The notes below the pieces were generated by a model. That model had not been told where the DNA came from, did no database searches, and saw only the letters and a list, made by a program, of their open reading frames with translations. Positions 1 through 64,000 of a stretch of DNA of 64,000 bases are shown one piece after another. Source of the DNA: Acidobacteriota bacterium (GTDB lineage Bacteria; Acidobacteriota; Terriglobia; Terriglobales; SCQP01); contig SCQP01000001.1 of the NCBI GenBank assembly GCA_004299485.1, positions 496,001-560,000 of the forward strand, read 5' to 3'. Numbering within the stretch: position 1 is the stretch's first letter; each line of letters opens with the position of its first letter. A program made the translations under genes and the position numbers.

Positions 1-1031
1 GTCGAGGCAGTCGGTGCGGATTCTGCGAGTGCGGCACGGTCGAAGGGCGGACTAGCCTGGAGGGCGCCGGCGCAAAACTCGACCACGCGGTGTTCGGCCC
101 AGTAGACCCCTTCGCCCGAGCGGCGGGAGTTGATGAAGCCGCAGTGGCCGCCGTGCAGTGTGCACCGGAAGTCGATGGCGGGGTTGGCCGCAAGCAGTGC
201 GCGCGACCCGGGCGTGATGACGATGAAGGGATCGTCTTCGGCGTTGAGCACCAGCGTAGGGACGCGGATCGCCTCCAGCACGCGCGCGGCGCTGGCATGC
301 TCGTAATAGTCGACGGCGTCGCGGTAGCCGGTGAACGGGCCGGTAAAAACGTCGTCAAAGGCGCGCACGGTGTCCAGGCCGTCGAGCTTTTCGACCGGAT
401 AGCGGCCGGGAAAACGCGCGGCGTGGCGCCGGATACGCTGCTTCAGCTTCACCAGAAAACGCCGCTCATAGAAATAGTTCCTCTTGCGGTTCAGTGCCGT
501 CGCACAGGCGTCGAGATCGAGACAGGGCGATACGGCAACGACGGCGCGCAGGCCATCGGGTGGGTGGTCCGCGCACTCGCCTGCATATTTGAGCACCAGG
601 TTACCGCCCATCGAGTAACCGGCCAGAGCGACTTCGGTGACCAGCGGACGGCTCAGGAGCCACTCCAGCGCCAGCTTCACATCGCCGCTCATGCCCGAGT
701 TGTAGAGCGAGGCGCAGCGCGTTTCGGCGTCGCCGCAGCCGCGCACGTTCATGCGGACGACGTGCAGGCCGCGCGCCAGCGCCAGCTCGGCCGTGGTGAG
801 CATGTAGCCGGCCTCGCTCGATCCTTCGAGGCCATGGACGAGCAGCAGCGCCGGCGCGGCCTGCGGCTGCCAGTGACTCCGCAGCAGCAGGTCCACGCCT
901 TGGGTGATGGGCAACCAGTCGGAATGCGCGGGGGGCAGATGGACGCGGCGCGGCCGCAGAAAGGAATAAACCGTGTTTGTGTGGCCGTTACGCAGCCACC
1001 AGGGCGGCCTGAAAACCGGAAAGTCGCTCAC
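1..1031 (-). CDS. YheT-like alpha/beta hydrolase (AB_hydrolase-4), 3' end outside the window
   Basis: Predicted cytoplasmic serine hydrolase of the YheT/ABHD1-3 type; natural substrate unknown. Reading leftward from GTG at 1031, the protein shows the N-terminal GHTNT motif (about residue 16) typical of this subfamily, the oxyanion-side HGLEG (about 66), the nucleophile elbow GYSMGG with Ser140, an acidic residue in NAEDDP (about 263-268), and His296 in HGGHCGF. The GTG start overlaps the argH stop codon (GTGA), so the gene is probably translated with the arginine operon, though no known link to arginine synthesis exists. The coding frame runs off the left edge after about 343 codons, close to the family's usual length, so little is missing. 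Confidence 0.85.
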   Translation of the reverse strand, partial: MSDFPVFRPPWWLRNGHTNTVYSFLRPRRVHLPPAHSDWLPITQGVDLLLRSHWQPQAAPALLLVHGLEGSSEAGYMLTTAELALARGLHVVRMNVRGCGDAETRCASLYNSGMSGDVKLALEWLLSRPLVTEVALAGYSMGGNLVLKYAGECADHPPDGLRAVVAVSPCLDLDACATALNRKRNYFYERRFLVKLKQRIRRHAARFPGRYPVEKLDGLDTVRAFDDVFTGPFTGYRDAVDYYEHASAARVLEAIRVPTLVLNAEDDPFIVITPGSRALLAANPAIDFRCTLHGGHCGFINSRRSGEGVYWAEHRVVEFCAGALQASPPFDRAALAESAPTAS

Positions 1032-2418
1032 TCTCCAGTATCACCGAAGATCTTTTGTGCGACGCGGGCGGCCTGATGGCGCACCTGCGCGGGCGCGGTG
1101 CCGCCGGTGAAGCTGCGGCGCGCGACGGAGGCTTGCGGCGTAAGGGCGTGAATGGCGGCTACATCGAAACGAATCCCCGGCGCGATGGCGGCCAGCTCGG
1201 CTTCAGAAAAATCACGGAAGTCGCGCTCCTGCTCCTGCGCCGCAGCGATAATGCGGCCGACGGCCTGATGCGCGCGGTGAAACGGCGTTCCCGCTGCCAC
1301 CAGCACATCCGCCAAATCCGTCGCCAGCAGCGCCGGATCCTGAACGGCGCTTTTGGCGGCGATCGGGTTGACCGTCGTGGTTTTCACCACGCCGGCAGCC
1401 ATGGTGAGCACGGCCAGAGAAGTTTCGACGGCGTCGAAGACCGGCTCTTTGTCCTCCTGCAAATCGCGGTTGTAGGCCAGCGGCAGGGATTTCAGCAGCA
1501 CCAGAAGCTGCTGCAGGTGCGCCAGCGAGCGGGCGCTTTTGCCGCGAATGAGCTCGAGCGCATCGGGATTTTTCTTTTGCGGCATGAGGCTGCTGCCCGT
1601 GCTGTAGGCGTCGCCCAGTCGCAGCCAGCCGAATTCGGCGCTGGAGTACAGAATCCAATCCTCCGCCCAGCGCGACAAATGCACCCCCAGCAAAGCCAGT
1701 GCGAAAACGATCTCGACCGCAAAGTCGCGGTCCGCGACCGCATCGAGGCTGTTCTGGCTGACGCCGGCGAAACCGAGTTCGCGCGCCTGCGCCTCGCGCT
1801 CGCAGGCATAGGGCGTGCCGGCCAGCGCGCCGCTGCCTAGCGGGCAGGCCGCATCCAGGCGGGTAAAGGCATCGGCAAGCCGCCCATGATCGCGCAGCAG
1901 CATTTCCGCGTAGGCGAGCGTGTGGTGCCCCAGCGAAACCGGCTGCGCCCGCTGGAGGTGGGTGTAACCGGGAATCACGATGTCGGCGTGCTCGCCGGCG
2001 AACCCGGCAAGCGCCGCCAGCAGCGACGCGAGCGCGTGAACGAGCGGGGCTCGCTGCGAGCGCAGCCACAACCGGAGATCCAGCGCCACCTGTTCATTGC
2101 GGCTGCGGCCGGTCTGGAGTTTGGCCGCCGCTTCGGGCGCCACCGCTGCCAGGCGCTGGGCAATGTAGGTGTGAACGTCTTCGATGTCGTCCTGGCAGGC
2201 CGGTGGCGCGCCGGCAAATTCGGCCGCAAGCTGCTCGCAGGCGGACGCCAGGGCTGCGGCTTCCTCCGCGCTCAGCACACCGGCCCGCGCCAGGCCCTGC
2301 ACGTGCGCCCGCGTGCCCACCGCTTCCGCCCACGCCAGCCGGCGGTCAAAAGCGAACGACGCCGAGAGGCGCTCAAACTCGGGCGCAATGGGCTCGCGAA
2401 ACCGCCCGCCCCATAATT

Positions 2419-2422
<4 letters not shown>
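1028..2422 (-). CDS. argH: Argininosuccinate lyase
   Basis: Cytosolic enzyme that splits argininosuccinate into arginine and fumarate, the last step of arginine synthesis. The 464 residues match the usual length. The fumarase/aspartase-superfamily signature GSSLMPQKKNP lies at residues 276-286 and carries the mobile catalytic serine; TGRSRNEQVA (about 104) and the HLQRAQP block (about 155) are further family-conserved segments. It is the fourth gene of the operon argR-argF-argG-argH. Its ATG overlaps the end of argG by four bases, and its TGA overlaps the start of the hydrolase gene, which indicates translational coupling on both sides. Confidence 0.97.
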
Positions 2423-3608
<1,186 letters not shown>

Positions 3609-3612
<4 letters not shown>

Positions 3613-4634
3613 GAAGCTTTGCGGTCCTTTACGTTGCCGAGAATGAGCGACGCGAGAATGGCTTTTTGCGCGTGCAGCCGGTTCTCGGCCTGTTGATACA
3701 CGAGCGAATTGGGTGAATCAATCACCGAGGCAGTGACTTCGAGGCCGCGGTGCGCGGGAAGGCAGTGTAGGAATTTGGCGCCCGGCCGCGCCCGGGCCAT
3801 CAGCGCATCATTGACCTGATAGCTAGCGAACTCGCGCGCGCGCTGGGTCTGCTCGGCCTCCTGGCCCATGCTGGCCCAGGTGTCGGTGTAGACCGCATGG
3901 GCCCCGCGCAGCGCCGCGCCAAGCTGATTGCCCACCGTGATTTTCGCGCCCGATTTGCGCGCCATCTGCTGCGCCCGCTCGACCACAGTTTTGTCGGGCT
4001 CGTAGCCGTGCGGTGTGGCCACCGCCATCTGCACGCCTGCGAGCGCGGCGGCTTCGAGCAGCGAATGGCAGGTGTTATTGCCGTCGCCGACGTACGCCAG
4101 TTTGATGGCGGGAAAATCGTCAAAGGTTTCGCGCAGCGTGAGAAAGTCGGCCATCGCCTGGCAGGGATGGCTGTGATCGCTCAGACCATTGATGACCGGT
4201 ACCGCGCTGGCGCCGGCAAGCATCTCGATGGATTCATGGCCGAAGGTGCGGGCCACGATGGCGTCCATCCAGAGCTCGAGATTGCGCGCCACATCGAGGA
4301 TGTCCTCGCGCTCGCCCAGCGGCGATTCGGTGAAGTCCAGAAACACCGCGTGGCCGCCCATTTCCTGCATGGCTACGTCGAAAGTGACGCGGGTGCGCAG
4401 CGACGGCTTCTCAAAGATCATCGCCAGGCCGCAGCCGGCAAGCAGATCACGGTAGCGGCCGGGGTGGACCTTGATATCGGCAGCGAGATCGAGCAGCGCC
4501 AGGAACTCTTTACGGCTCAGCGCCGACAGATCGATCAAGTCGCCGACAGCAAGCCGCGGCAGCCGGGGTGCGGGAATCGGGTACGGAGGCGGGCCGCCGT
4601 TGCCCATGCGCGGGTTCAACAGGTTGGTCTTCAC
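3609..4634 (-). CDS. argF: Ornithine carbamoyltransferase
   Basis: Makes citrulline from ornithine and carbamoyl phosphate. The carbamoyl-phosphate loop is FEKPSLRTR (about residues 74-82), a common variant of the STRTR motif, and HCLPAHRG (about 290) is the ornithine-side catalytic block with the conserved Cys. The first 30 or so residues (rich in Pro and Gly) precede the usual start of the fold at DLIDLSALSRKEF, so the true start may lie further in, although no better internal Met with a ribosome site is visible. An acetylornithine-specific homologue cannot be wholly excluded, but the argG/argH company fits the normal ornithine route. Confidence 0.94.
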
Positions 4635-4640
4635 AGATGG

Positions 4641-5111
4641 CTATTCCTTTGCAGAGGGATGGGCGCTGAGCAGTTCCTGCAGGCGCCGTTCGACGGTGAG
4701 GCGGAGACGGGGATTGGCAAAAACCAGCAGGACGGTGTCATCGCCGGCAAGCGTGCCCGCCAGCTCGTTCCAGCCGGCGCGGTCGACCGCGGCAGCGACG
4801 GTGGGAGCCGCGCCGGAGGCAGTTTTAATGACCAGGAGATTTTGCGCCGGCCGCAAGTCCCGGCCGAACTCATGAATGATGTGCTTGACGTCCGCCGCCG
4901 CGGGCGCGGTGGCGGCGGGGGCCTCGGCGCCGAGCTCGGCATAGCCGGTAGGTGTTTTGACCACACCCAGGGCCTTGAGGTCCCGCGAGAGCGTCACTTG
5001 CGTAGCGGCAATGCCGGCGCGCCGCAGGGCCGCCGCCAGCTCGGCCTGCGAATGCACCGCGCGCTCGCGCACCAGCTTGAGAATCTGTTCCTGACGATAG
5101 TTCCGCGCCAC
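4641..5111 (-). CDS. argR: Arginine repressor, first gene of the arg operon
   Basis: Arginine-sensing transcription factor. An N-terminal winged helix (residues about 1-65, with the core TQVTLSRDLKALG) binds ARG boxes; the C-terminal domain (about 80-150) forms the arginine-binding oligomer, although here the usual GTIAGDDT-type motif reads GTLAGDDTVL. The start is GTG at 5111 with the Shine-Dalgarno AGGTGG six bases upstream. A 20-bp perfect palindrome abuts that ribosome site, so the repressor very likely shuts down its own operon. Finding argR at the head of argFGH, rather than apart from it, makes this a closed feedback unit. Confidence 0.94.
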   Translation of the reverse strand: MARNYRQEQILKLVRERAVHSQAELAAALRRAGIAATQVTLSRDLKALGVVKTPTGYAELGAEAPAATAPAAADVKHIIHEFGRDLRPAQNLLVIKTASGAAPTVAAAVDRAGWNELAGTLAGDDTVLLVFANPRLRLTVERRLQELLSAHPSAKE

Positions 5112-5122
5112 AGCCGCCCACC

Positions 5123-5158
5123 TGACGAATAATTATTCGTCAACTGAATAATTAAACA
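5123..5158 (-). promoter_or_regulatory. ARG-box-like operator of the argRFGH operon
   Basis: Bases 5123-5142 form a perfect 20-bp palindrome with core GAATAATTATTC, close to the classical ARG-box pattern TGAAT-4xAT-ATTCA. A second, partial box (TGAATAATTAAACA) follows two bases beyond it at 5145-5158. Tandem boxes are how hexameric ArgR usually binds. The palindrome ends directly at the argR ribosome binding site, so binding would block transcription start or elongation into the operon. Confidence 0.85.
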
Positions 5159-5173
5159 CCTGGGCGGGCTTTG

Positions 5174-5557
5174 TCAAGCCGGCGGACGCACGGAAATCGG
5201 GAAACGCCGGATTTCGGTGTGGTCCTTCACCGTCATGGTGACCGTCGCGGTCCAGTCACCGGCGCCGGGCAACGTGCCGCGGCCTTCATAGACGCCATTG
5301 CCACGTGGATCCAGTCGAATCTGTACCGGCGGTCCGGTGCGCGCAGGCAGCGAGAGGGCGACCATCGCGGCGCCGCCGTCGACCGGCGCGCCCTGGCTGG
5401 TGAGCAGCAGCGAGCGGAACAGCGCCGGCGCACCCGCAACCGGCGGACTGGGATTGGTCATGAGCTCCAGCTTCCAGACAACCGCCTTGGGCGCCGAATG
5501 ACAGCCCGCCAACACCAGTAGCAGCAAGAGCGGCGCGAAGCGAAAAAACCGGGACAC
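5174..5557 (-). CDS. Small lipoprotein with FixH/YtkA-like beta-sandwich domain
   Basis: Predicted envelope lipoprotein of about 127 residues. From GTG at 5557 the protein starts with a short basic region, a run of leucines and the lipobox VLAGC, then an Ig-like segment with PPVAG near its start and alternating strands to the end; this layout resembles the YtkA/FixH-like family, whose members occur with metal or redox proteins. The frame is open further upstream but the lipobox argues for this start. No ribosome site is clear. No partner gene adjoins it, so function is unassigned. Confidence 0.6.
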   Translation of the reverse strand: MSRFFRFAPLLLLLVLAGCHSAPKAVVWKLELMTNPSPPVAGAPALFRSLLLTSQGAPVDGGAAMVALSLPARTGPPVQIRLDPRGNGVYEGRGTLPGAGDWTATVTMTVKDHTEIRRFPISVRPPA

Positions 5558-5774
5558 GCTTTTTAGTATGCCCGCGCTTTGGCGCCCGCGGGCGAAAGTC
5601 CGCCAGCAATGATCTTCGCCTCGCGCATGACGATCAACGTCAGCAGTTGGGCAGTGTCCGTTTTGGCCTGATTGAATATAGCAGCAGCGGAGGGCGTGGG
5701 CATTTGGACGTTGCAATGCCCGGCGACTACGGATCCCCCCTCGAACTTAGACACCGCACGGTGAATTTTGGGCA

Positions 5775-5807
5775 ATAAAAAAAGGGCGGGCCTTTCGGCC
5801 CGCCCTT
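5775..5807 (-). terminator. Rho-independent terminator of the 5829-6191 gene
   Basis: Read leftward, the stem GGGCGGGCC / GGCCCGCCC with an apical GAAA loop is followed by a run of seven T residues, just after the stop of the small exported protein at 5829. Confidence 0.92.
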
Positions 5808-5828
5808 CCGTGTGTTGCTTCCGCAGAC

Positions 5829-6191
5829 TTACTTGGAAGCGGTGTGGTGCCGCCGCGTCCGAGACTTGTAGACGTGAACTTCGGTCACGGTGATGGTGCC
5901 GTTGTCGATCGTGCCAGTCAGACGGGCATTGTGACCAACCGCATCCGTAACCTTGTCCTGATTGGCGATCTGCAGGACTTCGCCGCTACGCTCGACCAGA
6001 ACCGCCGGCGAGCCGCCCTTGACGCAGGTAACCGCACATTCGCTGGTCTTGGCACCGGGATGGGTCATGGCCTTGTTAGTGGAGCATTTGGCATCCATGA
6101 CGTAGCCCGAAACGTGTGTGGGGGCTGCGAAACAGAGGGTGAAGAAACCGAAAGTGGCGACCAACGTCGCCAGAGTGAACAACTTTTTCAT
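5829..6191 (-). CDS. Small exported protein of unknown function (DUF5818-like)
   Basis: A 120-residue protein with a clear Sec signal peptide (MKKLFTLATLVATFGFF, then a cut near CFAAPTHV). The mature part carries three cysteines in MDAKCSTNK and ECAVTCVKGG, an arrangement I associate with a family of small secreted Acidobacteriota proteins (DUF5818-like); this is from memory, not a search. The start at 6191 is preceded by AGGAGAAAGG and is preferred over the upstream in-frame ATG at 6245. The gene stands alone, with its own strong terminator. Function unknown; the paired cysteines could bind a metal or form disulfides. Confidence 0.8.
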   Translation of the reverse strand: MKKLFTLATLVATFGFFTLCFAAPTHVSGYVMDAKCSTNKAMTHPGAKTSECAVTCVKGGSPAVLVERSGEVLQIANQDKVTDAVGHNARLTGTIDNGTITVTEVHVYKSRTRRHHTASK

Positions 6192-6309
6192 GCGACCTTT
6201 CTCCTTCAGCAAATCGATTTTGCAAAATCTACCGTGAAGTGACACACCCTAAAAGCCATATTAAACCATTCTGGCTTCTAGGTTGTTGGACTCGGCTCGC
6301 GGGCAGGGG

Positions 6310-8775
6310 TTACTTTATTACGCTCGCAGCGTCTGGAACGGTTTCCTCCGCCGGCCGGCTATACCCGCAGCCTTCGTTGGGACAGGCGATTACGGGGCCG
6401 GCTTTGAGGAATTTCTTCACCAGGTAGGGATGGCGGCAGTTGGGGCAAGGCTCCGGAACCGGACGCTGCCAGAGGCTGAAGTCACATTCCGGGTAACGGG
6501 TGCAGCTATAGAACGTTTTGCCGCGTTTCGACCGCTTTTCCGCTACGTCGCCAATCTTGCATTTCGGGCATTTGAAGCCCTCGACCAGATTCTGCTGGAT
6601 GTACTTGCACTCGGGGTAGCCACTACAGGCGGTAAATTCCCCATAGCGGCCATGCTTGACCACCAGCGGCTTGCCGCACTGCGGGCAGGGAGTGTCGAGC
6701 TTGCGGTCGGGAACTTTCTGCTGAGCGTCGAGGCGGCGAGTGGTTTTGCAATCCGGATAGCCGGTGCAGGCCCAGAATTGGCCAAAACGGCCGCGCTTGA
6801 GCACCATGGGACGGCCGCAGTTCTCGCAGAACTCCTCTTTTTCCTGGCTGGCGTCGGCAGAATCGAGGTCAGGAGCGTCGAGTGCGATCTCGCGTGTGTT
6901 GGTGCACTCCGGGTAGCCGCTGCAAGCCAGGAAAGAGCCGTGCTTGCCCCAGCGGATGACCATGGGCTTGCCGCACTTCTCGCAGACGTGCTCGGTCGGC
7001 TTCTCCATCCGCTTGTAGTCGACCATGTGCTTGGAGGCGTAGTCGAGATTGGCGGAGAAGCGTTTGTAAAAGTCGGCGAGCGCGTCAGTCCACTTTTCGC
7101 GGCCTTCCTCGATTTCGTCCAGCGTCTCCTCCATCTTGGCGGTGTACTGGAGCTCGAAGATGTCCTTGAAATTCGTGGTCAGCAGCTCGGTGACCACCTG
7201 GCCCAGCTCGGTGGGATGAAACTTGCCGCCCACCTTGGTGACGTAGCCGCGATCCTGGATGGTCGACAGAATCGCCGCGTAGGTGGATGGCCGGCCAATT
7301 CCCTTCTCTTCCAGCTCCTTCACCAGCGAGGCTTCGGTGTAGCGCGGCGGCGGCTCGGTGAAGTGCTGCTCGCTCTTGAGACTCAGGAACTTGAGTTCCT
7401 GGCCTGCGGTGAGCGCAGGCAACTTGTGCTTCAGCGCCTCGTCGTCATCATCGGCCTTGTCTTTGCTCTCGTCGTAGACCTTCAGAAAACCGTCGAACTT
7501 CAGTACCGAGCCGGTGGTGCGGAGCTGATACTCCGCCGCGCCATCGACTTTGGCGCGTATATCCACGCCGGTCTGATCGAACACCGCCGGCGGCATCTGC
7601 GAGGCGACGAAACGCTGCCAGATGAGCTTGTAGACCTTGTACTCGTCTTCGCCCAGGTACTTCTTCACCGACTCAGGGTCGCGCAGCGCCGAGGCCGGGC
7701 GGATGGCTTCATGGGCGTCCTGCGCGCCTTTCTTTGTGGCGAAGCGGTTGGCCTGCGGGGGCAGATAATCACTGCCAAACTGCGCCTGAATAAACTGCCG
7801 CGCCTCGGTCAGGGCGTCTTCGGAAACGCGGGTCGAGTCGGTGCGCATGTAGGTGATGAGGCCGACGAGACCTTCCTTGCCGAGTTCCACGCCTTCGTAG
7901 AGGCGCTGCGCGATCATCATGGTGCGCTTGACGCTGAAGCGGAGCTTGCGGCTGGCATCCTGCTGCAGCTTGCTCGTGATGAAGGGCGGCAAGGGATTGC
8001 GCCGCCGCTCTTTGGTCTCCACCGTCTGCACGCGGTAGCGGGCCGCTTCCAGGTCCTTCTGCAGCTCGGCCGCGGCTTCGGCATTGCCAATTTCGATTTC
8101 CTGCTTGGGCAGGGTTCCGTCGGCTTCGACCCGGCGGGTCAGGCGGGCGTCGAAATAGGGCGCTTTGCCGCCAGAAAGGTGCGCATCAAGGGTCCAGTAC
8201 TCCTGCTTGACGAAGGCCTTGATCTGGGCCTCACGCTCAACCACGAGGCGCAGGGCCGGCGTCTGCACACGGCCGGCAGAAATGCCGCGCCGCACGCGAT
8301 CCCAAAGCAGCGGCGATATCTGATAACCCACGATGCGGTCCAGGGCACGGCGCGCCTGATAAGCGTCGACCAGGTTCTGATCGATCTCGCCGGGGTGGGC
8401 AAAGCCCTCCTGCACGCCGCGCTTAGTGATCTCGTTGAAGGCCACGCGCCGCATGGGCTTGTCGCCGTTGGCCGGGCCATGGAGCTCGTGGGCCAAGTGG
8501 AAACAAATGGCCTCGCCTTCGCGGTCCGGGTCGGCCGCCAGGTAGATGGCCTTGGCCTTTTTGGCCTCTTTTTTAAGCTGGGCGAGAACCTTTTCTTTAC
8601 CGGGTATGACGACGTAGGTGGGCTCGAAATGATTGTCAATATCAACGCCCAGGTCGCGCTTGGGCAGATCCATGACATGACCGAGCGAAGCCAGCACTTC
8701 GTAGTCGGGACCCAGATATTTGGTGATGGTTTTGGCCTTGGCAGGCGACTCAACAATAACGATGGATTTGGCCAT
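6310..8775 (-). CDS. topA: DNA topoisomerase I with five C-terminal zinc ribbons
   Basis: Relaxes negative supercoils by transient single-strand cleavage. The 821 residues begin with the Toprim domain (IVESPAKAKT at 6-15, and the acidic DPDREGEA segment), followed by the cleavage core with the catalytic Tyr309 in GLITYMRTDSTR. The C-terminus (about residue 590 onward) contains five Cys4 zinc-ribbon modules, four of the C-x2-C...C-x(n)-C type with GYPEC/GYPDC/RYPEC endings and a last one ending CPNEGC. It lies 33 bases downstream of dprA, an arrangement seen in many bacteria, and is probably co-transcribed with it. Confidence 0.97.
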   Translation of the reverse strand: MAKSIVIVESPAKAKTITKYLGPDYEVLASLGHVMDLPKRDLGVDIDNHFEPTYVVIPGKEKVLAQLKKEAKKAKAIYLAADPDREGEAICFHLAHELHGPANGDKPMRRVAFNEITKRGVQEGFAHPGEIDQNLVDAYQARRALDRIVGYQISPLLWDRVRRGISAGRVQTPALRLVVEREAQIKAFVKQEYWTLDAHLSGGKAPYFDARLTRRVEADGTLPKQEIEIGNAEAAAELQKDLEAARYRVQTVETKERRRNPLPPFITSKLQQDASRKLRFSVKRTMMIAQRLYEGVELGKEGLVGLITYMRTDSTRVSEDALTEARQFIQAQFGSDYLPPQANRFATKKGAQDAHEAIRPASALRDPESVKKYLGEDEYKVYKLIWQRFVASQMPPAVFDQTGVDIRAKVDGAAEYQLRTTGSVLKFDGFLKVYDESKDKADDDDEALKHKLPALTAGQELKFLSLKSEQHFTEPPPRYTEASLVKELEEKGIGRPSTYAAILSTIQDRGYVTKVGGKFHPTELGQVVTELLTTNFKDIFELQYTAKMEETLDEIEEGREKWTDALADFYKRFSANLDYASKHMVDYKRMEKPTEHVCEKCGKPMVIRWGKHGSFLACSGYPECTNTREIALDAPDLDSADASQEKEEFCENCGRPMVLKRGRFGQFWACTGYPDCKTTRRLDAQQKVPDRKLDTPCPQCGKPLVVKHGRYGEFTACSGYPECKYIQQNLVEGFKCPKCKIGDVAEKRSKRGKTFYSCTRYPECDFSLWQRPVPEPCPNCRHPYLVKKFLKAGPVIACPNEGCGYSRPAEETVPDAASVIK

Positions 8776-8807
8776 GACGATGCAGGGCCGCGAGGCGGAC
8801 CCCGTTT

Positions 8808-9935
8808 TTAGCTTACCCGCAAATATTTCTTTCCGGGGAGCTGCCGGATTTTTCCCTCAAGCTCGAGATCAAACAGCAGAGCCAGAGTTTCCGGCGCGGA
8901 GAGCCTATTGTGCATCCGGTTCACGATTTCGTCAACATGGGCGCCCGCGTCAACGGGCAAAACCTTTAAAACTGCCAACTTGGAGTCGCTTGGCGGGGTA
9001 GCTTCGGCCGCCGCATCGGCCGCGATTTGCAGCGTGGCGGGGGGTTGCAGCCGGGCGCGGACCGAGCTGGGCAATTCCTCGATCACGTCGCCGGCTTCCG
9101 TAACCAGCTTGGCGCCCTGCTTGATGAGGGCATTGGGAAGCCAGGCCTGTTTCTGCGTCACCTGACCGGGCACGGCGAAGACTTCGCGGTTCTGTTCGAG
9201 CGCCATGCGTGCGGTGATGCGCGAGCCGCTGAATTCACCTCCCTCGACCACCAACACGCCGAGCGAGATGCCGCTGATGACGCGATTGCGGATGGGAAAG
9301 TTCTGCGGGTTGGGGGCGGTGCCCAAGGGGAACTCGGAAATCAACGCTCCGCCGCCCGCCAGGATGTCATCGGCGAGACGGCGGTGCTCGGTGGGGTAAA
9401 TGATGTCGGCGCCAGTGCCGAGGACGGCGACGGTGGTGCCACCCGCCTCGAGGCACGCCTTTTGGCCAGTGCCATCAATGCCCCGCGCTAAGCCGCTGAA
9501 AATCGTCAGGCCCCATTGCGCCAGCTCGCGGCCCAGGCGCTCGGTGATGAGCTTGCCGTAGAGGGTGGGGCGGCGCGTGCCGACAACGGCGATGCCGAAG
9601 GTGTCGAGCGCGGTCACACGGCCACGAACATAAAGCAGTAGGGGGGGATCAAAAATTTCGCGCAGCAGCGCAGGATAGCTGCGGTCGCCCCAGGTCACCA
9701 CGTCGATGCCCAACTGCTGTGCGGCCGCGGCTTCGTTCGCACCCAGCTCAGCCGCACGTCCACTGTGGATGCATTGGGCCACGGGCGCAGGTACCTGACA
9801 GGATTCCAGCGTGGTGAGCGAGGCGGCGTAGATGGCTTCCGGAACTTCGAACTCTTCGATCAGCTTCTGGGCGCCCCGCTGGCCCAAGCCGGGCGTGAGC
9901 AGCAGGCCGAGCCAGAGCGGCGCATTTTTCTCCAC
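8808..9935 (-). CDS. dprA: DNA-processing protein DprA
   Basis: Loads RecA on incoming single-stranded DNA during natural transformation. The Rossmann-like DNA-processing domain contains VGTRRPTLYG, the GLARGIDGTGQKACLEAGG block, and GSRITARMALEQNREVFAVPGQ-type residues near 230-250. The N-terminal part looks like a helix-hairpin-helix region, and the C-terminal 70 residues fit the winged helix found in longer DprA forms. The start is GTG at 9935. Presence of dprA suggests competence is possible, but no other competence genes lie in the window. Confidence 0.95.
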   Translation of the reverse strand: MEKNAPLWLGLLLTPGLGQRGAQKLIEEFEVPEAIYAASLTTLESCQVPAPVAQCIHSGRAAELGANEAAAAQQLGIDVVTWGDRSYPALLREIFDPPLLLYVRGRVTALDTFGIAVVGTRRPTLYGKLITERLGRELAQWGLTIFSGLARGIDGTGQKACLEAGGTTVAVLGTGADIIYPTEHRRLADDILAGGGALISEFPLGTAPNPQNFPIRNRVISGISLGVLVVEGGEFSGSRITARMALEQNREVFAVPGQVTQKQAWLPNALIKQGAKLVTEAGDVIEELPSSVRARLQPPATLQIAADAAAEATPPSDSKLAVLKVLPVDAGAHVDEIVNRMHNRLSAPETLALLFDLELEGKIRQLPGKKYLRVS

Positions 9936-10028
9936 GCCTCAGGCTAGGGCGTACATCTGAGCGACGTCAATCCCTCTCATTCGGGTGGGAGACACGCAAG
10001 CCTGAAGCACCTCGATCGAAATCCAAGG

Positions 10029-11195
10029 TTAGTTCTTCCTAGCAATTAGCACCGCGGGGCTGCGCAGGCTTTCGTTGCCTGCGGTATCGATGGAGGTGAC
10101 GGCGTAAGCGACTTGGGTAGCTTCCGAGGGGAATTCATCGTGGAAGACCGGAGTGGGCAGCGGGGACGGGTTGCGCTTTTGCCAGGCGCCCGTGGCGGAG
10201 ATACGGCGATAGACGTTGTACCCGGCGAGGTCATGCGCGGAGACGGCATTCCAGGAAAGATCGACCGTATCGCCCGCGGGTGAAAGCACCACCTGCAGGC
10301 CGGAAGGCGCGGGCGGCGGGAACAGATCGGCGGTGCGAATGAGCAGTTGGCGGGAATCGGCGCTTTCGACGACGGCGCGGCCGGCGCCGGCGGCGCTGCG
10401 CAGCCAGTAGGTGTAGTCCTGATTCCAGGTAATGGAGCCGTCGAGGAAGCGGGTCGCGGAGCCGCTGACACGGGCGATTGTCTGCGGCTGTGCGGAGCCT
10501 AGCTGACGATAAATGGTAATCGCTTCGGGTGCAGGTTGGGGCAATTGCCAGCTCAGGAGCACACCGTCGGCGGTGAGCTGGATCTGGGTCAGCCGCGGCG
10601 GCGGGGCAACCGGCGTCATGGCAACGACAATCGGATTCGACCAGCCGGCCCATTCGCCGCCGCTATTTTCTGCAGCCAGCGCCAGCGTGACGAGCGTGGC
10701 TTTGGCCGCAACCGCATTCAGCGCGAGGGTGTAACCCGTGACGGCGATCAGTTCCGGACACGAAGGCATGAGAGCGCCACCCGGGATCGAAAATCGACCG
10801 TGAGCGCCGGGTTGCGGCGGATGGCGTGCAGGCACTTGTGGCGGTGCAGGAACGCCCGCGCCCGGCAGAGGCGGTGAGGGTGGAAGAGGGACGACGCCGG
10901 TTTCAATGCCCGGCCAGACGCAAACCTGATAGCGGATAGCGCCAAATTTCGCCGCAACATAGGCTATCCCGTCGCTCGTGGTGGCAGGCGCGGTGAAACG
11001 GAGATGGATGTTTGAGCCCAAACGCGCCGCTTGAAAATCGCGGACCGGAGCGGGCAGGCCGGTAGTGGGGGCGCGCACCGCGCCCACCTGCGCGCATCCG
11101 GCCAGCAGCAGCAGCGCGCTGAACGCAATCAGGCGCGAACCGATCCACCGACCGACAGACCGACAGACCGATAGACCGACCGACCGACAGACCAT
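10029..11195 (-). CDS. Lipoprotein with fibronectin-III-like domains, translationally coupled to hslU
   Basis: Predicted outer-envelope lipoprotein of 388 residues. After an unusual N-terminus encoded by GGTCTGTC-type repeats comes a hydrophobic stretch and the lipobox LLAGC (Cys34). Three FN3-like segments follow, the last with PPAPSGLQV...DLSWNAVSAHDLAGYNVYR, a typical FN3 strand pattern. Its ATG shares one base with the hslU stop codon (TAATG), so it is probably translated by reinitiation. The start is uncertain because the first 20 codons are repeat-derived; a shorter start within the repeat is possible. Substrate or partner unknown. Confidence 0.75.
   Translation of the reverse strand: MVCRSVGLSVCRSVGRWIGSRLIAFSALLLLAGCAQVGAVRAPTTGLPAPVRDFQAARLGSNIHLRFTAPATTSDGIAYVAAKFGAIRYQVCVWPGIETGVVPLPPSPPLPGAGVPAPPQVPARHPPQPGAHGRFSIPGGALMPSCPELIAVTGYTLALNAVAAKATLVTLALAAENSGGEWAGWSNPIVVAMTPVAPPPRLTQIQLTADGVLLSWQLPQPAPEAITIYRQLGSAQPQTIARVSGSATRFLDGSITWNQDYTYWLRSAAGAGRAVVESADSRQLLIRTADLFPPPAPSGLQVVLSPAGDTVDLSWNAVSAHDLAGYNVYRRISATGAWQKRNPSPLPTPVFHDEFPSEATQVAYAVTSIDTAGNESLRSPAVLIARKN
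11150..11194. repeat. GACCGACA-type microsatellite tract
   Basis: The plus strand reads as an irregular tandem of GACCGACA and GACCGATA words, period 8 with some 4-base slips. On the minus strand it encodes the first residues (CRSVGLSVCRSVGR) of the lipoprotein gene. A shorter, similar tract lies at about 26880-26917. Confidence 0.8.
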
Positions 11196-12661
11196 TAGAG
11201 AATATAGCGCGACAGATCCTGGTCTTTGACGATGCTCTCGAGCTGAGTGTTGACGTAGGCGGCATCGATAACGATATTCTTGTTCTCGGTCTCGCCCCCG
11301 GCAAAGGAAATTTCGTCGAGCACACGCTCCATGATGGTGTGCAGGCGGCGGGCGCCAATGTTTTCCGTGGCTTCGTTGACGCGGGCGGAGAGGCTGGCGA
11401 TTTCGCGCAAGGCATCGTCGGTGAAACTGAGGTGAACGCCTTCGGTCTCCAGCAGCGCCGTGTACTGCTTGATCAGCGCGCTTTGCGGCTCTTTAAGGAT
11501 GCGGACAAAATCCTCCTGCGACAGTGAATCCAGCTCCACGCGGATGGGAAAGCGGCCCTGCAATTCCGGGATAAGGTCGCTGGGCTTGGAGACGTGGAAC
11601 GCGCCGGCGGCGATGAACAGGATGTGATCGGTGCGGATCATGCCATAGCGGGTGTTGACCGTAGTGCCTTCGACGATGGGCAGGATATCGCGCTGGACCC
11701 CTTCGCGGCTGACATCCGGGCCGTGGCCGCCTTCGCGGCCGGCGATCTTGTCGATTTCATCGAGGAAGATGATGCCGCCCTGCTCGGCGCGCTCGACGGC
11801 AAGACGGGTGACCTGGTCCATGTCCACCAGGCGCTGCTCCTCTTCCTGGCTGAGGTAATCCATGGCCTCGGAAACCTTCATCTTGCGTTTCTTGGTTTTC
11901 TGGCCAAACAGGTTGGGCAGGATGTCCTTGATGTTGATGTCCATTTCCTCGACGCCTTGATTGGTGATGAATTCAAAGCTGGGGAAATTGCGCTCGCGAA
12001 CCTCGATTTCGACCATCTTGTCGTCCAGCTTGCCCTCGCGCAACTGCTGACGGAGCTTTTCGCGGGTCTTGGGATTAGGCGGCACAGGCGGCCTGGCCTC
12101 GGCAGCCGGGGCGGAGGAATTGCTGACCAGGGTGAAACCCAGGGGATGGGTACGGTTGGCGCCGTTGTCGGAGGGCAGCTCGGCGGCGGGGGCTTCGGGC
12201 GTGGGCGGCAGCAGCAGATCGAGGAGGCGTTCTTCGGCGTTTTGCTCGGCTTTTTCGCCAACCTCTTCCAGTTTTTCCTCGCGCACCATGTCGATGGCGA
12301 TTTCGACCAGATCCCGGATCATGCTCTCGACATCGCGGCCGACATAGCCCACTTCGGTAAACTTCGAAGCTTCGACTTTAAGGAAGGCGGAATTAGCCAG
12401 CCGTGCCAGCCGGCGCGCGATCTCCGTTTTGCCGACTCCGGTGGGGCCAATCATGATGATGTTCTTGGGCATCACCTCTTCGGCCAACTCGGGCGCGAGC
12501 TTTTGCCGGCGCATGCGATTGCGCAAGGCAACCGCGACCGCGCGCTTGGCGGCGGGTTGACCGACGACATGTTTGTCGAGTTCGGCGACGATTTCGCGGG
12601 GCGTCAGCTCGTCCAGCGCCGGCGCTTCCTCTTCAGGAGCCTGCGGAAGGTAGAGGGCCAT
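11195..12661 (-). CDS. hslU: ATP-dependent protease ATPase subunit HslU
   Basis: AAA+ unfoldase that forms the HslUV (ClpYQ) protease with HslV. Walker A GPTGVGKT is at residues 72-79, Walker B ends in [10 protein letters not shown], and the sensor/arginine-finger region [12 protein letters not shown] follows. The C-terminus ends in YIL, near the ARYIL tail that docks into HslV. The protein is 488 residues, longer than usual (about 440-465), because the I-domain has a Pro/Ala-rich insert at roughly residues 153-198. It starts four bases after hslV, and its stop overlaps the lipoprotein start. Confidence 0.97.
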
Positions 12662-12665
12662 AATG

Positions 12666-13250
12666 CTATTTTGCTTGATGTTCGGGCTGGCCGTCGGGCT
12701 TGGTGCTGACCAGCTCCTCGAGGGTGAGCTCGCGGTTGGTGTAAATGCAAATGTCGGCGGCTATGCCGAGAGCCTGAGTGGCGATTTCACGGGCCGAAAG
12801 CTGGGTGTTGTTCAGCAAGGCGCGGGCGGCGGCCAGGGCATAGGGACCGCCGGACCCGATGGCGCAGACGCCGTCATCGGGCTCGATAACGTCGCCCTGA
12901 CCGCTCAGCAGGAAGGTGTCGCTGGGATCGGAAACGATCAGCATGGCCTCCAGGTGGCGCAAGGAACGATCGGTACGCCAGTCCTTGGCCAGCTCGACCG
13001 CCGAACGGCTGAGATTGCCGTGAAACTGCTCCAGCTTGGTCTCGAAGCGACCGAAAAGCGAAAAGGCGTCGGCGGTCGAGCCGGCAAAGCCGGCCAGAAC
13101 TTTTTCGTTGTAGAGGCGGCGGATTTTGCGGGCGTGATGCTTCATCACCCCTTCCCCCATGGTGACCTGGCCATCGCCCACCAGCACTACACTACCGCGG
13201 GTGCGAACGCTTAAGACTGTGGTGGAGCGGGTGCGGGGACGAGAGGCCAT
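12666..13250 (-). CDS. hslV: ATP-dependent protease peptidase subunit HslV
   Basis: Proteolytic dodecamer of HslUV with an N-terminal threonine nucleophile. The family core [21 protein letters not shown] begins at residue 10 here, so the encoded protein carries a nine-residue leader (MASRPRTRS) that would have to be removed to expose Thr10; forms with such a propeptide exist, but a later start is also possible. Other family blocks are [10 protein letters not shown] and [15 protein letters not shown]. Gene order hslV-hslU is standard. Confidence 0.96.
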
Positions 13251-13343
13251 CGGAAGTTCAGTATAGCGCCCAGCTCCCGGGAAACTTCCGGCGGCTCGGG
13301 AACGTATTAGCGCATGACGGGTTCTATAGAAAATAGAAGGCCC

Positions 13344-13385
13344 TGCTTCGCCAAGGCTACGCAGGGCGCCCCAAGGGGGCGGAGG
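13344..13385 (+). other. Paired hairpins upstream of the 13391 small gene
   Basis: A stem GCCCTGC / GCAGGGC encloses CTTCGCCAAGGCTAC-like sequence and is followed by GCCCC-AA-GGGGGC. Both lie in the leader of the small gene, ending at its Shine-Dalgarno GCGGAGG. It does not match a riboswitch class I recognise and may simply be a REP-like palindrome. Confidence 0.4.
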
Positions 13386-13390
13386 CTGCC

Positions 13391-13618
13391 ATGACCATGC
13401 ATGTAGATCGCGATGAACTGGAGACGCTGCGCACCCACTTGCTGCAGATGGGGCCGGACTACTGCGGCGCGAGCGAAGTCATTCGCGCCTTCCTGGGCCT
13501 GCACGGCTACGGCATTTCCCCTGCCGCCGCCCACGATGCCGCCGTCGAATTTGGCCGCCAAGGCTGCTCTCTCGACTCCATTACGCGCGCCCTCGACAGC
13601 GCCGCGGCGGTCAACTAA
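13391..13618 (+). CDS. Small conserved-looking protein of unknown function, 75 aa
   Basis: A 75-residue mainly helical, acidic protein. The ATG at 13391 has GGCGGAGG eight bases upstream, and codon use is like the neighbours, so it is probably real. The sequence shows no transmembrane segment, signal peptide or metal site; two cysteines (in PDYCGAS and RQGCSLD) are isolated. A second ATG two codons in is possible. It is convergent with rpsU, with a strong hairpin between the two stops. No function assigned. Confidence 0.55.
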
Positions 13619-13621
13619 TGC

Positions 13622-13654
13622 AGACGCCCGCGCCAATCCACGGCGCGGGCGTCT
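13622..13654. terminator. Bidirectional hairpin between the 13391 gene and rpsU
   Basis: A perfect 13-bp stem (AGACGCCCGCGCC and its complement) closes a seven-base loop in the gap between two convergent genes. No T run follows on either side, so termination efficiency is uncertain. Confidence 0.55.
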
Positions 13655-13674
13655 ACCGACCACTGCTTGCTTTC

Positions 13675-13875
13675 CTATTCCGACCCTTCGCGGCGGGCCT
13701 TCTTGCGGTTGCGCTTGCGGGCGAGGGCTTGCTTGAGGCGCATTTTTCCCCCCGGCTTCAGGTAGAAGCTGTGGCGCTTGACGTCCTTGATGATGTCTTC
13801 CTGCTGCACCTTGCGCTTGAAACGGCGCAGGGCGTTTTCCAGCGATTCGCCTTCTTGTAGGCGGACTTCTGCCAA
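13675..13875 (-). CDS. rpsU: 30S ribosomal protein S21
   Basis: Small-subunit protein that helps mRNA engagement on the 30S platform. The core FKRKVQQEDIIKDVKRHSFY-type residues and the basic C-terminus (LARKRNRKKARRE) identify it. I choose the TTG at 13875: the strong Shine-Dalgarno AGGAGG lies eight bases upstream of it, while the alternative GTG at 13884 is part of that same AGGAGGTG and cannot be used. This gives MAEVRLQEGES, the usual S21 beginning, and 66 residues. A non-ATG start on a ribosomal protein gene is uncommon. Confidence 0.93.
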   Translation of the reverse strand: MAEVRLQEGESLENALRRFKRKVQQEDIIKDVKRHSFYLKPGGKMRLKQALARKRNRKKARREGSE

Positions 13876-13887
13876 TGCAATCACCTC

Positions 13888-14709
13888 CTAGTCCTTCTTA
13901 GTGTACCTTGCCTGCCAGCGCCGATACGCTTCCGAGCGCGACAAGCCCTGTTGCCGTGCCCAGGGTTTGAGCGTAGCCGGGTCGGCCGGGGGATCAGCAG
14001 CGACCGGCGCGGGCGTGGAGGCGGCGGCGCCCGCTATCAGGGTGAATTCGCCGCGCGGCGGGTGGGCGGTGAAGTGCGCGCGGGCGGCGGCCACGGAGCC
14101 GCGGAAAATCTCCTCGTGAATTTTCGTAAGCTCGCGCGCGATGACAAGCGGGCGGTCCGGGCCCCAGATTTCTTCCATGTCGCCCAGCGCAGCGAGGAGG
14201 CGATGCGGCGTCTCGAAAAACACCACCGGGCCGGTCCAGGCAACATATTTTCCCAGGCAATGGCGGCGGGCGGTCGCCCGGGCGGGCAAAAAACCGGGAA
14301 AGACGAGAGGCGAATCGGCCTCGGCGGCGAGGCCAGAGGCCATCAGCGCCGTGACCGGCGCCGAAGCGCCGGGAACGGGCACGACCCGCACCCCGGCCGC
14401 CGCGGCTTGCGCCACCAGCCGCGCGCCGGGATCGGACAGCAGCGGTGCGCCGGCATCGCTGATGAGGGCGATGGCTTCGCCGGCGGCGAGGCGGGCGAGA
14501 ATCGCGGCGGCGCGCTCGGCCTCGCGTTCCCGGTAGTAGCTGAGGAGGGGTTTGTGGATGCCGTAGTGCTCCAGCAGCGCGCGGCTGTGGCGGGTATCTT
14601 CGCAGGCGATGGCGTCAACCTCGCCCAGAATGCGGGCGGCGCGATAGGTCAGGTCTTCCAGATTGCCGATGGGCGTGGCGACAACGTACAACGTGCCGCC
14701 CCCCTTCAT
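13888..14709 (-). CDS. rsmI: 16S rRNA (cytidine-1402 2'-O)-methyltransferase
   Basis: SAM-dependent tetrapyrrole-methylase-fold enzyme that 2'-O-methylates C1402 in the ribosomal P site. Diagnostic residues: VATPIGNLEDLTYRA (about 9-23), CEDTRHSRALLEHYGI (about 36), LISDAGAPLLSDPG (about 82) and the VPGASAPVTALMASGL block. The C-terminal 60 residues are a variable helical tail. The gene overlaps the RNase H gene by four bases and is followed within 12 bases by the rpsU start region, so translation-linked genes cluster here. Confidence 0.95.
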   Translation of the reverse strand: MKGGGTLYVVATPIGNLEDLTYRAARILGEVDAIACEDTRHSRALLEHYGIHKPLLSYYREREAERAAAILARLAAGEAIALISDAGAPLLSDPGARLVAQAAAAGVRVVPVPGASAPVTALMASGLAAEADSPLVFPGFLPARATARRHCLGKYVAWTGPVVFFETPHRLLAALGDMEEIWGPDRPLVIARELTKIHEEIFRGSVAAARAHFTAHPPRGEFTLIAGAAASTPAPVAADPPADPATLKPWARQQGLSRSEAYRRWQARYTKKD

Positions 14710-15116
14710 TGCGCCTGATCCATGGCCAGGTTGGCGAGCCGGTCAGCTTCGCGATTTTTCTCGCGGTAGACGTGGGTCATGGCGAAGTCGGGAATCTGGC
14801 GCGCCAGGCTGCGGGCTTCCTCAAACAGCGGCTTCAGGTTGGGGCTTTTCACCGCGTAGCGGCCTTGCATCTGGCGCACCAGCAATTGCGAATCCGCGAG
14901 GATGCGGACGCGCGCCGCACTCTGCGCAACGGCGTAGCGAAGGGCGGCCAGCAGGCCACAGTACTCGGCGTAATTGTTGGTTTGCCGGCCCACGTAGGCG
15001 TGCAGCCGTTCCACGATCTGGCCTGCCTCATCACAGATGACGACGCCGTAACCGGCGGGACCGGGATTGCCGCGCGAACCTCCGTCGATGTGAATTTCGA
15101 GGGCGGAGGAGGCCAT
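14706..15116 (-). CDS. Ribonuclease HI family protein
   Basis: RNase H-fold hydrolase of 136 residues. Visible acidic catalytic positions: Asp in HIDGGSRGNPGPAGYG (about 11), Glu in NNYAEYCGLLAAL (about 51), Asp in ILADSQLLV (about 73) and a C-terminal Asp in NREADRLANLA (about 127). This is the short form lacking the basic protrusion of E. coli RnhA, so it may act on RNA/DNA hybrids less strongly or on other substrates. It overlaps rsmI by four bases and starts 12 bases after the zinc-ribbon gene. Confidence 0.9.
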   Translation of the reverse strand: MASSALEIHIDGGSRGNPGPAGYGVVICDEAGQIVERLHAYVGRQTNNYAEYCGLLAALRYAVAQSAARVRILADSQLLVRQMQGRYAVKSPNLKPLFEEARSLARQIPDFAMTHVYREKNREADRLANLAMDQAQ

Positions 15117-15128
15117 CGCGCCAGGGGC

Positions 15129-15848
15129 CTAGTTATGGACCACTTCGGCTTCGGTGTAGAGAATGCGGCCGCAGCTTTCGCAGACAAACAAGCGGTCGGG
15201 GTCAAGCGCCATTTCCTGCAGGAACTGGGGCCGCAGCCGGACGCGGCAGCCGCCGCACGCTTCGCCATCGACCACCGCCAGGGCGTGCTTGCGCATGCGC
15301 AGCACGCGGTCGAAGCGCTGCAGCCAGCGTTCCTCCGCCTGCGCGCGCAGAGCTTTGCGCTCGGCGTCAACGTGCTCGCGCTCGGTGTGGTGGGCAGCGG
15401 TCTGCGCTTCCGCGCCGGCGCGCTCGCGCGCCACCTCCTGCTCCTGCGTCTTGAGCTCGGCTTCGGCGGCCGCAGTGGCCTGCGCCAGGGCCTCCGCTTG
15501 TTCCATGATCTCGATCAGGTGCTCCTCGTGCTTGCCGATCTGAGATTCGGCAAAGGCGATTTCATCGAGCAGAGCCTTATATTCCTGATTGGTTTTTACT
15601 TCACTGGAGTGGCTGCGGACCTTGGTGATTTTGGCGCGCAAGTCTTCAACTTCGCCTTCGACCTGGCGGCGTTCACTCTGGCTGGTTTCTTGTGCGGCCT
15701 GGGCGCGATCCCGAGCCTGGCGGGCTCCGGTCAGTTTGGCGTCGATGGCGGCAATCCGTTTGGGCAGTGCTGCGATTTCGTTGTCCAACTCGCGCAGGCG
15801 CTGCTCCCGCTTTTCCACTTCCAGCAGGATCTCAAGATTCTTTTGCAT
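15129..15848 (-). CDS. Coiled-coil protein with C4 zinc ribbon (COG1579 type)
   Basis: A 239-residue cytoplasmic protein: residues 1-185 form a long antiparallel coiled coil rich in Glu, Arg and Ala, and the C-terminal 45 residues a zinc ribbon with the pairs CGGC and CESC. This is the layout of COG1579, usually annotated as a nucleic-acid-binding protein of unknown role, often next to genes for RNase H or NIF3-like proteins, as here. It leads the minus-strand operon that continues into the RNase H and rsmI genes. Confidence 0.88.
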   Translation of the reverse strand: MQKNLEILLEVEKREQRLRELDNEIAALPKRIAAIDAKLTGARQARDRAQAAQETSQSERRQVEGEVEDLRAKITKVRSHSSEVKTNQEYKALLDEIAFAESQIGKHEEHLIEIMEQAEALAQATAAAEAELKTQEQEVARERAGAEAQTAAHHTEREHVDAERKALRAQAEERWLQRFDRVLRMRKHALAVVDGEACGGCRVRLRPQFLQEMALDPDRLFVCESCGRILYTEAEVVHN

Positions 15849-15903
15849 TGGACGCTCTTAGAATACCACCTCACGCCCTGTTAGGATTAAACTTTCGCTG
15901 CCT

Positions 15904-16167
15904 ATGGAACGGATGCGCGACATTTTGCCTGCACTGCCGCAAAGCCGGGAGGTAATGCCGGCAGCGCTGGCGACGGCGCTGGCGTGGAAGCTGGCGGCTG
16001 GGCCGGAACTGGCGGACCGGGCGGAGGTGCGCGCGTGCCGGGCCGGGGTTTTGCTGCTGCACGCTGCCGATACTGCGACGCGCGCGCAAATCGAAGCGGT
16101 GACGCCGGAACTGCTGCGCGCCCTCAACCGCATCCTGCCCTGCCGGCAGATACAATTTGTCCCATGA
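15904..16167 (+). CDS. DciA/DUF721-like protein
   Basis: An 87-residue basic protein with the DUF721 pattern: ALAWKLAAGPELADRAEV near the start, a short beta segment GVLLLHAADTATRAQIEAV, and a final helix-strand [18 protein letters not shown]. DciA proteins of this family help load the replicative helicase DnaB in bacteria lacking DnaC. The form here is only the domain, without a long extension, so the DciA role is an inference. The TGA overlaps the gatC ATG (ATGA), giving a three-gene operon with gatC and gatA. Confidence 0.65.
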   Translation: MERMRDILPALPQSREVMPAALATALAWKLAAGPELADRAEVRACRAGVLLLHAADTATRAQIEAVTPELLRALNRILPCRQIQFVP

Positions 16168-16475
16168 ATCTCAATGTCAACGACATCGCCGCCCTCGCCT
16201 CCCTCGACCTCACGCCGCAGGAAAGCGAAGCCATGCAGAAGGATTTGGCCTCGATTCTGGACTATGTGGCGCAGCTCAGCCGCATCCCTACAGATGGGAT
16301 TGAGCCCATGGCCCACATCGGCGCCCGCCTGCAGCCCGTAGAATCTCAAAACCCGGAGTTGACCTTACGCGCGGATGCCGCGCGCCCGAGTTTCCCGCAA
16401 CCCGAGGCGCTGGCGAATGCGCCCGCACAAGCGGGCGGCATGTTCGAAGTCCCCAAAATCGTGGAGCGCGGCTAA
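16164..16475 (+). CDS. gatC: Asp/Glu-tRNA amidotransferase subunit C
   Basis: Small subunit that wraps between GatA and GatB of the tRNA-dependent amidotransferase. The sequence shows [21 protein letters not shown] and [21 protein letters not shown], the two conserved GatC helices, and ends with the usual [11 protein letters not shown]-like tail. Length 103 is normal. It is followed four bases later by gatA. gatB is not in the window. Confidence 0.95.
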
Positions 16476-16479
16476 CCGC

Positions 16480-17913
16480 ATGACGCCTGTCGCCACCATC
16501 TCCTCGATCCGCACGGCGATTGCCGGGCGCCACACTTCCGCCACGGCGCTGGCACAAGCGGCGTGTGACGCCATCGCCACCCGCGACGGCGCGATCAATT
16601 CCTTCCTGACCGTCTGCCAGGAGCGGGCGCTGGCGCAGGCGGCCGCGATCGACCGCTTGGCCGAGCGCGGCGATCCGCTGCCGCCGCTGGCGGGCGTGCC
16701 GGTGGCGATCAAGGATGTGCTGTCAACGCGCGGCGTGCGCACGACCTGCGCCTCGCGCATTCTGGAAAACTACATCCCGCCCTACGATGCCACCTCCGTC
16801 GAGCGTCTGGAAGCGGCCGGGGCGGTGGTGATTGGCAAGACCAACTGCGATGAGTTTGCCATGGGGTCGAGCACGGAAAACTCGGCCTTCGGGCCGACGC
16901 GCAATCCGCGCGACCCGGAGCGCGTGCCCGGCGGCAGCAGCGGCGGCAGCGCGGCGGCAGTGGCAGCGGATTTGGCGGTCGCGGCGCTGGGCACCGACAC
17001 CGGCGGCAGCATCCGCCAGCCGGCCGCGTTTTGCGGCATCGTGGGCCTGCTGCCCACCTACGGGCGGGTATCACGCTATGGCTTGGCGGCGTTCGCCTCT
17101 TCGCTCGACCATGTGGGACCGCTGACGCACTCTGTACGCGACGCGGGCCTCGTGTTGTCGGCGATCGCGGGCCGCGACCCGCTCGACTCCACCAGCGCCG
17201 ATGTACCCGTGCCGGACTACGAGGCAACGCTGGAGGATTCCATCCGCGGCCTGCGCATCGGCGTACCCCGCGAAGCCTTCGCGCAGCAGGGCCTGGATGC
17301 GGAATGCGCCGCGCGCGTGCAGGAGGGGATCGAGAAGCTGCGCGGTGCCGGCTGCCAGATCGTAGAGGTGAGCCTGCCGAACGTCGCGGCGGCGATTGCG
17401 GTGTACTACGTGCTGGCAACGGCGGAGGCCAGCAGCAATCTGGCCCGCTATGATGGCATCCGCTACGGCGTGCGAGTGGCGGCAGGGAGCCTGAACGAGC
17501 AGTACCGGAAGACGCGTAATCACGGATTTGGCGCCGAAGTGAAGCGCCGCATCCTGCTGGGCACCTACGTCCTCAGCGCCGGCTACTACGACGCTTACTA
17601 CCGCAAGGCGCAGCAGGTACGCACGCTGATCGCCCAGGATTTCGAACGCGCCTTTGCGTCCTGCGACTTGCTCTGCACCCCGACGACGCCCACGCCCGCC
17701 TTCAAGATCGGTGAAAAGACCGCCAACCCGCTGGAGCTGTACCTGGCCGATATCTTCACCGTGCCCGCCGACCTCGCCGGCGTGCCGGCGATTTCGATTC
17801 CCTGCGGCCTCGCCCACGGCCTCCCCGCCGGCTTGCAGCTCATCGCCCCGGCCTTTGAAGAACCCCGCCTCCTGCGCGCCGCCCACCAACTGGAGCGCCT
17901 CCAGGCTCAGTGA
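16480..17913 (+). CDS. gatA: Asp/Glu-tRNA amidotransferase subunit A
   Basis: Glutaminase subunit of GatCAB; releases ammonia from glutamine for amidating mischarged Glu-tRNA(Gln) or Asp-tRNA(Asn). The amidase-signature triad is intact: Lys78 in VAIKDV, Ser153 in the GGSSGGS loop and nucleophile Ser177 in [10 protein letters not shown]. Length 477 is typical. ATG at 16480 is chosen because it follows gatC directly and gives the normal N-terminus; the frame is open further upstream within gatC. Its stop is followed 17 bases later by a 16-bp tandem repeat instead of an obvious terminator. Confidence 0.97.
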
Positions 17914-17930
17914 GCCCCAACGGTCCGCGT

Positions 17931-18010
17931 ACTGAAATACTGATTTACTGAAATACTGATCTACTGAAATACTGATCTACTGAAATACTGATTTACTGAA
18001 ATACGGATCA
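17931..18010. repeat. 16-bp tandem repeat, five copies (ACTGAAATACTGATCT family)
   Basis: Five consecutive units of ACTGAAATACTGAT[TC]T; the last is degenerate (ACTGAAATACGGATCA). Each unit has two TGA triplets and the period is not a multiple of three, so the array stops translation in all plus frames. It fills the gap between convergent genes, and its last three bases are the stop codon of the minus-strand gene. The same unit with similar 5' flank (CCCCA-CGG-C-CG) recurs twice at 23300-23331. Confidence 0.95.
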
Positions 18011-19264
18011 TCGTGCTGGCACCGGCAGCGGATGGTCCAGCCGGATTTGTAGCACCGTCCCTGCCGGCAGCGTGATATCCCGGTTGTGCATCATGATCTC
18101 CGCCAGCGTCGCGCCCAACGCGCCATATGCCGCGCCGTCGGCCGCTCCTTTACCCCCGCCAAGCAGCGCCCCAATGCCCGCGCCGGCAGCGCCGCCTTTG
18201 AGAGCGTCGGCAGCCTTGTGGGTATTGCCGCCTGTGATCGTCCCCTCTTCGTTTTTGCTCATCGCCGCCGTGCCAACGCCAATCGTTTCCGCGCTCAGGT
18301 CAATCGGCGTCTGCCCAGGTAGCGTCAGTGTGTCGTAGCGCAAATTCATATCGGCGTGACCCCCAAAATGGCCGCCGCGCTGCAGCGAGGCGATCGTGCC
18401 TTGAATGGTCGCGCCGGACGGAATCGCCACCGTGCGGCCCACGTAAACCGGCACCGTGACGGTGAGGGCGAAGGTCTCGCCCGCGATCCCGTTTTTAGTA
18501 CTGAGTGCCTGATTCAAGGTCCCTTGGATAGTCGTGCCCTGCGGAATTAGCAGGCTGCCGCCCGAGTCGGCAGCCATGTTGACCGGCACCGTGCCACCGG
18601 CGCTGGCGGGCGCCTGCCGCCCGCCGATCGAGGAATCGAATAACTTGTGATGGAAGCCCGCATCATAGCCCAGCGCAAAACCATCCTGAAAGGCCGACTG
18701 ATACGCAGCAAGCGATCCCAGCGCAGGCACGTAGCCGGCTTGCGCGGAGTTGTAAACGGCGTGGCCGGTCAGGTCGTAGGCGTGACCGGCGTTCGCATCC
18801 GTCTGCCCCAAATCGTACCCCTCCTGATAGCCATTGGCGGTGCCGGCCTGGCTCAGCGCGCTTGCCGGCGCTGCGGGAGCAGCGGCAGGTGCCGCTGCCG
18901 GAGCAGCAACCGCCGGCGCATCGGCGCACGACGCAGTTGCGGGCGCGGGCGCAGGCGTATTCACCGACGCGGTGCGCCGCGCGTAGCCATCCCCGTAGCC
19001 GTCGTTGAAGCCGCTTTGAAAGCCGGCGCGATAATCCGTGCAGCTTCCGTCCGCGGCGTTGTAACCCGCCGACGCCAACTGATAGGCCGAAAACTTGTGC
19101 GGGTTCGCGGCGCGGCCGGCAGCATGATCCGCGCGCCCGAGGCGATACGCGGTGCTATATCCGGCTGCATAGGACGGATCGACGCCGGTCTGCGCGGACA
19201 ACGGCAAGGTGCCCAGCAAACCGGCAGCGAGCGCGATGGTCAGAATGAGGCGTGAAGGCGACAT
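18008..19264 (-). CDS. Exported glycine-zipper protein with G-Y/F-x-x-G repeats
   Basis: A 418-residue secreted protein, function unknown. A signal peptide (MSPSRLILTIALAAGLLG, cut near LSAQ) is followed by four short repeats of the pattern aromatic-x-x-G-aromatic-x-x-G-x-x-D (YAAGYSTAYRLGRADHAAG, FQSGFNDGYGDGY, YQEGYDLGQTDANAG, FQDGFALGYDAG), a Pro/Ala linker, a beta-rich middle region, and a glycine-zipper (GAAGAGIGALLGGGKGAADG) of the kind that packs in or on membranes. The ATG at 19264 has AAAGGAG seven bases upstream. It follows the 19276 gene, so the two may be co-expressed envelope proteins. Confidence 0.8.
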   Translation of the reverse strand: MSPSRLILTIALAAGLLGTLPLSAQTGVDPSYAAGYSTAYRLGRADHAAGRAANPHKFSAYQLASAGYNAADGSCTDYRAGFQSGFNDGYGDGYARRTASVNTPAPAPATASCADAPAVAAPAAAPAAAPAAPASALSQAGTANGYQEGYDLGQTDANAGHAYDLTGHAVYNSAQAGYVPALGSLAAYQSAFQDGFALGYDAGFHHKLFDSSIGGRQAPASAGGTVPVNMAADSGGSLLIPQGTTIQGTLNQALSTKNGIAGETFALTVTVPVYVGRTVAIPSGATIQGTIASLQRGGHFGGHADMNLRYDTLTLPGQTPIDLSAETIGVGTAAMSKNEEGTITGGNTHKAADALKGGAAGAGIGALLGGGKGAADGAAYGALGATLAEIMMHNRDITLPAGTVLQIRLDHPLPVPAR

Positions 19265-19275
19265 CGGGATCTCCT

Positions 19276-20085
19276 TTAGCGGTGAACTTGCCCGGCCCAG
19301 TACCCGGCTCGGGCGGTTTCGGCCTGCGCCAGTTTGCTCAGTCCCTTGGCACTGTAGTAGGCCGCAAGCCGACGATGGGCGTCGGCTTTGTCTTGCGGCG
19401 ATACGGCATTCTGAATCATGCTCCACAGCGCCCGCTCGGCGATGGTCTGCCGGCCGAGGGCGCTGGTGTCGAAGGCTTCGGAATTTCGAGTTTCCAGCTT
19501 CGCGTTTCTAGCTGCGGCCGCAGGTGCCGCAGAAACACCGAGCGCGCTCAGGGCAGAGGCCGGTAACGGAACGCTGGCCGTGCCCGCACATGTGCGCGGC
19601 CCGGTCATTTTGATGACCAGAGCCAGGTACTTCGGGCCGCTCGCGGGTACTTGCCAGCCAGTGCAGGGCAAAGTGTGTCCCCAGGAGTCAAAGGTGATCG
19701 TGTACAGCACGCCCCGTTTGAGCGCGACGAAGAAGGTGTTGCTATCAGAACTGTTATCGAAGCCGACGAACAGCTCGTGGCTGTCCTGGGGGTTCGGGGC
19801 ACCGAGGTGAACCGAATCGGGCGCATTGCCAACAAAGGGATTGCCGCCGGCAGTGAGCTCGAACACGCCGGCAACGAACGCCGACCCCGCAGGAACCGAC
19901 GCCGCGGTTTGCCTCGCCTCCACAATCTTGGTGGCCGCCCATTTAGGCGCGGCCGCCCGTTCCGCACCTCGCGCTGTGGCCACGGCGTAGTAGTCGGCGA
20001 ACCACATGGGGCTGCCCACCTGCCCCCAGGCCGGCGCCGTGCACAACACCGCCAATATTGCGCACAGCCACCAGCGAGCACGCAT
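19276..20085 (-). CDS. Secreted protein of unknown function with repeat-derived segment
   Basis: A 269-residue exported protein: signal peptide MRARWWLCAILAVLCTAPAWG, then a beta-rich domain with two cysteines (LPCTGWQ and RTCAGTA) that could form a disulfide, then a helical tail. Between the two parts lies a stretch reading NAKLETRNSEA, encoded by a GAAACTCGAAATTC-like simple repeat; it looks inserted in frame. The gene lies 11 bases ahead of the 18008-19264 gene and is probably in the same operon. No family recognised. Confidence 0.7.
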   Translation of the reverse strand: MRARWWLCAILAVLCTAPAWGQVGSPMWFADYYAVATARGAERAAAPKWAATKIVEARQTAASVPAGSAFVAGVFELTAGGNPFVGNAPDSVHLGAPNPQDSHELFVGFDNSSDSNTFFVALKRGVLYTITFDSWGHTLPCTGWQVPASGPKYLALVIKMTGPRTCAGTASVPLPASALSALGVSAAPAAAARNAKLETRNSEAFDTSALGRQTIAERALWSMIQNAVSPQDKADAHRRLAAYYSAKGLSKLAQAETARAGYWAGQVHR

Positions 20086-20269
20086 AAAGACCCTCCTACT
20101 GAACGAACGCGCAAACCCCGCCCAAACCCTGCCAACCCCGGAAGTTCTGCCAGCACCCGCGTCTTCCTACCAGCTACGAGCTACCTGCTACTAGCTGCTC
20201 TCTGGCAGGCTTCGGCGCGTCCTTCCGCGTTATCCTTCAGGGCCGACATTTCGGTCCGCGGGGGATACC

Positions 20270-23200
20270 ATGAAATGGCGTACGGCATTCTTGGCGGCGG
20301 CAGTAGTTATGACCATGGCGGCATGTGGCGGCAATGGCCCCTCCACGCCACCCCCGCCGCCCCCACCCGCCAACAATCCCGTGCCCGTCATCAGTTCTCT
20401 GTCGCCGGCGTCAGCAACCGTGGGCGCCGCCGCGCAGACCCTGACCATCAACGGCAGCAATTTCATGTCGGCTTCGACGGTCACCTACAACGGCGCCAGT
20501 CACACCGCCACCTTCGTGAGTGCGTCCTCCCTCACCATCAGCCTAAGCGCTTCCGATCAGTCAACCGCAGGCAGCTATCCGGTGGTCGTGACCAACCCGT
20601 CACCCGGCGGCGGCGCCTCCAACAGCGTTGCCTTTAAGGTGTTGGCGCCTCCGCCCTCGGCCTCCAGCCTGTCGCCGGCAACGGTACTGGTCGGCAGCAC
20701 GCCCGGCACAGTGACCATCACTGGAAGCAATTTTGATCCCAAGGCGACGGTAACCTTCGCAGGCTCCGCCGCCGCGAACGTATCGGTGGTGAGCGCCACC
20801 CAAATCACCTTCGCCACCACGGCGGCCGAGCTTTCCACGGCCGCAGTAGAAGCAGTGGTGATCACCAACCCCGACGGCCAAACGGCCACCATCAACTTCA
20901 CCGTCGACAATCCCACCCCCACCATCACCGCGGTGCAGCCGCAGCCCGTCTTCCCCTGCGACGCCCCGAAGACACTGACGGTCACCGGCACCAATTTCCT
21001 CGCCGGCACAACCGTGACCTATAACGGCGAGAGCAAAACCGCCACCGTCGCCAGCGCGACGCAGTTGGCCATCCCGCTCACCCTCGCCGATGTGGCTAAG
21101 CCCGGTAGCTACCCGGTTGCTGTGTCGCTGGCCGGTCCGGGCGGCGGCACGGCGACCCAGAACTTCGTCGTGAGCACCCCCACTGGCCCTACCCTTAGCG
21201 GCCAAGGCTCCGCCGGCTCCCTCCTGACCGTATCGACGCTCCAGACCGGATCAGGATCGGTGTCCGGCACCACCGTCTGCACCGCCCAGACCGACGATAC
21301 CGGCTTCTTCAAAGTCACGCTCGACGCGCCCACCGCGGCTCCGCTCGACGTTAGCACCGCCGCCGGCGGCACGATCAATTTCCTGGGCCCGACCATGCAG
21401 ACGCTCGCCGCCCCGGCCTTCGACGCTCTCTTCGATAGCGCTGCCGGCAATACGACGGTGAGCGGTATCCAAGTCGGCATGTTCAGCGAGTTCGCCTACC
21501 AGCTCGCCGTTTCCGATTACATCCACGGCAAGGACGCAACCCTGACCGCAGCACACGCAGATGCCACCAAACTGCTGAACGGCTTTTACCATTTCAGCGG
21601 CGCGACCGCGATCGAGCTGATTCCGCCGCAAGGCAGTGATAGCGCCTCGGAAATGGAAGCCGAACAGGGAGTGCTGAACGAGGGCGTGCAGTTGGCCTGG
21701 AAAAACCCCGCTGACCTGATCGGCGCCCTGGCGCTGGACATCCGTGATGGGGTCTGGAACGGCCGCGTCAACGTTAGTGGCGAGCCGGCGTTGCTGGCCA
21801 CCGCTGGAACCAGCGATTATCTCGACGCCGCCATCAATTGGGCCAACAGCAGTGCCGGGATGGCGGCGTTACCTAACGCTCCCAGCGCCGAGCTCGTCGA
21901 AGGCGCGGCCGCCTGCTCCTGCACGCCCGCCGCCATCGGCTTCAACCAGACCAGCTCCGGCAATTTGACCCACATGGCCTTCGGCGGCCACGAGTACGTG
22001 TTTCAGGTCTTGCAGACCACCAACACCGCCTCGCCCGGCATCGCGGTGTACGATGTTACCGATCCCACCGCCGCCCTCGCGGCGCCCAAGGTTTGGAAGA
22101 CCAACCTCAGCAGCTTCTGGGGTGTAGCGGCCATTCTGGGCGCGACCGATCACCCCCAGATCTTCGCCTTTGACGGCACCGACGCTGGCGTTACGGTGCT
22201 CAACGCCGTAACCCTGGCAACCGGCAATCCCGCCACCGGCAATCCCGTCGAGTTTACCGGCAATCTGCCCTTCACCAACCTGCAAAGTCCCGGCATCAGC
22301 GCCTCCACCGGCGGCCTATGGATCACCAGCGCCATCTGGGACGATTGCGCCACTGGCTGTCAGGTAGAGCTGGCAAGCACCGATGGCTACACTCAATTCG
22401 ACCCCGTGAGCAGCAAACTCAGCGAGAACGCCGCCTTCGCTGTCCCCAAATCTCAAGTCTTGAGCGAAAGCATGGGCGCCTCGCTGGCGCAAGGAATCCA
22501 GGTTCTCGGCGCCAAAGCGCCTGCGCCCATGCTCGTAGCCGGCAACTACGATGGCGTGCAATTGGTCGATTTCGAGGCCCAGCAGTCCTACTTCATGCCC
22601 TACACCACCTTACAGGGCTTGATTCCTGAATTTCCAACGCCGAGCTTAGGCGGCAACGGCGACACGGTCGATGGCAACGCCGTCGACAGCGGCTACGGTG
22701 TCGCCGTGCTGACGGAGGAAAACGGCACCAACAACCCCATTGGATTTCTGAATCTCGACGGCATCACCGAAACCGCGGGCTCGCCGAACGCGTTCACGCC
22801 CGCCAACCCGCAGGCCGCCGGCATGCAGCTCGGCACCGTGTCCATGAGCTTGGGCCAGCCCGCGGTGGACTCGACCGACCACATCGTCTTTGCTGGCGGC
22901 AACGGTTTCATGGCCGGCCAGCTTGTGCCGCCCTCCCAATGGGCGACAACCCCGGGGCTGTCCGACTGGGTGTTCTATCTCAGCAAGAATTCGCCGTCCC
23001 TGAACGGCTTTGCCGGCGTGCAGGACCCCAACGGCATGATCGTGTTCCCCAGCCTTGGCATGGGAAGCGCAAAATCGGCGGGCGTAGTCTATGCCTACAT
23101 GTCGGGCGCCGCAGGCGGCTCCTCCGGCCTGCTACAAGTGGATGTCACCGGCCTACTCGCCATGCCCCGCCAGGGCGCCAGCGGCGATGCCGCCCATGAA

Positions 23201-23272
23201 CCTCAGGCCGATCCCGCTACCACCAAGGACACAACCACTGGCGGCCTAATCTTGCAGGCGGTCGTGTTTTGA
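20270..23272 (+). CDS. Large lipoprotein with IPT/TIG domains
   Basis: A 1000-residue predicted surface lipoprotein: signal with lipobox MAACGG (Cys19), a poly-proline linker, then three IPT/TIG immunoglobulin-like domains (about residues 38-125, 130-215 and 220-305; each begins with P-x-I-x-x-x-x-P and contains GSNF or GTNF). The remaining 700 residues form a large extracellular domain with a beta-propeller-like pattern and no family I recognise. Such proteins often bind polysaccharide. It is monocistronic, and its stop is followed by two copies of the 16-bp repeat. Confidence 0.8.
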   Translation: MKWRTAFLAAAVVMTMAACGGNGPSTPPPPPPPANNPVPVISSLSPASATVGAAAQTLTINGSNFMSASTVTYNGASHTATFVSASSLTISLSASDQSTAGSYPVVVTNPSPGGGASNSVAFKVLAPPPSASSLSPATVLVGSTPGTVTITGSNFDPKATVTFAGSAAANVSVVSATQITFATTAAELSTAAVEAVVITNPDGQTATINFTVDNPTPTITAVQPQPVFPCDAPKTLTVTGTNFLAGTTVTYNGESKTATVASATQLAIPLTLADVAKPGSYPVAVSLAGPGGGTATQNFVVSTPTGPTLSGQGSAGSLLTVSTLQTGSGSVSGTTVCTAQTDDTGFFKVTLDAPTAAPLDVSTAAGGTINFLGPTMQTLAAPAFDALFDSAAGNTTVSGIQVGMFSEFAYQLAVSDYIHGKDATLTAAHADATKLLNGFYHFSGATAIELIPPQGSDSASEMEAEQGVLNEGVQLAWKNPADLIGALALDIRDGVWNGRVNVSGEPALLATAGTSDYLDAAINWANSSAGMAALPNAPSAELVEGAAACSCTPAAIGFNQTSSGNLTHMAFGGHEYVFQVLQTTNTASPGIAVYDVTDPTAALAAPKVWKTNLSSFWGVAAILGATDHPQIFAFDGTDAGVTVLNAVTLATGNPATGNPVEFTGNLPFTNLQSPGISASTGGLWITSAIWDDCATGCQVELASTDGYTQFDPVSSKLSENAAFAVPKSQVLSESMGASLAQGIQVLGAKAPAPMLVAGNYDGVQLVDFEAQQSYFMPYTTLQGLIPEFPTPSLGGNGDTVDGNAVDSGYGVAVLTEENGTNNPIGFLNLDGITETAGSPNAFTPANPQAAGMQLGTVSMSLGQPAVDSTDHIVFAGGNGFMAGQLVPPSQWATTPGLSDWVFYLSKNSPSLNGFAGVQDPNGMIVFPSLGMGSAKSAGVVYAYMSGAAGGSSGLLQVDVTGLLAMPRQGASGDAAHEPQADPATTKDTTTGGLILQAVVF

Positions 23273-23299
23273 AGTCTCGCGCGCCCCAGCGGCCCACGT

Positions 23300-23331
23300 A
23301 CTGAAATACTGATCTACTGAAATACTGATCT
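23300..23331. repeat. Second locus of the 16-bp repeat, two copies
   Basis: Two exact units of ACTGAAATACTGATCT, 27 bases after the stop of the IPT/TIG gene. The sequence just before (GCGCCCCAGCGGCCCACGT) resembles the flank of the five-copy array after gatA, so the repeat and its flank form one dispersed element. Confidence 0.9.
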
Positions 23332-23407
23332 ACGGTTGCTGCCGCTTGACTTTGCTGCCCGGGCCTTCCATGATGAGGCCAAATACGTGCGCCAGGAGGA
23401 AAGATCA

Positions 23408-23600
23408 TTGGCACGGATTAGGGGCAAAGTGAAGTGGTTCAACAACGTTAAGGGCTATGGGTTTATCGGCCGGGAGGGCGGCGACGATGTCTTCGTCCAC
23501 TATTCGGCGATTACCCAGGAAGGCTACAAGTCGCTGCAGGAGGGTGATGAAGTAGAGTTCGACATTACCGAGGGCAAAAAAGGGCCGCAGGCTGAGAACG

Positions 23601-23620
<20 letters not shown>
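23408..23620 (+). CDS. Cold-shock-domain protein
   Basis: A 70-residue single-stranded nucleic-acid-binding protein (OB fold). RNP1-like [10 protein letters not shown] and RNP2-like VFVHYSAI are both present, and [15 protein letters not shown] is diagnostic. The TTG at 23408 is chosen because AGGAGG lies nine bases upstream and it yields the standard length; the frame stays open to an ATG at 23336, which would add 24 atypical residues. The last 20 bases overlap the end of kdsA on the other strand. Confidence 0.93.
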
Positions 23621-26053
<2,433 letters not shown>

Positions 26054-26154
26054 TTATAAAACAGTTGTGGGTGGCCGGTGCTGGCTGCTGCGTGCATCCG
26101 AAACACAAGCGTCAGTGGCGCCGGCGTGAGCGCCCGTGATATCATCCAATCTCT

Positions 26155-26230
26155 GGGGCTGTGGCGCAGTTGGGAGCGCGCTTCCATGGCATGGAAGAGG
26201 TCAGGGGTTCGAACCCCCTCAGCTCCACCA
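26155..26230 (+). tRNA. tRNA-Ala (anticodon GGC)
   Basis: A 76-base cloverleaf: acceptor GGGGCTG / CAGCTCC with one G-T pair, D arm GCGC / GCGC, anticodon stem CTTCC / GGAAG with loop ATGGCAT (anticodon GGC), T arm with TTCGAAC loop, and encoded CCA. It is read by C-ending alanine codons, which dominate this GC-rich sequence. Confidence 0.96.
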
Positions 26231-26277
26231 CATCTTCCGCCGGCACGCCTCCCCGGGGCCTCGCCCGCAACTCCGGT

Positions 26278-26386
26278 GGCGGCAGCCTGGAGGAGCCCCG
26301 AGCGCCAGCGGGCGGACCCTGCCGGGAATCGAAACCCGCACTCCAGCGACCAACGGGAGCGACCCGGGCAAAAAGTGGCGAGCCAC
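26278..26386 (+). repeat. 109-bp dispersed repeat, copy A
   Basis: First of three copies of an element that begins GGCGGCAGC[CT]TGGAGGAGCC and ends GTGGCGAGCCAC. It lies 47 bases downstream of tRNA-Ala. Copies agree at about nine positions in ten. No coding potential or terminal duplication is visible; the 3' end has the short inverted repeat GTGGC-GA-GCCAC. Confidence 0.9.
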
Positions 26387-26620
26387 ACAACCTCCACGCC
26401 TTTTTCCCCATCTAAGTAGTTGTAGCCATCCTCCGCACCGCCGCTCCTCAGCCGCGCTGCACCGGGCAGGCCCGCCGCATACCGTGGGCGCGCACCGTCG
26501 ACTCCTCACCCGAACTATGTCCTCCCCCCGTGGCCACGCCGCCGAGCCTTGGCTCACGCCTTACCACCCATCACTAGTCACGGCGCGTCCCGGGCGCCTG
26601 TTCCATTCGCTGTTCCATTG

Positions 26621-26729
26621 GCGGCGGCTTGGAGGAGCCCGGAGCGCCAGCGGGCGGACCCTGCCGGGAATCGAAGCCCGCACTCCAAGCGACCAACGGG
26701 AGCGACCAGAGCAAAAAGTGGCGAGCCAC
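26621..26729 (+). repeat. 109-bp dispersed repeat, copy B
   Basis: Second copy, same orientation as copy A and 234 bases beyond it. It differs by a few substitutions and small indels (for example TTGGAGGAGCCCGG in place of CTGGAGGAGCCCCG). The sequence between A and B is not similar, so this is not a simple tandem. Confidence 0.9.
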
Positions 26730-26768
26730 CTGTGCCACGTCCCGCATCCAAAAACCCCCAGCAAACAC

Positions 26769-26791
26769 GCCACTTTGCATTGCAAAGTGGC
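26769..26791. promoter_or_regulatory. Perfect inverted repeat, possible operator
   Basis: GCCACTTTGCA and its complement are separated by one base, giving a near-perfect 23-bp palindrome in a gene-free stretch about 240 bases before the winged-helix gene at 27027. It could be a protein-binding site or a small hairpin. There is no T run, so it is not a canonical terminator. Confidence 0.45.
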
Positions 26792-27026
26792 ACACTTAGC
26801 GAAATCAAAGGAACACCCCACGAGACAGTCGTCGCGCTCCCAACGCTCGAACTTGGGTACCTCCCGAGCGTCAGTCAATCCGATAGGCCGACAGACCGTC
26901 AGACCGGCTGGCCGACTGAGTGTGAGCCGGAAATACCACCCGGATGGGTGGGGGCAGAAATTTGATGCACAGGCTATCCACAGGTCTGTTACACTTTTGC
27001 ACATCACTGCGGGAGGTAAGTGGACG
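26792..27026. other. Remainder of the 0.8-kb gene-free stretch before 27027
   Basis: Frames here are open but encode low-complexity Arg/Pro/Ser-rich peptides with no domain pattern. A short GACAGACCGTCAGACC-type tract lies at about 26880-26917, like the one at 11150. The last 30 bases hold GGGAGG, which serves the 27027 gene. I see no RNA gene. Confidence 0.4.
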
Positions 27027-27959
27027 ATGGCGACTCCAGTGATGCAAACGATCGACCCCGGCGGCAACTTGCACACGTGGCCCTCGGGGCTCCTGCAATT
27101 GGCGGTGCTGCTGAGCACCGGCGACGCCGGCACGCGCGCACAAATTGCAGCGCTGCACCGGGCGACGCCGCCCTTGAGCGAGGCGGCGCTGCGGGCCGAG
27201 CTGCGCAAGCTGCTGGTGGAAGTCCTACGGACCGTGGCCACCGCCCTCAGCGAAGCACTCGGATGCGGCGCCGACGCGCTGCTGCAGTTCACCAGCCCGC
27301 ATTCGCAGGAACACGCGCTGACGGGCACGAGGGCCACGCTGCACCGGCTGGACCGCTGCTGGGGTGGGCCGATCCAGTACGCGCTGCGGGCACAACATGC
27401 GCTGACGCTGTCCTGGCCGACGCCCAGCCAGACGGCTGTGCTCCTGCTCAGCGGCACCGCGTCGCTGGACGGAAAACCGCTGGGCGAAAACGAATCCGGG
27501 GCGCTGCGGCCAGGCAGCGAGTTGCATCTGGAGCCGGGCACGCTGGTGTTGGTGCGCCGGACCGCCATTTCCCTGTTGCTGGAAGCAGCCGCCAGCGGTG
27601 GCATCGAGATGCAGGATCTGCTCGCAAGTGGCGCCAGCGCCATGCTGGCCGCCGAGACTCCCGCGGGCTGGTTGGAACTCGATACCGTAAAGGGCCTCAT
27701 CAGCATCCACGGACGCAACGCGCGGCTGAGCGGCCATGAAGTGGCCGCACTGCGCGAGCTTCTACGTCAGCCTGGCAGCGTGACGAGCCGCGAAGCGCTG
27801 CACACGGCGGTGAAGTTGAGCGGAAACCGGGCGGTGGACCGCGTCATGCTGGGACTGCGCAATAAGCTGGGCGATGGAGTCATTGCGACGATGTACGGGG
27901 TGGGCTACGTGCTGGAAGTTTCGGGTCGGAGTGCCGGCAACCGCGAGGCGCACGGCTAG
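27027..27959 (+). CDS. OmpR/CadC-type winged-helix protein with novel N-terminal region
   Basis: A 310-residue putative transcription factor. The C-terminal 95 residues are a winged helix of the OmpR effector type: LSGHEVAALRELLRQPGSVTSREALH, RAVDRVMLGLRNKLGD, then IATMYGVGYVLEV. The N-terminal 200 residues match no receiver or sensor domain I know; they have no membrane segment. The ATG at 27027 follows GGGAGG; the frame upstream is open but runs through repeat DNA. Placing the DNA-binding domain at the C-terminus with an orphan N-terminus implies an unusual signal input. Confidence 0.65.
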   Translation: MATPVMQTIDPGGNLHTWPSGLLQLAVLLSTGDAGTRAQIAALHRATPPLSEAALRAELRKLLVEVLRTVATALSEALGCGADALLQFTSPHSQEHALTGTRATLHRLDRCWGGPIQYALRAQHALTLSWPTPSQTAVLLLSGTASLDGKPLGENESGALRPGSELHLEPGTLVLVRRTAISLLLEAAASGGIEMQDLLASGASAMLAAETPAGWLELDTVKGLISIHGRNARLSGHEVAALRELLRQPGSVTSREALHTAVKLSGNRAVDRVMLGLRNKLGDGVIATMYGVGYVLEVSGRSAGNREAHG

Positions 27960-28010
27960 GGCGGAATTAGCCCGCTTTCGCAAAGCCACCGCGCTACGGC
28001 AGGCGGAAAA

Positions 28011-28514
28011 TTATTGGTTCGCGCCGGCGAGCAATCGGGCGTTCTCCAGAAACAACTGCTCGATGGTTTTCTGGTGCTCGTCGATCTGATGCTGCGCTTC
28101 CTCGAGTTTGCTGATGGCCAGCTCGTAGGCGCGGAGGAGATCGGTACGGTTGTATTCGACGGCCTCGCCTGCTTTTTGCGTGGCCTGCAGCCTTTGCTCC
28201 AGGCTCCAACTGGCACTGGTATCCCGGGATTCGATCAGCAGGAGGGGACCGTGCGGAAGAACACGCACCTGGCTTTGGGCTTGACGGGAAGCGTGCGTCA
28301 GAACCACGGTTGCCAGCTCGCGGCGGGCAATGGCTTCGCGCAGGGCAGGGTGCGAGCGCAGGGTGGGCAGGCCGGAACCGCCAAAAGCCTCCCGCGCCGA
28401 GCGGTTGGCGGCGGCAATCTTACCGGCCGCATCGAGTACGGCCACGGCAGTCGAGAGGCTATCCAGCAGAGGCAGGGCAGCCTTGACCGCGGCGGCCAGA
28501 GCGGGGTTGTGCAT
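28011..28514 (-). CDS. PAS-like domain plus coiled-coil protein
   Basis: A 167-residue cytoplasmic protein. Residues about 12-110 look like a PAS fold (LLDSLSTAVAVLDAAGKIAAANRSAREAFG, a typical first strand-helix segment), and residues about 115-165 are a coiled coil ending in ENARLLAG. It has no output domain. It faces the 27027 winged-helix gene tail to tail, so the two might work together, which is only a guess. An upstream GTG at 28544 would add ten residues; neither start has a good ribosome site. Confidence 0.6.
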   Translation of the reverse strand: MHNPALAAAVKAALPLLDSLSTAVAVLDAAGKIAAANRSAREAFGGSGLPTLRSHPALREAIARRELATVVLTHASRQAQSQVRVLPHGPLLLIESRDTSASWSLEQRLQATQKAGEAVEYNRTDLLRAYELAISKLEEAQHQIDEHQKTIEQLFLENARLLAGANQ

Positions 28515-28648
28515 ACCGGGCACGATTCTTCGATGCGACGGCACAAGCTCACTGTATCACTGATCAACCCAGTGATCCGCACCGTCTACGGTATCGGCGA
28601 CGTGCTGGAAACCGGGGAAAAACTTCGGATGCAGTTTCGAGTTGGGGA

Positions 28649-29203
28649 CTACAGCCCGAGAGAGGGGGCGATGGAGCGGAGGGCGGCCAGGCAGTTGGCG
28701 ATGTGAGCCTCCAATGGCAGGCCCAGTTCTGCGGCGCCGCGGGTGATGTCGTCGCGGCTGACGGAGCGGGCGAAGGCTTTGTCCTTCAGTTTGCGGCGGA
28801 CGCTGGCGGGTTCGACTTCGGCAATCGACTTGGAGGGCTTGACCAGGGCGCAAGCCGTGAGGAAGCCCGAGAGTTCATCGCAGGCGAACAGAGTCTTGTC
28901 CAGCGGTGATTCTCGCTTGGCGCCCGTTTGCTCGCAATGTGCCAGGATGGCGTGGCGGAGGGCTTCGGGATAGCCCAGCCCGGTCAGAATCTTGTTGCCC
29001 TGCAGGGGATGGTCGGGCAGATTGGGCCAGCGCTCGTAGTCAAAATCGTGGAGCAGGCCGGTGAGACCCCAGAGGTCGCGCTCGGCTTCGGGGGCGTACG
29101 CACGGCAGCAGGCTTCGACCGCCAGCGCATGTTTGCGCAGGCTTTCCGACTGAGTGTATTCGTGCAGCAGCCCGAGGGCTGCGGTGCGGTCGAGGCCGGC
29201 CAT
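28649..29203 (-). CDS. HD-domain phosphohydrolase-like protein
   Basis: A 184-residue protein of the HD superfamily. The metal ligands are visible: His in KHALAVEACC, HD in LLHDFDYERWP and Asp in CDELSGFL (about residue 110). The HDIG-like proteins of this size hydrolyse phosphate esters; the substrate is unknown. Its ATG shares one base with the nuoB stop (TGATG), so it is translated after nuoB although the functions seem unrelated. Confidence 0.85.
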   Translation of the reverse strand: MAGLDRTAALGLLHEYTQSESLRKHALAVEACCRAYAPEAERDLWGLTGLLHDFDYERWPNLPDHPLQGNKILTGLGYPEALRHAILAHCEQTGAKRESPLDKTLFACDELSGFLTACALVKPSKSIAEVEPASVRRKLKDKAFARSVSRDDITRGAAELGLPLEAHIANCLAALRSIAPSLGL

Positions 29204-29757
29204 CACGCGAGATTGATGGCTTCCTTGAAGCTGCCGCGCTCGTTTTCGATTTTGCGCTGCAGCATCATGATGGCGTAGATAAGCTGCTCGGGACGGGGCG
29301 GGCAGCCGGGCACGTAGACATCCACCGGAATGACCTGGTTGACGCCCTGAATTAGCGCGTAGTTGTTGAACACGCCGCCGGAGGTGGCGCAGGCGCCCAT
29401 GCTGATGACGTACTTGGGCTCGGGCATCTGCTCATAGAGGTGCTTGATGACCGGGGCCATTTTGCGCGAAACGCGGCCGGCGATGATCATCAGGTCAGAC
29501 TGACGCGGCGAGGGGCGGAAGACTTCGGCGCCAAAGCGGGCGATGTCGAAGCGCGAGGCCGACATGGACATCATTTCAATCGCGCAGCAGGCGAGGCCGA
29601 AGGTCATCGGCCAGATGGAGTTCTTCCGCACCCAGTTGACGGCCTTGTCGAGCGAGGTCAGAACCACACCGTCGGGCTGCTGGTTGCCATAGAAGACCGC
29701 ACGCGGGCTGTCGTGCGGATCGAGGTTGGTGTAGCGTTCCTGCGCCAAGCTGGGCAT
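29203..29757 (-). CDS. nuoB: NADH-quinone oxidoreductase subunit B
   Basis: Subunit of respiratory complex I that holds the [4Fe-4S] cluster N2. Ligand motifs: [16 protein letters not shown] and VPGCPPRPE. The ATG at 29757 gives 184 residues; the frame is open another 65 codons upstream, but that part has no family similarity. No other nuo gene is near: downstream is the HD protein and upstream a divergent ABC exporter. Either the complex I genes are scattered or this is a second, isolated copy. Confidence 0.93.
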
Positions 29758-29917
29758 GGTTCTATGTTGGTGCAACTGGCGAAGGTTTGCAAGCTGGTCA
29801 ACCGGTCGGCTTCTCAGCGGCAGCCGCATACGGTGCGAGCCGTTACGAGCCTGCGTGCGTTCCGGCCCGGCTGAGCCGCTGAATCGCTGACGACAGAACT
29901 GCGATACTCTGGAAAAG

Positions 29918-30850
29918 ATGTCGGCGATAGTCGAAGTTGAAGACCTGCGCATTAGCTACGGAAAGCTGGAGGCGGTGCGCGGGGTAACATTTTCCATTCC
30001 CGAGCGGACCATCTTTGGGCTGCTGGGGCCGAATGGAGCGGGAAAGACCAGCATTATCGAAATGATCGAGGGGCTGCGCACGCCCGGCGGCGGCCATGTG
30101 CGGGTGTGCGGGCTCCGGCCAATTGAAGATGCGCTGAAGGTGCGCCAGATTCTGGGAGCACAACTGCAGTCCACGTCGCTGCCGGACAAGATCCGGGTGC
30201 GCGAGGTGTTTGAGCTGTTTGCCAGTTTCTATGCGCACCCGGCGGATGTCGATAAGCTGCTGGACTGGGTCACGCTGCGGCACAAAGGCCGTTCCTTTTA
30301 CGACTCGCTGTCGGGTGGCGAGAAACAGCGTGTGGCGCTGGGGCTGGCACTGGTGGGCGATCCGCAGGTGCTGTTTTTGGATGAGCCGACGACCGGCCTG
30401 GACGCCAAGCTGCGGCGCGAGCTGCATGAGCTGATCCTGCGGATCCGGGCGGAAGGCAAATCGGTGCTGCTGAGCACGCATTACATTGAAGAAGCCGAGC
30501 GGCTGTGCGATCAGGTGGGAATCCTGAGCCAGGGCGAGCTGCATGCCATCGGCGCGCCCAAGCAGCTCATTCTGGAGCACGGCGCCGGCGACCGGCTGGA
30601 AGTGGCGCTGCGCGACCCGATGGAAATTGCCGAGATGGCGCAGTGCGCGGGCGCGGATGCGGCGCACGCGGTCGAGGGCGACGGCATGGGGAACGAGTAC
30701 GTACTGCACGGCCGCAGCGGAGGCAAGATGCTGGCGGCGATCGCTATCCACGCCGACAAGATTGGCAACGAGCTGCTGGAGGCGCGGATCGCGCATACCA
30801 CGCTGGAAGATGTGTACCTGAAATTGACCGGACGGAGCATTGGGGAATGA
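29918..30850 (+). CDS. ABC transporter ATP-binding protein
   Basis: ATPase subunit of an ABC-2 type exporter. Walker [10 protein letters not shown] (about residues 37-45), Q-loop in LGAQLQ, signature LSGGEKQRV, Walker [13 protein letters not shown] and switch H in [10 protein letters not shown] are all present. The 310 residues include a C-terminal extension typical of drug or polysaccharide exporters of the DrrA kind. It overlaps the permease gene by four bases. Confidence 0.93.
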
Positions 30851-31833
30851 GTACAGCCGGACCGATACAGCCGGAAATGGAGATCGCGCGGCCCGAGGCC
30901 GGCGCCGGGCGGGAGGCCGCGCGCCGGGGGCCAGGCGCGAGTGCGCGCAGCATGTTGCAGATGGCCTGGCTGAACGTGCTGCTGGCCTATCGCATCCGGA
31001 TCGCATTCTTTTTTGTCTTTATCTGGCCGATGATGTGGTTCTTCATCTATTTCCTCATCTTCGGCGGGATGAGGCCGCTGGCGGTGGCGGCGCTATTCGG
31101 ACCGCTGATCAGCCTGGAAATCATCAGCAACGCACTGTTCGGATTTTCGATGCAGATGGTGACCATGCGCGAGCGCGACATGCTGCGGCGGTATCATCTG
31201 GCGCCCATCAGCGCCACCATCATGGTCGGCAGCCGGATGCTGAGCAGCTATTTGCTGTTCATGCCCGTGGTGGTGCTGCAGTATGTGCTGGCAGTGTGGT
31301 GGTTCCATATGCCGGTGGCCGGCAATCTGCTGGTGCTGTTTATTGTTTTCTCGCTGGCGTTTCTGGCGATCAGCGCCATTGGGTTGATCATCGCCTGCGT
31401 GGTGGACACGGTGCAGGAAGCGACGGTGTGGAACAATCTGCTGTTTTTTGCGCTGCTGTTCCTGACGGGCACGACGCTGCCGCTGATGCAATTGGGCCAC
31501 TCGATTCAGCGGATCGCGCTCTTCCTGCCACCGACGCTGATGATCTTGTCGAGCGCGTTTGTGATGCTGGGCGGGACGGGGTTTGGCGCCAATTGGCCGG
31601 AACTGTTCGGGTTGCTGATCATTATGCTGGCGTGCTGGGCGCTGGGCGTCGCGCTGTTTCGCTGGGAGAAAGAGAAAAAGACCAACCGGCGGGATCGCCT
31701 GCGGGCGGCGCTGGCGCTGATTCCGATTCTGGCGGTGGGCTTGTGGCTGAATACCTCACCGGGATTTCAGCGCGTCTATCAGACTTATATGCAGCAGTCG
31801 GCGGCGGCGTTCAACGCGGCGGTGAAGAAGTAG
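30847..31833 (+). CDS. ABC-2 type transporter permease
   Basis: A 328-residue inner-membrane partner of the ATPase at 29918. The first 38 residues are hydrophilic. About six membrane segments follow, starting at IAFFFVFIWPMMWFFIYFLIF; the ABC-2 family core is the region of VTMRERDMLRRYHLAPIS to LFLTGTTLPLMQL. A seventh hydrophobic stretch (AALALIPILAVGLW) near the C-terminus places an extra 30 residues beyond the usual end. Substrate unknown. Confidence 0.9.
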   Translation: MSTAGPIQPEMEIARPEAGAGREAARRGPGASARSMLQMAWLNVLLAYRIRIAFFFVFIWPMMWFFIYFLIFGGMRPLAVAALFGPLISLEIISNALFGFSMQMVTMRERDMLRRYHLAPISATIMVGSRMLSSYLLFMPVVVLQYVLAVWWFHMPVAGNLLVLFIVFSLAFLAISAIGLIIACVVDTVQEATVWNNLLFFALLFLTGTTLPLMQLGHSIQRIALFLPPTLMILSSAFVMLGGTGFGANWPELFGLLIIMLACWALGVALFRWEKEKKTNRRDRLRAALALIPILAVGLWLNTSPGFQRVYQTYMQQSAAAFNAAVKK

Positions 31834-31865
31834 TTCACAGCTTACAGTTCACAGTTCACAGTTGA
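31833..31865. repeat. ACAGTTC-type short repeat after the permease stop
   Basis: Four imperfect units of TTCACAG[TC]T directly after the stop codon. A longer relative lies at 52583-52617, just before the UPF0182 start codon. Confidence 0.75.
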
Positions 31866-32009
31866 AGGCTCAGGGGGCCGAGACAAGAGGGGCCGCTTTT
31901 TGGGTATTCGTGTGCTCACCTGAGGGAAGCAGGCTTCTCCGGCCGATCGGGAAATTGAGCGAAAGGCGCGGGGGCGGGAGTGGCATGCGGTTTGCGGAGG
32001 CAAACAGGC

Positions 32010-32633
32010 ATGGGAGCGACGTTTAGTTACGGCGACGCGGTGGGGGCAGGAGCCAGGTGGGAGTGGGAGCTGTGGGCACGGGTGAGCAGTGTGGTGCTGG
32101 CAGGGGTGGGGCTGGTGGTGCTGAGCCCAGTGCTGGCCTTGATTGCGGTGGCAATCCGGTGGGAGTCCGACGGCGGCGTAATCTACAGGCAGGCGAGGGT
32201 GGGGCGAGATGGACGGCTGTTTGTAATGCTCAAGTTCCGGTCGATGCGGGCAGGTGCGGAGCAGGAGACCGGGCCGGTGTGGGCGGCGGAGGATGATGAG
32301 CGCGTGACGCGGGTGGGGTGGTGGCTGCGACGGCTGCATCTGGATGAGCTGCCGCAACTGTGGAACGTGCTCCTGGGGGACATGAACCTGATCGGACCGA
32401 GGCCGGAGCGGCCGGAATTTGTGGAGGAGTTTCGGCGAAGGATTCCGGGCTACGCGCTGCGTCACCAGGTGCGGCCGGGGATGACGGGCTGGGCACAGGT
32501 CAAGATCGGCTACGGGGTTGGGGTCGCCGGAGCGCAAGCGAAGCTGAAGTACGACCTGGAGTATCTACGACGGCGGTCGCTGAGGTTGGACTTGCGTATT
32601 CTGGCGGAAACCATGCGAGTCGTGGCACGCTAG
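32010..32633 (+). CDS. Bacterial sugar transferase (initiating glycosyltransferase type)
   Basis: A 207-residue membrane-anchored phosphoglycosyltransferase of the WcaJ/PglC kind: one N-terminal hydrophobic helix (about 20-45), VMLKFRSMRAGAE, DELPQLWNVLLGDMNLIGPRPE and PGMTGWAQV. It would move a sugar phosphate from a UDP-sugar to the undecaprenyl carrier and so start a surface polysaccharide. The ATG at 32010 has GGAGG ten bases upstream; a GTG at 31980 is less likely. The adjoining epimerase could supply its sugar. Confidence 0.9.
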   Translation: MGATFSYGDAVGAGARWEWELWARVSSVVLAGVGLVVLSPVLALIAVAIRWESDGGVIYRQARVGRDGRLFVMLKFRSMRAGAEQETGPVWAAEDDERVTRVGWWLRRLHLDELPQLWNVLLGDMNLIGPRPERPEFVEEFRRRIPGYALRHQVRPGMTGWAQVKIGYGVGVAGAQAKLKYDLEYLRRRSLRLDLRILAETMRVVAR

Positions 32634-32642
32634 AGTCACGGT

Positions 32643-33608
32643 ATGCGCGCAACTTATCTGGTGACGGGGGTGGCCGGGTTCATTGGGTCGGCGTTGGCGG
32701 CGGCACTGCTCGAGCGCGGCGAGCGGGTGCGCGGCATCGATAATTTCGCCACCGGGAAACGCGAGAATCTGGAGCGGTGCCGCGGCATCGAGTTCATCGA
32801 AGGCGATGTGGCGGATCCGGCGGAGGCACGGCGGGCGTGCGCGAGCGTGGGGGTGGTCTTTCACGAAGCAGCGATTCCGAGCGTGCCGCGCTCGGTAGCC
32901 GAGCCGCTGGAGAACAACCGGGCCAACCTCGACGCTACGGTGAACCTGCTGGTGGAGGCGCGCGCGGCGGGCGTGGAGCGGTTCATTTATGCAGCTTCGT
33001 CGGCGGCGTATGGGAATGATCCGGCGCTGCCTAAGCACGAAGACATGACGCCGGCGCCGTTGTCGCCGTATGCGGCGGCGAAAGTGGCGGGGGAGCATTA
33101 TCTGGCGGCGTTTCACGCCTCCTATGGGCTGACGACGGTGAGCCTGAGGTACTTCAATGTCTTTGGACCCTATCAGGATGCGAACAGCCCGTATTCGGGG
33201 GTGTTGGCGCGCTTCATCCACGCCATGCTCGCAGGAAGCACGCCGCAAGTCTTCGGCGATGGGGAGCAGAGCCGGGATTTCGTCTACATCGATAACGTGG
33301 TCGCCGCCAATTTACTCGCCGCTGATGCAGCGGCGGAGCGCGTCGGCGGGCAGACGATAAACGTCGGCATGGGCGAACGGATCTCGCTCAACCAGATACT
33401 GGAGCTGCTGCGGCCGATGACCGGCTGCGCGGGTGAGGTGCGGTACGGAGCAGAACGGGCCGGCGACGTGAGGCACTCGGTGGCGGACATCAGCCGCTCG
33501 CAGGAACTGCTGGGGTTCCGGCCGCAGGTCAGCTTTGCCGAAGGACTAAAGCGTACGGTCGCCTGGTATCGTCAGGCAACCGTCGTGGCGGCGCGGAATT
33601 CTTCGTAG
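32643..33608 (+). CDS. NAD-dependent UDP-sugar epimerase (WbpP-like)
   Basis: Extended short-chain dehydrogenase of 321 residues. NAD-binding GVAGFIGS at residues 9-16, Ser-Tyr-Lys catalytic group (AASSAAYG and PYAAAKVAGEHY), and C-terminal PQVFGDGEQSRDFVYIDN. The form RYFNVFGPYQD resembles UDP-N-acetylglucosamine 4-epimerases of the WbpP type, although a UDP-glucuronate epimerase is also possible. It follows the sugar transferase by nine bases. Its last 37 bases overlap the ABC-F gene on the other strand. Confidence 0.88.
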   Translation: MRATYLVTGVAGFIGSALAAALLERGERVRGIDNFATGKRENLERCRGIEFIEGDVADPAEARRACASVGVVFHEAAIPSVPRSVAEPLENNRANLDATVNLLVEARAAGVERFIYAASSAAYGNDPALPKHEDMTPAPLSPYAAAKVAGEHYLAAFHASYGLTTVSLRYFNVFGPYQDANSPYSGVLARFIHAMLAGSTPQVFGDGEQSRDFVYIDNVVAANLLAADAAAERVGGQTINVGMGERISLNQILELLRPMTGCAGEVRYGAERAGDVRHSVADISRSQELLGFRPQVSFAEGLKRTVAWYRQATVVAARNSS

Positions 33609-35155
33609 CTGCCTTTGAATTCTTCGATTTGACCGCTGCCGGCGTGCCAGATGCGGCTGGCGACTTCATCGACCAGGTCGTGGTCGTGGCTGACGAGAAT
33701 CACCGAGCCGGAATAACGCTGCAGGGCGAGGTTGAGGGCGTTGATGGACTCCAGATCGAGATGGTTGGTGGGCTCATCGAGGATCAGCAGATTGGGCTGC
33801 TGGAGCATGAGCTTGCAAAACAGCAGACGGGCGGTTTCTCCGCCCGATAAAACGGCCACGGATTTGTCGCCGTCTTCCCGCTTGAACAACATTTGACCCA
33901 GCAGGCCGCGGATTTGCTCCTGCGGCGCGTCCGGATCCCATTGCGTCAGCCAGTGGAAGGCGGATTCGGTGCCCGTAACTTCGGCGCCGGCATCCTGAGG
34001 AAAGTAGCCGATCTGGACTTCATGGCCCCAGCGGACCGTGCCGGAATCACGGAAGCCGTTGTCTTCGAGCAGGCAACGCAGCAGCGTGGTCTTGCCGGCG
34101 CCGTTGCGGCCGAGGATGGCGATTTTTTCACCGCGCATCACTTGCGCGCCGAAGCCGCTAAAAATTGGGCGGCCGCCGTAGCTCTTGGCGAGGCCTTCGC
34201 ATTCGAGAACGGTCTTGCCGGAGGGGCGGCGCTGTTCAAAGCGGATGTAGGGGCGGGCGATGTTGGAGCGGGCCAGGTCGGTGACCTGCAGACGCTCGAC
34301 TTCCTTGCGGCGGGATTGCACCTGCGAGGAGCGTGTGCCCGCCGAAAAGCGGGCGATAAAGTCGTTGAGTTGGGCGATTTTCTTTTCGCGCTGGACGTTT
34401 TCGGACTCCAGGCGCGAGCGAATCTGGGTTTTGGCCAGCACCATATCGTCGTAGCCGCCGGTGTAGGTGATGATGGTCTGGTAGTCGATGTCGGCGATGT
34501 GGGTGCAGACGCGGTTGAGGAAATGGCGGTCGTGGGAGATCACCACCAGCGCGCCATCGTAGCGCAGCAGAAAATTCTGCAGCCACTCGATGGAGTCAAG
34601 ATCGAGGTGGTTAGTGGGCTCGTCGAGGAGCAGCGCCTGGGGATGGCCGAACAGCGCCTGGGCGAGCAGGACGCGGACTTTTTCGCCGCCCTGGAGCTCG
34701 CGCATGGGGCGCTCGTGCAGGGGCGCGGCGACATCCAGGCCTTCGAGCAGCACGGCAGCGTCACTTTCGGCGGCATAGCCGTCTTCTTCGCCGACGATGC
34801 CCTCGAGCTCGCCGAGGCGCATGCCGTCGGCATCGCTCATCTCCGGTTTGGCGTAGATTTGCTCACGCTCCTCCAGGGCTGCCCAGAGGCGGCGGTTGCC
34901 CATGATGACGGTATCGAGGGCACGGTAGGCATCGAAGGCAAACTGATCCTGGCGCAGCACGCCGAGACGTTCGGGGCGGGTCACGCTGCCTTGCTGGGGC
35001 TCGTTTTCCCCAGACAAAAGGCGCATGAAGGTGGTCTTACCGGCGCCATTGGGGCCCGTCAAGCCATAGCGCCGCCCGGCGGTAAAGCTGGTGGAGACGT
35101 CTTCGAACAATATCTTCGCGCCGAAGCGCACGGTTACCTGAGAGACAGAAAGCAT
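33572..35155 (-). CDS. ABC-F family ATPase (YbiT-like)
   Basis: A 527-residue soluble protein with two ABC ATPase domains joined by a helical linker with charged residues (about 235-295), no membrane part. First domain: [33 protein letters not shown]. Second: GRNGAGKTTL, LSGGETARLLF, LILDEPTNHLDLES. ABC-F proteins act on the ribosome's E site to tune translation or resist antibiotics. The short linker and sequence are closest to the YbiT branch, in my reading. Confidence 0.92.
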   Translation of the reverse strand: MLSVSQVTVRFGAKILFEDVSTSFTAGRRYGLTGPNGAGKTTFMRLLSGENEPQQGSVTRPERLGVLRQDQFAFDAYRALDTVIMGNRRLWAALEEREQIYAKPEMSDADGMRLGELEGIVGEEDGYAAESDAAVLLEGLDVAAPLHERPMRELQGGEKVRVLLAQALFGHPQALLLDEPTNHLDLDSIEWLQNFLLRYDGALVVISHDRHFLNRVCTHIADIDYQTIITYTGGYDDMVLAKTQIRSRLESENVQREKKIAQLNDFIARFSAGTRSSQVQSRRKEVERLQVTDLARSNIARPYIRFEQRRPSGKTVLECEGLAKSYGGRPIFSGFGAQVMRGEKIAILGRNGAGKTTLLRCLLEDNGFRDSGTVRWGHEVQIGYFPQDAGAEVTGTESAFHWLTQWDPDAPQEQIRGLLGQMLFKREDGDKSVAVLSGGETARLLFCKLMLQQPNLLILDEPTNHLDLESINALNLALQRYSGSVILVSHDHDLVDEVASRIWHAGSGQIEEFKGSYEEFRAATTVA

Positions 35156-35256
35156 GGTTCTCTTTTCACGATAGCATCCCGCGTGGCGGCGGCGGGCGGA
35201 TCGGGAGTTGCTGGTAAACTAGGAGCACTGGGGGAAAGTCTTCGTGTGGAGGACGC

Positions 35257-35781
35257 ATGACCCAAGGCAAGGCGCAGGCCCCGCAGAGGGTCCGCTATCT
35301 GTTTGGTGAATTCCGCTTGTGTCCCGAGGAGCGGCGGCTGTGGCGGGGCGATCAGGGGGTCGCCATCAGCCCGCGGGCGCTGGACCTGCTCATTGCGCTG
35401 GTACGCGCAGCCGGACAGGTACTCGAGCGTGAAGCGCTGCTCGCCTCGGTATGGGCGGGACTCAACGTTTCTGATTCCAATCTCACGGTCGGCATTTGCA
35501 CGCTGCGGCACGCTCTGGGCGATGCCGAGCACTATATTGCCACCATCCCCGGACGCGGGTATCAGTTCACGGTGCCCGTGCGCGTCGAGGCAACAGCGCT
35601 GGCCGCGGTGGGCCCGGAAGGGACCTTGCGCGTGACGGTGGAGCTGCTTCGCCCGGATGAGAGCGTGGCCTGGGCCGGATCGCGGCAATGGCCGGCCGCG
35701 AGCGGAGTTCCCGTAGAGGGCCACATCGCGACCTCTCTCACCTCCTGGCTGGCATCGGCGTTGAGCACCTCACGGGAATAA
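35257..35781 (+). CDS. CadC-type winged-helix protein
   Basis: A 174-residue protein: an N-terminal winged helix (about 12-105: VRYLFGEFRLCPEERRLWRG, ISPRALDLLIALVRAAGQVLEREALL, then IATIPGRGYQFTVPV) is followed by a 70-residue tail without a membrane helix or TPR repeats. In Acidobacteriota this DNA-binding domain usually precedes a long TPR or WD40 region; here that part is lacking, so it may be a short regulator or a truncated one. Upstream is the divergent ABC-F gene. Confidence 0.75.
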   Translation: MTQGKAQAPQRVRYLFGEFRLCPEERRLWRGDQGVAISPRALDLLIALVRAAGQVLEREALLASVWAGLNVSDSNLTVGICTLRHALGDAEHYIATIPGRGYQFTVPVRVEATALAAVGPEGTLRVTVELLRPDESVAWAGSRQWPAASGVPVEGHIATSLTSWLASALSTSRE

Positions 35782-35787
35782 TGTCAT

Positions 35788-35818
35788 AAAAAAGGCGGCG
35801 GCGCCGAGCGCCGCCGCC
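35788..35818 (-). terminator. Rho-independent terminator of the TonB-receptor gene
   Basis: Read leftward, an 11-bp GC stem (GGCGGCGGCGC and its complement) with a three-base loop is followed by six T residues, 24 bases after the receptor stop codon. Confidence 0.92.
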
Positions 35819-35841
35819 GGAGGGTTGCATGAGGGCCGTCC

Positions 35842-38800
35842 TCAGAAAGTAACTTTGAAGACGAGCTGAACGGTACGGCCGCCGTGAACGCTGGTGGAAT
35901 CTACGGCCTGATAGGCGTGGGTGATCTGGCCGAAGTTCTGGCTGCCGCGGCCGGTAAGGGCGCGGCCGGCGGTGCCAAAGGTGGAGGCGGAGCCGGTCCA
36001 GAAGAAGTTGGCGTTGTTGAAGGCATCCAGGAACTGGACCTGGAGTTGGGTGCCAATGCGCTCGGTAACCTGAGTGTTCTTGACTAAGGACAGATCGGGC
36101 AAAAAGAAAGGCGCGTCATAAAGAAACACGCGCGAGCACATGCCGCCCGCGGTCCCGCAGGGGCCAAGGGCGCTGGTGTTGACGGCGCCAGTGGACGTGC
36201 TTAGGAACTTCTGCGGGAAGTACCAGACGGCGCCGGGAGCGGGCGAGGTGGTCTTATAGACGCCCAACTGGCTCTGCAGGTCCTGGACCGACATGCCGTG
36301 CAGAACCGCGCCGGCATCCTCGTTGTTGAACGTCTGGTAGCCGCCGGTGAGCAGGCCGGGACGGCCGCTTTGCAGGAGGATATTGGAATCGAAGTCCCAG
36401 CCGCCAATCAGGTCATTGACCCAGCCGGAAGCACCCGAGCCCCAGCGTTCGCCGCGGCCGAAGGGCAGCTCCCAGAGGGAATAGAACTTGAAGGCGTTGC
36501 GGATATCGAAGGGCGCCGGACCTTTCATCAGGCTGGGGTCGCGCAAGGTTATTTCATCGACGTAGTTGGTGCCGTTGCGCTGCCAGTCATTGGTAAGGCT
36601 GTGGCTGAGGGTGTAGCTGGCGTTCAGTGTGAGGCCGTGGATGGGACGGCGGCGCAGAATAATCATCAGGCCGTTATAGGTGGACTGGAGACCATTGCGC
36701 AGGTAGTAGGCGCCGCCCAAAGCATCCGGGTTCACCGTGAAAAGGTTGCTGGGGTAGCCGTTGCTCGAAAATTGTTGCCAGTAGGTGTAGTCGGTGGCCA
36801 GCGAAGTAGCAAACGCGCCAGCCTGTCCGGTTTGCAGGTCGTTGATGAACCGGCCGTTGGAAAAGCCGGCGGCTCGCTGCGAGGCGGCGCCGGTATTGGC
36901 GCCCGGCGAATTGAAGGCCGCGCTCATGATCGGCACCGCCGTCTGGCCGGGCAGGCCGAGGTTGGCGAAGCTGGGGCTCTGGCTGCAGGTGGTGTTCGCC
37001 ATGCAAGCCTTGAGGTTGGCCGAGGCGTTGTTGAACTCATTGAGAAAGTTCAATGAACCGGGCTGGAAGATGTTGACCTCGTTCATATTCAACTGCTGAT
37101 AGAGGCCGACACCATGATTGCCAATGTAGCGGACCTCGAGGGCGGTGTGCGGCCCGAGAGAGCGCTGAATGCCGGCGGTCCAGCTCTCCACGTAGGGCAT
37201 ATGGAGGTTGGGGTCAAAGACGTTGACGTTGTTGGCCGCGGAGTTGGGCTGCAGGGCGAAGTGGTTGGTGAACGACGACGGCGTCTGCACCAGCGGCAGG
37301 TTGCCGAGCGTACTACCGATAGCAATGCTGCCCGCCTTGTACTGGCCGGCGCCGGTCACCGCAGATGAGGCAAAGGCAAACTGCTGGCCGGTATAGCCAG
37401 GATTGCTGCCGCCGACGTACTGGAAGTTCTCCAGACCCTCGCGGGAGTAAGCGAGGGAGTATCCGGCGCGCAGCACGGTGTCACCGCTGTTGCCGAACAG
37501 CCCACCCTGAGGTTCCCAGGCGACACCGATGCTGGGCGCAAAACCCTTGTACCAGTTTTTGTACCACTTGTGATTGAGATCATTAGTAAAACTGGGGGTG
37601 GCGCCGGTCAGGGTGCCGGGCTGGAAGAGGTTGCCCGCCCCGGAAATGCCGTAGACCGCGCCGGGACCGCCATCGACGGCGAAGTACTCGTTGTAATCGT
37701 CAACCGGAACTCCCTCGAACTGCCAGCGCAAACCGTAGTTCAGCGTCAGGTTGGGGCGGATGCGCCAGCTATCGGTGCCATAGAAACCCAAGTCCGTCTG
37801 GTGTATCTTCTGGACTTCGGGAATGCCGGTGACGAACTGCCGCTTGGCCGGGTCGAGTGCAACACTGCCACTGTAGCTGGTGACGTTGCCGCTGAGCAGG
37901 CCGTAAATGTCCTGCGCGGCGCCGAGGTCGGAGGAGTTGATGCCCGGCAGGTTGCTGGTGTTGAAAAATGAGGTCATGGGCTCGGAGCCGCTCCAGCCCA
38001 GATTCACCCCGGCCACCACATTGCCCGAATCCTGTTCGGCGTAGCGGGCGCGGGTGACCGTCATGCCGTAGGTCATGTTGTGATTGCCATGCACCCAGGC
38101 CAGCGTATCGATTAATTGATAGACGTTGTCCCAATTGCTGCTGGGACCATAACCCAGGTAGGGATCGGTGACCTCGCTGGGAGTAATTGGCTGCATGCGG
38201 ACACTGCCCAAATTGGTTTGGATGACCGGGTACAGCGAAGTGGTCTGTTTATAACCGAAGATGGACGGGCTGTTCTGAAAGCCGACGCGGAGCTCGTTGT
38301 TTATGGTGGGAGCCAACTGCCAACGCCAGGCGCCCGCCCAGATGGCGCGATCGGCGCCATAGCCGTACTGATTGGCGGCAAACGGTGCGACCGGATAACT
38401 GGAGCCGCCGCCGTTCAGGTCATCGGGATAGATGATGAGGCGGCTGAGGTGCCAGTCGAACTCGAGCGAATTGCTGCTGTTGATGTTGTAGTCGATACGC
38501 AGATCGGGATTTTCCTGCAGGTTACTACCGGTCAGCGGGAACGCCAGCGACTCCTGATAGGTACTGGGCGGGGTGGTCAACGTCTCGCCCGGCGCCAGCG
38601 TAGCGGCGGCGCTCAACATCTTGGAGACGAAGGGATCTTCCGTGATCGGGGCGTTGCCGCCATTGGCGTTGTTGTAGGCGTTGGCCATGGCGTACAGGTT
38701 GGCCTGGCAAGCGGTGCCTTGACAGGTCACCCACGAGGGTGTGGAGGAAGGCGCCGTAGCGGCAGTGTAGTCAAACAGACCCTTCTGCGCATCGGCGTTC

Positions 38801-39759
38801 AGCATGGACGCGCCGGAGACCTGACCCTCAGGCTGCGAGAAGCGGGTGAAGTCAGTAAAGAAGTAGAGTTTGTTCTTCCAGATGGGGCCGCCAACACTGT
38901 AGCCCCATTGATTAAAGCGCATGAGTGGACGCGGCTGACCGGCGAGATTGTTGAAGTAGCTGTTGGCGTTGAGAGCGTCGTTACGGAAGTAGTCGAAGGC
39001 TGAGCCGTGGAAGGTGTTGGTGCCGCGTTTGCTGGTGTAGTTGATCTGCACGGAGCCGTCACCGGTCTGATTGGCGGCGCCGGCGGCACTCACGACGTTA
39101 AACTCACTGGTATCGCTGGTGTTGGGCGTGATCATGGTAAACAGCGGATCACCGCTCTTGCCGGATTCCCACTGCGCGGAAATGCCATCGATGGTGATGT
39201 TGACGGCGCCGCCAGGAAGGCCTTCGGCGCTGGACTGGCGCGGCGCGCCCATGGTCTGAACCGCCGGGTCGGTCATAGCAAGCCCATAGAGGGCACTACT
39301 GGAGGATGCGGAGGGAAGATCGGTAATAACCTTGCCGGTGATAGAGGTGCCGACGGAGGTCTCCTGCGTCTGCAGCACACTCTGTCCGGCCTCGACGGTG
39401 ACCGTGGTCGATTGCGAGCCGACCTGCAGCAGCGCATTCAGCGTGTAGGTCTGACTGGCCGCTACCGTCACCTGCTGATAAGTGCTGGTCTTGAAGCCGG
39501 TTTTGCTGACGGTGACCAGGTAGTCGCCCGGAGCAACGTTGGCGAGCGAGAAGTGGCCGTCGGCGCCGGATTGAATCTGCAAATTGATGCCGGTGCTGAT
39601 GCCCATCACCTTGACGGTGGCGCCGGGGATGGCGGCGTGGCTGGAATCCAGTACCGTGCCGGCGACCGTACCGGTGTTATTGACTTGGGCCCAACCAACG
39701 AGGCCCATACACACGACCGTTGCTGCTACGCACACTAGCCGAAGCGTGGCTCGGAGCAT
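35842..39759 (-). CDS. Oar-like TonB-dependent receptor with carboxypeptidase-regulatory-like domain
   Basis: A 1305-residue outer-membrane protein. Signal peptide (MLRATLRLVCVAATVVCMGLVGWA), a CarboxypepD_reg-like fold (about 28-105, VAGTVLDSSHAAIPGATVKV ... GDYLVTVSKTGFKT), a plug domain (about 120-260), then a beta-barrel with many aromatic strand ends and a terminal Phe (VQLVFKVTF). This is the Oar-like family that is greatly expanded in Acidobacteriota and thought to take up large carbohydrates or other polymers. The ATG has AGGAGG nine bases upstream. No substrate-specific neighbours. Confidence 0.92.
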   Translation of the reverse strand: MLRATLRLVCVAATVVCMGLVGWAQVNNTGTVAGTVLDSSHAAIPGATVKVMGISTGINLQIQSGADGHFSLANVAPGDYLVTVSKTGFKTSTYQQVTVAASQTYTLNALLQVGSQSTTVTVEAGQSVLQTQETSVGTSITGKVITDLPSASSSSALYGLAMTDPAVQTMGAPRQSSAEGLPGGAVNITIDGISAQWESGKSGDPLFTMITPNTSDTSEFNVVSAAGAANQTGDGSVQINYTSKRGTNTFHGSAFDYFRNDALNANSYFNNLAGQPRPLMRFNQWGYSVGGPIWKNKLYFFTDFTRFSQPEGQVSGASMLNADAQKGLFDYTAATAPSSTPSWVTCQGTACQANLYAMANAYNNANGGNAPITEDPFVSKMLSAAATLAPGETLTTPPSTYQESLAFPLTGSNLQENPDLRIDYNINSSNSLEFDWHLSRLIIYPDDLNGGGSSYPVAPFAANQYGYGADRAIWAGAWRWQLAPTINNELRVGFQNSPSIFGYKQTTSLYPVIQTNLGSVRMQPITPSEVTDPYLGYGPSSNWDNVYQLIDTLAWVHGNHNMTYGMTVTRARYAEQDSGNVVAGVNLGWSGSEPMTSFFNTSNLPGINSSDLGAAQDIYGLLSGNVTSYSGSVALDPAKRQFVTGIPEVQKIHQTDLGFYGTDSWRIRPNLTLNYGLRWQFEGVPVDDYNEYFAVDGGPGAVYGISGAGNLFQPGTLTGATPSFTNDLNHKWYKNWYKGFAPSIGVAWEPQGGLFGNSGDTVLRAGYSLAYSREGLENFQYVGGSNPGYTGQQFAFASSAVTGAGQYKAGSIAIGSTLGNLPLVQTPSSFTNHFALQPNSAANNVNVFDPNLHMPYVESWTAGIQRSLGPHTALEVRYIGNHGVGLYQQLNMNEVNIFQPGSLNFLNEFNNASANLKACMANTTCSQSPSFANLGLPGQTAVPIMSAAFNSPGANTGAASQRAAGFSNGRFINDLQTGQAGAFATSLATDYTYWQQFSSNGYPSNLFTVNPDALGGAYYLRNGLQSTYNGLMIILRRRPIHGLTLNASYTLSHSLTNDWQRNGTNYVDEITLRDPSLMKGPAPFDIRNAFKFYSLWELPFGRGERWGSGASGWVNDLIGGWDFDSNILLQSGRPGLLTGGYQTFNNEDAGAVLHGMSVQDLQSQLGVYKTTSPAPGAVWYFPQKFLSTSTGAVNTSALGPCGTAGGMCSRVFLYDAPFFLPDLSLVKNTQVTERIGTQLQVQFLDAFNNANFFWTGSASTFGTAGRALTGRGSQNFGQITHAYQAVDSTSVHGGRTVQLVFKVTF

Positions 39760-39780
39760 ATTTTTTCCTCCTTTTTTGAG

Positions 39781-39830
39781 TGTAGCCCGAATTTATGGAT
39801 ACTGTATAAAAAATTATTAATATTTGTTCT
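39781..39830. promoter_or_regulatory. AT-rich divergent promoter region
   Basis: A markedly AT-rich island (for example TATAAAAAATTATTAATATT) lies between the minus-strand TonB receptor and the plus-strand Tat protein. Leftward, TATACAGTAT is a plausible -10 for the receptor. A specific -35 is not clear in either direction. Confidence 0.45.
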
Positions 39831-39862
39831 GGATGCTTAAACTGGTGCTAGGCTGGCCGCTG

Positions 39863-40195
39863 ATGGACTCACAACCTGCTACTGGCGGACTAAGCCGCCG
39901 AAATTTTGCCCGGACGCTGCTCGGCGGAGGCACGGCCGCCGCACTAGCGTGCGCAGCGGCAAGCATGTCCGCAGTGGGACAGAGCGTACCGCCGGAAGTG
40001 GCGCCCGCCAGCGAGACGGAGGCCACCGTGGCGCGGGTGCTGGCGCGCTATGGCAGCCGGCTGGACGCGGCGCAGAAGGCGCGGCTGCCGCGGATCGTTA
40101 GCGGTCATATTGCCATGCTGGAGCCGATCCGCGCCATTGCACAGCCGAACGCGGCGCCGCCGGCGACAGTGCTGCACTTGGTGAGCGGGCAATGA
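39863..40195 (+). CDS. Small Tat-exported protein linked to an amidase
   Basis: A 110-residue protein with a twin-arginine signal: LSRRNFARTLLGGG followed by a hydrophobic Ala/Leu stretch and a cut near SAVGQS. The mature part is about 70 residues, helical, with the pattern ATVARVLARYGSRLDAAQKARLPRI. Its TGA overlaps the amidase ATG (ATGA), so the two are translationally coupled. It may be a partner or chaperone of the amidase, but the amidase itself has no signal. An earlier in-frame ATG at 39824 is possible but would spoil the signal. Confidence 0.75.
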   Translation: MDSQPATGGLSRRNFARTLLGGGTAAALACAAASMSAVGQSVPPEVAPASETEATVARVLARYGSRLDAAQKARLPRIVSGHIAMLEPIRAIAQPNAAPPATVLHLVSGQ

Positions 40196-41697
40196 GCGCA
40201 GCAATTTCGGACGCAACGCTGTTTCTGTCGATCTCAGAATTGGGGAAGCGATTCCGCGACGGCTCACTGTCGCCGGTGGCGTTGACGCAAGCGTACCTGG
40301 AACGGTGCAGCAAACTGGGGCCGGAACTCAACGCGGTTGCCACGCTGACGACCGCGCGGGCGTTGAAGCAGGCGCGGCAGGCGGAGCAGGAATTAAAGAC
40401 AGGACATGATCGCGGACCGCTGCACGGGATTCCGTATGCGGCCAAGGATCTGCTGGCGGTGGCAGGTTATCCGACGACGTGGGGCGCGAAGCCGTATGCG
40501 AACCAGCGTTTCGACTTTGACGCCACCGTGATTGAGCGTCTGGACGCGGCAGGCGCGGTGCTGATCGCCAAGGCTGCGATGATCGAGCTGGCGGGAGGGT
40601 TGGGCTACAGCGGGCCGTATGCCTCGCTAACCGGACCGTGCCATAACCCCTGGAATACGAAGTACTGGAGCTGCGGATCGTCGAGCGGCAGCGGGGCGAT
40701 GGTAGCGGCAGGCCTGGCGACATTTGCGCTGGGTTCGGACACGCGCGGATCAATCATCTGCCCAGCGACATGGTGCGGCGTGGCGGGATTGCGGCCGAGC
40801 TTTGGGCGCGTGAGCCGGCATGGGGTGATGACGATCGCCTGGACCATGGACAAGATCGGTCCGCTGGCGCGCACGGCCGAAGATGCAGCGCTGGTGCTGG
40901 CGGCGATTGCCGGCCACGATGCGCGCGACTGGGATTCGCTGCCAGCGGCCGAGGCGCAGTTTGACGTAGCGGCTTCGCGGCCGCGCGGTCTGCGGGTGGG
41001 GCGGCTGACGAACGTGTTTCCGTATGCAAAGCCGGAGCTGCACCAGGCGGTGGACCGGGCGTTGGATGTGCTGCGAGCGCAGGGGGCAACGGTCGAGGAC
41101 ACGGAGATTCCGCAGGCACCATTTGAGGAGGCCTCCGAGCTGGTGATTCTGATTGAGGCGGCGAGCGCGTTTTCCGAGTTGATTGCCAGCGGGCGCTGCC
41201 AGATGCTGGAGGATCCGCTGGGGCAGATCAACGGCTATGCCTCGAGCGAGTTCAAGGCAACCGACTACATCCAACTGCAACGCGTGCGGTTGGAACTGGC
41301 GCGCAAGATGGATGCGCTGTTTGAGCATTTCGATGTCATTGCCGCGCCCGGGCAAGGCTCGACGGCATCGCTGATTCCGGCGCATGCACCGACGGGCGAG
41401 CCCACAGAGCGGCCGCGGCCGGCCGCGCGGGCGCCGCATCCGCCGCATGGGGAAAACCTGCAGCGGCGGCGAGCGTTCCGGAGCGACAGCCTGCAGCCGG
41501 ATGGAATTTCAAGCCTGTGCGGGCTGCCGGCGGTGACCGTGCCGGCGGGGCTTTCGGCGAATCAATTGCCGATAGGGGTGCAGTTTATGGGGCGTGCGCT
41601 CAACGATGCCGCGCCGCTGGCCGCCGCGCGGCTGCTGCAGGCGCACAGCTCGTGGCACTTAAAGCGTCCACCTATGCCGTACGGGGTGAGCTCCTAA
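40192..41697 (+). CDS. Amidase-signature family amidase
   Basis: A 501-residue Ser-cisSer-Lys amidase, substrate unknown. The triad is visible: Lys in IPYAAKDLLAV (about residue 84), cis-Ser in SCGSSSGSGAM, nucleophile Ser in LGSDTRGSIICPA. It differs from gatA, so it is not the tRNA enzyme. Near residue 400 a basic, Pro/Arg-rich stretch (GEPTERPRPAARAPHPPHGENLQRRR) looks like a variable loop. It begins within the stop of the Tat protein and ends overlapping the threonine dehydratase by four bases on the other strand. Confidence 0.88.
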   Translation: MSAAISDATLFLSISELGKRFRDGSLSPVALTQAYLERCSKLGPELNAVATLTTARALKQARQAEQELKTGHDRGPLHGIPYAAKDLLAVAGYPTTWGAKPYANQRFDFDATVIERLDAAGAVLIAKAAMIELAGGLGYSGPYASLTGPCHNPWNTKYWSCGSSSGSGAMVAAGLATFALGSDTRGSIICPATWCGVAGLRPSFGRVSRHGVMTIAWTMDKIGPLARTAEDAALVLAAIAGHDARDWDSLPAAEAQFDVAASRPRGLRVGRLTNVFPYAKPELHQAVDRALDVLRAQGATVEDTEIPQAPFEEASELVILIEAASAFSELIASGRCQMLEDPLGQINGYASSEFKATDYIQLQRVRLELARKMDALFEHFDVIAAPGQGSTASLIPAHAPTGEPTERPRPAARAPHPPHGENLQRRRAFRSDSLQPDGISSLCGLPAVTVPAGLSANQLPIGVQFMGRALNDAAPLAAARLLQAHSSWHLKRPPMPYGVSS

Positions 41698-42653
41698 AGA
41701 CCGCTGGCGTTCCAGGCACACAGATCGTTGAGGGCGAGATTCCCTCCGCAGAGGATAAGCACGACGTGGCTCGAAGGAGTGAAGTGCGAAGCCAGGCGGC
41801 GGGCGGCGGCCAAGGTGCAAGAGGCGGCGGGTTCGGTAAGCAGTTTCGAGCGCTCGAGCAGGAAGCGCAGAGCCTCGACCGCCTCGTGATCGCTGACCAC
41901 CGTGACGCTTTCGAGCCACTGGCGGGCGGCAGCGAGGGTTGTTTCTGAAACCGCAGGCGCACCGAGTGTTTTTGCAATGGAGGTAATCGCCGGCAAGCGG
42001 ACGATCTTGCCGGCAGCGAGCGCCTGCGCCATGGCATCGGCGCCTTCGGTCTCGACGCCCCAGACGCGCGCTTGCGGCTTGCGGGCTTTGACGGCGGCGA
42101 CGACGCCGGTCATCAGGCCGCCGCCGCCGATGCTGACGATGACGTCGGTAAGCTCGGGAACATCCTCCAGGATTTCGAGCGCGACGGTTCCCTGCCCCGC
42201 CATCACGGCGGGATCGTCGAAGGGATGCACCATGGTCCAGCCTTGACCGACGGCCGCTTCGGCCTGGGCGAAGGCATCGGCGATCGACGGCGCCAGGACG
42301 ACTTCGGCGCCGTAGCCGTGCGTAGCTGCGACGTAGTTGGCAGGCGTGGTTTGCGGCATCAGGATGCGCGCGTGCATACCGAGCTCGGAGGCGGCGTAGG
42401 CGACGGCCTGAGCGTGATTCCCGCCGCTGACGGCGACCACGCGGCTGCCTGCGGGCAGCGGCAGCATTTTGTTGAAGGCGCCACGGACCTTGAAGGAACC
42501 GGTCTTCTGGAACAGCTCCTGCTTGAAGTAAATGTGCGTACCCAGCTCGCGGCTGAAGGTGGCGCTGGGGGCGATAGGCGTGCGGCGCACGCGGCCGGCA
42601 ATGCGCGCACGTGCGGCCTCGATGGCGGTCAGAGTGACTTCGTTGAGGCTCAT
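41694..42653 (-). CDS. Threonine/serine dehydratase (PLP fold type II)
   Basis: A 319-residue PLP enzyme of the TdcB/serine racemase kind, likely converting threonine to 2-oxobutyrate. The Schiff-base lysine is in KTGSFKVRGA (about residue 54), the phosphate-binding glycine loop is SIGGGGLMTG, and NHAQAVAYA matches the family. It lacks the C-terminal ACT regulatory domains of IlvA, so it is probably not feedback-inhibited by isoleucine. The ATG overlaps a small upstream reading frame. Confidence 0.88.
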   Translation of the reverse strand: MSLNEVTLTAIEAARARIAGRVRRTPIAPSATFSRELGTHIYFKQELFQKTGSFKVRGAFNKMLPLPAGSRVVAVSGGNHAQAVAYAASELGMHARILMPQTTPANYVAATHGYGAEVVLAPSIADAFAQAEAAVGQGWTMVHPFDDPAVMAGQGTVALEILEDVPELTDVIVSIGGGGLMTGVVAAVKARKPQARVWGVETEGADAMAQALAAGKIVRLPAITSIAKTLGAPAVSETTLAAARQWLESVTVVSDHEAVEALRFLLERSKLLTEPAASCTLAAARRLASHFTPSSHVVLILCGGNLALNDLCAWNASGL

Positions 42654-42766
42654 GCTCCCGCGCTACTTGTACGATACGGAAAACCGGTCAGGAACTGTTT
42701 GAGATCGACCGATTCGCGTTCGTCAATCATGAGCTTCGACAGGGCCGAGGTCCTGGACTTCGCCAT
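42650..42766 (-). CDS. Possible small leader gene of the threonine dehydratase (38 aa)
   Basis: An ATG at 42766 opens a 38-codon frame that ends in a TGA overlapping the dehydratase ATG (ATGA). The peptide (MAKSRTSALSKLMIDERESV...) is not of low complexity. There is no clear ribosome site, and TATACAAT just upstream could be a -10. It may be a translated leader that couples to the dehydratase, or chance. Confidence 0.3.
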   Translation of the reverse strand: MAKSRTSALSKLMIDERESVDLKQFLTGFPYRTSSAGA

Positions 42767-42790
42767 ATGTTGAACATTGTATATCTTCAG

Positions 42791-43219
42791 TTAGGAGTGC
42801 GCTGCGGGCGTTTCCTGCGCGTTGACAGCACGCCAATGGCCGTGACGATAGACGAAAACGTCGGTAAATAACGTGCGGCGCGGCGCTTGCTGCACCACCG
42901 CCGTCAACACCACGCCATTGGCAATCGCCACATTCCCGTACACCCGCACCCGCAGTTGCTCGAATTTCTTCGCGCCGGGAAACGCATGCGGGTGAGAGCG
43001 GAGATATTGCAGGTGCTGTGGTTTGGTGATCATGCCCTGGGCAAGCACGTGGACAAAATCCGGAGCCAAGATCGGCCCTACGATGGCGGCGTCGTTTTCG
43101 TGCGCCAGCCAGCGTTGTTCCAGCCGGATCACTGCATGCCGGGCGGTGGCGGCCGGTTGCTGGGCGGCAAGGATCAGTGCTAAACATCCCCACAGGAGCG
43201 CGGTTTTCATGCTCTTCAT
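42791..43219 (-). CDS. Exported SnoaL/DUF4440-like protein
   Basis: A 142-residue protein: a signal peptide from MKSMKTALLWGCLALILA, then an NTF2-like fold with VIRLEQRWLAHENDAAIVGPILAPDFVHV, typical of DUF4440, and FTDVFVYRHGHWRAVNAQETPA at the end. Such proteins bind small ligands or act as isomerases, but the role here is unknown. The start at 43219 has no strong ribosome site; an upstream GTG frame to 43378 would add non-signal residues. Confidence 0.75.
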   Translation of the reverse strand: MKSMKTALLWGCLALILAAQQPAATARHAVIRLEQRWLAHENDAAIVGPILAPDFVHVLAQGMITKPQHLQYLRSHPHAFPGAKKFEQLRVRVYGNVAIANGVVLTAVVQQAPRRTLFTDVFVYRHGHWRAVNAQETPAAHS

Positions 43220-43240
43220 TATGCGTGTGCGATGACGGCC

Positions 43241-43278
43241 AATGGCCATTTGACAGGCCGGAGAGGGGGGATTAGGAT
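43241..43278 (+). promoter_or_regulatory. Promoter of the mutagenesis cassette with a possible operator
   Basis: TTGACA (43250-43255), a 17-bp spacer and TAGGAT (43273-43278) form a good sigma-70-type promoter 46 bases before imuA. The 10-bp palindrome AATGGCCATT abuts the -35 box on its upstream side. A SOS repressor site is expected here on biological grounds; I cannot show that this palindrome is it. Confidence 0.6.
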
Positions 43279-43323
43279 GGGCGATGGATAACGAAGAAAA
43301 AGCGAAACTAAGTGGAAGCAGCG

Positions 43324-43911
43324 ATGTCGGTGCGGGAGCAGTTGGAGGCGGGGTTGAGCGTGCGCGGGTGGGGGGCAACCCTCATGCGCGGGGGCGAGCG
43401 TGGAATTGCGCCGCAGGGGGTGAGCGAGCCGGCGCTGGCGGCAGGAGGCATTACCGAGCTGACGCCGGGAGAGAGCGGCGTGGGCACAACCGGCTGCGCG
43501 CTGCGGCTGGCGACGGGCTTTGTTGGCGCAGGCCCGGGGCTGCGCCTGCCGGGCCGGATAGCGTGGGCGGATCCGTGCGACCGGTTCGATCCGGAATCAG
43601 CGGAACGGGCCGGGCTTGCCCTGGAGCGGGTGCTGTGGCTGCGGGGCACGGCCAAGCTGCGCGGCATGGAGGGGCTGAGCCGGTGGAATGAAATTCTCAA
43701 CCTGGTGATTCAGAGCCACGTGGTCGAGCTGGTGGTGGCGGATTTTCTGGACTGGCCGCTGGAGGAGCTGCGGCGGATGCCGCGCTCGGCGTGGTTCCGG
43801 CTGTTGCGCGGGCTGGAACATGGCGGGCAGACGGCGCTGCTGCTGCTGGTGCCGGCGCCGGTAGCTTCCACCTGCGTGCGGGTGCGGTTGACGCCGCGGG
43901 AGCTCATGTGA
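43324..43911 (+). CDS. imuA: ImuA-like RecA-fold protein
   Basis: First gene of a translesion-synthesis cassette, 195 residues. The RecA-like core is visible: ITELTPGESGVGTTGCAL (Walker A region), IAWADPCDRFDPESAERAG and LERVLWLRG. The Walker A Lys is replaced by Thr (GVGTTG), so ATP binding is doubtful. In other bacteria ImuA proteins bridge ImuB and DnaE2 in the mutasome. The ATG at 43324 is chosen for the short GGAAG upstream; a GTG four codons earlier is possible. The stop overlaps the imuB GTG. Confidence 0.8.
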   Translation: MSVREQLEAGLSVRGWGATLMRGGERGIAPQGVSEPALAAGGITELTPGESGVGTTGCALRLATGFVGAGPGLRLPGRIAWADPCDRFDPESAERAGLALERVLWLRGTAKLRGMEGLSRWNEILNLVIQSHVVELVVADFLDWPLEELRRMPRSAWFRLLRGLEHGGQTALLLLVPAPVASTCVRVRLTPRELM

Positions 43912-45290
43912 AGGGCTACTTTTTAGTGGTCTGGGTGCCGGAGCGGCCCTGGGGCACGGCCCGGCCAGCCGTGCGCGAACAGGAGTTTCAGAGCTGGATG
44001 CTGCGGGAATTGGAGCAGGTCTCCGACCGCTGCCAGCCGTTGCCGCCCGACCACTGGTTGTTGGATTTGAGCGGCATGGAAACCTGCCTGGGGCCGGCGC
44101 CGGCGATCGCACGGCAACTGGAACGGCGGTTGTGCGAGCAGGGATTGACGCCACGGATGGGAATGGCGCCGACGCGTACCGCAGCACTGCTGGCGGCGGA
44201 AGCGGGCATGGCGCCGATACTGGATGATGCGCCGGCGGCGGTGCTGGCGGCGCTGCCGCTGAGCACGTTACAGGCGCTGAGCGATTGCGGTCCGGCGGCG
44301 GCGGCCTGCCTTGATGTCTTTGCGCGCTGGGGACTGCGCACGCTGGGCGAAGTGGCGGCACTGCCACGGCGGGCGCTGAGCGAGCGGCTGGGACGCGCCG
44401 GACTGGCGTGCCAGCGCTGGGCGCGGGGCGACGACGAGGGGTTGATGCTGCCGGGCGCGCCTGCGCCTGAGCCGGCGATCTGCGAGCAGACTTTTGAACC
44501 GGCACTGGAGGGTTATCTGCCGCTGCTGCCCTGGCTCGACGGTCAGGTGCACGCGCAAGCGGCGGAGTGGGAACGGCACGACCGGGCGCTGGCGTGGTGT
44601 GAGCTGGCGCTGGGGTTGGAGCAAGACCGGGCATTCCCTGGGCTCCGCCTATGGCAATGGCGCTACGCGCCGCCGCTGCCGCACCGCGATGCGCGGCGGT
44701 GCCTGCGGCAACTGGAGACGGCGCTGGCGCTGGGACCACCGGCGGCGCCGATTGCGACGGCACGGATCGAATTCCGGCTGCTGCGGCCGCGGCGCACGCA
44801 GGCGGGATTGTTCGGCGATGCGGCGGTAGAAGAAGAAAACCGGGAGCGGCTGCTGGCGCGGCTGCGGGTGCTGCTGGAGGATCCGGAGGGCCAGCAGTGC
44901 GGCTCGCCGCGACTGCGGGACTGGCACCGGAGGGATGTGTTTGCGATGGCGCCGTACGCGCCGGAACAGGGGTCAGGGGCCAGGGGCCAGGGATCAGGGG
45001 GTGCACGGCTGACCCTGCGGGCGAGGAGGCCGGCAGTGGCGATCAGGATGGAGATGGCGCGGCTGCCGGTGCAGGCCGATGGATTCAGCCCGGTGGGCGC
45101 GATGTGCTATTTGCCGCAGCCACGAAGGATCCAGCGGGCTTGGGGACCGTGGCGCTGCTCGGGAGCATGGTGGAGCGATGGCGCCTGGAGCCGGGATGAG
45201 TGGGATGTGGAATTTGCGCCGGATGAACGATATCGGTTGCTGTATGACCGGCAGGCGCGGCGGTGGTTTCTGCTGGGCGAGTACGACTGA
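43908..45290 (+). CDS. imuB: ImuB, catalytically dead Y-family polymerase-like protein
   Basis: A 460-residue Y-family fold without the metal-binding acidic residues: the usual DMDAFFASVE is KGYFLVVWVPERP, and the second acidic site reads LLDLSGMETC. This fits ImuB, an adaptor that brings DnaE2 to the clamp. A clamp-binding-like motif TQAGLFGD lies at about residues 296-303. The C-terminus ends YDRQARRWFLLGEYD, typical of ImuB. A short Gly/Gln/Ser-rich segment (EQGSGARGQGSG) is encoded by a GGGGTCAGG-type simple repeat. GTG start within the imuA stop. Confidence 0.9.
   Translation: MKGYFLVVWVPERPWGTARPAVREQEFQSWMLRELEQVSDRCQPLPPDHWLLDLSGMETCLGPAPAIARQLERRLCEQGLTPRMGMAPTRTAALLAAEAGMAPILDDAPAAVLAALPLSTLQALSDCGPAAAACLDVFARWGLRTLGEVAALPRRALSERLGRAGLACQRWARGDDEGLMLPGAPAPEPAICEQTFEPALEGYLPLLPWLDGQVHAQAAEWERHDRALAWCELALGLEQDRAFPGLRLWQWRYAPPLPHRDARRCLRQLETALALGPPAAPIATARIEFRLLRPRRTQAGLFGDAAVEEENRERLLARLRVLLEDPEGQQCGSPRLRDWHRRDVFAMAPYAPEQGSGARGQGSGGARLTLRARRPAVAIRMEMARLPVQADGFSPVGAMCYLPQPRRIQRAWGPWRCSGAWWSDGAWSRDEWDVEFAPDERYRLLYDRQARRWFLLGEYD
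44968..45001. repeat. GGGGCCA/GGGGTCA tandem tract inside imuB
   Basis: Four units of the period-8 word AGGGGYCA (with one ATC variant) in frame within imuB. The tract encodes a flexible Gly-Gln-Ser linker and does not disrupt the frame. Confidence 0.75.
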
Positions 45291-45301
45291 GGAGGCGCGG
45301 G

Positions 45302-48300
45302 GTGTTTCTGGAGCTGCACGCGGCGAGCGCCTTCAGTTTTTTGCGCGGCGCTTCCCTGCCCGAAGAACTGGTCGAGCGCGCGGCGGCGCTGGAGATGCCG
45401 GTGCTGGGGCTGATCGACGGCGATGGTTTTTACGGCGCGCCCCGGTTCCACCTGGCGTGCCGGCGGGCGGGCGTGCGGCCGCTGTTTGGCGCGGAGATCA
45501 CGCTGGAGGATGGCGCGCGGCTGCCAGTGTTGGCGGCCAGCCGTGCGGGGTATCGCAGTCTGTGCCGGCTGCTCAGCCGCATGCACCTGCGCGGCGCGGC
45601 GCCGGGCGTAGGGCGGATGCAGTACAGCGAATTGGCCGAATTGGAAGAGGTGATTGCGCTCAGCGGCGATGAGGAGGGTCCGCTGGCGTGGACGCTGCGC
45701 GCGGGCGGCACGGACGCGGCGCGAGAACGGCTGGAGCAGTTGGCGTCGGCCTTCGGGAGCGGCAATCTCTATGTCGAGCTGCAGCGGCATTACCTGCGCG
45801 AGCAGGAAGAGCGCAACCGGGCGGCGATCGGGCTGGCGCGCGCGCTGAAGCTGCCGCTGGTGGCGACCAACGGCGTGCGCTACGCCACGCCGGCGGCCCG
45901 GCCGGTGCTTGATGTGTTCACCTGCCTGCGGCTGCATACGCGGCTCGAGTCAGCGGGACGGAAACTGGAACCGAATGCGCAGCGGTTTCTGGCCGCACCG
46001 GCGATGGTGGAACGGCGCTTTCGCGACCTGCCCGAAGCCCTCGCGCATACGGCGGAAATTGCCGCGCGCTGCACATTCACGCTCGATGATCTGGGCTACG
46101 AATTTCCGCAGCCGCCGGTGCCGGAGGGACACACGCCGCAATCGTGGCTGCGGGAGCAGACCTGGCGCGGAGCACGCCGGCGCTATGGCGCACTGCGGGC
46201 CGAGGTGCGCGCGCAGCTCGAACACGAGCTGGAGATCATCGGCAAGCTCAAGCTGGCGGGGTATTTTTTGATTCTGGACGGCATCATGGACTACTGCCGG
46301 GCGCACGGCATCCTGGCGCAGGGGCGCGGCTCGGCGGCCAACAGCGCGGTGTGCTACAGCCTGGGCATTACCGCCGTCGATCCCATCGGGATGCAGTTGC
46401 TGTTCGAGCGGTTTTTGTCGGAGGAGCGCGGCGAGTGGCCCGACATTGATCTGGATTTGCCCTCGGGCGAGCTGCGCGAGCAGGTGATTCAGTACGTGTA
46501 CGGACGCTATGGGCAGGGGACAGCCAGCGCTGCAGCGATGACAGCCAATGTGATCACCTACCGGCCGCGTTCCGCCGCGCGTGAAGCCGCCAAGGTGATG
46601 GATTTTCCTGAAGCCGTGCAGGCGAAGCTGGCGCAAATTCTGAGCGCAGCGGGAGGGGTGCTCGATCTGCCGAGCTGGCAGGAAACCCTGCAGCAGCGCG
46701 GGCGGGCGGCGCGCTTTCCGCCTGCAGCCGCCGACGTGGCGCCGGCAGTGGCGGCGGGGCTGCGCCAGGCGGGGTTCGATCCGGAACATCCGCAGATGCT
46801 GCGGTTTCTGTACGTGTGCCAGGCGATGCAGGATTTGCCGCGCCATCTGGGGCAGCACTCGGGCGGCATGGTGCTGTGCGCGGGGCCGCTGAGCGAAATT
46901 GTGCCGCTGCAGCCGGCGGCGATGCCGAAGCGGGTGGTGATTCAGTGGGACAAGGAAGACTGCGCGGCGCTGGGGCTGATCAAGGTCGATCTGCTGGGAC
47001 TGGGGATGATGGCGGTGCTGCAGGATACGCTGGTAAGCGTGCGCGACCGGCTGCCGCGGGCAGTGGGCAGCGCGGCCACGGCCGATCTGGACTGGCTGCC
47101 GCCGGAAGATGCGGACGTGTACCGGACGCTGCGGGCGGCGGATACGGTGGGCCTGTTTCAGGTGGAGTCGCGGGCGCAGATGGCGACGCTGCCGCGCATG
47201 CAGCCGCGGCGGTTCTACGACCTGGTGATTGAAGTGGCGATTATCCGGCCGGGGCCGATCACGGGCGATCTGGTGAATCCGTATCTGCGGCGGCGGGCGG
47301 GCGAGGAGGAGGTGCGGGTGCCGCATCCGCTGCTGGAGCCGATTCTGCGGCGCACGTTAGGCGTGCCGCTGTTTCAGGAACAGCTTTTGAAAATGGCGAT
47401 GACGGTGGCAGGGTTTACCGGCGGGCAGGCGGAAGAGCTGCGACGGGCAATGGGCTTCAAGCGCAGTCAGCAGCGGATGGCGGAGATCGAGCGGCAACTG
47501 CGGGCGGGCATGAGCGAGCGCGGCATTGACGCGGCCGCGGCGGATGAGATCATCCGTTCGATCACCTCGTTTGCGCTGTACGGTTTTCCGGAATCGCACG
47601 CCGCCAGCTTTGCCCTGCTGGTATACGCCAGCGCGTACCTGAAGCAGTATTTCCCCGAGGAGTTTCTAGCGGCGATGCTGAACCATCAGCCCATGGGGTT
47701 TTACCATCCGGCGACGCTGGTGCGCGACGCGCAGCGGCACGGGGTGGTGGTGCTGCCGGTATCGGTGGCGGCGTCGGAGTGGGATTGCACCGCCGGGCGG
47801 CTGGCGCGCGGGCGCGCGGGGCGAGCGGTACGGCTGGGGCTGCGCTACGTGAACGGGTTGCGCGAGAGCGTAGGCAGGCAAATCGCCGAAGAACGGCGGG
47901 CGCGGGCGTTTACTTCGTTTGAGGATCTATGCCGGCGGGTGGCGCTGAATGCCGAGGAAGCACGCCGGCTGGGGGAGTTGGGCGCCTGCAAGGCGTTTGG
48001 GGCATTGACTGGCGCGGGGCCTGGCGTGGCTGCGCCACACCACCCGCTTGACGCTCGGCCGGGCCGGGGACCCCGAGAGCCCCAACCCGGCCTCCGGGCG
48101 ACGCGGCGCACGGCGCTGTGGCAGATTGAGGCGGCGCAGCGCGCGCCCGGCTCGCTCTATGCACCGTTGCCGGAGCCGGGCATGGAGCCGGATGCGATCA
48201 GTCCGCTGCCGGAGATGGACACGCGCGAGCGGATGGAGGCGGACTTTGCCGCGAGCGGCCTGACGCTGGGGCCCCATCCACTGGCATTTGAGCGGACGCG

Positions 48301-48640
48301 GCTGCGACAGCAAGGCTATGTGACCGCGGCGGAGCTGGCAGGGCTGCGGCATCAGCAGAAGGTCGCCATTGCCGGCGCGGTGATTGCGCGGCAACGGCCA
48401 GAAAATGCCAAAGGCGTGGTGTTTTTGTCGTTGGAGGACGAGACCGGCATCAGCAACATCATCATCTGGCCGCAGGTATATGAGCGCTATCGTCTGGAGT
48501 GCCTGGGCGCGGCGCACCTGGAAATTCACGGCCGCCTGCAACGGCAGCGCGGAGTGATTCATGTGCTGGCGGAAACGCTCGCGCCGCTGCACACCGGCGC
48601 GGCGCTGCTGCCGGCCAGCCCGGCGCGGGATTTCCGCTAA
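45302..48640 (+). CDS. dnaE2: Error-prone DNA polymerase DnaE2 with in-frame repeat insertion
   Basis: C-family translesion polymerase of 1112 residues that copies damaged DNA with ImuA and ImuB. N-terminal PHP domain (LHAASAFSFLRGAS), polymerase palm with the catalytic PDIDLDLPS (about residues 380-388), and GFPESHAASFALLVYASAYLK in the fingers region. The C-terminus has an OB-fold (KVAIAGAVIARQRPENAKG). Around residues 901-932 it carries the segment ALTGAGPGVAAPHHPLDARP... encoded by a palindromic element shared with the next gene, between the helix-hairpin-helix KAFGA and RRTALWQ. The GTG start has GGAGG six bases upstream. Confidence 0.93.
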   Translation: MFLELHAASAFSFLRGASLPEELVERAAALEMPVLGLIDGDGFYGAPRFHLACRRAGVRPLFGAEITLEDGARLPVLAASRAGYRSLCRLLSRMHLRGAAPGVGRMQYSELAELEEVIALSGDEEGPLAWTLRAGGTDAARERLEQLASAFGSGNLYVELQRHYLREQEERNRAAIGLARALKLPLVATNGVRYATPAARPVLDVFTCLRLHTRLESAGRKLEPNAQRFLAAPAMVERRFRDLPEALAHTAEIAARCTFTLDDLGYEFPQPPVPEGHTPQSWLREQTWRGARRRYGALRAEVRAQLEHELEIIGKLKLAGYFLILDGIMDYCRAHGILAQGRGSAANSAVCYSLGITAVDPIGMQLLFERFLSEERGEWPDIDLDLPSGELREQVIQYVYGRYGQGTASAAAMTANVITYRPRSAAREAAKVMDFPEAVQAKLAQILSAAGGVLDLPSWQETLQQRGRAARFPPAAADVAPAVAAGLRQAGFDPEHPQMLRFLYVCQAMQDLPRHLGQHSGGMVLCAGPLSEIVPLQPAAMPKRVVIQWDKEDCAALGLIKVDLLGLGMMAVLQDTLVSVRDRLPRAVGSAATADLDWLPPEDADVYRTLRAADTVGLFQVESRAQMATLPRMQPRRFYDLVIEVAIIRPGPITGDLVNPYLRRRAGEEEVRVPHPLLEPILRRTLGVPLFQEQLLKMAMTVAGFTGGQAEELRRAMGFKRSQQRMAEIERQLRAGMSERGIDAAAADEIIRSITSFALYGFPESHAASFALLVYASAYLKQYFPEEFLAAMLNHQPMGFYHPATLVRDAQRHGVVVLPVSVAASEWDCTAGRLARGRAGRAVRLGLRYVNGLRESVGRQIAEERRARAFTSFEDLCRRVALNAEEARRLGELGACKAFGALTGAGPGVAAPHHPLDARPGRGPREPQPGLRATRRTALWQIEAAQRAPGSLYAPLPEPGMEPDAISPLPEMDTRERMEADFAASGLTLGPHPLAFERTRLRQQGYVTAAELAGLRHQQKVAIAGAVIARQRPENAKGVVFLSLEDETGISNIIIWPQVYERYRLECLGAAHLEIHGRLQRQRGVIHVLAETLAPLHTGAALLPASPARDFR
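48002..48096 (+). repeat. In-frame palindromic element, copy 1 (inside dnaE2)
   Basis: This 95-bp sequence matches the copy at 48997-49091 at 86 of 95 positions without gaps. It holds two hairpins: GTGGC-TGC-GCCAC, and a long GGCCGGG..CCCGGCC stem with two mismatches inside. With the next base it encodes 32 residues in frame. Confidence 0.93.
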
Positions 48641-48654
48641 ACTGAGCCTCAGCT

Positions 48655-49398
48655 ATGTGTGGACGCTTCACACTGCGCTCGGACGGCAACGCGCTGGCGC
48701 AGCATTTCGAGTTGGACGCGGCGCTGGCGGCGGCACTGCCGCCGGCGCGCTACAACATTGCGCCCACGCAGACGATTCCGGTCATCCGCTGGAACGCGGA
48801 TAGCGGCAAGCGGGAACTGGTGATGCAGCGCTGGGGACTGGTGCCGCACTGGGCGAAAGATCGGAAGCCGCTGCCGGCGTTATTTAATGCGCGGGCGGAA
48901 ACACTGGCCACCAGGCCGGCGTTCCGCGAGGCGTTGCGCGCGCGGCGCTGCCTGATTCCTGCCGACGGCTTTTACGAATGGAAAGCGGTGGGCAAGGCAT
49001 TGACTGGCACGGGGCCTGACATGGCTGCGCCACGCCACCCGCTTGACGCTCGGCCGGGCTGGGGGCCCCAGGAGCCCCAGCCCGGCCTCCGCGTGAAGCA
49101 GCCGTGGTTTGTGCACCGGCCCGGCGATGGACTATTCGCCTTTGCCGGACTGTGGGAGGGTGAAACCTGCACCATCATCACGCGCACACCCACGCCGCAA
49201 ATGGCAGCGCTGCACGACCGCATGCCGGCCATTCCTACACCCGGCGATTACAGCGCCTGGCTGGATCCGGTGCGCAGCCGCGCCGAGGAATTGCTGCCTT
49301 TGCTCGACCATCCGCCCGAGCTGGAGATCTTCCCAGTGCGGCCGCTGGTCAACCGCGCCGCGGCCGACGGGCCCGAGTGCGTGATGCGAATGTTATAA
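48655..49398 (+). CDS. SRAP/HMCES-like DNA-protein crosslink protein
   Basis: SOS-associated YedK/HMCES homologue, 247 residues, that caps abasic sites in single-stranded DNA through Cys2. The N-terminal MCGRFTL (Cys2 exposed after Met removal), PARYNIAPTQ, MRWGL-like MQRWGLVPHW, NARAET, CLIPADGFYEWK and AGLWE motifs are all there, as is PTP/H-R-MPAI near residue 185. Residues about 115-146 come from the palindromic repeat, inserted between FYEWKAVGK and KQPWFVHRP, a loop that varies in the family. It lies 15 bases after dnaE2, so is part of the same damage-response operon. Confidence 0.93.
   Translation: MCGRFTLRSDGNALAQHFELDAALAAALPPARYNIAPTQTIPVIRWNADSGKRELVMQRWGLVPHWAKDRKPLPALFNARAETLATRPAFREALRARRCLIPADGFYEWKAVGKALTGTGPDMAAPRHPLDARPGWGPQEPQPGLRVKQPWFVHRPGDGLFAFAGLWEGETCTIITRTPTPQMAALHDRMPAIPTPGDYSAWLDPVRSRAEELLPLLDHPPELEIFPVRPLVNRAAADGPECVMRML
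48997..49091 (+). repeat. In-frame palindromic element, copy 2 (inside the SRAP gene)
   Basis: Second copy, in the same reading frame as copy 1. Its main hairpin is perfect: a 13-bp stem GGCCGGGCTGGGG / CCCCAGCCCGGCC with a ten-base loop, preceded by the partial hairpin TGGC-TGC-GCCA. Confidence 0.93.
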
Positions 49399-49422
49399 CA
49401 TGCGCTACTCCGCTGCCGGTGA

Positions 49423-49638
49423 TTATTCCCCACGAAGGTCCCGCCCATACGCGGCCTAACGAACGAGGTGCTTCACCTGCGCGGAGGTGACTGGACCGAC
49501 GCCTATTTGGCGGCGTCCAGCATCGCGGGCGGTTACCGGCTCGTGTCGCTTGACGCTGATTTCAGGCGCTTTCCCGGACTCGACTGGGCATGGTGGGCGC
49601 AGCCTATAGCGATGCTAAAACTGCTTTTAGTGTGGTGA
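49423..49638 (+). pseudogene. Remnant of a VapC-like PIN-domain toxin
   Basis: A 71-codon open stretch without a start. Its middle reads NEVLHLRGGDWTDAYLAASSIAGGYRLVSLDADFRRFPGLDW: the C-terminal half of a PIN domain, with TDAYLAA and LDADFRRFPG holding the two distal acidic residues of the VapC active site. The N-terminal half (with the first Asp) and any vapB are absent. The 3' end runs into the tail of the minus-strand UPF0182 gene. It is a decayed toxin. Confidence 0.75.
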
Positions 49639-52578
49639 GCCGCCGCTGAGGGCTTTTTTGAGGGCCTGCTGGGCGGCCTGCAGCTCAGCGCCGGCCTCGG
49701 CAAATTTGCCCTGGGCGGTGAGCTGCTGGTAGCGGCTCAGGTGCGCCTGTACCGATTCCAGAATGGCGCGCGGCAGCTTGGCGACGGTCGCAGGCGGGCC
49801 CGTGGCGGGGACGCCGGAAGTCGCGGCATTGGCGCTGGCGACGACGTTGGACTGGTTGGTGTCGCTGGGGCCGGGCTGCTGGGCGAGCGTGGCGATGGCG
49901 GTAGGCAAGTCATCGCTATAGACGATGCGATTGCCAACGGCAAGGACCATTTTCTTCAGCTCGGGCAACTGGGCCTGCGGGGCCTGAATGTAGATAGGTT
50001 CGACGTAGATGAACGTTCCGCCGACCGGCAGCACCAGCGTGGTGGCGCGGATCACACGGCTGCCTTCCTGATTCCACAGGCTCAGATCCTTGCTGATGTC
50101 GCGGTTTTGATCGACGCGGCTTTCGATTTGCAGCGGACCGTAGACCAACTGCTCCTTGGGCAGACGATAGAAGATCAACTGGCCGTAATGAGCGGGATCG
50201 CAGCGTGCGGCGACCCAGGCGATGAGGTTGTCGCGGCCGTGGCTGGTGAACGGGACCAGCAGGACAAATTCGGCCTGGCTGTCGCCCGGCAAGCGCAGCA
50301 TGACGTAGTAGGGCTTGGTGGGCTGACTGGTTTCCTGCATCACCACCTGCTTGGCGATGTCCCACTGGTCTTCCTTGTTGTAAAAAACCTGGGGATCGCG
50401 CATGTGGTAGAGGCGATAGATCTGCGCCTGGGTTTCAAACAGCGCTTGCGGATAGCGGATGTGCGCCAGCAGACCCGTGGGCATAGCCGAGCGTGGCAGG
50501 AACAGATGCGGGAAAACGGCGCGATAGGCGGCAAGGATCGGATCCCTGGGGTCGAACACGTACATATGGACCGTGCCGTTATAGGCGTCGACGGTGACCT
50601 TGACGCTGTTGCGGATGTAGTTCAGATTCTCGTCGCCGACGGCGGTGGATTCCGAGTAGGGATGGAGACTCGAGGTCGTGTAAGCGTCAATCATCCAGAA
50701 CAGATGACCGTGGCTGTCGATGACCAGATAAGGGTCGGAATCGTAGGTCAGGAAGGGTGCAACGGTTTCGACCCGGTCCAGGATCTGGCGGTGCAACAGT
50801 ATGCGGGTGCGGGGCGTGAAGTAGTGCGAGAGGATGACGTTGGGATCGTTCTGTTGAATCGCGGCGGCGAGGCGCAGGAGCGGATTGGAAAGCAGAATTC
50901 CGGCGGTGCCGTGGTAGGTGGTGTAGGCGTTGTCGTCGCCCTTGGGGTAGTCGAACTCGTCCTGCTGGGTATCGACGTAGACGGGGAGATTGGTGTCCTG
51001 AGCGAAGTACAAGCCGCCGCGGGTGATCTGGAAATCCTTGAAGGGACCAGTGGGCGGAGCATCCCTGAGGATCATGACCGGCTCGCCCTCCGGCGTCGAG
51101 GTGTTGACCATGGCGGCGACGGCGCCAAAGCCATGGGTATATTCGAGCCGCAGGTTCACCCAGGTCTGCGCGGATTGGGGCAGGCGGCTGGTGTCAAGGG
51201 CGCGGGCGGCGATCAACACCTGGCGGACGTGGCCATCGATGTTGTAACGATCGACGTCGACATGGGGAAAATCGTAGTAGGGGCGGAGGGCCTGGAGCTG
51301 GTTGGCGTCGGCCTGGAATGGGCCTTCATCCCAGAGGCGGATGTTGTCAGCCGTATCAGGATATTTGGCCAGGTCGAGCTGCACGTCGCTGTTGGGCGTA
51401 AAGGCTTCTTCGTGCGAGGTCTGCTCGAGGTTGTAGGCCATGCGGGTGGCCTTGATGTGGTCGGCAATGAAAGGCGTTTCGAGGGCCAGTTCGTTGGGTG
51501 CGACATAGAAACGCAGGACGGCGGCCTGCAGAATCGAGGGCAGAATCGCCAGGCCAAGGAACACCAGAATGACCGTACCCGGCAGCCAGCGCGGCGTGTC
51601 GCGCGGCACCCAGGGCGCGATGGCTTCATCCCAGGCGTTGGGCGGCTTGTGGCCAAAATGGCGGTCACCGAACTTCGGTGGGCCACGGCGCGCGAACAGG
51701 ATGAGGAGGACGAGAGCGATGGCGCCGGCAATCTGCAGCCAGAGCAGCGGAATGCCCCAGTTGATGTCGACGAAATCGGCGCCGGTCAAAAAGTTGTGCT
51801 GCGAATACAGCAGCGAGTAACGCGCGAAGAACTGTGATACGGCGAAGATGATGAGCAGCACGATGGCGCCGGCGCGCACCAGGTTGCCGAGATTGACGGA
51901 GGGCGGACGCGGCACTTCGGTAGAACTGCCGGCGTAGCCGCGGCCTTCCATTTGCGCCATAACGCGCGCGCGCATCTCGCGCATGCGTTCGGCAGAAGTT
52001 CCCGCAATGGAGGTGATGGCGGCAATGAGCACGCCCAGCACGGCCAGCGTTGCGACCCAGGCCCAGATCATCTCGTAGAAGGGCAGCCGGAACATGTAGA
52101 ACGCCAGGTCGTGATGGAAGATGGGATCGGTATAGGCGCCGGTGGAGTGAGCGCCCAGAAAGAGCGCGATGGTCCAGGGATTGACGAGGTTGACCGAGGC
52201 CAGAATGCCAAGCAGCGCAGCGACGGGATAGCCCACGATACCGAAGAGCGAGGTGCGGGCAAGATCGGTACGGCAGTGGCGGCGCGCCAGCGCGAAGACG
52301 ATGACCAGAGCGAGCGCGGCGACGATGGCGGCGGCGGTTTGCGGCAGCCAGCGGATACGCAGGTACTGCCAGAAGGTGGGCAATTGGCCCAGGGCACGCC
52401 ACCAGGCCCAGTCGATCCAGAAGCTCGAGCCTTCGATCAGAATGACGAGCGCCGCGATGGCGATGCCGATATCGCGCGTGAGCGCGGCGCCTTGCAAGCG
52501 GCCGTAGTGGCGCTTCATGCGTACCTGCGAGGCCACGACCACAAGGACGATGGCGATAAAGACGAGGGCAGCTTCCAC
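49627..52578 (-). CDS. UPF0182 family large membrane protein
   Basis: A 983-residue inner-membrane protein with seven or so hydrophobic helices in the first 340 residues (for example VFIAIVLVVVASQV and IAIAALVILIEG), then a large periplasmic-type domain with GYTHGFGAVAAMVNT-like blocks (LEYTHGFGAVAAMVNTS) and IRYPQALFETQAQIYRLYHM, which mark UPF0182 (COG1615). The function of this family is unknown. The C-terminal 70 residues form an Ala/Gln-rich helical tail, common in the family. Confidence 0.88.
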   Translation of the reverse strand: MEAALVFIAIVLVVVASQVRMKRHYGRLQGAALTRDIGIAIAALVILIEGSSFWIDWAWWRALGQLPTFWQYLRIRWLPQTAAAIVAALALVIVFALARRHCRTDLARTSLFGIVGYPVAALLGILASVNLVNPWTIALFLGAHSTGAYTDPIFHHDLAFYMFRLPFYEMIWAWVATLAVLGVLIAAITSIAGTSAERMREMRARVMAQMEGRGYAGSSTEVPRPPSVNLGNLVRAGAIVLLIIFAVSQFFARYSLLYSQHNFLTGADFVDINWGIPLLWLQIAGAIALVLLILFARRGPPKFGDRHFGHKPPNAWDEAIAPWVPRDTPRWLPGTVILVFLGLAILPSILQAAVLRFYVAPNELALETPFIADHIKATRMAYNLEQTSHEEAFTPNSDVQLDLAKYPDTADNIRLWDEGPFQADANQLQALRPYYDFPHVDVDRYNIDGHVRQVLIAARALDTSRLPQSAQTWVNLRLEYTHGFGAVAAMVNTSTPEGEPVMILRDAPPTGPFKDFQITRGGLYFAQDTNLPVYVDTQQDEFDYPKGDDNAYTTYHGTAGILLSNPLLRLAAAIQQNDPNVILSHYFTPRTRILLHRQILDRVETVAPFLTYDSDPYLVIDSHGHLFWMIDAYTTSSLHPYSESTAVGDENLNYIRNSVKVTVDAYNGTVHMYVFDPRDPILAAYRAVFPHLFLPRSAMPTGLLAHIRYPQALFETQAQIYRLYHMRDPQVFYNKEDQWDIAKQVVMQETSQPTKPYYVMLRLPGDSQAEFVLLVPFTSHGRDNLIAWVAARCDPAHYGQLIFYRLPKEQLVYGPLQIESRVDQNRDISKDLSLWNQEGSRVIRATTLVLPVGGTFIYVEPIYIQAPQAQLPELKKMVLAVGNRIVYSDDLPTAIATLAQQPGPSDTNQSNVVASANAATSGVPATGPPATVAKLPRAILESVQAHLSRYQQLTAQGKFAEAGAELQAAQQALKKALSGGSPH

Positions 52579-52582
52579 GGAT

Positions 52583-52617
52583 TACAGTTTACAGTTTCCA
52601 GTTCACAGTTTACAGTT
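52583..52617. repeat. ACAGTTT-type short repeat between UPF0182 and aroDE
   Basis: Four or five imperfect units of ACAGTTT/CCAGTTC, period 8 to 9, just upstream of the UPF0182 start codon. It is a relative of the tract at 31833. Confidence 0.75.
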
Positions 52618-52652
52618 CGGACTCGGGAGGCAGGCGGATGGCAGGGAGGGTC

Positions 52653-54191
52653 TCAGCGTGAGGGGCTGGGCTCGGCCAGGGCCGACAGGACTTCGGCGCG
52701 CATGGTTTCGAGCGGCGCCGGTTTGCCGGTCCAGAGCTCGAATTGCCGGGCGCCTTGAATGACCAGCATCTCCACGCCGCTGATGACCTGCGCGCCGGCG
52801 GCACGGGCACGGCGTGCCAGCTCGGTTTCCCTGGGGTTGTAGACCAGATCAAACACGACCTGGGCGTGGATTTCGTCGGTGGCCAGCAGAGACTCCCTCT
52901 CATTAGGATACTGCCCGACAGGGGTGGCGTGAACGATTGCCTGCCAGGCGAGCTTTTTGAGATCAGCGCGCGACACCACTTTGACCTTGGCCGCTTTGGC
53001 CAGCGCTTCGGCGTGGGAGCGGGTGCGATTGCAAATCGAAACCTGCGCGCCCTGACTGCGCAGGCCGAACACGGCTGCGCGCGCGGCGCCGCCGGCACCA
53101 AGAACCAGGACCTTGGCGCCACGCAGCGGCAGGGCTTGGCCGAGCGGCTCGAGGATGCCGGCGACGTCGGTGTTGTAGCCGTAAAACTTGCTCTGGCTGC
53201 GCACAATGGTGTTCACCGCGCCCACCGCGGCGCCGAGCGGGTCGACGCGCTCGAGCTGATCGAGAATTGTAGTCTTATAAGGATGCGTGACGCTGATGCC
53301 CTGTAGCGGCACTTCCCCGGCCAATTCCAGGATTTCAGCCGGTTTGCGGCTGAGCAAAGGCAGGTAGACGGCATTCATGCCAAGGCGGCGATAGGCGGCG
53401 GTGTGCATGCGAGGCGAAAGAGAATGCTCGAGTGGGTAGCCGAGAATGCCAAAGATAGCCGTGGCGCGGTTGATTTCTTCCACGCGATAGCGCGACTGCA
53501 ATTCGTGCAGAGTGGGCTGGCCGGGTGCGGTGGCGCCACCGGCATCGAGCGATCCAAACGTAAAGATCGCGCCGGCACGCAGACTCAGCACGCGGCTGAC
53601 CAGCCCCATTTCGCCCATACAAAAAGCGACCAGCGGATGCTCGCCGGCATGGCGCTCGACGAACTGGAGCAGGTCCATGTTGTGGCGCCAGGTCTTGGCG
53701 GTCGTAACCAGCTTATAGATGTCGGCTGGGATCTTTTGCAGACGGCTCCAGATCGGACCGAGCGCGGGCGTGGTGGCGAAGTCGTGATAGGAGACGATGA
53801 GATTGGTTTGCTGCCGCAGCGATTGCAGGGCACTGGCCGCGACCCGCTCGGCGCTCTGCAGCTCGAGGTCGACGGCGGCGCAACCAGCATCGGCTGCGCT
53901 CTTGAGAAGGCTGAGCTGCGCTTCCACCGAACCCTTGAAGTCGCCGCCGTATGCCTGTTTGCGGCAAGTGGCAATCACCAGCGTTTGCGGCGAAGAGCGC
54001 AGGAATTCGCGAATCTGCGGAGGGAAGGCTTTCAGTTGCTTAATGCTGTCCAGGCGCAGCTCGAGCAGGTTCACTTCGCGTGCGGCGCGCTCGGCCTGCG
54101 TCAGCAGCTCATCGGCAGTTCCCGCCTGAAGGGAAGCGCAAACCCGCGGCAGCCGGACGGGAGCAACCCGGTTGGATATAATCCCATGCAT
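52653..54191 (-). CDS. aroDE: Bifunctional 3-dehydroquinate dehydratase / shikimate dehydrogenase
   Basis: Fusion of two consecutive shikimate-pathway enzymes, 512 residues. N-terminal type I dehydroquinase (about 10-220): ELRLDS, ATCRKQ, the Schiff-base Lys in IYKLVTTA, and His in VSYHDFATT. C-terminal shikimate dehydrogenase (about 230-500): GILGYPLEHSLSPRMHTAAY, VTHPYKTTI with the catalytic Lys, YGYNTDVAG and NADP-binding GAGGAARAAVFGL. Such a fusion is known from plants and some bacteria. The start at 54191 is the ATG of MHGIISN; a frame to GTG 54212 exists. Neither has a good ribosome site. Confidence 0.92.
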   Translation of the reverse strand: MHGIISNRVAPVRLPRVCASLQAGTADELLTQAERAAREVNLLELRLDSIKQLKAFPPQIREFLRSSPQTLVIATCRKQAYGGDFKGSVEAQLSLLKSAADAGCAAVDLELQSAERVAASALQSLRQQTNLIVSYHDFATTPALGPIWSRLQKIPADIYKLVTTAKTWRHNMDLLQFVERHAGEHPLVAFCMGEMGLVSRVLSLRAGAIFTFGSLDAGGATAPGQPTLHELQSRYRVEEINRATAIFGILGYPLEHSLSPRMHTAAYRRLGMNAVYLPLLSRKPAEILELAGEVPLQGISVTHPYKTTILDQLERVDPLGAAVGAVNTIVRSQSKFYGYNTDVAGILEPLGQALPLRGAKVLVLGAGGAARAAVFGLRSQGAQVSICNRTRSHAEALAKAAKVKVVSRADLKKLAWQAIVHATPVGQYPNERESLLATDEIHAQVVFDLVYNPRETELARRARAAGAQVISGVEMLVIQGARQFELWTGKPAPLETMRAEVLSALAEPSPSR

Positions 54192-54275
54192 TGTTGAGGC
54201 TACACTTACCACGCGGGGGCATAGTATCGGTCCTTGACGCCCAGTTGCAACAGAAATCCATCACTGATTGGGTGC

Positions 54276-55055
54276 TTATCGCTTTTTCTTGCTGCCCGTA
54301 GTGACAAGCTTACAGGCGGCGGTAAGGCCGTCATATAGTTTTTGTAGTGCTTCTGATGGCATCTGTTGGCGTTGTAGCGCAATGGTGGTGCGATCGCCGC
54401 GCGCCCAAGGGCCGGTCCAGGCGGTCGCGGTTGCCTGCTCAAGGTTGGCAGCCGTGGCACGCAGGAGCTGCACGAGGCCGGCGCGCGCGGTGCGCAGACG
54501 CGGGCCGGAAAGTCCGGCATGGGTCAAGATGGCCTCGGCAGCGGCGAAGTTGACGACAGCGCCTGGACCTACGAGGGTAGCGGCAAGATGATAAGCAGCT
54601 TTGGCCTGCGGGGTGAGCGGGAGCTCCTGGCCAGCCCAACGGCGGATCTGGGCGCGGGCGGCGCGAGCCGCGACCGGATCACCTTCGATGCTGAACACCA
54701 CCTTGCGCGGTGAGGGCGTCCGGCGGGTGAGGGTCATCATGGGATGCAGGGAAGCGATGCTGGCGCTGCGGCGCGCCAAAGGCGCGAGGACTGAGGCCGG
54801 GCGGGTGCCGCTGCCGTGCAGCACGCACCAGCCACGCCAATCGCGGCGGGCAGCGGCGAGGCGGCGGGCCAAAGCGGGCAAGGCGTCATCGGGCACTGCG
54901 AGGAAAAGCACGGCTGGTGGTTCGTGCGGCAAACGCTTGAGCCAGGCAGCGAGCTTGGCGTGGCTGACAGCAGCACGCATGGGCGTTCCGGCATTGGTCA
55001 GCCAGTGCTGCAAGGCTGAGCCAAGGCGGCCGGTTCCGATCACGATCCAATCCAT
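54276..55055 (-). CDS. Rossmann-like protein with DUF2520 domain
   Basis: A 259-residue protein: N-terminal NAD(P)-binding Rossmann (MDWIVIGTGRLGSALQHWL, about 1-19), a CHL/HGSG segment (CVLHGSGTRPAS, about 97-108), ASLHPMMTL (120-128), and a C-terminal all-helical DUF2520 region (KAAYHLAATLVGPGAVVNFAAAEAIL). The family is distant to 3-hydroxyisobutyrate and proline dehydrogenases; activity unknown. It begins three bases after the GH15 stop, so is co-transcribed with it. Confidence 0.82.
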   Translation of the reverse strand: MDWIVIGTGRLGSALQHWLTNAGTPMRAAVSHAKLAAWLKRLPHEPPAVLFLAVPDDALPALARRLAAARRDWRGWCVLHGSGTRPASVLAPLARRSASIASLHPMMTLTRRTPSPRKVVFSIEGDPVAARAARAQIRRWAGQELPLTPQAKAAYHLAATLVGPGAVVNFAAAEAILTHAGLSGPRLRTARAGLVQLLRATAANLEQATATAWTGPWARGDRTTIALQRQQMPSEALQKLYDGLTAACKLVTTGSKKKR

Positions 55056-55058
55056 CGT

Positions 55059-56873
55059 TTAGGCCACGCCGCCGGGATACAGATTCAGGTTGTGGGCGCT
55101 GTTGAGTAGCGCCATGTGGGTGAACGCCTGGGGGTAATTGCCCAGGAGCCTGCCATCGGCCGGCTCAATTTCTTCCGAAAACAGCCCGACGGGGCTGGCG
55201 TAGCCGCGCATGTGCTCGAACAGCTTGCGCGACTCGCCACTGCGGCCGAGGAGCGTAAGGCAGTCCACCAGCCAGTAGGTGCAGATGGAGAAGGCGCCTT
55301 CGGGTCCACCGACGCCGTCGTCGTGCACGTTTTCGTAGCGCGCGACCAGCGAGTCTTTGGTCAGGCGTTCCTGAATGCGGCGGATGGTAGCCTCCATGCG
55401 GGGATCGTGCGGCGAGCAGAAACGGAGCAGCGGCAGCAGGAGCAGGCTGGCATCCAGGGTGTCGCCGTCGAAGGTTTGCGTATAGGCGTGGAGCTTCGGA
55501 TTGTAGCCGCGCCGCACGACCTCGTCATGAATGGCGGCGCGGGTCTGCCGCCATGCCTGGAGCGCGCAGGGAAGATTGTGCTTTTCGGATATCTTGATGC
55601 CGCGGTCGAGCGCGACCCAACAGAGCACCTTGGAATAGGTGAACTGGCGCGGGCCGCCGCGCACTTCCCAAATGCTTTCATCCGGTTCGCGCCAGTGGGC
55701 GGCGGCGTAATCCACCAGACGGGCAAGGGCTTTCCATTGCGCCGCTTCAAGGCCGTTACGCCACTTGGCGTAGGTGTAGGCGGCATCCATAACCTCGCCG
55801 TAGATGTCGAGCTGGTGCTGGGCAGCGGCGGCATTGCCGATGCGCACCGGGCGCGAGTTGCGGTAACCGCGCAAGTGGTCCAGCTCGACCTCGGGAACTT
55901 CCGTGCCGCCATCGACGCGATAGCAGACCTGCAGCGGCGGCGGGGCCTGATCGCAGATGCGGGTTAGGAATTCCAGGAAGCGGCCGGCTTCGTCATGATA
56001 GCCGAGCAGCGAAAGGCCATAGAGCGCAAAGGTGGCGTCGCGCGGCCAGCAGTAGCGGTAATCCCAATTGCGCGGGCCGCCGATCGCCTCGGGCAGACTG
56101 GTGGTTGCCGCGGCGACCATGGCGCCGGAGGGGGCGTAGATAAGCGCCTTGAGGGCGAGGGCACTGCGGACAACCTCATGGCGGTACGGCCCGGTGTACT
56201 GCGCCTTGGCCGACCAGGCTTGCCACAAGCGCGTGGTGGCGTCGAGCGAGCCGCGCACGCGCTCGGTGGTGAGATCCGCGGGTTCGTCGCCCCAGACCAA
56301 AACGAACCAGGCCGACTCGCCCGGCTGGAGGCGAACGCGGCCGCGCAGGGCGCCATTCTCGACGGCGAGTGGGAAGGAGGCTTCGGCCCAGAGCGGCACG
56401 GAAGCGCCACCCTGAAAGCGCGTGGGCTTTTGCTGTGTCCAACGCACGCCTTCGCGGCCGTAGTCGGGACGCGGTTCCAAGTAGAGTTCGAGCTCGATTT
56501 CGTCGCGGATGGCTTCGGCGTAACGGCAGAGGGCGCCGGAACCGAAACCCGCCGCGGTGGCGCCATCGAAATGGGCCGGCATCCAGTCGGTGATGCGGGC
56601 GCGCTCCGCGAATTCGGTCACCAGAACATTGGTGCTCTCGCGGTAATGCTGCGCGCCACCGCTACCGCGCGGCAAACCCGCGGGCACCCAACGGCATTGG
56701 CCGGCACGATCGGCATCGAGAATCTCGCCTACAAGCGAGCCGCTATCGAAGCGGGGCGCGCACAGCCAGCCGACGCTGCCGTCGCGACCGAGGAGCGCAC
56801 AGGTGAGGCCATCCGCAATGATGCCGTAATCGCGAATTCCTAAAGCTTCAGCCGTCGCCGCCGCAGTCGCCAT
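55059..56873 (-). CDS. Glycoside hydrolase family 15 protein
   Basis: A 604-residue (alpha/alpha)6-barrel enzyme related to glucoamylase and GH15 trehalase. N-terminal beta-sandwich (IRDYGIIADGLTCALLGRDGSVGWLCAPRFDSGSLV), then the catalytic barrel: GGPRNWDYRYCWPRDATFALYGL carries the substrate-binding WDYR..WPRDA motif. The family separates trehalase and glucoamylase forms by small differences that I cannot settle here. Intracellular (no signal). It heads a two-gene unit with the DUF2520 protein. Confidence 0.9.
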   Translation of the reverse strand: MATAAATAEALGIRDYGIIADGLTCALLGRDGSVGWLCAPRFDSGSLVGEILDADRAGQCRWVPAGLPRGSGGAQHYRESTNVLVTEFAERARITDWMPAHFDGATAAGFGSGALCRYAEAIRDEIELELYLEPRPDYGREGVRWTQQKPTRFQGGASVPLWAEASFPLAVENGALRGRVRLQPGESAWFVLVWGDEPADLTTERVRGSLDATTRLWQAWSAKAQYTGPYRHEVVRSALALKALIYAPSGAMVAAATTSLPEAIGGPRNWDYRYCWPRDATFALYGLSLLGYHDEAGRFLEFLTRICDQAPPPLQVCYRVDGGTEVPEVELDHLRGYRNSRPVRIGNAAAAQHQLDIYGEVMDAAYTYAKWRNGLEAAQWKALARLVDYAAAHWREPDESIWEVRGGPRQFTYSKVLCWVALDRGIKISEKHNLPCALQAWRQTRAAIHDEVVRRGYNPKLHAYTQTFDGDTLDASLLLLPLLRFCSPHDPRMEATIRRIQERLTKDSLVARYENVHDDGVGGPEGAFSICTYWLVDCLTLLGRSGESRKLFEHMRGYASPVGLFSEEIEPADGRLLGNYPQAFTHMALLNSAHNLNLYPGGVA

Positions 56874-57123
56874 GGCTTCAGGCTAACAGTCAGGCGGCCG
56901 GATTCACAACTTCCAGGCCATGAGGATGCGACGGGATCATACTGGCATTCGCCGCTGGCGAGCGGCGGGCTGCGTGGGTTTCGTACCGGAATCGAAAAGC
57001 CGTCGATGGATCAGCGCCGCCCGAATGGGTTGTTGGCTGCGGCGTAATAAGCCTTTCGGTGCCGCTCCGGTAACATCGGCTGTGGTCGAAACGTCAGCGC
57101 GTGCGACCGTGGTATGCTTCTTG

Positions 57124-57201
<78 letters not shown>

Positions 57202-57260
57202 CCCAACCAAGCACTTGCGACCTGCAAAAGTTTCCTTGCGACGTGGTATATCCGCTCCGG

Positions 57261-57599
57261 TCAAGAAGCAGGGCCTGCAGGGCCTTCATTGCCGCCGTCT
57301 CCCTGGGGTGCTGTTTCATGGGGGTGTGCTGCCGCGAGCGGCGCTCCGTAGAGGTCTTGCTCCGAGACGACCGCCTCGAGGTTTTCGGTGCGGTTGGAGC
57401 GATGGGCGGTCGGGCCTCCAGCGAGACACAAATGGAAAGCTCGAAGCGCCTTCGAGTCTGTGGCGTTGATCCTCCCATCAGCCAGTAACCGATAGATGAG
57501 AATTGCAAGCGGACCCGTGTCGATCTTTTGCATTGCTACGGGCGATCGGTAGATTTGGCGAAGATGGTCAACGCTGCCAAAAATGTCCTCAGGGGTCAC
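57261..57599 (-). CDS. Possible small gene inside the tRNA-fMet segment
   Basis: From GTG at 57599 a 112-codon frame reads VTPEDIFGSVDHLRQIYRSP, then DTGPLAILIYRLLADGRINATDSKALRAFHLC. The first 75 residues have the composition of a folded helical protein; the end is Ala/Gly/Pro-rich. No ribosome site other than TAAGG at the start itself. It is placed between the left repeat and the VOC gene, in a 420-base gap with no other candidate. It matches no family I recognise. Confidence 0.35.
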   Translation of the reverse strand: MTPEDIFGSVDHLRQIYRSPVAMQKIDTGPLAILIYRLLADGRINATDSKALRAFHLCLAGGPTAHRSNRTENLEAVVSEQDLYGAPLAAAHPHETAPQGDGGNEGPAGPAS

Positions 57600-57623
57600 C
57601 TTAAAACAGCTATACTCCTCACG

Positions 57624-58040
57624 ATGGAGATGTTGGCGGGTTGGCACACCCCGATGTTGCATGTCCGCAGCGTGGAGGCCTCCCTTGCCTTTTATGCGCT
57701 GCTGGGCTTCGAACTGGTGGACAAGATAGGCGCGCCCCAATGCCTGTCCTGGGCGCGCATGCACTGCAAGGGCGGTGCGCTCATGTTCCTGCGCGCCGAG
57801 GATGAGGCTGGAGAAGCCGCGCCCACACTGAGCTGTATGTACACGCCGGATCTGCCCGCGCTGCGCGCGCACCTGGCCGCCAGCGGCATCGCCGTCACGG
57901 CGATTCGCTACCCCGATTACCTTCCTGCCGGCGAGGCGCAGCTCCGCGATCCTGACGGCAACTTCGTAACGCTAGCGCAATGGGGGCCGGAGGAGGACGA
58001 GCGCTGGGAGCGGGAGCGGTGCCAGCGCCTAGCCCGCTAG
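57624..58040 (+). CDS. VOC (glyoxalase/bleomycin-resistance) fold protein
   Basis: A 138-residue protein with the paired beta-alpha-beta3 modules of the VOC family: GWHTPMLHVRSVEASLAFYALLGFELVDK and the C-terminal LRDPDGNFVTLAQWG. His in TPMLHV and Glu-like positions may bind a metal; the activity could be lyase, dioxygenase or drug binding. It is the first gene inside the segment bounded by the tRNA repeats. The start is weakly supported: no Shine-Dalgarno precedes the ATG. Confidence 0.75.
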   Translation: MEMLAGWHTPMLHVRSVEASLAFYALLGFELVDKIGAPQCLSWARMHCKGGALMFLRAEDEAGEAAPTLSCMYTPDLPALRAHLAASGIAVTAIRYPDYLPAGEAQLRDPDGNFVTLAQWGPEEDERWERERCQRLAR

Positions 58041-58166
58041 TGCCGCGCGGTGCGGCGGAGGGGGAGCGAATTGTGTTGCGTCGTGAGCGGCAGGGGCACA
58101 GATGACGCTTGGTGCGAGGCTGCCCGCTGGGAGAGTGCGGCGAAGCGGCACGGGCCAGGAGGCAGC

Positions 58167-58319
58167 GTGCGGGTTCACCTGATCAATCCCAGTCATCTTT
58201 CCTTTGGCGTGGCCGTCATCACCCCGCGCTGGTTGTCCGTGCTGGCCTCGGCCACCCCCGCCGTCTACGGCGATCCGGTCATCGCCGACGAAACTCTGGC
58301 GCCGCTTGATCTAGATTAA
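58167..58319 (+). pseudogene. Truncated B12-binding-domain radical SAM gene, N-terminal 50 codons
   Basis: A GTG with perfect AGGAGG six bases upstream starts the peptide VRVHLINPSHLSFGVAVITPRWLSVLASATPAVYGD..., which is how B12-binding radical SAM proteins begin (INPSH, VITPRW, then VIADETLAPLD). The reading stops at 50 codons, before the cobalamin-binding core ends; normal length is over 450. The stop lies exactly where repeated AAAACCGGCCATT words begin, so the gene was cut by an insertion. Confidence 0.65.
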
Positions 58320-58376
58320 AACCGGCCATTCAGGGTCAGTTCAAAACCGGCCATTAAACGCGCGATCAGGACGAGT
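58317..58376. mobile_element. Possible insertion-sequence end remnant
   Basis: The word AAAACCGGCCATT occurs twice (58318 and 58342), joined by CAGGGTCAGTTC. Repeated terminal words such as these resemble the ends of IS21-like elements. No transposase gene is present, so this would be a leftover end. The family is a guess. Confidence 0.4.
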
Positions 58377-58511
58377 TCATTTGTACCTTGCTTCGGCGGT
58401 TTGAGGCAAGGGCGAAGGTGGGGGCGCGCCGGCGCCCCGGTATGGAGGCGCGTTAGGGGCCCCGGCCCGGAGCAGTCGGGCTCCGAATCAGGCCAGCGCC
58501 CAGCGTGTGGC

Positions 58512-59375
58512 CTACCGCCGAGGTTCGAAAAACCCCTCACATCCGCTACGAAACTCATACAGGAGGCGCGAAACGGTATTTTGATGCGCTTCATCTTCCC
58601 AGCCGCGACGGCCGGCCATCTGTTCTGACAACCGTTCCATGGCTGAAGCGTCCGCCAAGAGCGCGTCCAATTTGTTTCGCGTGGGGCCGGCACAGAGCAG
58701 GGCAGTATCATGACCGAGAAGTCGCGCGCCGGCGATTGGAAGATCAAAGCCCGTTGCCTCAAGGAAGTGCAACTCGCCGCCATAGAGGCGATCAGTATTG
58801 CCAGCATCGGCGTAGCTGCTCATGATGCGGTAAAGGTCGGCGGCATCTTTGTCGTTGGTCGCGTGGCGGTCCCGCCATGCGAAAAGCTTGAGCAGGGCCA
58901 GACCGGCGAGCGAGGCAACCGGGATATCCAGATCGGCTCCGACATGGACATGCACTGCAGCCGCCAAAGCTTCGTCGAAACCGGCGACGGTCATGATGAA
59001 ATCCGCGTCCGGCGGCCAAGCCAATGTACCTTCCGGCGTCGCCACGCCGCCAAACGGGATCACGTCAATCGGAACCGGTAGCGCATTGTCGTCTCGCTTG
59101 TAGACGAGCCTGTGGGCGATTCTCGGGTGCGTCTCGAACCCTCCCCGAACGATGGCTTGCTTGACCGCCGCGAATCGGTCCCACGATTCAACCGCCACCC
59201 CAAAATCGAAATCCTGTGTGGCCCGATAAACGGCCAATCCAAAGACATGGCTGAGCAGGAGATCACGGCCCATGGCGCCCACCAGAAAATAAGGACAGCC
59301 CGCAGCAGTCAGTGCCCGGTGAACGGCAGCCAGAACTTCCGCCTCAGTCGCCTCCAGGGGCCGGTCGTCACGCAT
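58512..59375 (-). CDS. AbiEii-like nucleotidyltransferase (toxin-like)
   Basis: A 287-residue DNA-polymerase-beta-fold protein. The active-site pattern is present: FLVGAMGRDLLLSHVFGL then TQDFDFGV (two Asp), with a later Asp in VPIDVIPFGG. Downstream helices carry LLKLFAWRDRHATNDKDAADLYRIM, typical of AbiEii/AbiGii-type proteins, which add nucleotides to tRNA in type IV toxin-antitoxin or phage-abortive systems. The start overlaps the end of the preceding gene by eight bases (ATGCGTGA); an upstream in-frame ATG at 59402 is also possible. Confidence 0.85.
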   Translation of the reverse strand: MRDDRPLEATEAEVLAAVHRALTAAGCPYFLVGAMGRDLLLSHVFGLAVYRATQDFDFGVAVESWDRFAAVKQAIVRGGFETHPRIAHRLVYKRDDNALPVPIDVIPFGGVATPEGTLAWPPDADFIMTVAGFDEALAAAVHVHVGADLDIPVASLAGLALLKLFAWRDRHATNDKDAADLYRIMSSYADAGNTDRLYGGELHFLEATGFDLPIAGARLLGHDTALLCAGPTRNKLDALLADASAMERLSEQMAGRRGWEDEAHQNTVSRLLYEFRSGCEGFFEPRR

Positions 59376-60423
59376 CGAAAACGGGGGCAAGGAATTTATC
59401 ATAGATCAGCTTCGCCGTTTCAAGGTTCCGCCCCTCTCCCGTAATCATCAGATCGGCGTAGGCAAGCAGCGGTGGAACGGCGCGCTGCTTTGGATGGTCG
59501 GCATTGACTATGAGGGCTTCGGGCCAAAAGGCATCGAGGATTTCGGTATTGCCGTCGTCGGCCAAGCGCATATGGCCCTGGGCAAGCAGCGGGTTGAGCG
59601 GGCCAGCAAGGTAGATCAGGTAATGCTCGGGCTTCAGGTATCCGGTCAGTTGTTGGCCCGCGATTTCTCCACCCCAGTAGGCGTGGAGGTGCTTGAAATC
59701 CGCAGCGAGGAGCAAGGCAGGCTCGCACTGAAATCGGCGGGGATGAAGCTTGGGCCGTAGCGTGGCCGCATAATGTGTGATCCAGTCGTTCACGAGTTGG
59801 CGCATATTGCGCAGGTGGGGCGCGCGTTTGCCATTCCGCAAGAATCCTCGCGCCTGAAGATCATCCAGAACCCCTCCGACCGTTCCTAGAGCAACGCCTG
59901 CGACGAGCGCCAGTTCGCGATAGTTGGCCTGAATGAGTTCCGGCCGGCAAAGCAAGGCAAAGACAACTCGCACACCGGCTGCCGTTGTGGCGCGATGCGC
60001 TTGCGTGCGAACCGTGTCGGCCCGAGGCTCTCCCGTGGTGTAGATGAAGAGGCCAGGAGCCTCCAGGTATGCGTTACCGGCCATATCGATAAAAGGCAGC
60101 TTGAGTTTTCGGCAGTGGCCGGCGAGGGCTCGCGTCATGTAGGGCGCGATTAAAAGGGGGCGGTAGCCGGGGAAGCCGTGTTCAATCGTTCGTCGCAGTT
60201 GAGCATTTGCATAGGCCAGCGTCTCGATGCGGTCGGTGGCCTTGGCTTCGGCGACAAAACGGTGGGTGTGTCCGTCGGCCGTGACTTCAACCACTGCATC
60301 AGGCTCGAAGGCGTGGTGGCGAGCCGTGCGCGGTTCTTTGCGCACACGTATTCCGACGCCGAGCCTTCGCTCGGCAGCAAGCGTCGCTTGCTCGATGATC
60401 GCCTGTTCGGCTGTGCGTTGCAT
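59368..60423 (-). CDS. AbiEi-like antitoxin / transcription regulator (COG4861 type)
   Basis: A 351-residue protein: residues about 1-130 have a restriction-endonuclease-like fold (VVEVTADGHTHRFVAEAKATDRIETLAYANAQLRR with a possible PD-ExK core), followed by a winged helix (about 165-215, ELIQANYRELALVAGVALGTVGGVLDDLQARGFL) and a C-terminal domain of COG4861 type. Such proteins pair with AbiEii-like nucleotidyltransferases and repress their own promoter. It is the promoter-proximal gene. Whether the nuclease-like part is active is unclear. Confidence 0.82.
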   Translation of the reverse strand: MQRTAEQAIIEQATLAAERRLGVGIRVRKEPRTARHHAFEPDAVVEVTADGHTHRFVAEAKATDRIETLAYANAQLRRTIEHGFPGYRPLLIAPYMTRALAGHCRKLKLPFIDMAGNAYLEAPGLFIYTTGEPRADTVRTQAHRATTAAGVRVVFALLCRPELIQANYRELALVAGVALGTVGGVLDDLQARGFLRNGKRAPHLRNMRQLVNDWITHYAATLRPKLHPRRFQCEPALLLAADFKHLHAYWGGEIAGQQLTGYLKPEHYLIYLAGPLNPLLAQGHMRLADDGNTEILDAFWPEALIVNADHPKQRAVPPLLAYADLMITGEGRNLETAKLIYDKFLAPVFDA

Positions 60424-60463
60424 GGGGCTCGTTTCCGATATGCTGTGTTCAGTTTATATCATT

Positions 60464-60480
60464 GTTCGCGTCACGTGAAC
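60464..60480 (-). promoter_or_regulatory. Imperfect palindrome in the AbiEi promoter region
   Basis: GTTCGCGT-C-ACGTGAAC is an imperfect inverted repeat, 41 bases before the start of the AbiEi-like gene. Leftward it precedes TATAAACT, a possible -10. It is where an autoregulating antitoxin would be expected to bind. Confidence 0.35.
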
Positions 60481-60525
60481 AGCAAAGAAACATTTCATCG
60501 CGGAAATGCCCAAAGGTCGAAACGC

Positions 60526-60727
60526 ACCCCCATTGGACCCCCAATAAGGGTTCCCGAGGGTGGTTTTGGGGGTCTACGAGCCATCTGTGCCCGTGTTTTC
60601 AATAGGTTACGAACCCGAGAAGCCCTCATAACCCAAAGGTCGGTGGTTCAAATCCACCCCCCGCAACCAAGACAATCAAGCGCTTGCGGGATTTTGAGCC
60701 TCTCCTGCAAACCCCCCAAAACCCCCA
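60526..60727. other. Arm-like ACCCCCA words around the right repeat
   Basis: ACCCCCA occurs at 60526 and 60537 before the right-hand repeat and ACCCCCCA/ACCCCCA at 60711 and 60721 after it. Short repeated words on both sides of a core are typical arm sites for tyrosine integrases. A further 11-base core-like match CCCAAAGGTCG lies at 60509-60519. The rest of 60424-60624 has no gene that I can support. Confidence 0.35.
60625..60670. repeat. 46-bp direct repeat, right attachment-site-like copy
   Basis: Perfect copy of the last 45 bases of tRNA-fMet plus one, 3469 bases from the left copy, with the tRNA 5' half missing. It closes the segment. Confidence 0.9.
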
Positions 60728-60850
60728 TTAAGGAAAGTCCCCAACGGGAACGCGCCTGAAAGCGTTCTCAGGCGGTGCTTCCGACCGCTTTCTCCGGCCC
60801 CAGCACGATCTCCACTACCTCGCAGGCGCGCTGAGGCTCGCGCCAATCAA

Positions 60851-60960
60851 GTGGCTCGCCACTTTTTGCCCTGGTCGCTCCCGTTGGTCGCTGGGAGTGC
60901 GGGCTTCGATTCCCGGCAGGGTCCGCCCGCTGGCGCTCAGGGCTCCTCCAAGCTGCCGCC
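60851..60960 (-). repeat. 109-bp dispersed repeat, copy C (inverted)
   Basis: Third copy of the repeat seen at 26278 and 26621, here on the minus strand. Its first bases coincide with the end of the cytochrome gene: the GGSLEEP codons and the TGA stop are within the repeat. It lies 180 bases beyond the right tRNA repeat. Confidence 0.9.
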
Positions 60961-61392
60961 ATGGGGGCGAACCGAGGCGGCGCCGAGCGACTTCAGGTAG
61001 GTGATGATCTGCCACCGCTCGGCAGGTGGGAGCTTCGACCAGTCCGGCATCCCACGCCGCACCACCCCGTTCGACAGGATCCAGAAGAGGGCGCCCGGGG
61101 AGGCCAAGAGAATCGGCTCCGCGCGCAGGCTGGGGCCTCGCCTTCCTCCCATTGCCGTGCTGCCGTGGCATTCGGCGCAATGCTGTTGAAAGAGCTTTTT
61201 CCCGGCGGCCGGTGCATTGAGATTGTTGACCATAGGGTTCGATTTGGCTCGTGCGCCGGCGGGAACTTTCGCCAGCGCCGCATAGACGGCTCCACTATTC
61301 CCTGGCTTGGCAGATTCCGCCCGCTGTGCCAACCCCAACGACCCATTCAGAAGCACCAAAAATGCGATCGCGACATAAGCCATCGCCTTCAT
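60937..61392 (-). CDS. Exported c-type cytochrome, repeat-derived C-terminus
   Basis: A 151-residue single-heme protein: signal peptide MKAMAYVAIAFLVLLNGSLG, heme motif CAECH (about residue 76), distal Met in VVRRGMPDWSK. The fold is a short cytochrome c (PF13442-like) and it would transfer electrons in the periplasm. Its ATG overlaps the stop of the outer-membrane-like gene (ATGA), so the two work together. The last seven residues and the stop derive from the 109-bp repeat; the original C-terminus may have been a little longer. Confidence 0.88.
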   Translation of the reverse strand: MKAMAYVAIAFLVLLNGSLGLAQRAESAKPGNSGAVYAALAKVPAGARAKSNPMVNNLNAPAAGKKLFQQHCAECHGSTAMGGRRGPSLRAEPILLASPGALFWILSNGVVRRGMPDWSKLPPAERWQIITYLKSLGAASVRPHGGSLEEP

Positions 61393-62318
61393 TGCCGGCC
61401 TCCCAACGCCCGACCCAGCAACTCCCCAAAGCCGGAAAACTCCCGGGAAATACCCCATCGCACAAGCATGCGATGGCTGTTATGGTTCAAACCGAATCCG
61501 GTCGAGAGGCGAAGTGTCCAGCCGGATGGCAGATTCCATGCCAAGCACGGGGCAAGGTATTGGGATGTGCCGGTAGTCCCGGCAAGCTGGGTATCGCCGA
61601 GCCCCCCGTACATCTCAATGCCGGCGATGAAATTTTCCTGGCAGAAATTGCACTGCTTTGGCGAAGCCGCAAGAGCGAGCGGTCGGCTCGCGCCCACCGC
61701 ATATCCGAACTCCCAGGGGTTGTTGGGCGAGAGGTTCTTCGTCGCGATCGGATTCACGGCAACGTTCCAGCCGTCGTAATCCTTCGAAAGGAGCAGCTTG
61801 AACTCCAATTCGTGGTTGTGCTCCTTCCGCAGAACGGCGTTGGGTCGCGCGTGGTCCGCTTCGATGTCATGCCCTTCGATCTCCTTCATGATCTTGTCGG
61901 CCCCACTGATTTGTTCATACTCGATGTAGGCCACGGGGTTGATGAAATGTTCGGTCTGGAGTAGACGGAAGCGATTCTCCCAGCGAAATCCGGTAAACAG
62001 GGTGCTGTCGTTGAAGGTCGTCTGCCCGTCGAGATAGATTTCAGTGGTCCACCAAGCGGTGGCCCCGTATTCGAACTCAATCCAGGGCGCGATGAAATCA
62101 TTGCCGCCACGCTGGGTGCCGAAGGTCGAGAAATACTCCACCTCCAGGCTGCCGGGCTCTTCCAGGTAGTGATTGTAGGTCACGATATATGGACTCTCCT
62201 GGGCGGAAGCACGGAGACAGAAGAGAAGAGCCGCAAGCAGAATGAAGACCAAGAGAGGTAGGGCACGGCGTGCCGGCCGCGCGTGTCGGTCTGGCGTGAA
62301 GGTCTGGCATGCAGACAT
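61389..62318 (-). CDS. Predicted outer-membrane beta-barrel protein in operon with cytochrome c
   Basis: A 309-residue exported protein: basic N-terminus and hydrophobic LLVFILLAALLFCLRASAQ signal, then alternating strands with many aromatic residues (VEYFSTFG, WIEFEYGATAWWTTEIYLDGQ), consistent with a barrel. A single pair of cysteines is CNFC (about residue 226). AAGGA ten bases upstream supports the ATG. It is coupled to the cytochrome c gene downstream and may supply or dock electrons, which is inference. No family recognised. Confidence 0.72.
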   Translation of the reverse strand: MSACQTFTPDRHARPARRALPLLVFILLAALLFCLRASAQESPYIVTYNHYLEEPGSLEVEYFSTFGTQRGGNDFIAPWIEFEYGATAWWTTEIYLDGQTTFNDSTLFTGFRWENRFRLLQTEHFINPVAYIEYEQISGADKIMKEIEGHDIEADHARPNAVLRKEHNHELEFKLLLSKDYDGWNVAVNPIATKNLSPNNPWEFGYAVGASRPLALAASPKQCNFCQENFIAGIEMYGGLGDTQLAGTTGTSQYLAPCLAWNLPSGWTLRLSTGFGLNHNSHRMLVRWGISREFSGFGELLGRALGGRQ

Positions 62319-62755
62319 TAGCTAGTTTTCCTTGCAGAGCCCTGACCTGCACGCCCGCAATACGGGTGGGCGGATGGCCTTCTGGGGCTTGTTGTTTTGC
62401 CGAAGTCCCACGGTCCTTCACGAAAAAGGTGCAGCCGCAGGCCCCGAGAGTTATATCAATTACGATCATGTCGCAATTGCGGAGAAAAAAACTATGCGGT
62501 TGCAAATCGGTGGACTTGCCAACGATTTACTCGGGAAAGATCGATTTCGTCTACCGCCGCAGATGTGCTCAAAGTTCCGCCCATGAACCTCAACTCTCAC
62601 CCTATCAGCCAACGCGCGACGGCATTGTAAAACTTTTGTAATCCGAGCTTGAAGGCCACGATGAGAGCGAACCGTCTCGACCAGCGAAAACAGCGCCGCC
62701 GACGCCAAATAGGCCGGACTCCGCGCCAGCGTCCGCGCCGCCGGCGCCCAGGCTT
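62319..62755. other. 437-base stretch without a supported gene
   Basis: Frames on both strands are open in places but their peptides lack domain patterns, and none has a ribosome site. The sequence just before 62318 is likely the promoter of the outer-membrane-like gene. GC content drops around 62450-62540. No tRNA or known RNA structure seen. Confidence 0.5.
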
Positions 62756-63358
62756 TTATGGCTGATTATTGGTACGGTGCGGCGGTCGAAGGTTGCGTTC
62801 GCCTTGGCCCGATAGCGGTGGCGGACGGAGGAAGTCCTCGGTCACCCAGAACTCATCGCCGGACTTGACCACCCCGATGCCGATCCGCGTAAGGCGGCGG
62901 TTCAGGATGTTGCCGCGGTGATTGGTCTGAAAGGGCGGTTCGGACATCATCATCTGCTGCACGGCGGCGAGGCTGGGCGCCATGGCTACGTTTTCGGCCA
63001 CCATGCTCCAGGCGATGCCGGCGGCGCTCATGCGGGCGGCGGGGCTGCGCCCCTGCGCGTCGGTGTGACGCAAGCGGTGGTCGCGGGCCATTTCCTCCGC
63101 GTGCTGCAGGGCCACCCGCGCGACCGCCGGGTCCCATCGCAGCGGCGCCGCGCGGCCGCCGGTCTCGGTGCGATTTTGGGGATTCGCGCGCGCCGCGTTG
63201 ATCAGACGCAGCAGCTCCATCGACCGGCGCGGGACCCCGCGTTGCGCCCGCTGGTCACGCGGTGCAGGGGACTGAGCCAGTCCGGCAAGTTGCAGCCACA
63301 CGACGCTGCACGCGAGGAAACCTGCCAGGAGCCATCTGCAACTCTGATGCATGCTCAT
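62756..63358 (-). CDS. Exported CAP/SCP-domain protein
   Basis: A 200-residue secreted protein: signal peptide MSMHQSCRWLLAGFLACSVVWLQLAGLAQ, then a CAP (SCP/PR-1/YkwD) domain. Conserved residues: LLRLINAARANPQ, LQHAEEMARDHRLRHTD, AENVA with the His/Glu pocket, and HRGNILN. Bacterial CAP proteins are widespread but their activity is not known. It has a tail of 25 basic and polar residues after the domain. It is single and faces the 63387 gene. Confidence 0.88.
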   Translation of the reverse strand: MSMHQSCRWLLAGFLACSVVWLQLAGLAQSPAPRDQRAQRGVPRRSMELLRLINAARANPQNRTETGGRAAPLRWDPAVARVALQHAEEMARDHRLRHTDAQGRSPAARMSAAGIAWSMVAENVAMAPSLAAVQQMMMSEPPFQTNHRGNILNRRLTRIGIGVVKSGDEFWVTEDFLRPPPLSGQGERNLRPPHRTNNQP

Positions 63359-63386
63359 ACCTTATGCTAGCGGAGGGAGTACACGA

Positions 63387-63776
63387 ATGATCCCAGGTGC
63401 AGTGATTCTTCTGCTGTGGACCATCGCCATGCTGGCGGTTCACCTCAGAAGCCGGCAATTGGTGAAGCGGATGTGGGAGCCGGGCCAGAACCGGCTCGCC
63501 TGGCTCACCGTGAACAGCCTCGTACGCTTTGAGGGACTTTACTATATCGCTGCGGTGATCTACGCCGTCATGGAACGGCGGGCGGCGCTGTTCGTCCCCA
63601 TCGCCGTGCTGGCGGTGATCCATTTTGCCGTGTGGGCCGCGGTCGAGCGGCGATCCGATTGGCCGGCGGCTACATCCGAGCGGAAGCAGTTGCTCGACCG
63701 CATTCAAATCTTCGACTGGGGCGAGTCGCTGGTGCTGGTCTACATCGCCTGGTGGCTCGTCGAAGCCCTGCACTGA
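63387..63776 (+). CDS. Small integral membrane protein of unknown function
   Basis: A 129-residue protein with about four membrane segments (IPGAVILLLWTIAMLAVHL, YYIAAVIYAVM, ALFVPIAVLAVIHFAVWAAV and SLVLVYIAWWLVEALH). The ATG at 63387 has GGAGGGAG eight bases upstream. It is divergent from the CAP gene with a 28-base gap. No family recognised. Confidence 0.75.
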   Translation: MIPGAVILLLWTIAMLAVHLRSRQLVKRMWEPGQNRLAWLTVNSLVRFEGLYYIAAVIYAVMERRAALFVPIAVLAVIHFAVWAAVERRSDWPAATSERKQLLDRIQIFDWGESLVLVYIAWWLVEALH

Positions 63777-63781
63777 GGACT

Positions 63782-64000
63782 CTAGCCAAGCAGGGCGCGG
63801 CGGAGGGCGGCGCCGCCTTCGCGGACCATGGCGGTGGAGCAACTGAAGGAGAAGCGGAGGGCGTCGGTGGAGGAGTGACCAAAGGCGTCGCCGGGCGTGC
63901 TGCCAATGCCTTGCTGGGCGAGGCGGCGCGAGAGGGCATCGGCATCGGCGACGCCGAGGCGGGCGTAGAGCGACGGGTCGAGCGAGACCCAGAGGAAGAA
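63782..64000 (-). CDS. C-terminal end of a class I/II PLP aminotransferase
   Basis: The last 72 residues, reading leftward from the window's edge: FFLWVSLDPSLYARL, then LAQQGIGSTPGDAFG and LRFSFSCSTAMVREGGAALRRAL. The G-x-x-P-G-x-x-F-G element and LRxSFS block are the usual end of class I/II aminotransferases (Aro9/MocR-like fold), where the Arg holds the substrate carboxylate. The start lies beyond the window, so the substrate cannot be judged. Confidence 0.82.
   Translation of the reverse strand, partial: FFLWVSLDPSLYARLGVADADALSRRLAQQGIGSTPGDAFGHSSTDALRFSFSCSTAMVREGGAALRRALLG

Follow-up and report, generated by a model that had tools for sequence, protein, structure and literature searches.

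Two copies of one palindromic sequence in adjacent genes

The window analyzed here, a stretch of 64,000 nucleotides, raises the question of how two adjacent genes came to carry nearly the same palindromic sequence inside their reading frames. The hosts are dnaE2 (error-prone DNA polymerase III alpha; 45263..48640, + strand) and the gene of an SOS response-associated peptidase (SRAP, YedK/HMCES family; 48655..49398, +). The limits of both copies were fixed via empty sites and other copies in the genome, giving 96 bp at 48004..48099 (+) in dnaE2, with ~32 residues added, and 96 bp at 48999..49094 (+) in SRAP, with 32 residues added. Spaced 995 bp apart, the two were 90.6% identical over 96 bases, forming a long direct repeat of 107 nt at 88% when the flanks are counted. 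A 27-base core occurred twice in the window, with zero occurrences expected by chance. Both copies are read in the same frame (A-L-T-G-...), yielding the peptides ALTGAGPGVAAPHHPLDARPGRGPREPQPGLR and ALTGTGPDMAAPRHPLDARPGWGPQEPQPGLR. In the SRAP copy, hairpin 2 (49052..49087, +) has a 13-bp stem with arms at 49052-49064 and 49075-49087, and the hairpin 1 region (49008..49042, +), composed of a GCGGG...CCCGC closing stem and an inner stem-loop, is degenerate; in the dnaE2 copy the 13-bp stem is interrupted by two mismatches. An earlier sequence-only reading of this DNA had reported a near-identical repeat in the two genes, a common frame, undamaged DnaE2 and SRAP family motifs on either side and a 13-bp hairpin in the SRAP copy. 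The repeat was present at that place, the window translations and folding bore out the frame and the hairpin, and the flanking motifs were found intact.

The window contains further repeats. A tandem 16-bp repeat, TACTGAAATACTGAT[CT], occurs at 17914-18012 and 23283-23333 with the common leader GCCCCARCGGYCC, and a tandem AGTTYACAGTTCAC-type repeat at 31832-31877 and 52572-52631. A second, unrelated interspersed repeat of ~114 bp (26272-26386, +; 26614-26732, +; 60848-60961, -) has copies 92-98% alike that end in ...AAAAAGTGGCGAGCCAC, without an Rfam match; pieces of it flank palindromic element copies at C16:248333, C3:1645 and C12:36267. The tRNA-Met gene (57124-57200) is intact, and its 3' part (57156-57219) is repeated with 94% identity at 60625-60688, 3.5 kb downstream, where no tRNA gene was called, a fragment as left by integrated elements.

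Copy number and distribution

At least 68 copies with a readable body were interspersed on both strands of the source genome (G000; 3.30 Mb, 22 contigs, 98.8% complete), spread over most of its contigs. With the 98-bp SRAP copy as query, at least 40 long matches were obtained; the core pattern matched 43 sites (26 forward, 17 reverse; backward control 0) and the left-end pattern 74 sites (control 0). One left-end match (C1:170012) proved to be a false positive on alignment and was excluded. The 68 copies were sorted into a main subfamily (~46) and related subfamilies (~22), truncated ends being extra.

The element was found in four same-genus genomes and, within a family-level sample, in genera g3 and g5, making three genera; it was not found in genera g2, g4 and g6 of that sample and was absent from all 46 sampled genomes of a sister family in that order. 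Of 115 copies, 93 had their nearest copy in the same genome (42 on average and at most 59 after shuffling), a sign that the element amplified separately in each lineage. These comparisons demonstrate, at the level of sequence, a dispersed and lineage-restricted element amplified lineage by lineage.

Anatomy of the element

The conserved 5' end, TTGAYTGGCGCGGG[GC]CC, is followed by hairpin 1, CCCGCTT, hairpin 2 and finally CGCGT or GCTGCGC. Hairpin 1 has a GCGGG/CCCGC closing stem surrounding an inner stem-loop, and hairpin 2 has up to 13 bp. The termini (TTGACTGGCGCGGGG...CGCGT) are conserved, with at best imperfect terminal inverted repeats (CGCGGGG left, CCCCGCG right). Across 32 diverse copies, 88% of the cells of the two-hairpin structure were paired (shuffles 82, slid versions 33-46), double changes were seen in 13 pairs and 52 cells (shuffles 16, slid controls at most 23), and the covariation score was 0.169 versus 0.071. 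Such compensatory changes in paired cells demonstrate that both predicted hairpins persist despite drift of the sequence. Without guidance, RNAalifold recovered hairpin 1 together with the core part of hairpin 2. A three-way junction closed by both ends was disfavored by folding, two separate hairpins fitting better, and a known structured RNA was rejected in the absence of an Rfam match. At C8:280563, C12:144516, C14:128170, C16:42203 and C20:52355, a foreign palindrome (CGTAAACGACGCACTGTGTCGTTTACC or similar) replaces part of hairpin 1, apparently one element nested in, or swapped into, another.

A long form was also present, 192 bp in some copies of the source genome and 189 bp in many copies of G001, G003 and G004. 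Long and short forms start and finish alike (...CCCCCGCGT), and the 3' half as query found only few copies in the source genome. Alignment of the two forms demonstrates that the 96-bp form corresponds to an internal deletion of a 189-192-bp parent with both ends kept, as in MITEs. The lengths 96, 189 and 192 bp are each divisible by three; whether this reflects selection or luck has not been shown.

Intragenic copies and their host genes

Intragenic copies were called by a codon model that had the window as training data and scored the flanks alone, ignoring the element. The same coding frame continued on both sides of 21 of the 68 copies, with no element-borne stop in any of the 21, and empty sites revealed three more (dnaE2, a RimI-like acetyltransferase and an ABC ATPase), so that ~24 of at least 68 copies, about a third, are intragenic and in frame on both sides. 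The intragenic fraction was 31%, versus 49% at random window positions (p = 0.002; ~0.6 times random), which suggests that insertions in genes are purged, but weakly. By the same flank test 7 of 48 copies in relatives were intragenic; the intragenic habit is strongest in the source genome.

Hosts were named from Pfam/NCBIfam. They include DnaE2, SRAP, UvrA, SMC, PheT, RNase R, phosphopentomutase DeoB, TreZ, a NirA-like reductase, a RimI-like GNAT, a Fic protein (two copies), an ABC ATPase, three VPS10/BNR proteins, DPP IV-like, DoxX-like, GT87 and PMT_2 proteins, a histidine kinase, a C45 hydrolase and two unnamed proteins. A gamma-glutamyltranspeptidase with the insert near its start codon is likely one more. 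The hosts at C7:4801, GT87, the histidine kinase, PMT and others were identified without an empty site. SMC, PheT and UvrA are core genes, and PheT is commonly essential. The Fic-domain gene (C1:76154-76814) holds two copies in frame, a 192-bp copy and a copy of a related short form.

Read in the sense orientation, the consensus meets TGA in two phases and only the third is stop-free; in the antisense orientation all three are open. An intragenic copy thus leaves the frame of its host intact, since the unit length is divisible by three and four of the six readings are free of stops. Of the main-subfamily copies in sense orientation whose host is clear, five use the open phase; a sixth (C16:313502, DoxX-like host) uses a closed phase, but its TGA has mutated to TGC. 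Most antisense copies use the phase encoding GRAGAPGAPSPAERQAGGVAQPRQAPRQSI. Within the Fic gene, the 192-bp copy has a +1 indel compensated by a -1 indel. Together with domains recognizable on both sides, the phase use, the mutated TGA and the cancelling indels argue that the hosts are apparently working genes.

Empty sites and inferred tolerance by the host proteins

Orthologs from the same genus or family lacked the insert in 11 hosts (SRAP, DnaE2, one VPS10 protein, the ABC ATPase, the NirA-like reductase, TreZ, RNase R, the RimI-like protein, UvrA, DeoB and a C6 protein). The insert was absent from DnaE2 of G004, G006, G007 and G009, and, for SRAP, from 77 measured loci and seven family relatives. 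At the SRAP site the Trp-to-Trp spacing is 42 here and 9-17 (mode 10) in the 77 relatives, from many phyla, a difference of 32 extra codons. The net DNA gain was 96 bp in SRAP, TreZ and DeoB and ~93 bp in RNase R. In UvrA, DeoB, SMC and PheT the inserts appeared as gaps or unaligned stretches against solved structures.

Neither the junctions of 45 copies nor the empty sites showed a target-site duplication, and no target consensus was seen in the element flanks. TTGAC was not present beforehand in the empty sites, and insertion of the IS200/IS605 type beside an existing TTGAC target was rejected on this basis. The junctions are known only to within a codon because the closest comparisons, with same-genus relatives, are ~70-80% alike. 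The before-and-after comparison demonstrates, as inferred from alignment, that a 96-bp unit was inserted precisely and with its ends conserved; movement itself was not observed.

An AlphaFold2 model of SRAP (30 sequences) had a mean pLDDT of 86.6, with most residues outside the insert above 90. The insert (residues about 115-146) had a pLDDT of ~50 and was modeled as a loop joining strands 105-112 and 147-154, and the family-invariant residues are retained on both sides. By this prediction the insert occupies an exposed, tolerated site in SRAP, the one host modeled.

The sequence-only reading had likened the repeat to palindromic elements that invade coding sequences, such as the Rickettsia RPEs, a proposal that would have failed if all orthologs carried the residues or if no further copies existed. 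Both possibilities were looked at and neither holds: DnaE2 and SRAP orthologs lack the ~32 residues, and a search of the genome and its relatives supported the proposal with dozens of copies (at least 68 in the genome), many of them in frame in unrelated genes.

Origin of the insertions

We consider it highly likely that the repeat is a palindromic mobile element, MITE-like and non-autonomous, which has proliferated within this Acidobacteriota lineage and whose insertions fall in genes as well. Copies in exposed loops would survive, the Gly/Ala/Pro/Arg-rich stretch being tolerated as an unstructured loop, and other insertions in genes would be purged. Mobility may depend on an enzyme that recognizes a folded single strand and is supplied in trans; this enzyme would now be gone from the genome or belong to an untested family. 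Profile searches of the source genome gave no match to PF01797 (Y1), PF02371 (IS110), PF01609 (DDE_Tnp_1) or PF00078 (reverse transcriptase), all matched in control genomes, and no autonomous partner with matching ends was found among these four families. IS110, DDE_Tnp_1 and reverse transcriptase were accordingly rejected as the mover. A Y1 gene could still lie in the missing 1-2% of the assembly.

The two window copies, so close together in neighboring genes, could also be explained by gene conversion or local duplication that copied an ancient shared segment between dnaE2 and SRAP. This explanation is already refuted by dispersal, with at least 66 other copies on most contigs; in addition, orthologs without the insert exist and the SRAP copy resembles distant copies more than its neighbor (94% to copies on other contigs versus 91% to the dnaE2 copy), leaving it with next to no credence. 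On present alignments the window pair is two independent insertions and not a local duplication. The sequence-only reading had left the choice between chance and local spread within one operon; local spread was not supported by the comparison, and the adjacent position is probably chance because ~24 copies are intragenic, although a repair-gene bias is not excluded. Another candidate is a GTAG- or CGTC-type REP moved by a RAYT (Y1) transposase since lost from the genome. The element shares with REPs a small palindromic doublet and intragenic copies in DnaE2 and UvrA (PMC3733652), some family members have Y1 genes, and by coincidence the opposite strand of the main subfamily has CGTC next to hairpin 2. 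Nevertheless, the alignment has no GTAG tag, no CGTC conserved across subfamilies and no AT at the stem base, PF01797 was found neither in the source genome nor in the same-genus carriers G001 and G004, and the six Y1 loci retrieved from relatives lack element-like ends. A RAYT origin was rejected on the latter two grounds, and we regard this explanation as unlikely.

Less likely still is retention of the element for a benefit to its hosts, above all DNA-repair genes, where positive selection would act on it as a regulatory RNA segment or as a protein linker. Its structure is conserved by covariation, DnaE2, SRAP, UvrA and SMC are among the ~24 hosts (a repair bias without statistical test), and the same bias was noted elsewhere by Di Nocera et al. 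(PMC3733652). On the other hand, phase and orientation vary by host, so that the peptide differs, the hosts are otherwise unrelated, genes are depleted of insertions, and same-genus orthologs manage without the insert. A joint reading, in which unit lengths and stop-free readings were selected for life as a translated passenger in essential genes and the repair genes DnaE2, SRAP, UvrA and SMC were colonized again and again, independently in several phyla, because their changed activity increases the mutation rate, is likewise unlikely as a whole. For the mobile element preferred here, same-genus empty sites supply about a dozen before/after protein pairs, which make it directly testable whether the inserts are neutral, harmful or useful.

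Comparison with known systems

The literature searched contained no description of a comparable family in Acidobacteriota, which is not proof of absence. Bacterial MITEs resemble the element in being short and non-autonomous, with a short form made by internal deletion; their inverted ends have an at best imperfect counterpart in the element, and here no target-site duplication was visible and no partner transposase was found among the four families searched. Palindromic elements derived from IS200/IS605 share hairpins near the ends, the lack of target duplication and a 5' TTGAC-like start; by contrast, TTGAC here lies inside the inserted unit and not in the target, and a Y1 transposase was not found in the genome. 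GTAG/CGTC REPs likewise have hairpins and doublets, and part of their copies fall in coding regions; Di Nocera et al. 2013 (PMC3733652) describe uvrA and dnaE2 as intragenic hosts. A CGTC REP is defined by the CGTC tag and an 8-9 bp stem starting with AT pairs (PMC3733652); neither this combination with a conserved tag nor a GTAG tag 5' of a hairpin was met in the element alignment. The Acidobacteriota element is longer than these REPs and has defined ends, and no RAYT was found in its genome.

Rickettsia RPEs measure ~100-150 bp, with nearly half in ORFs in R. conorii (PMC10969869, PMC3767692), and the genes they occupy include those of DNA polymerase III alpha and PheT (PMC3767692, PMC10969869). 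The R. japonica paper describes Rickettsia orthologs that carry RPE inserts at the same sites (RPE sources PMC3767692, PMC10969869), whereas many of the Acidobacteriota insertions are missing even within the genus. The element also differs in its phylum, in its fixed 96-bp unit and in its pair of parent and internal-deletion forms. With a sequence relation untested and an observed range of one family outside Rickettsiales, we do not file it as an RPE. The Rickettsia-like behavior inferred by the sequence-only reading holds; a limitation of this kind of element to Rickettsia does not, as in-frame REPs occur in DnaE2 and UvrA genes of other phyla (PMC3733652). Invasion of coding sequences by palindromic elements is thus not peculiar to reduced intracellular Rickettsia or to tagged REPs. 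Like RPEs, the element is palindromic, sits in frame in many unrelated genes without disrupting them, at a site predicted to be exposed in SRAP, and meets the length and fold criterion with its 96- and 189-192-bp forms. The hosts correspond as well: DnaE2 and PheT match the DNA polymerase III alpha and PheT of RPEs, and in a lineage with a 3.3-Mb genome an apparently unrelated element has again entered DnaE-family, UvrA and PheT genes, possibly because large multidomain proteins may offer more tolerant loops.
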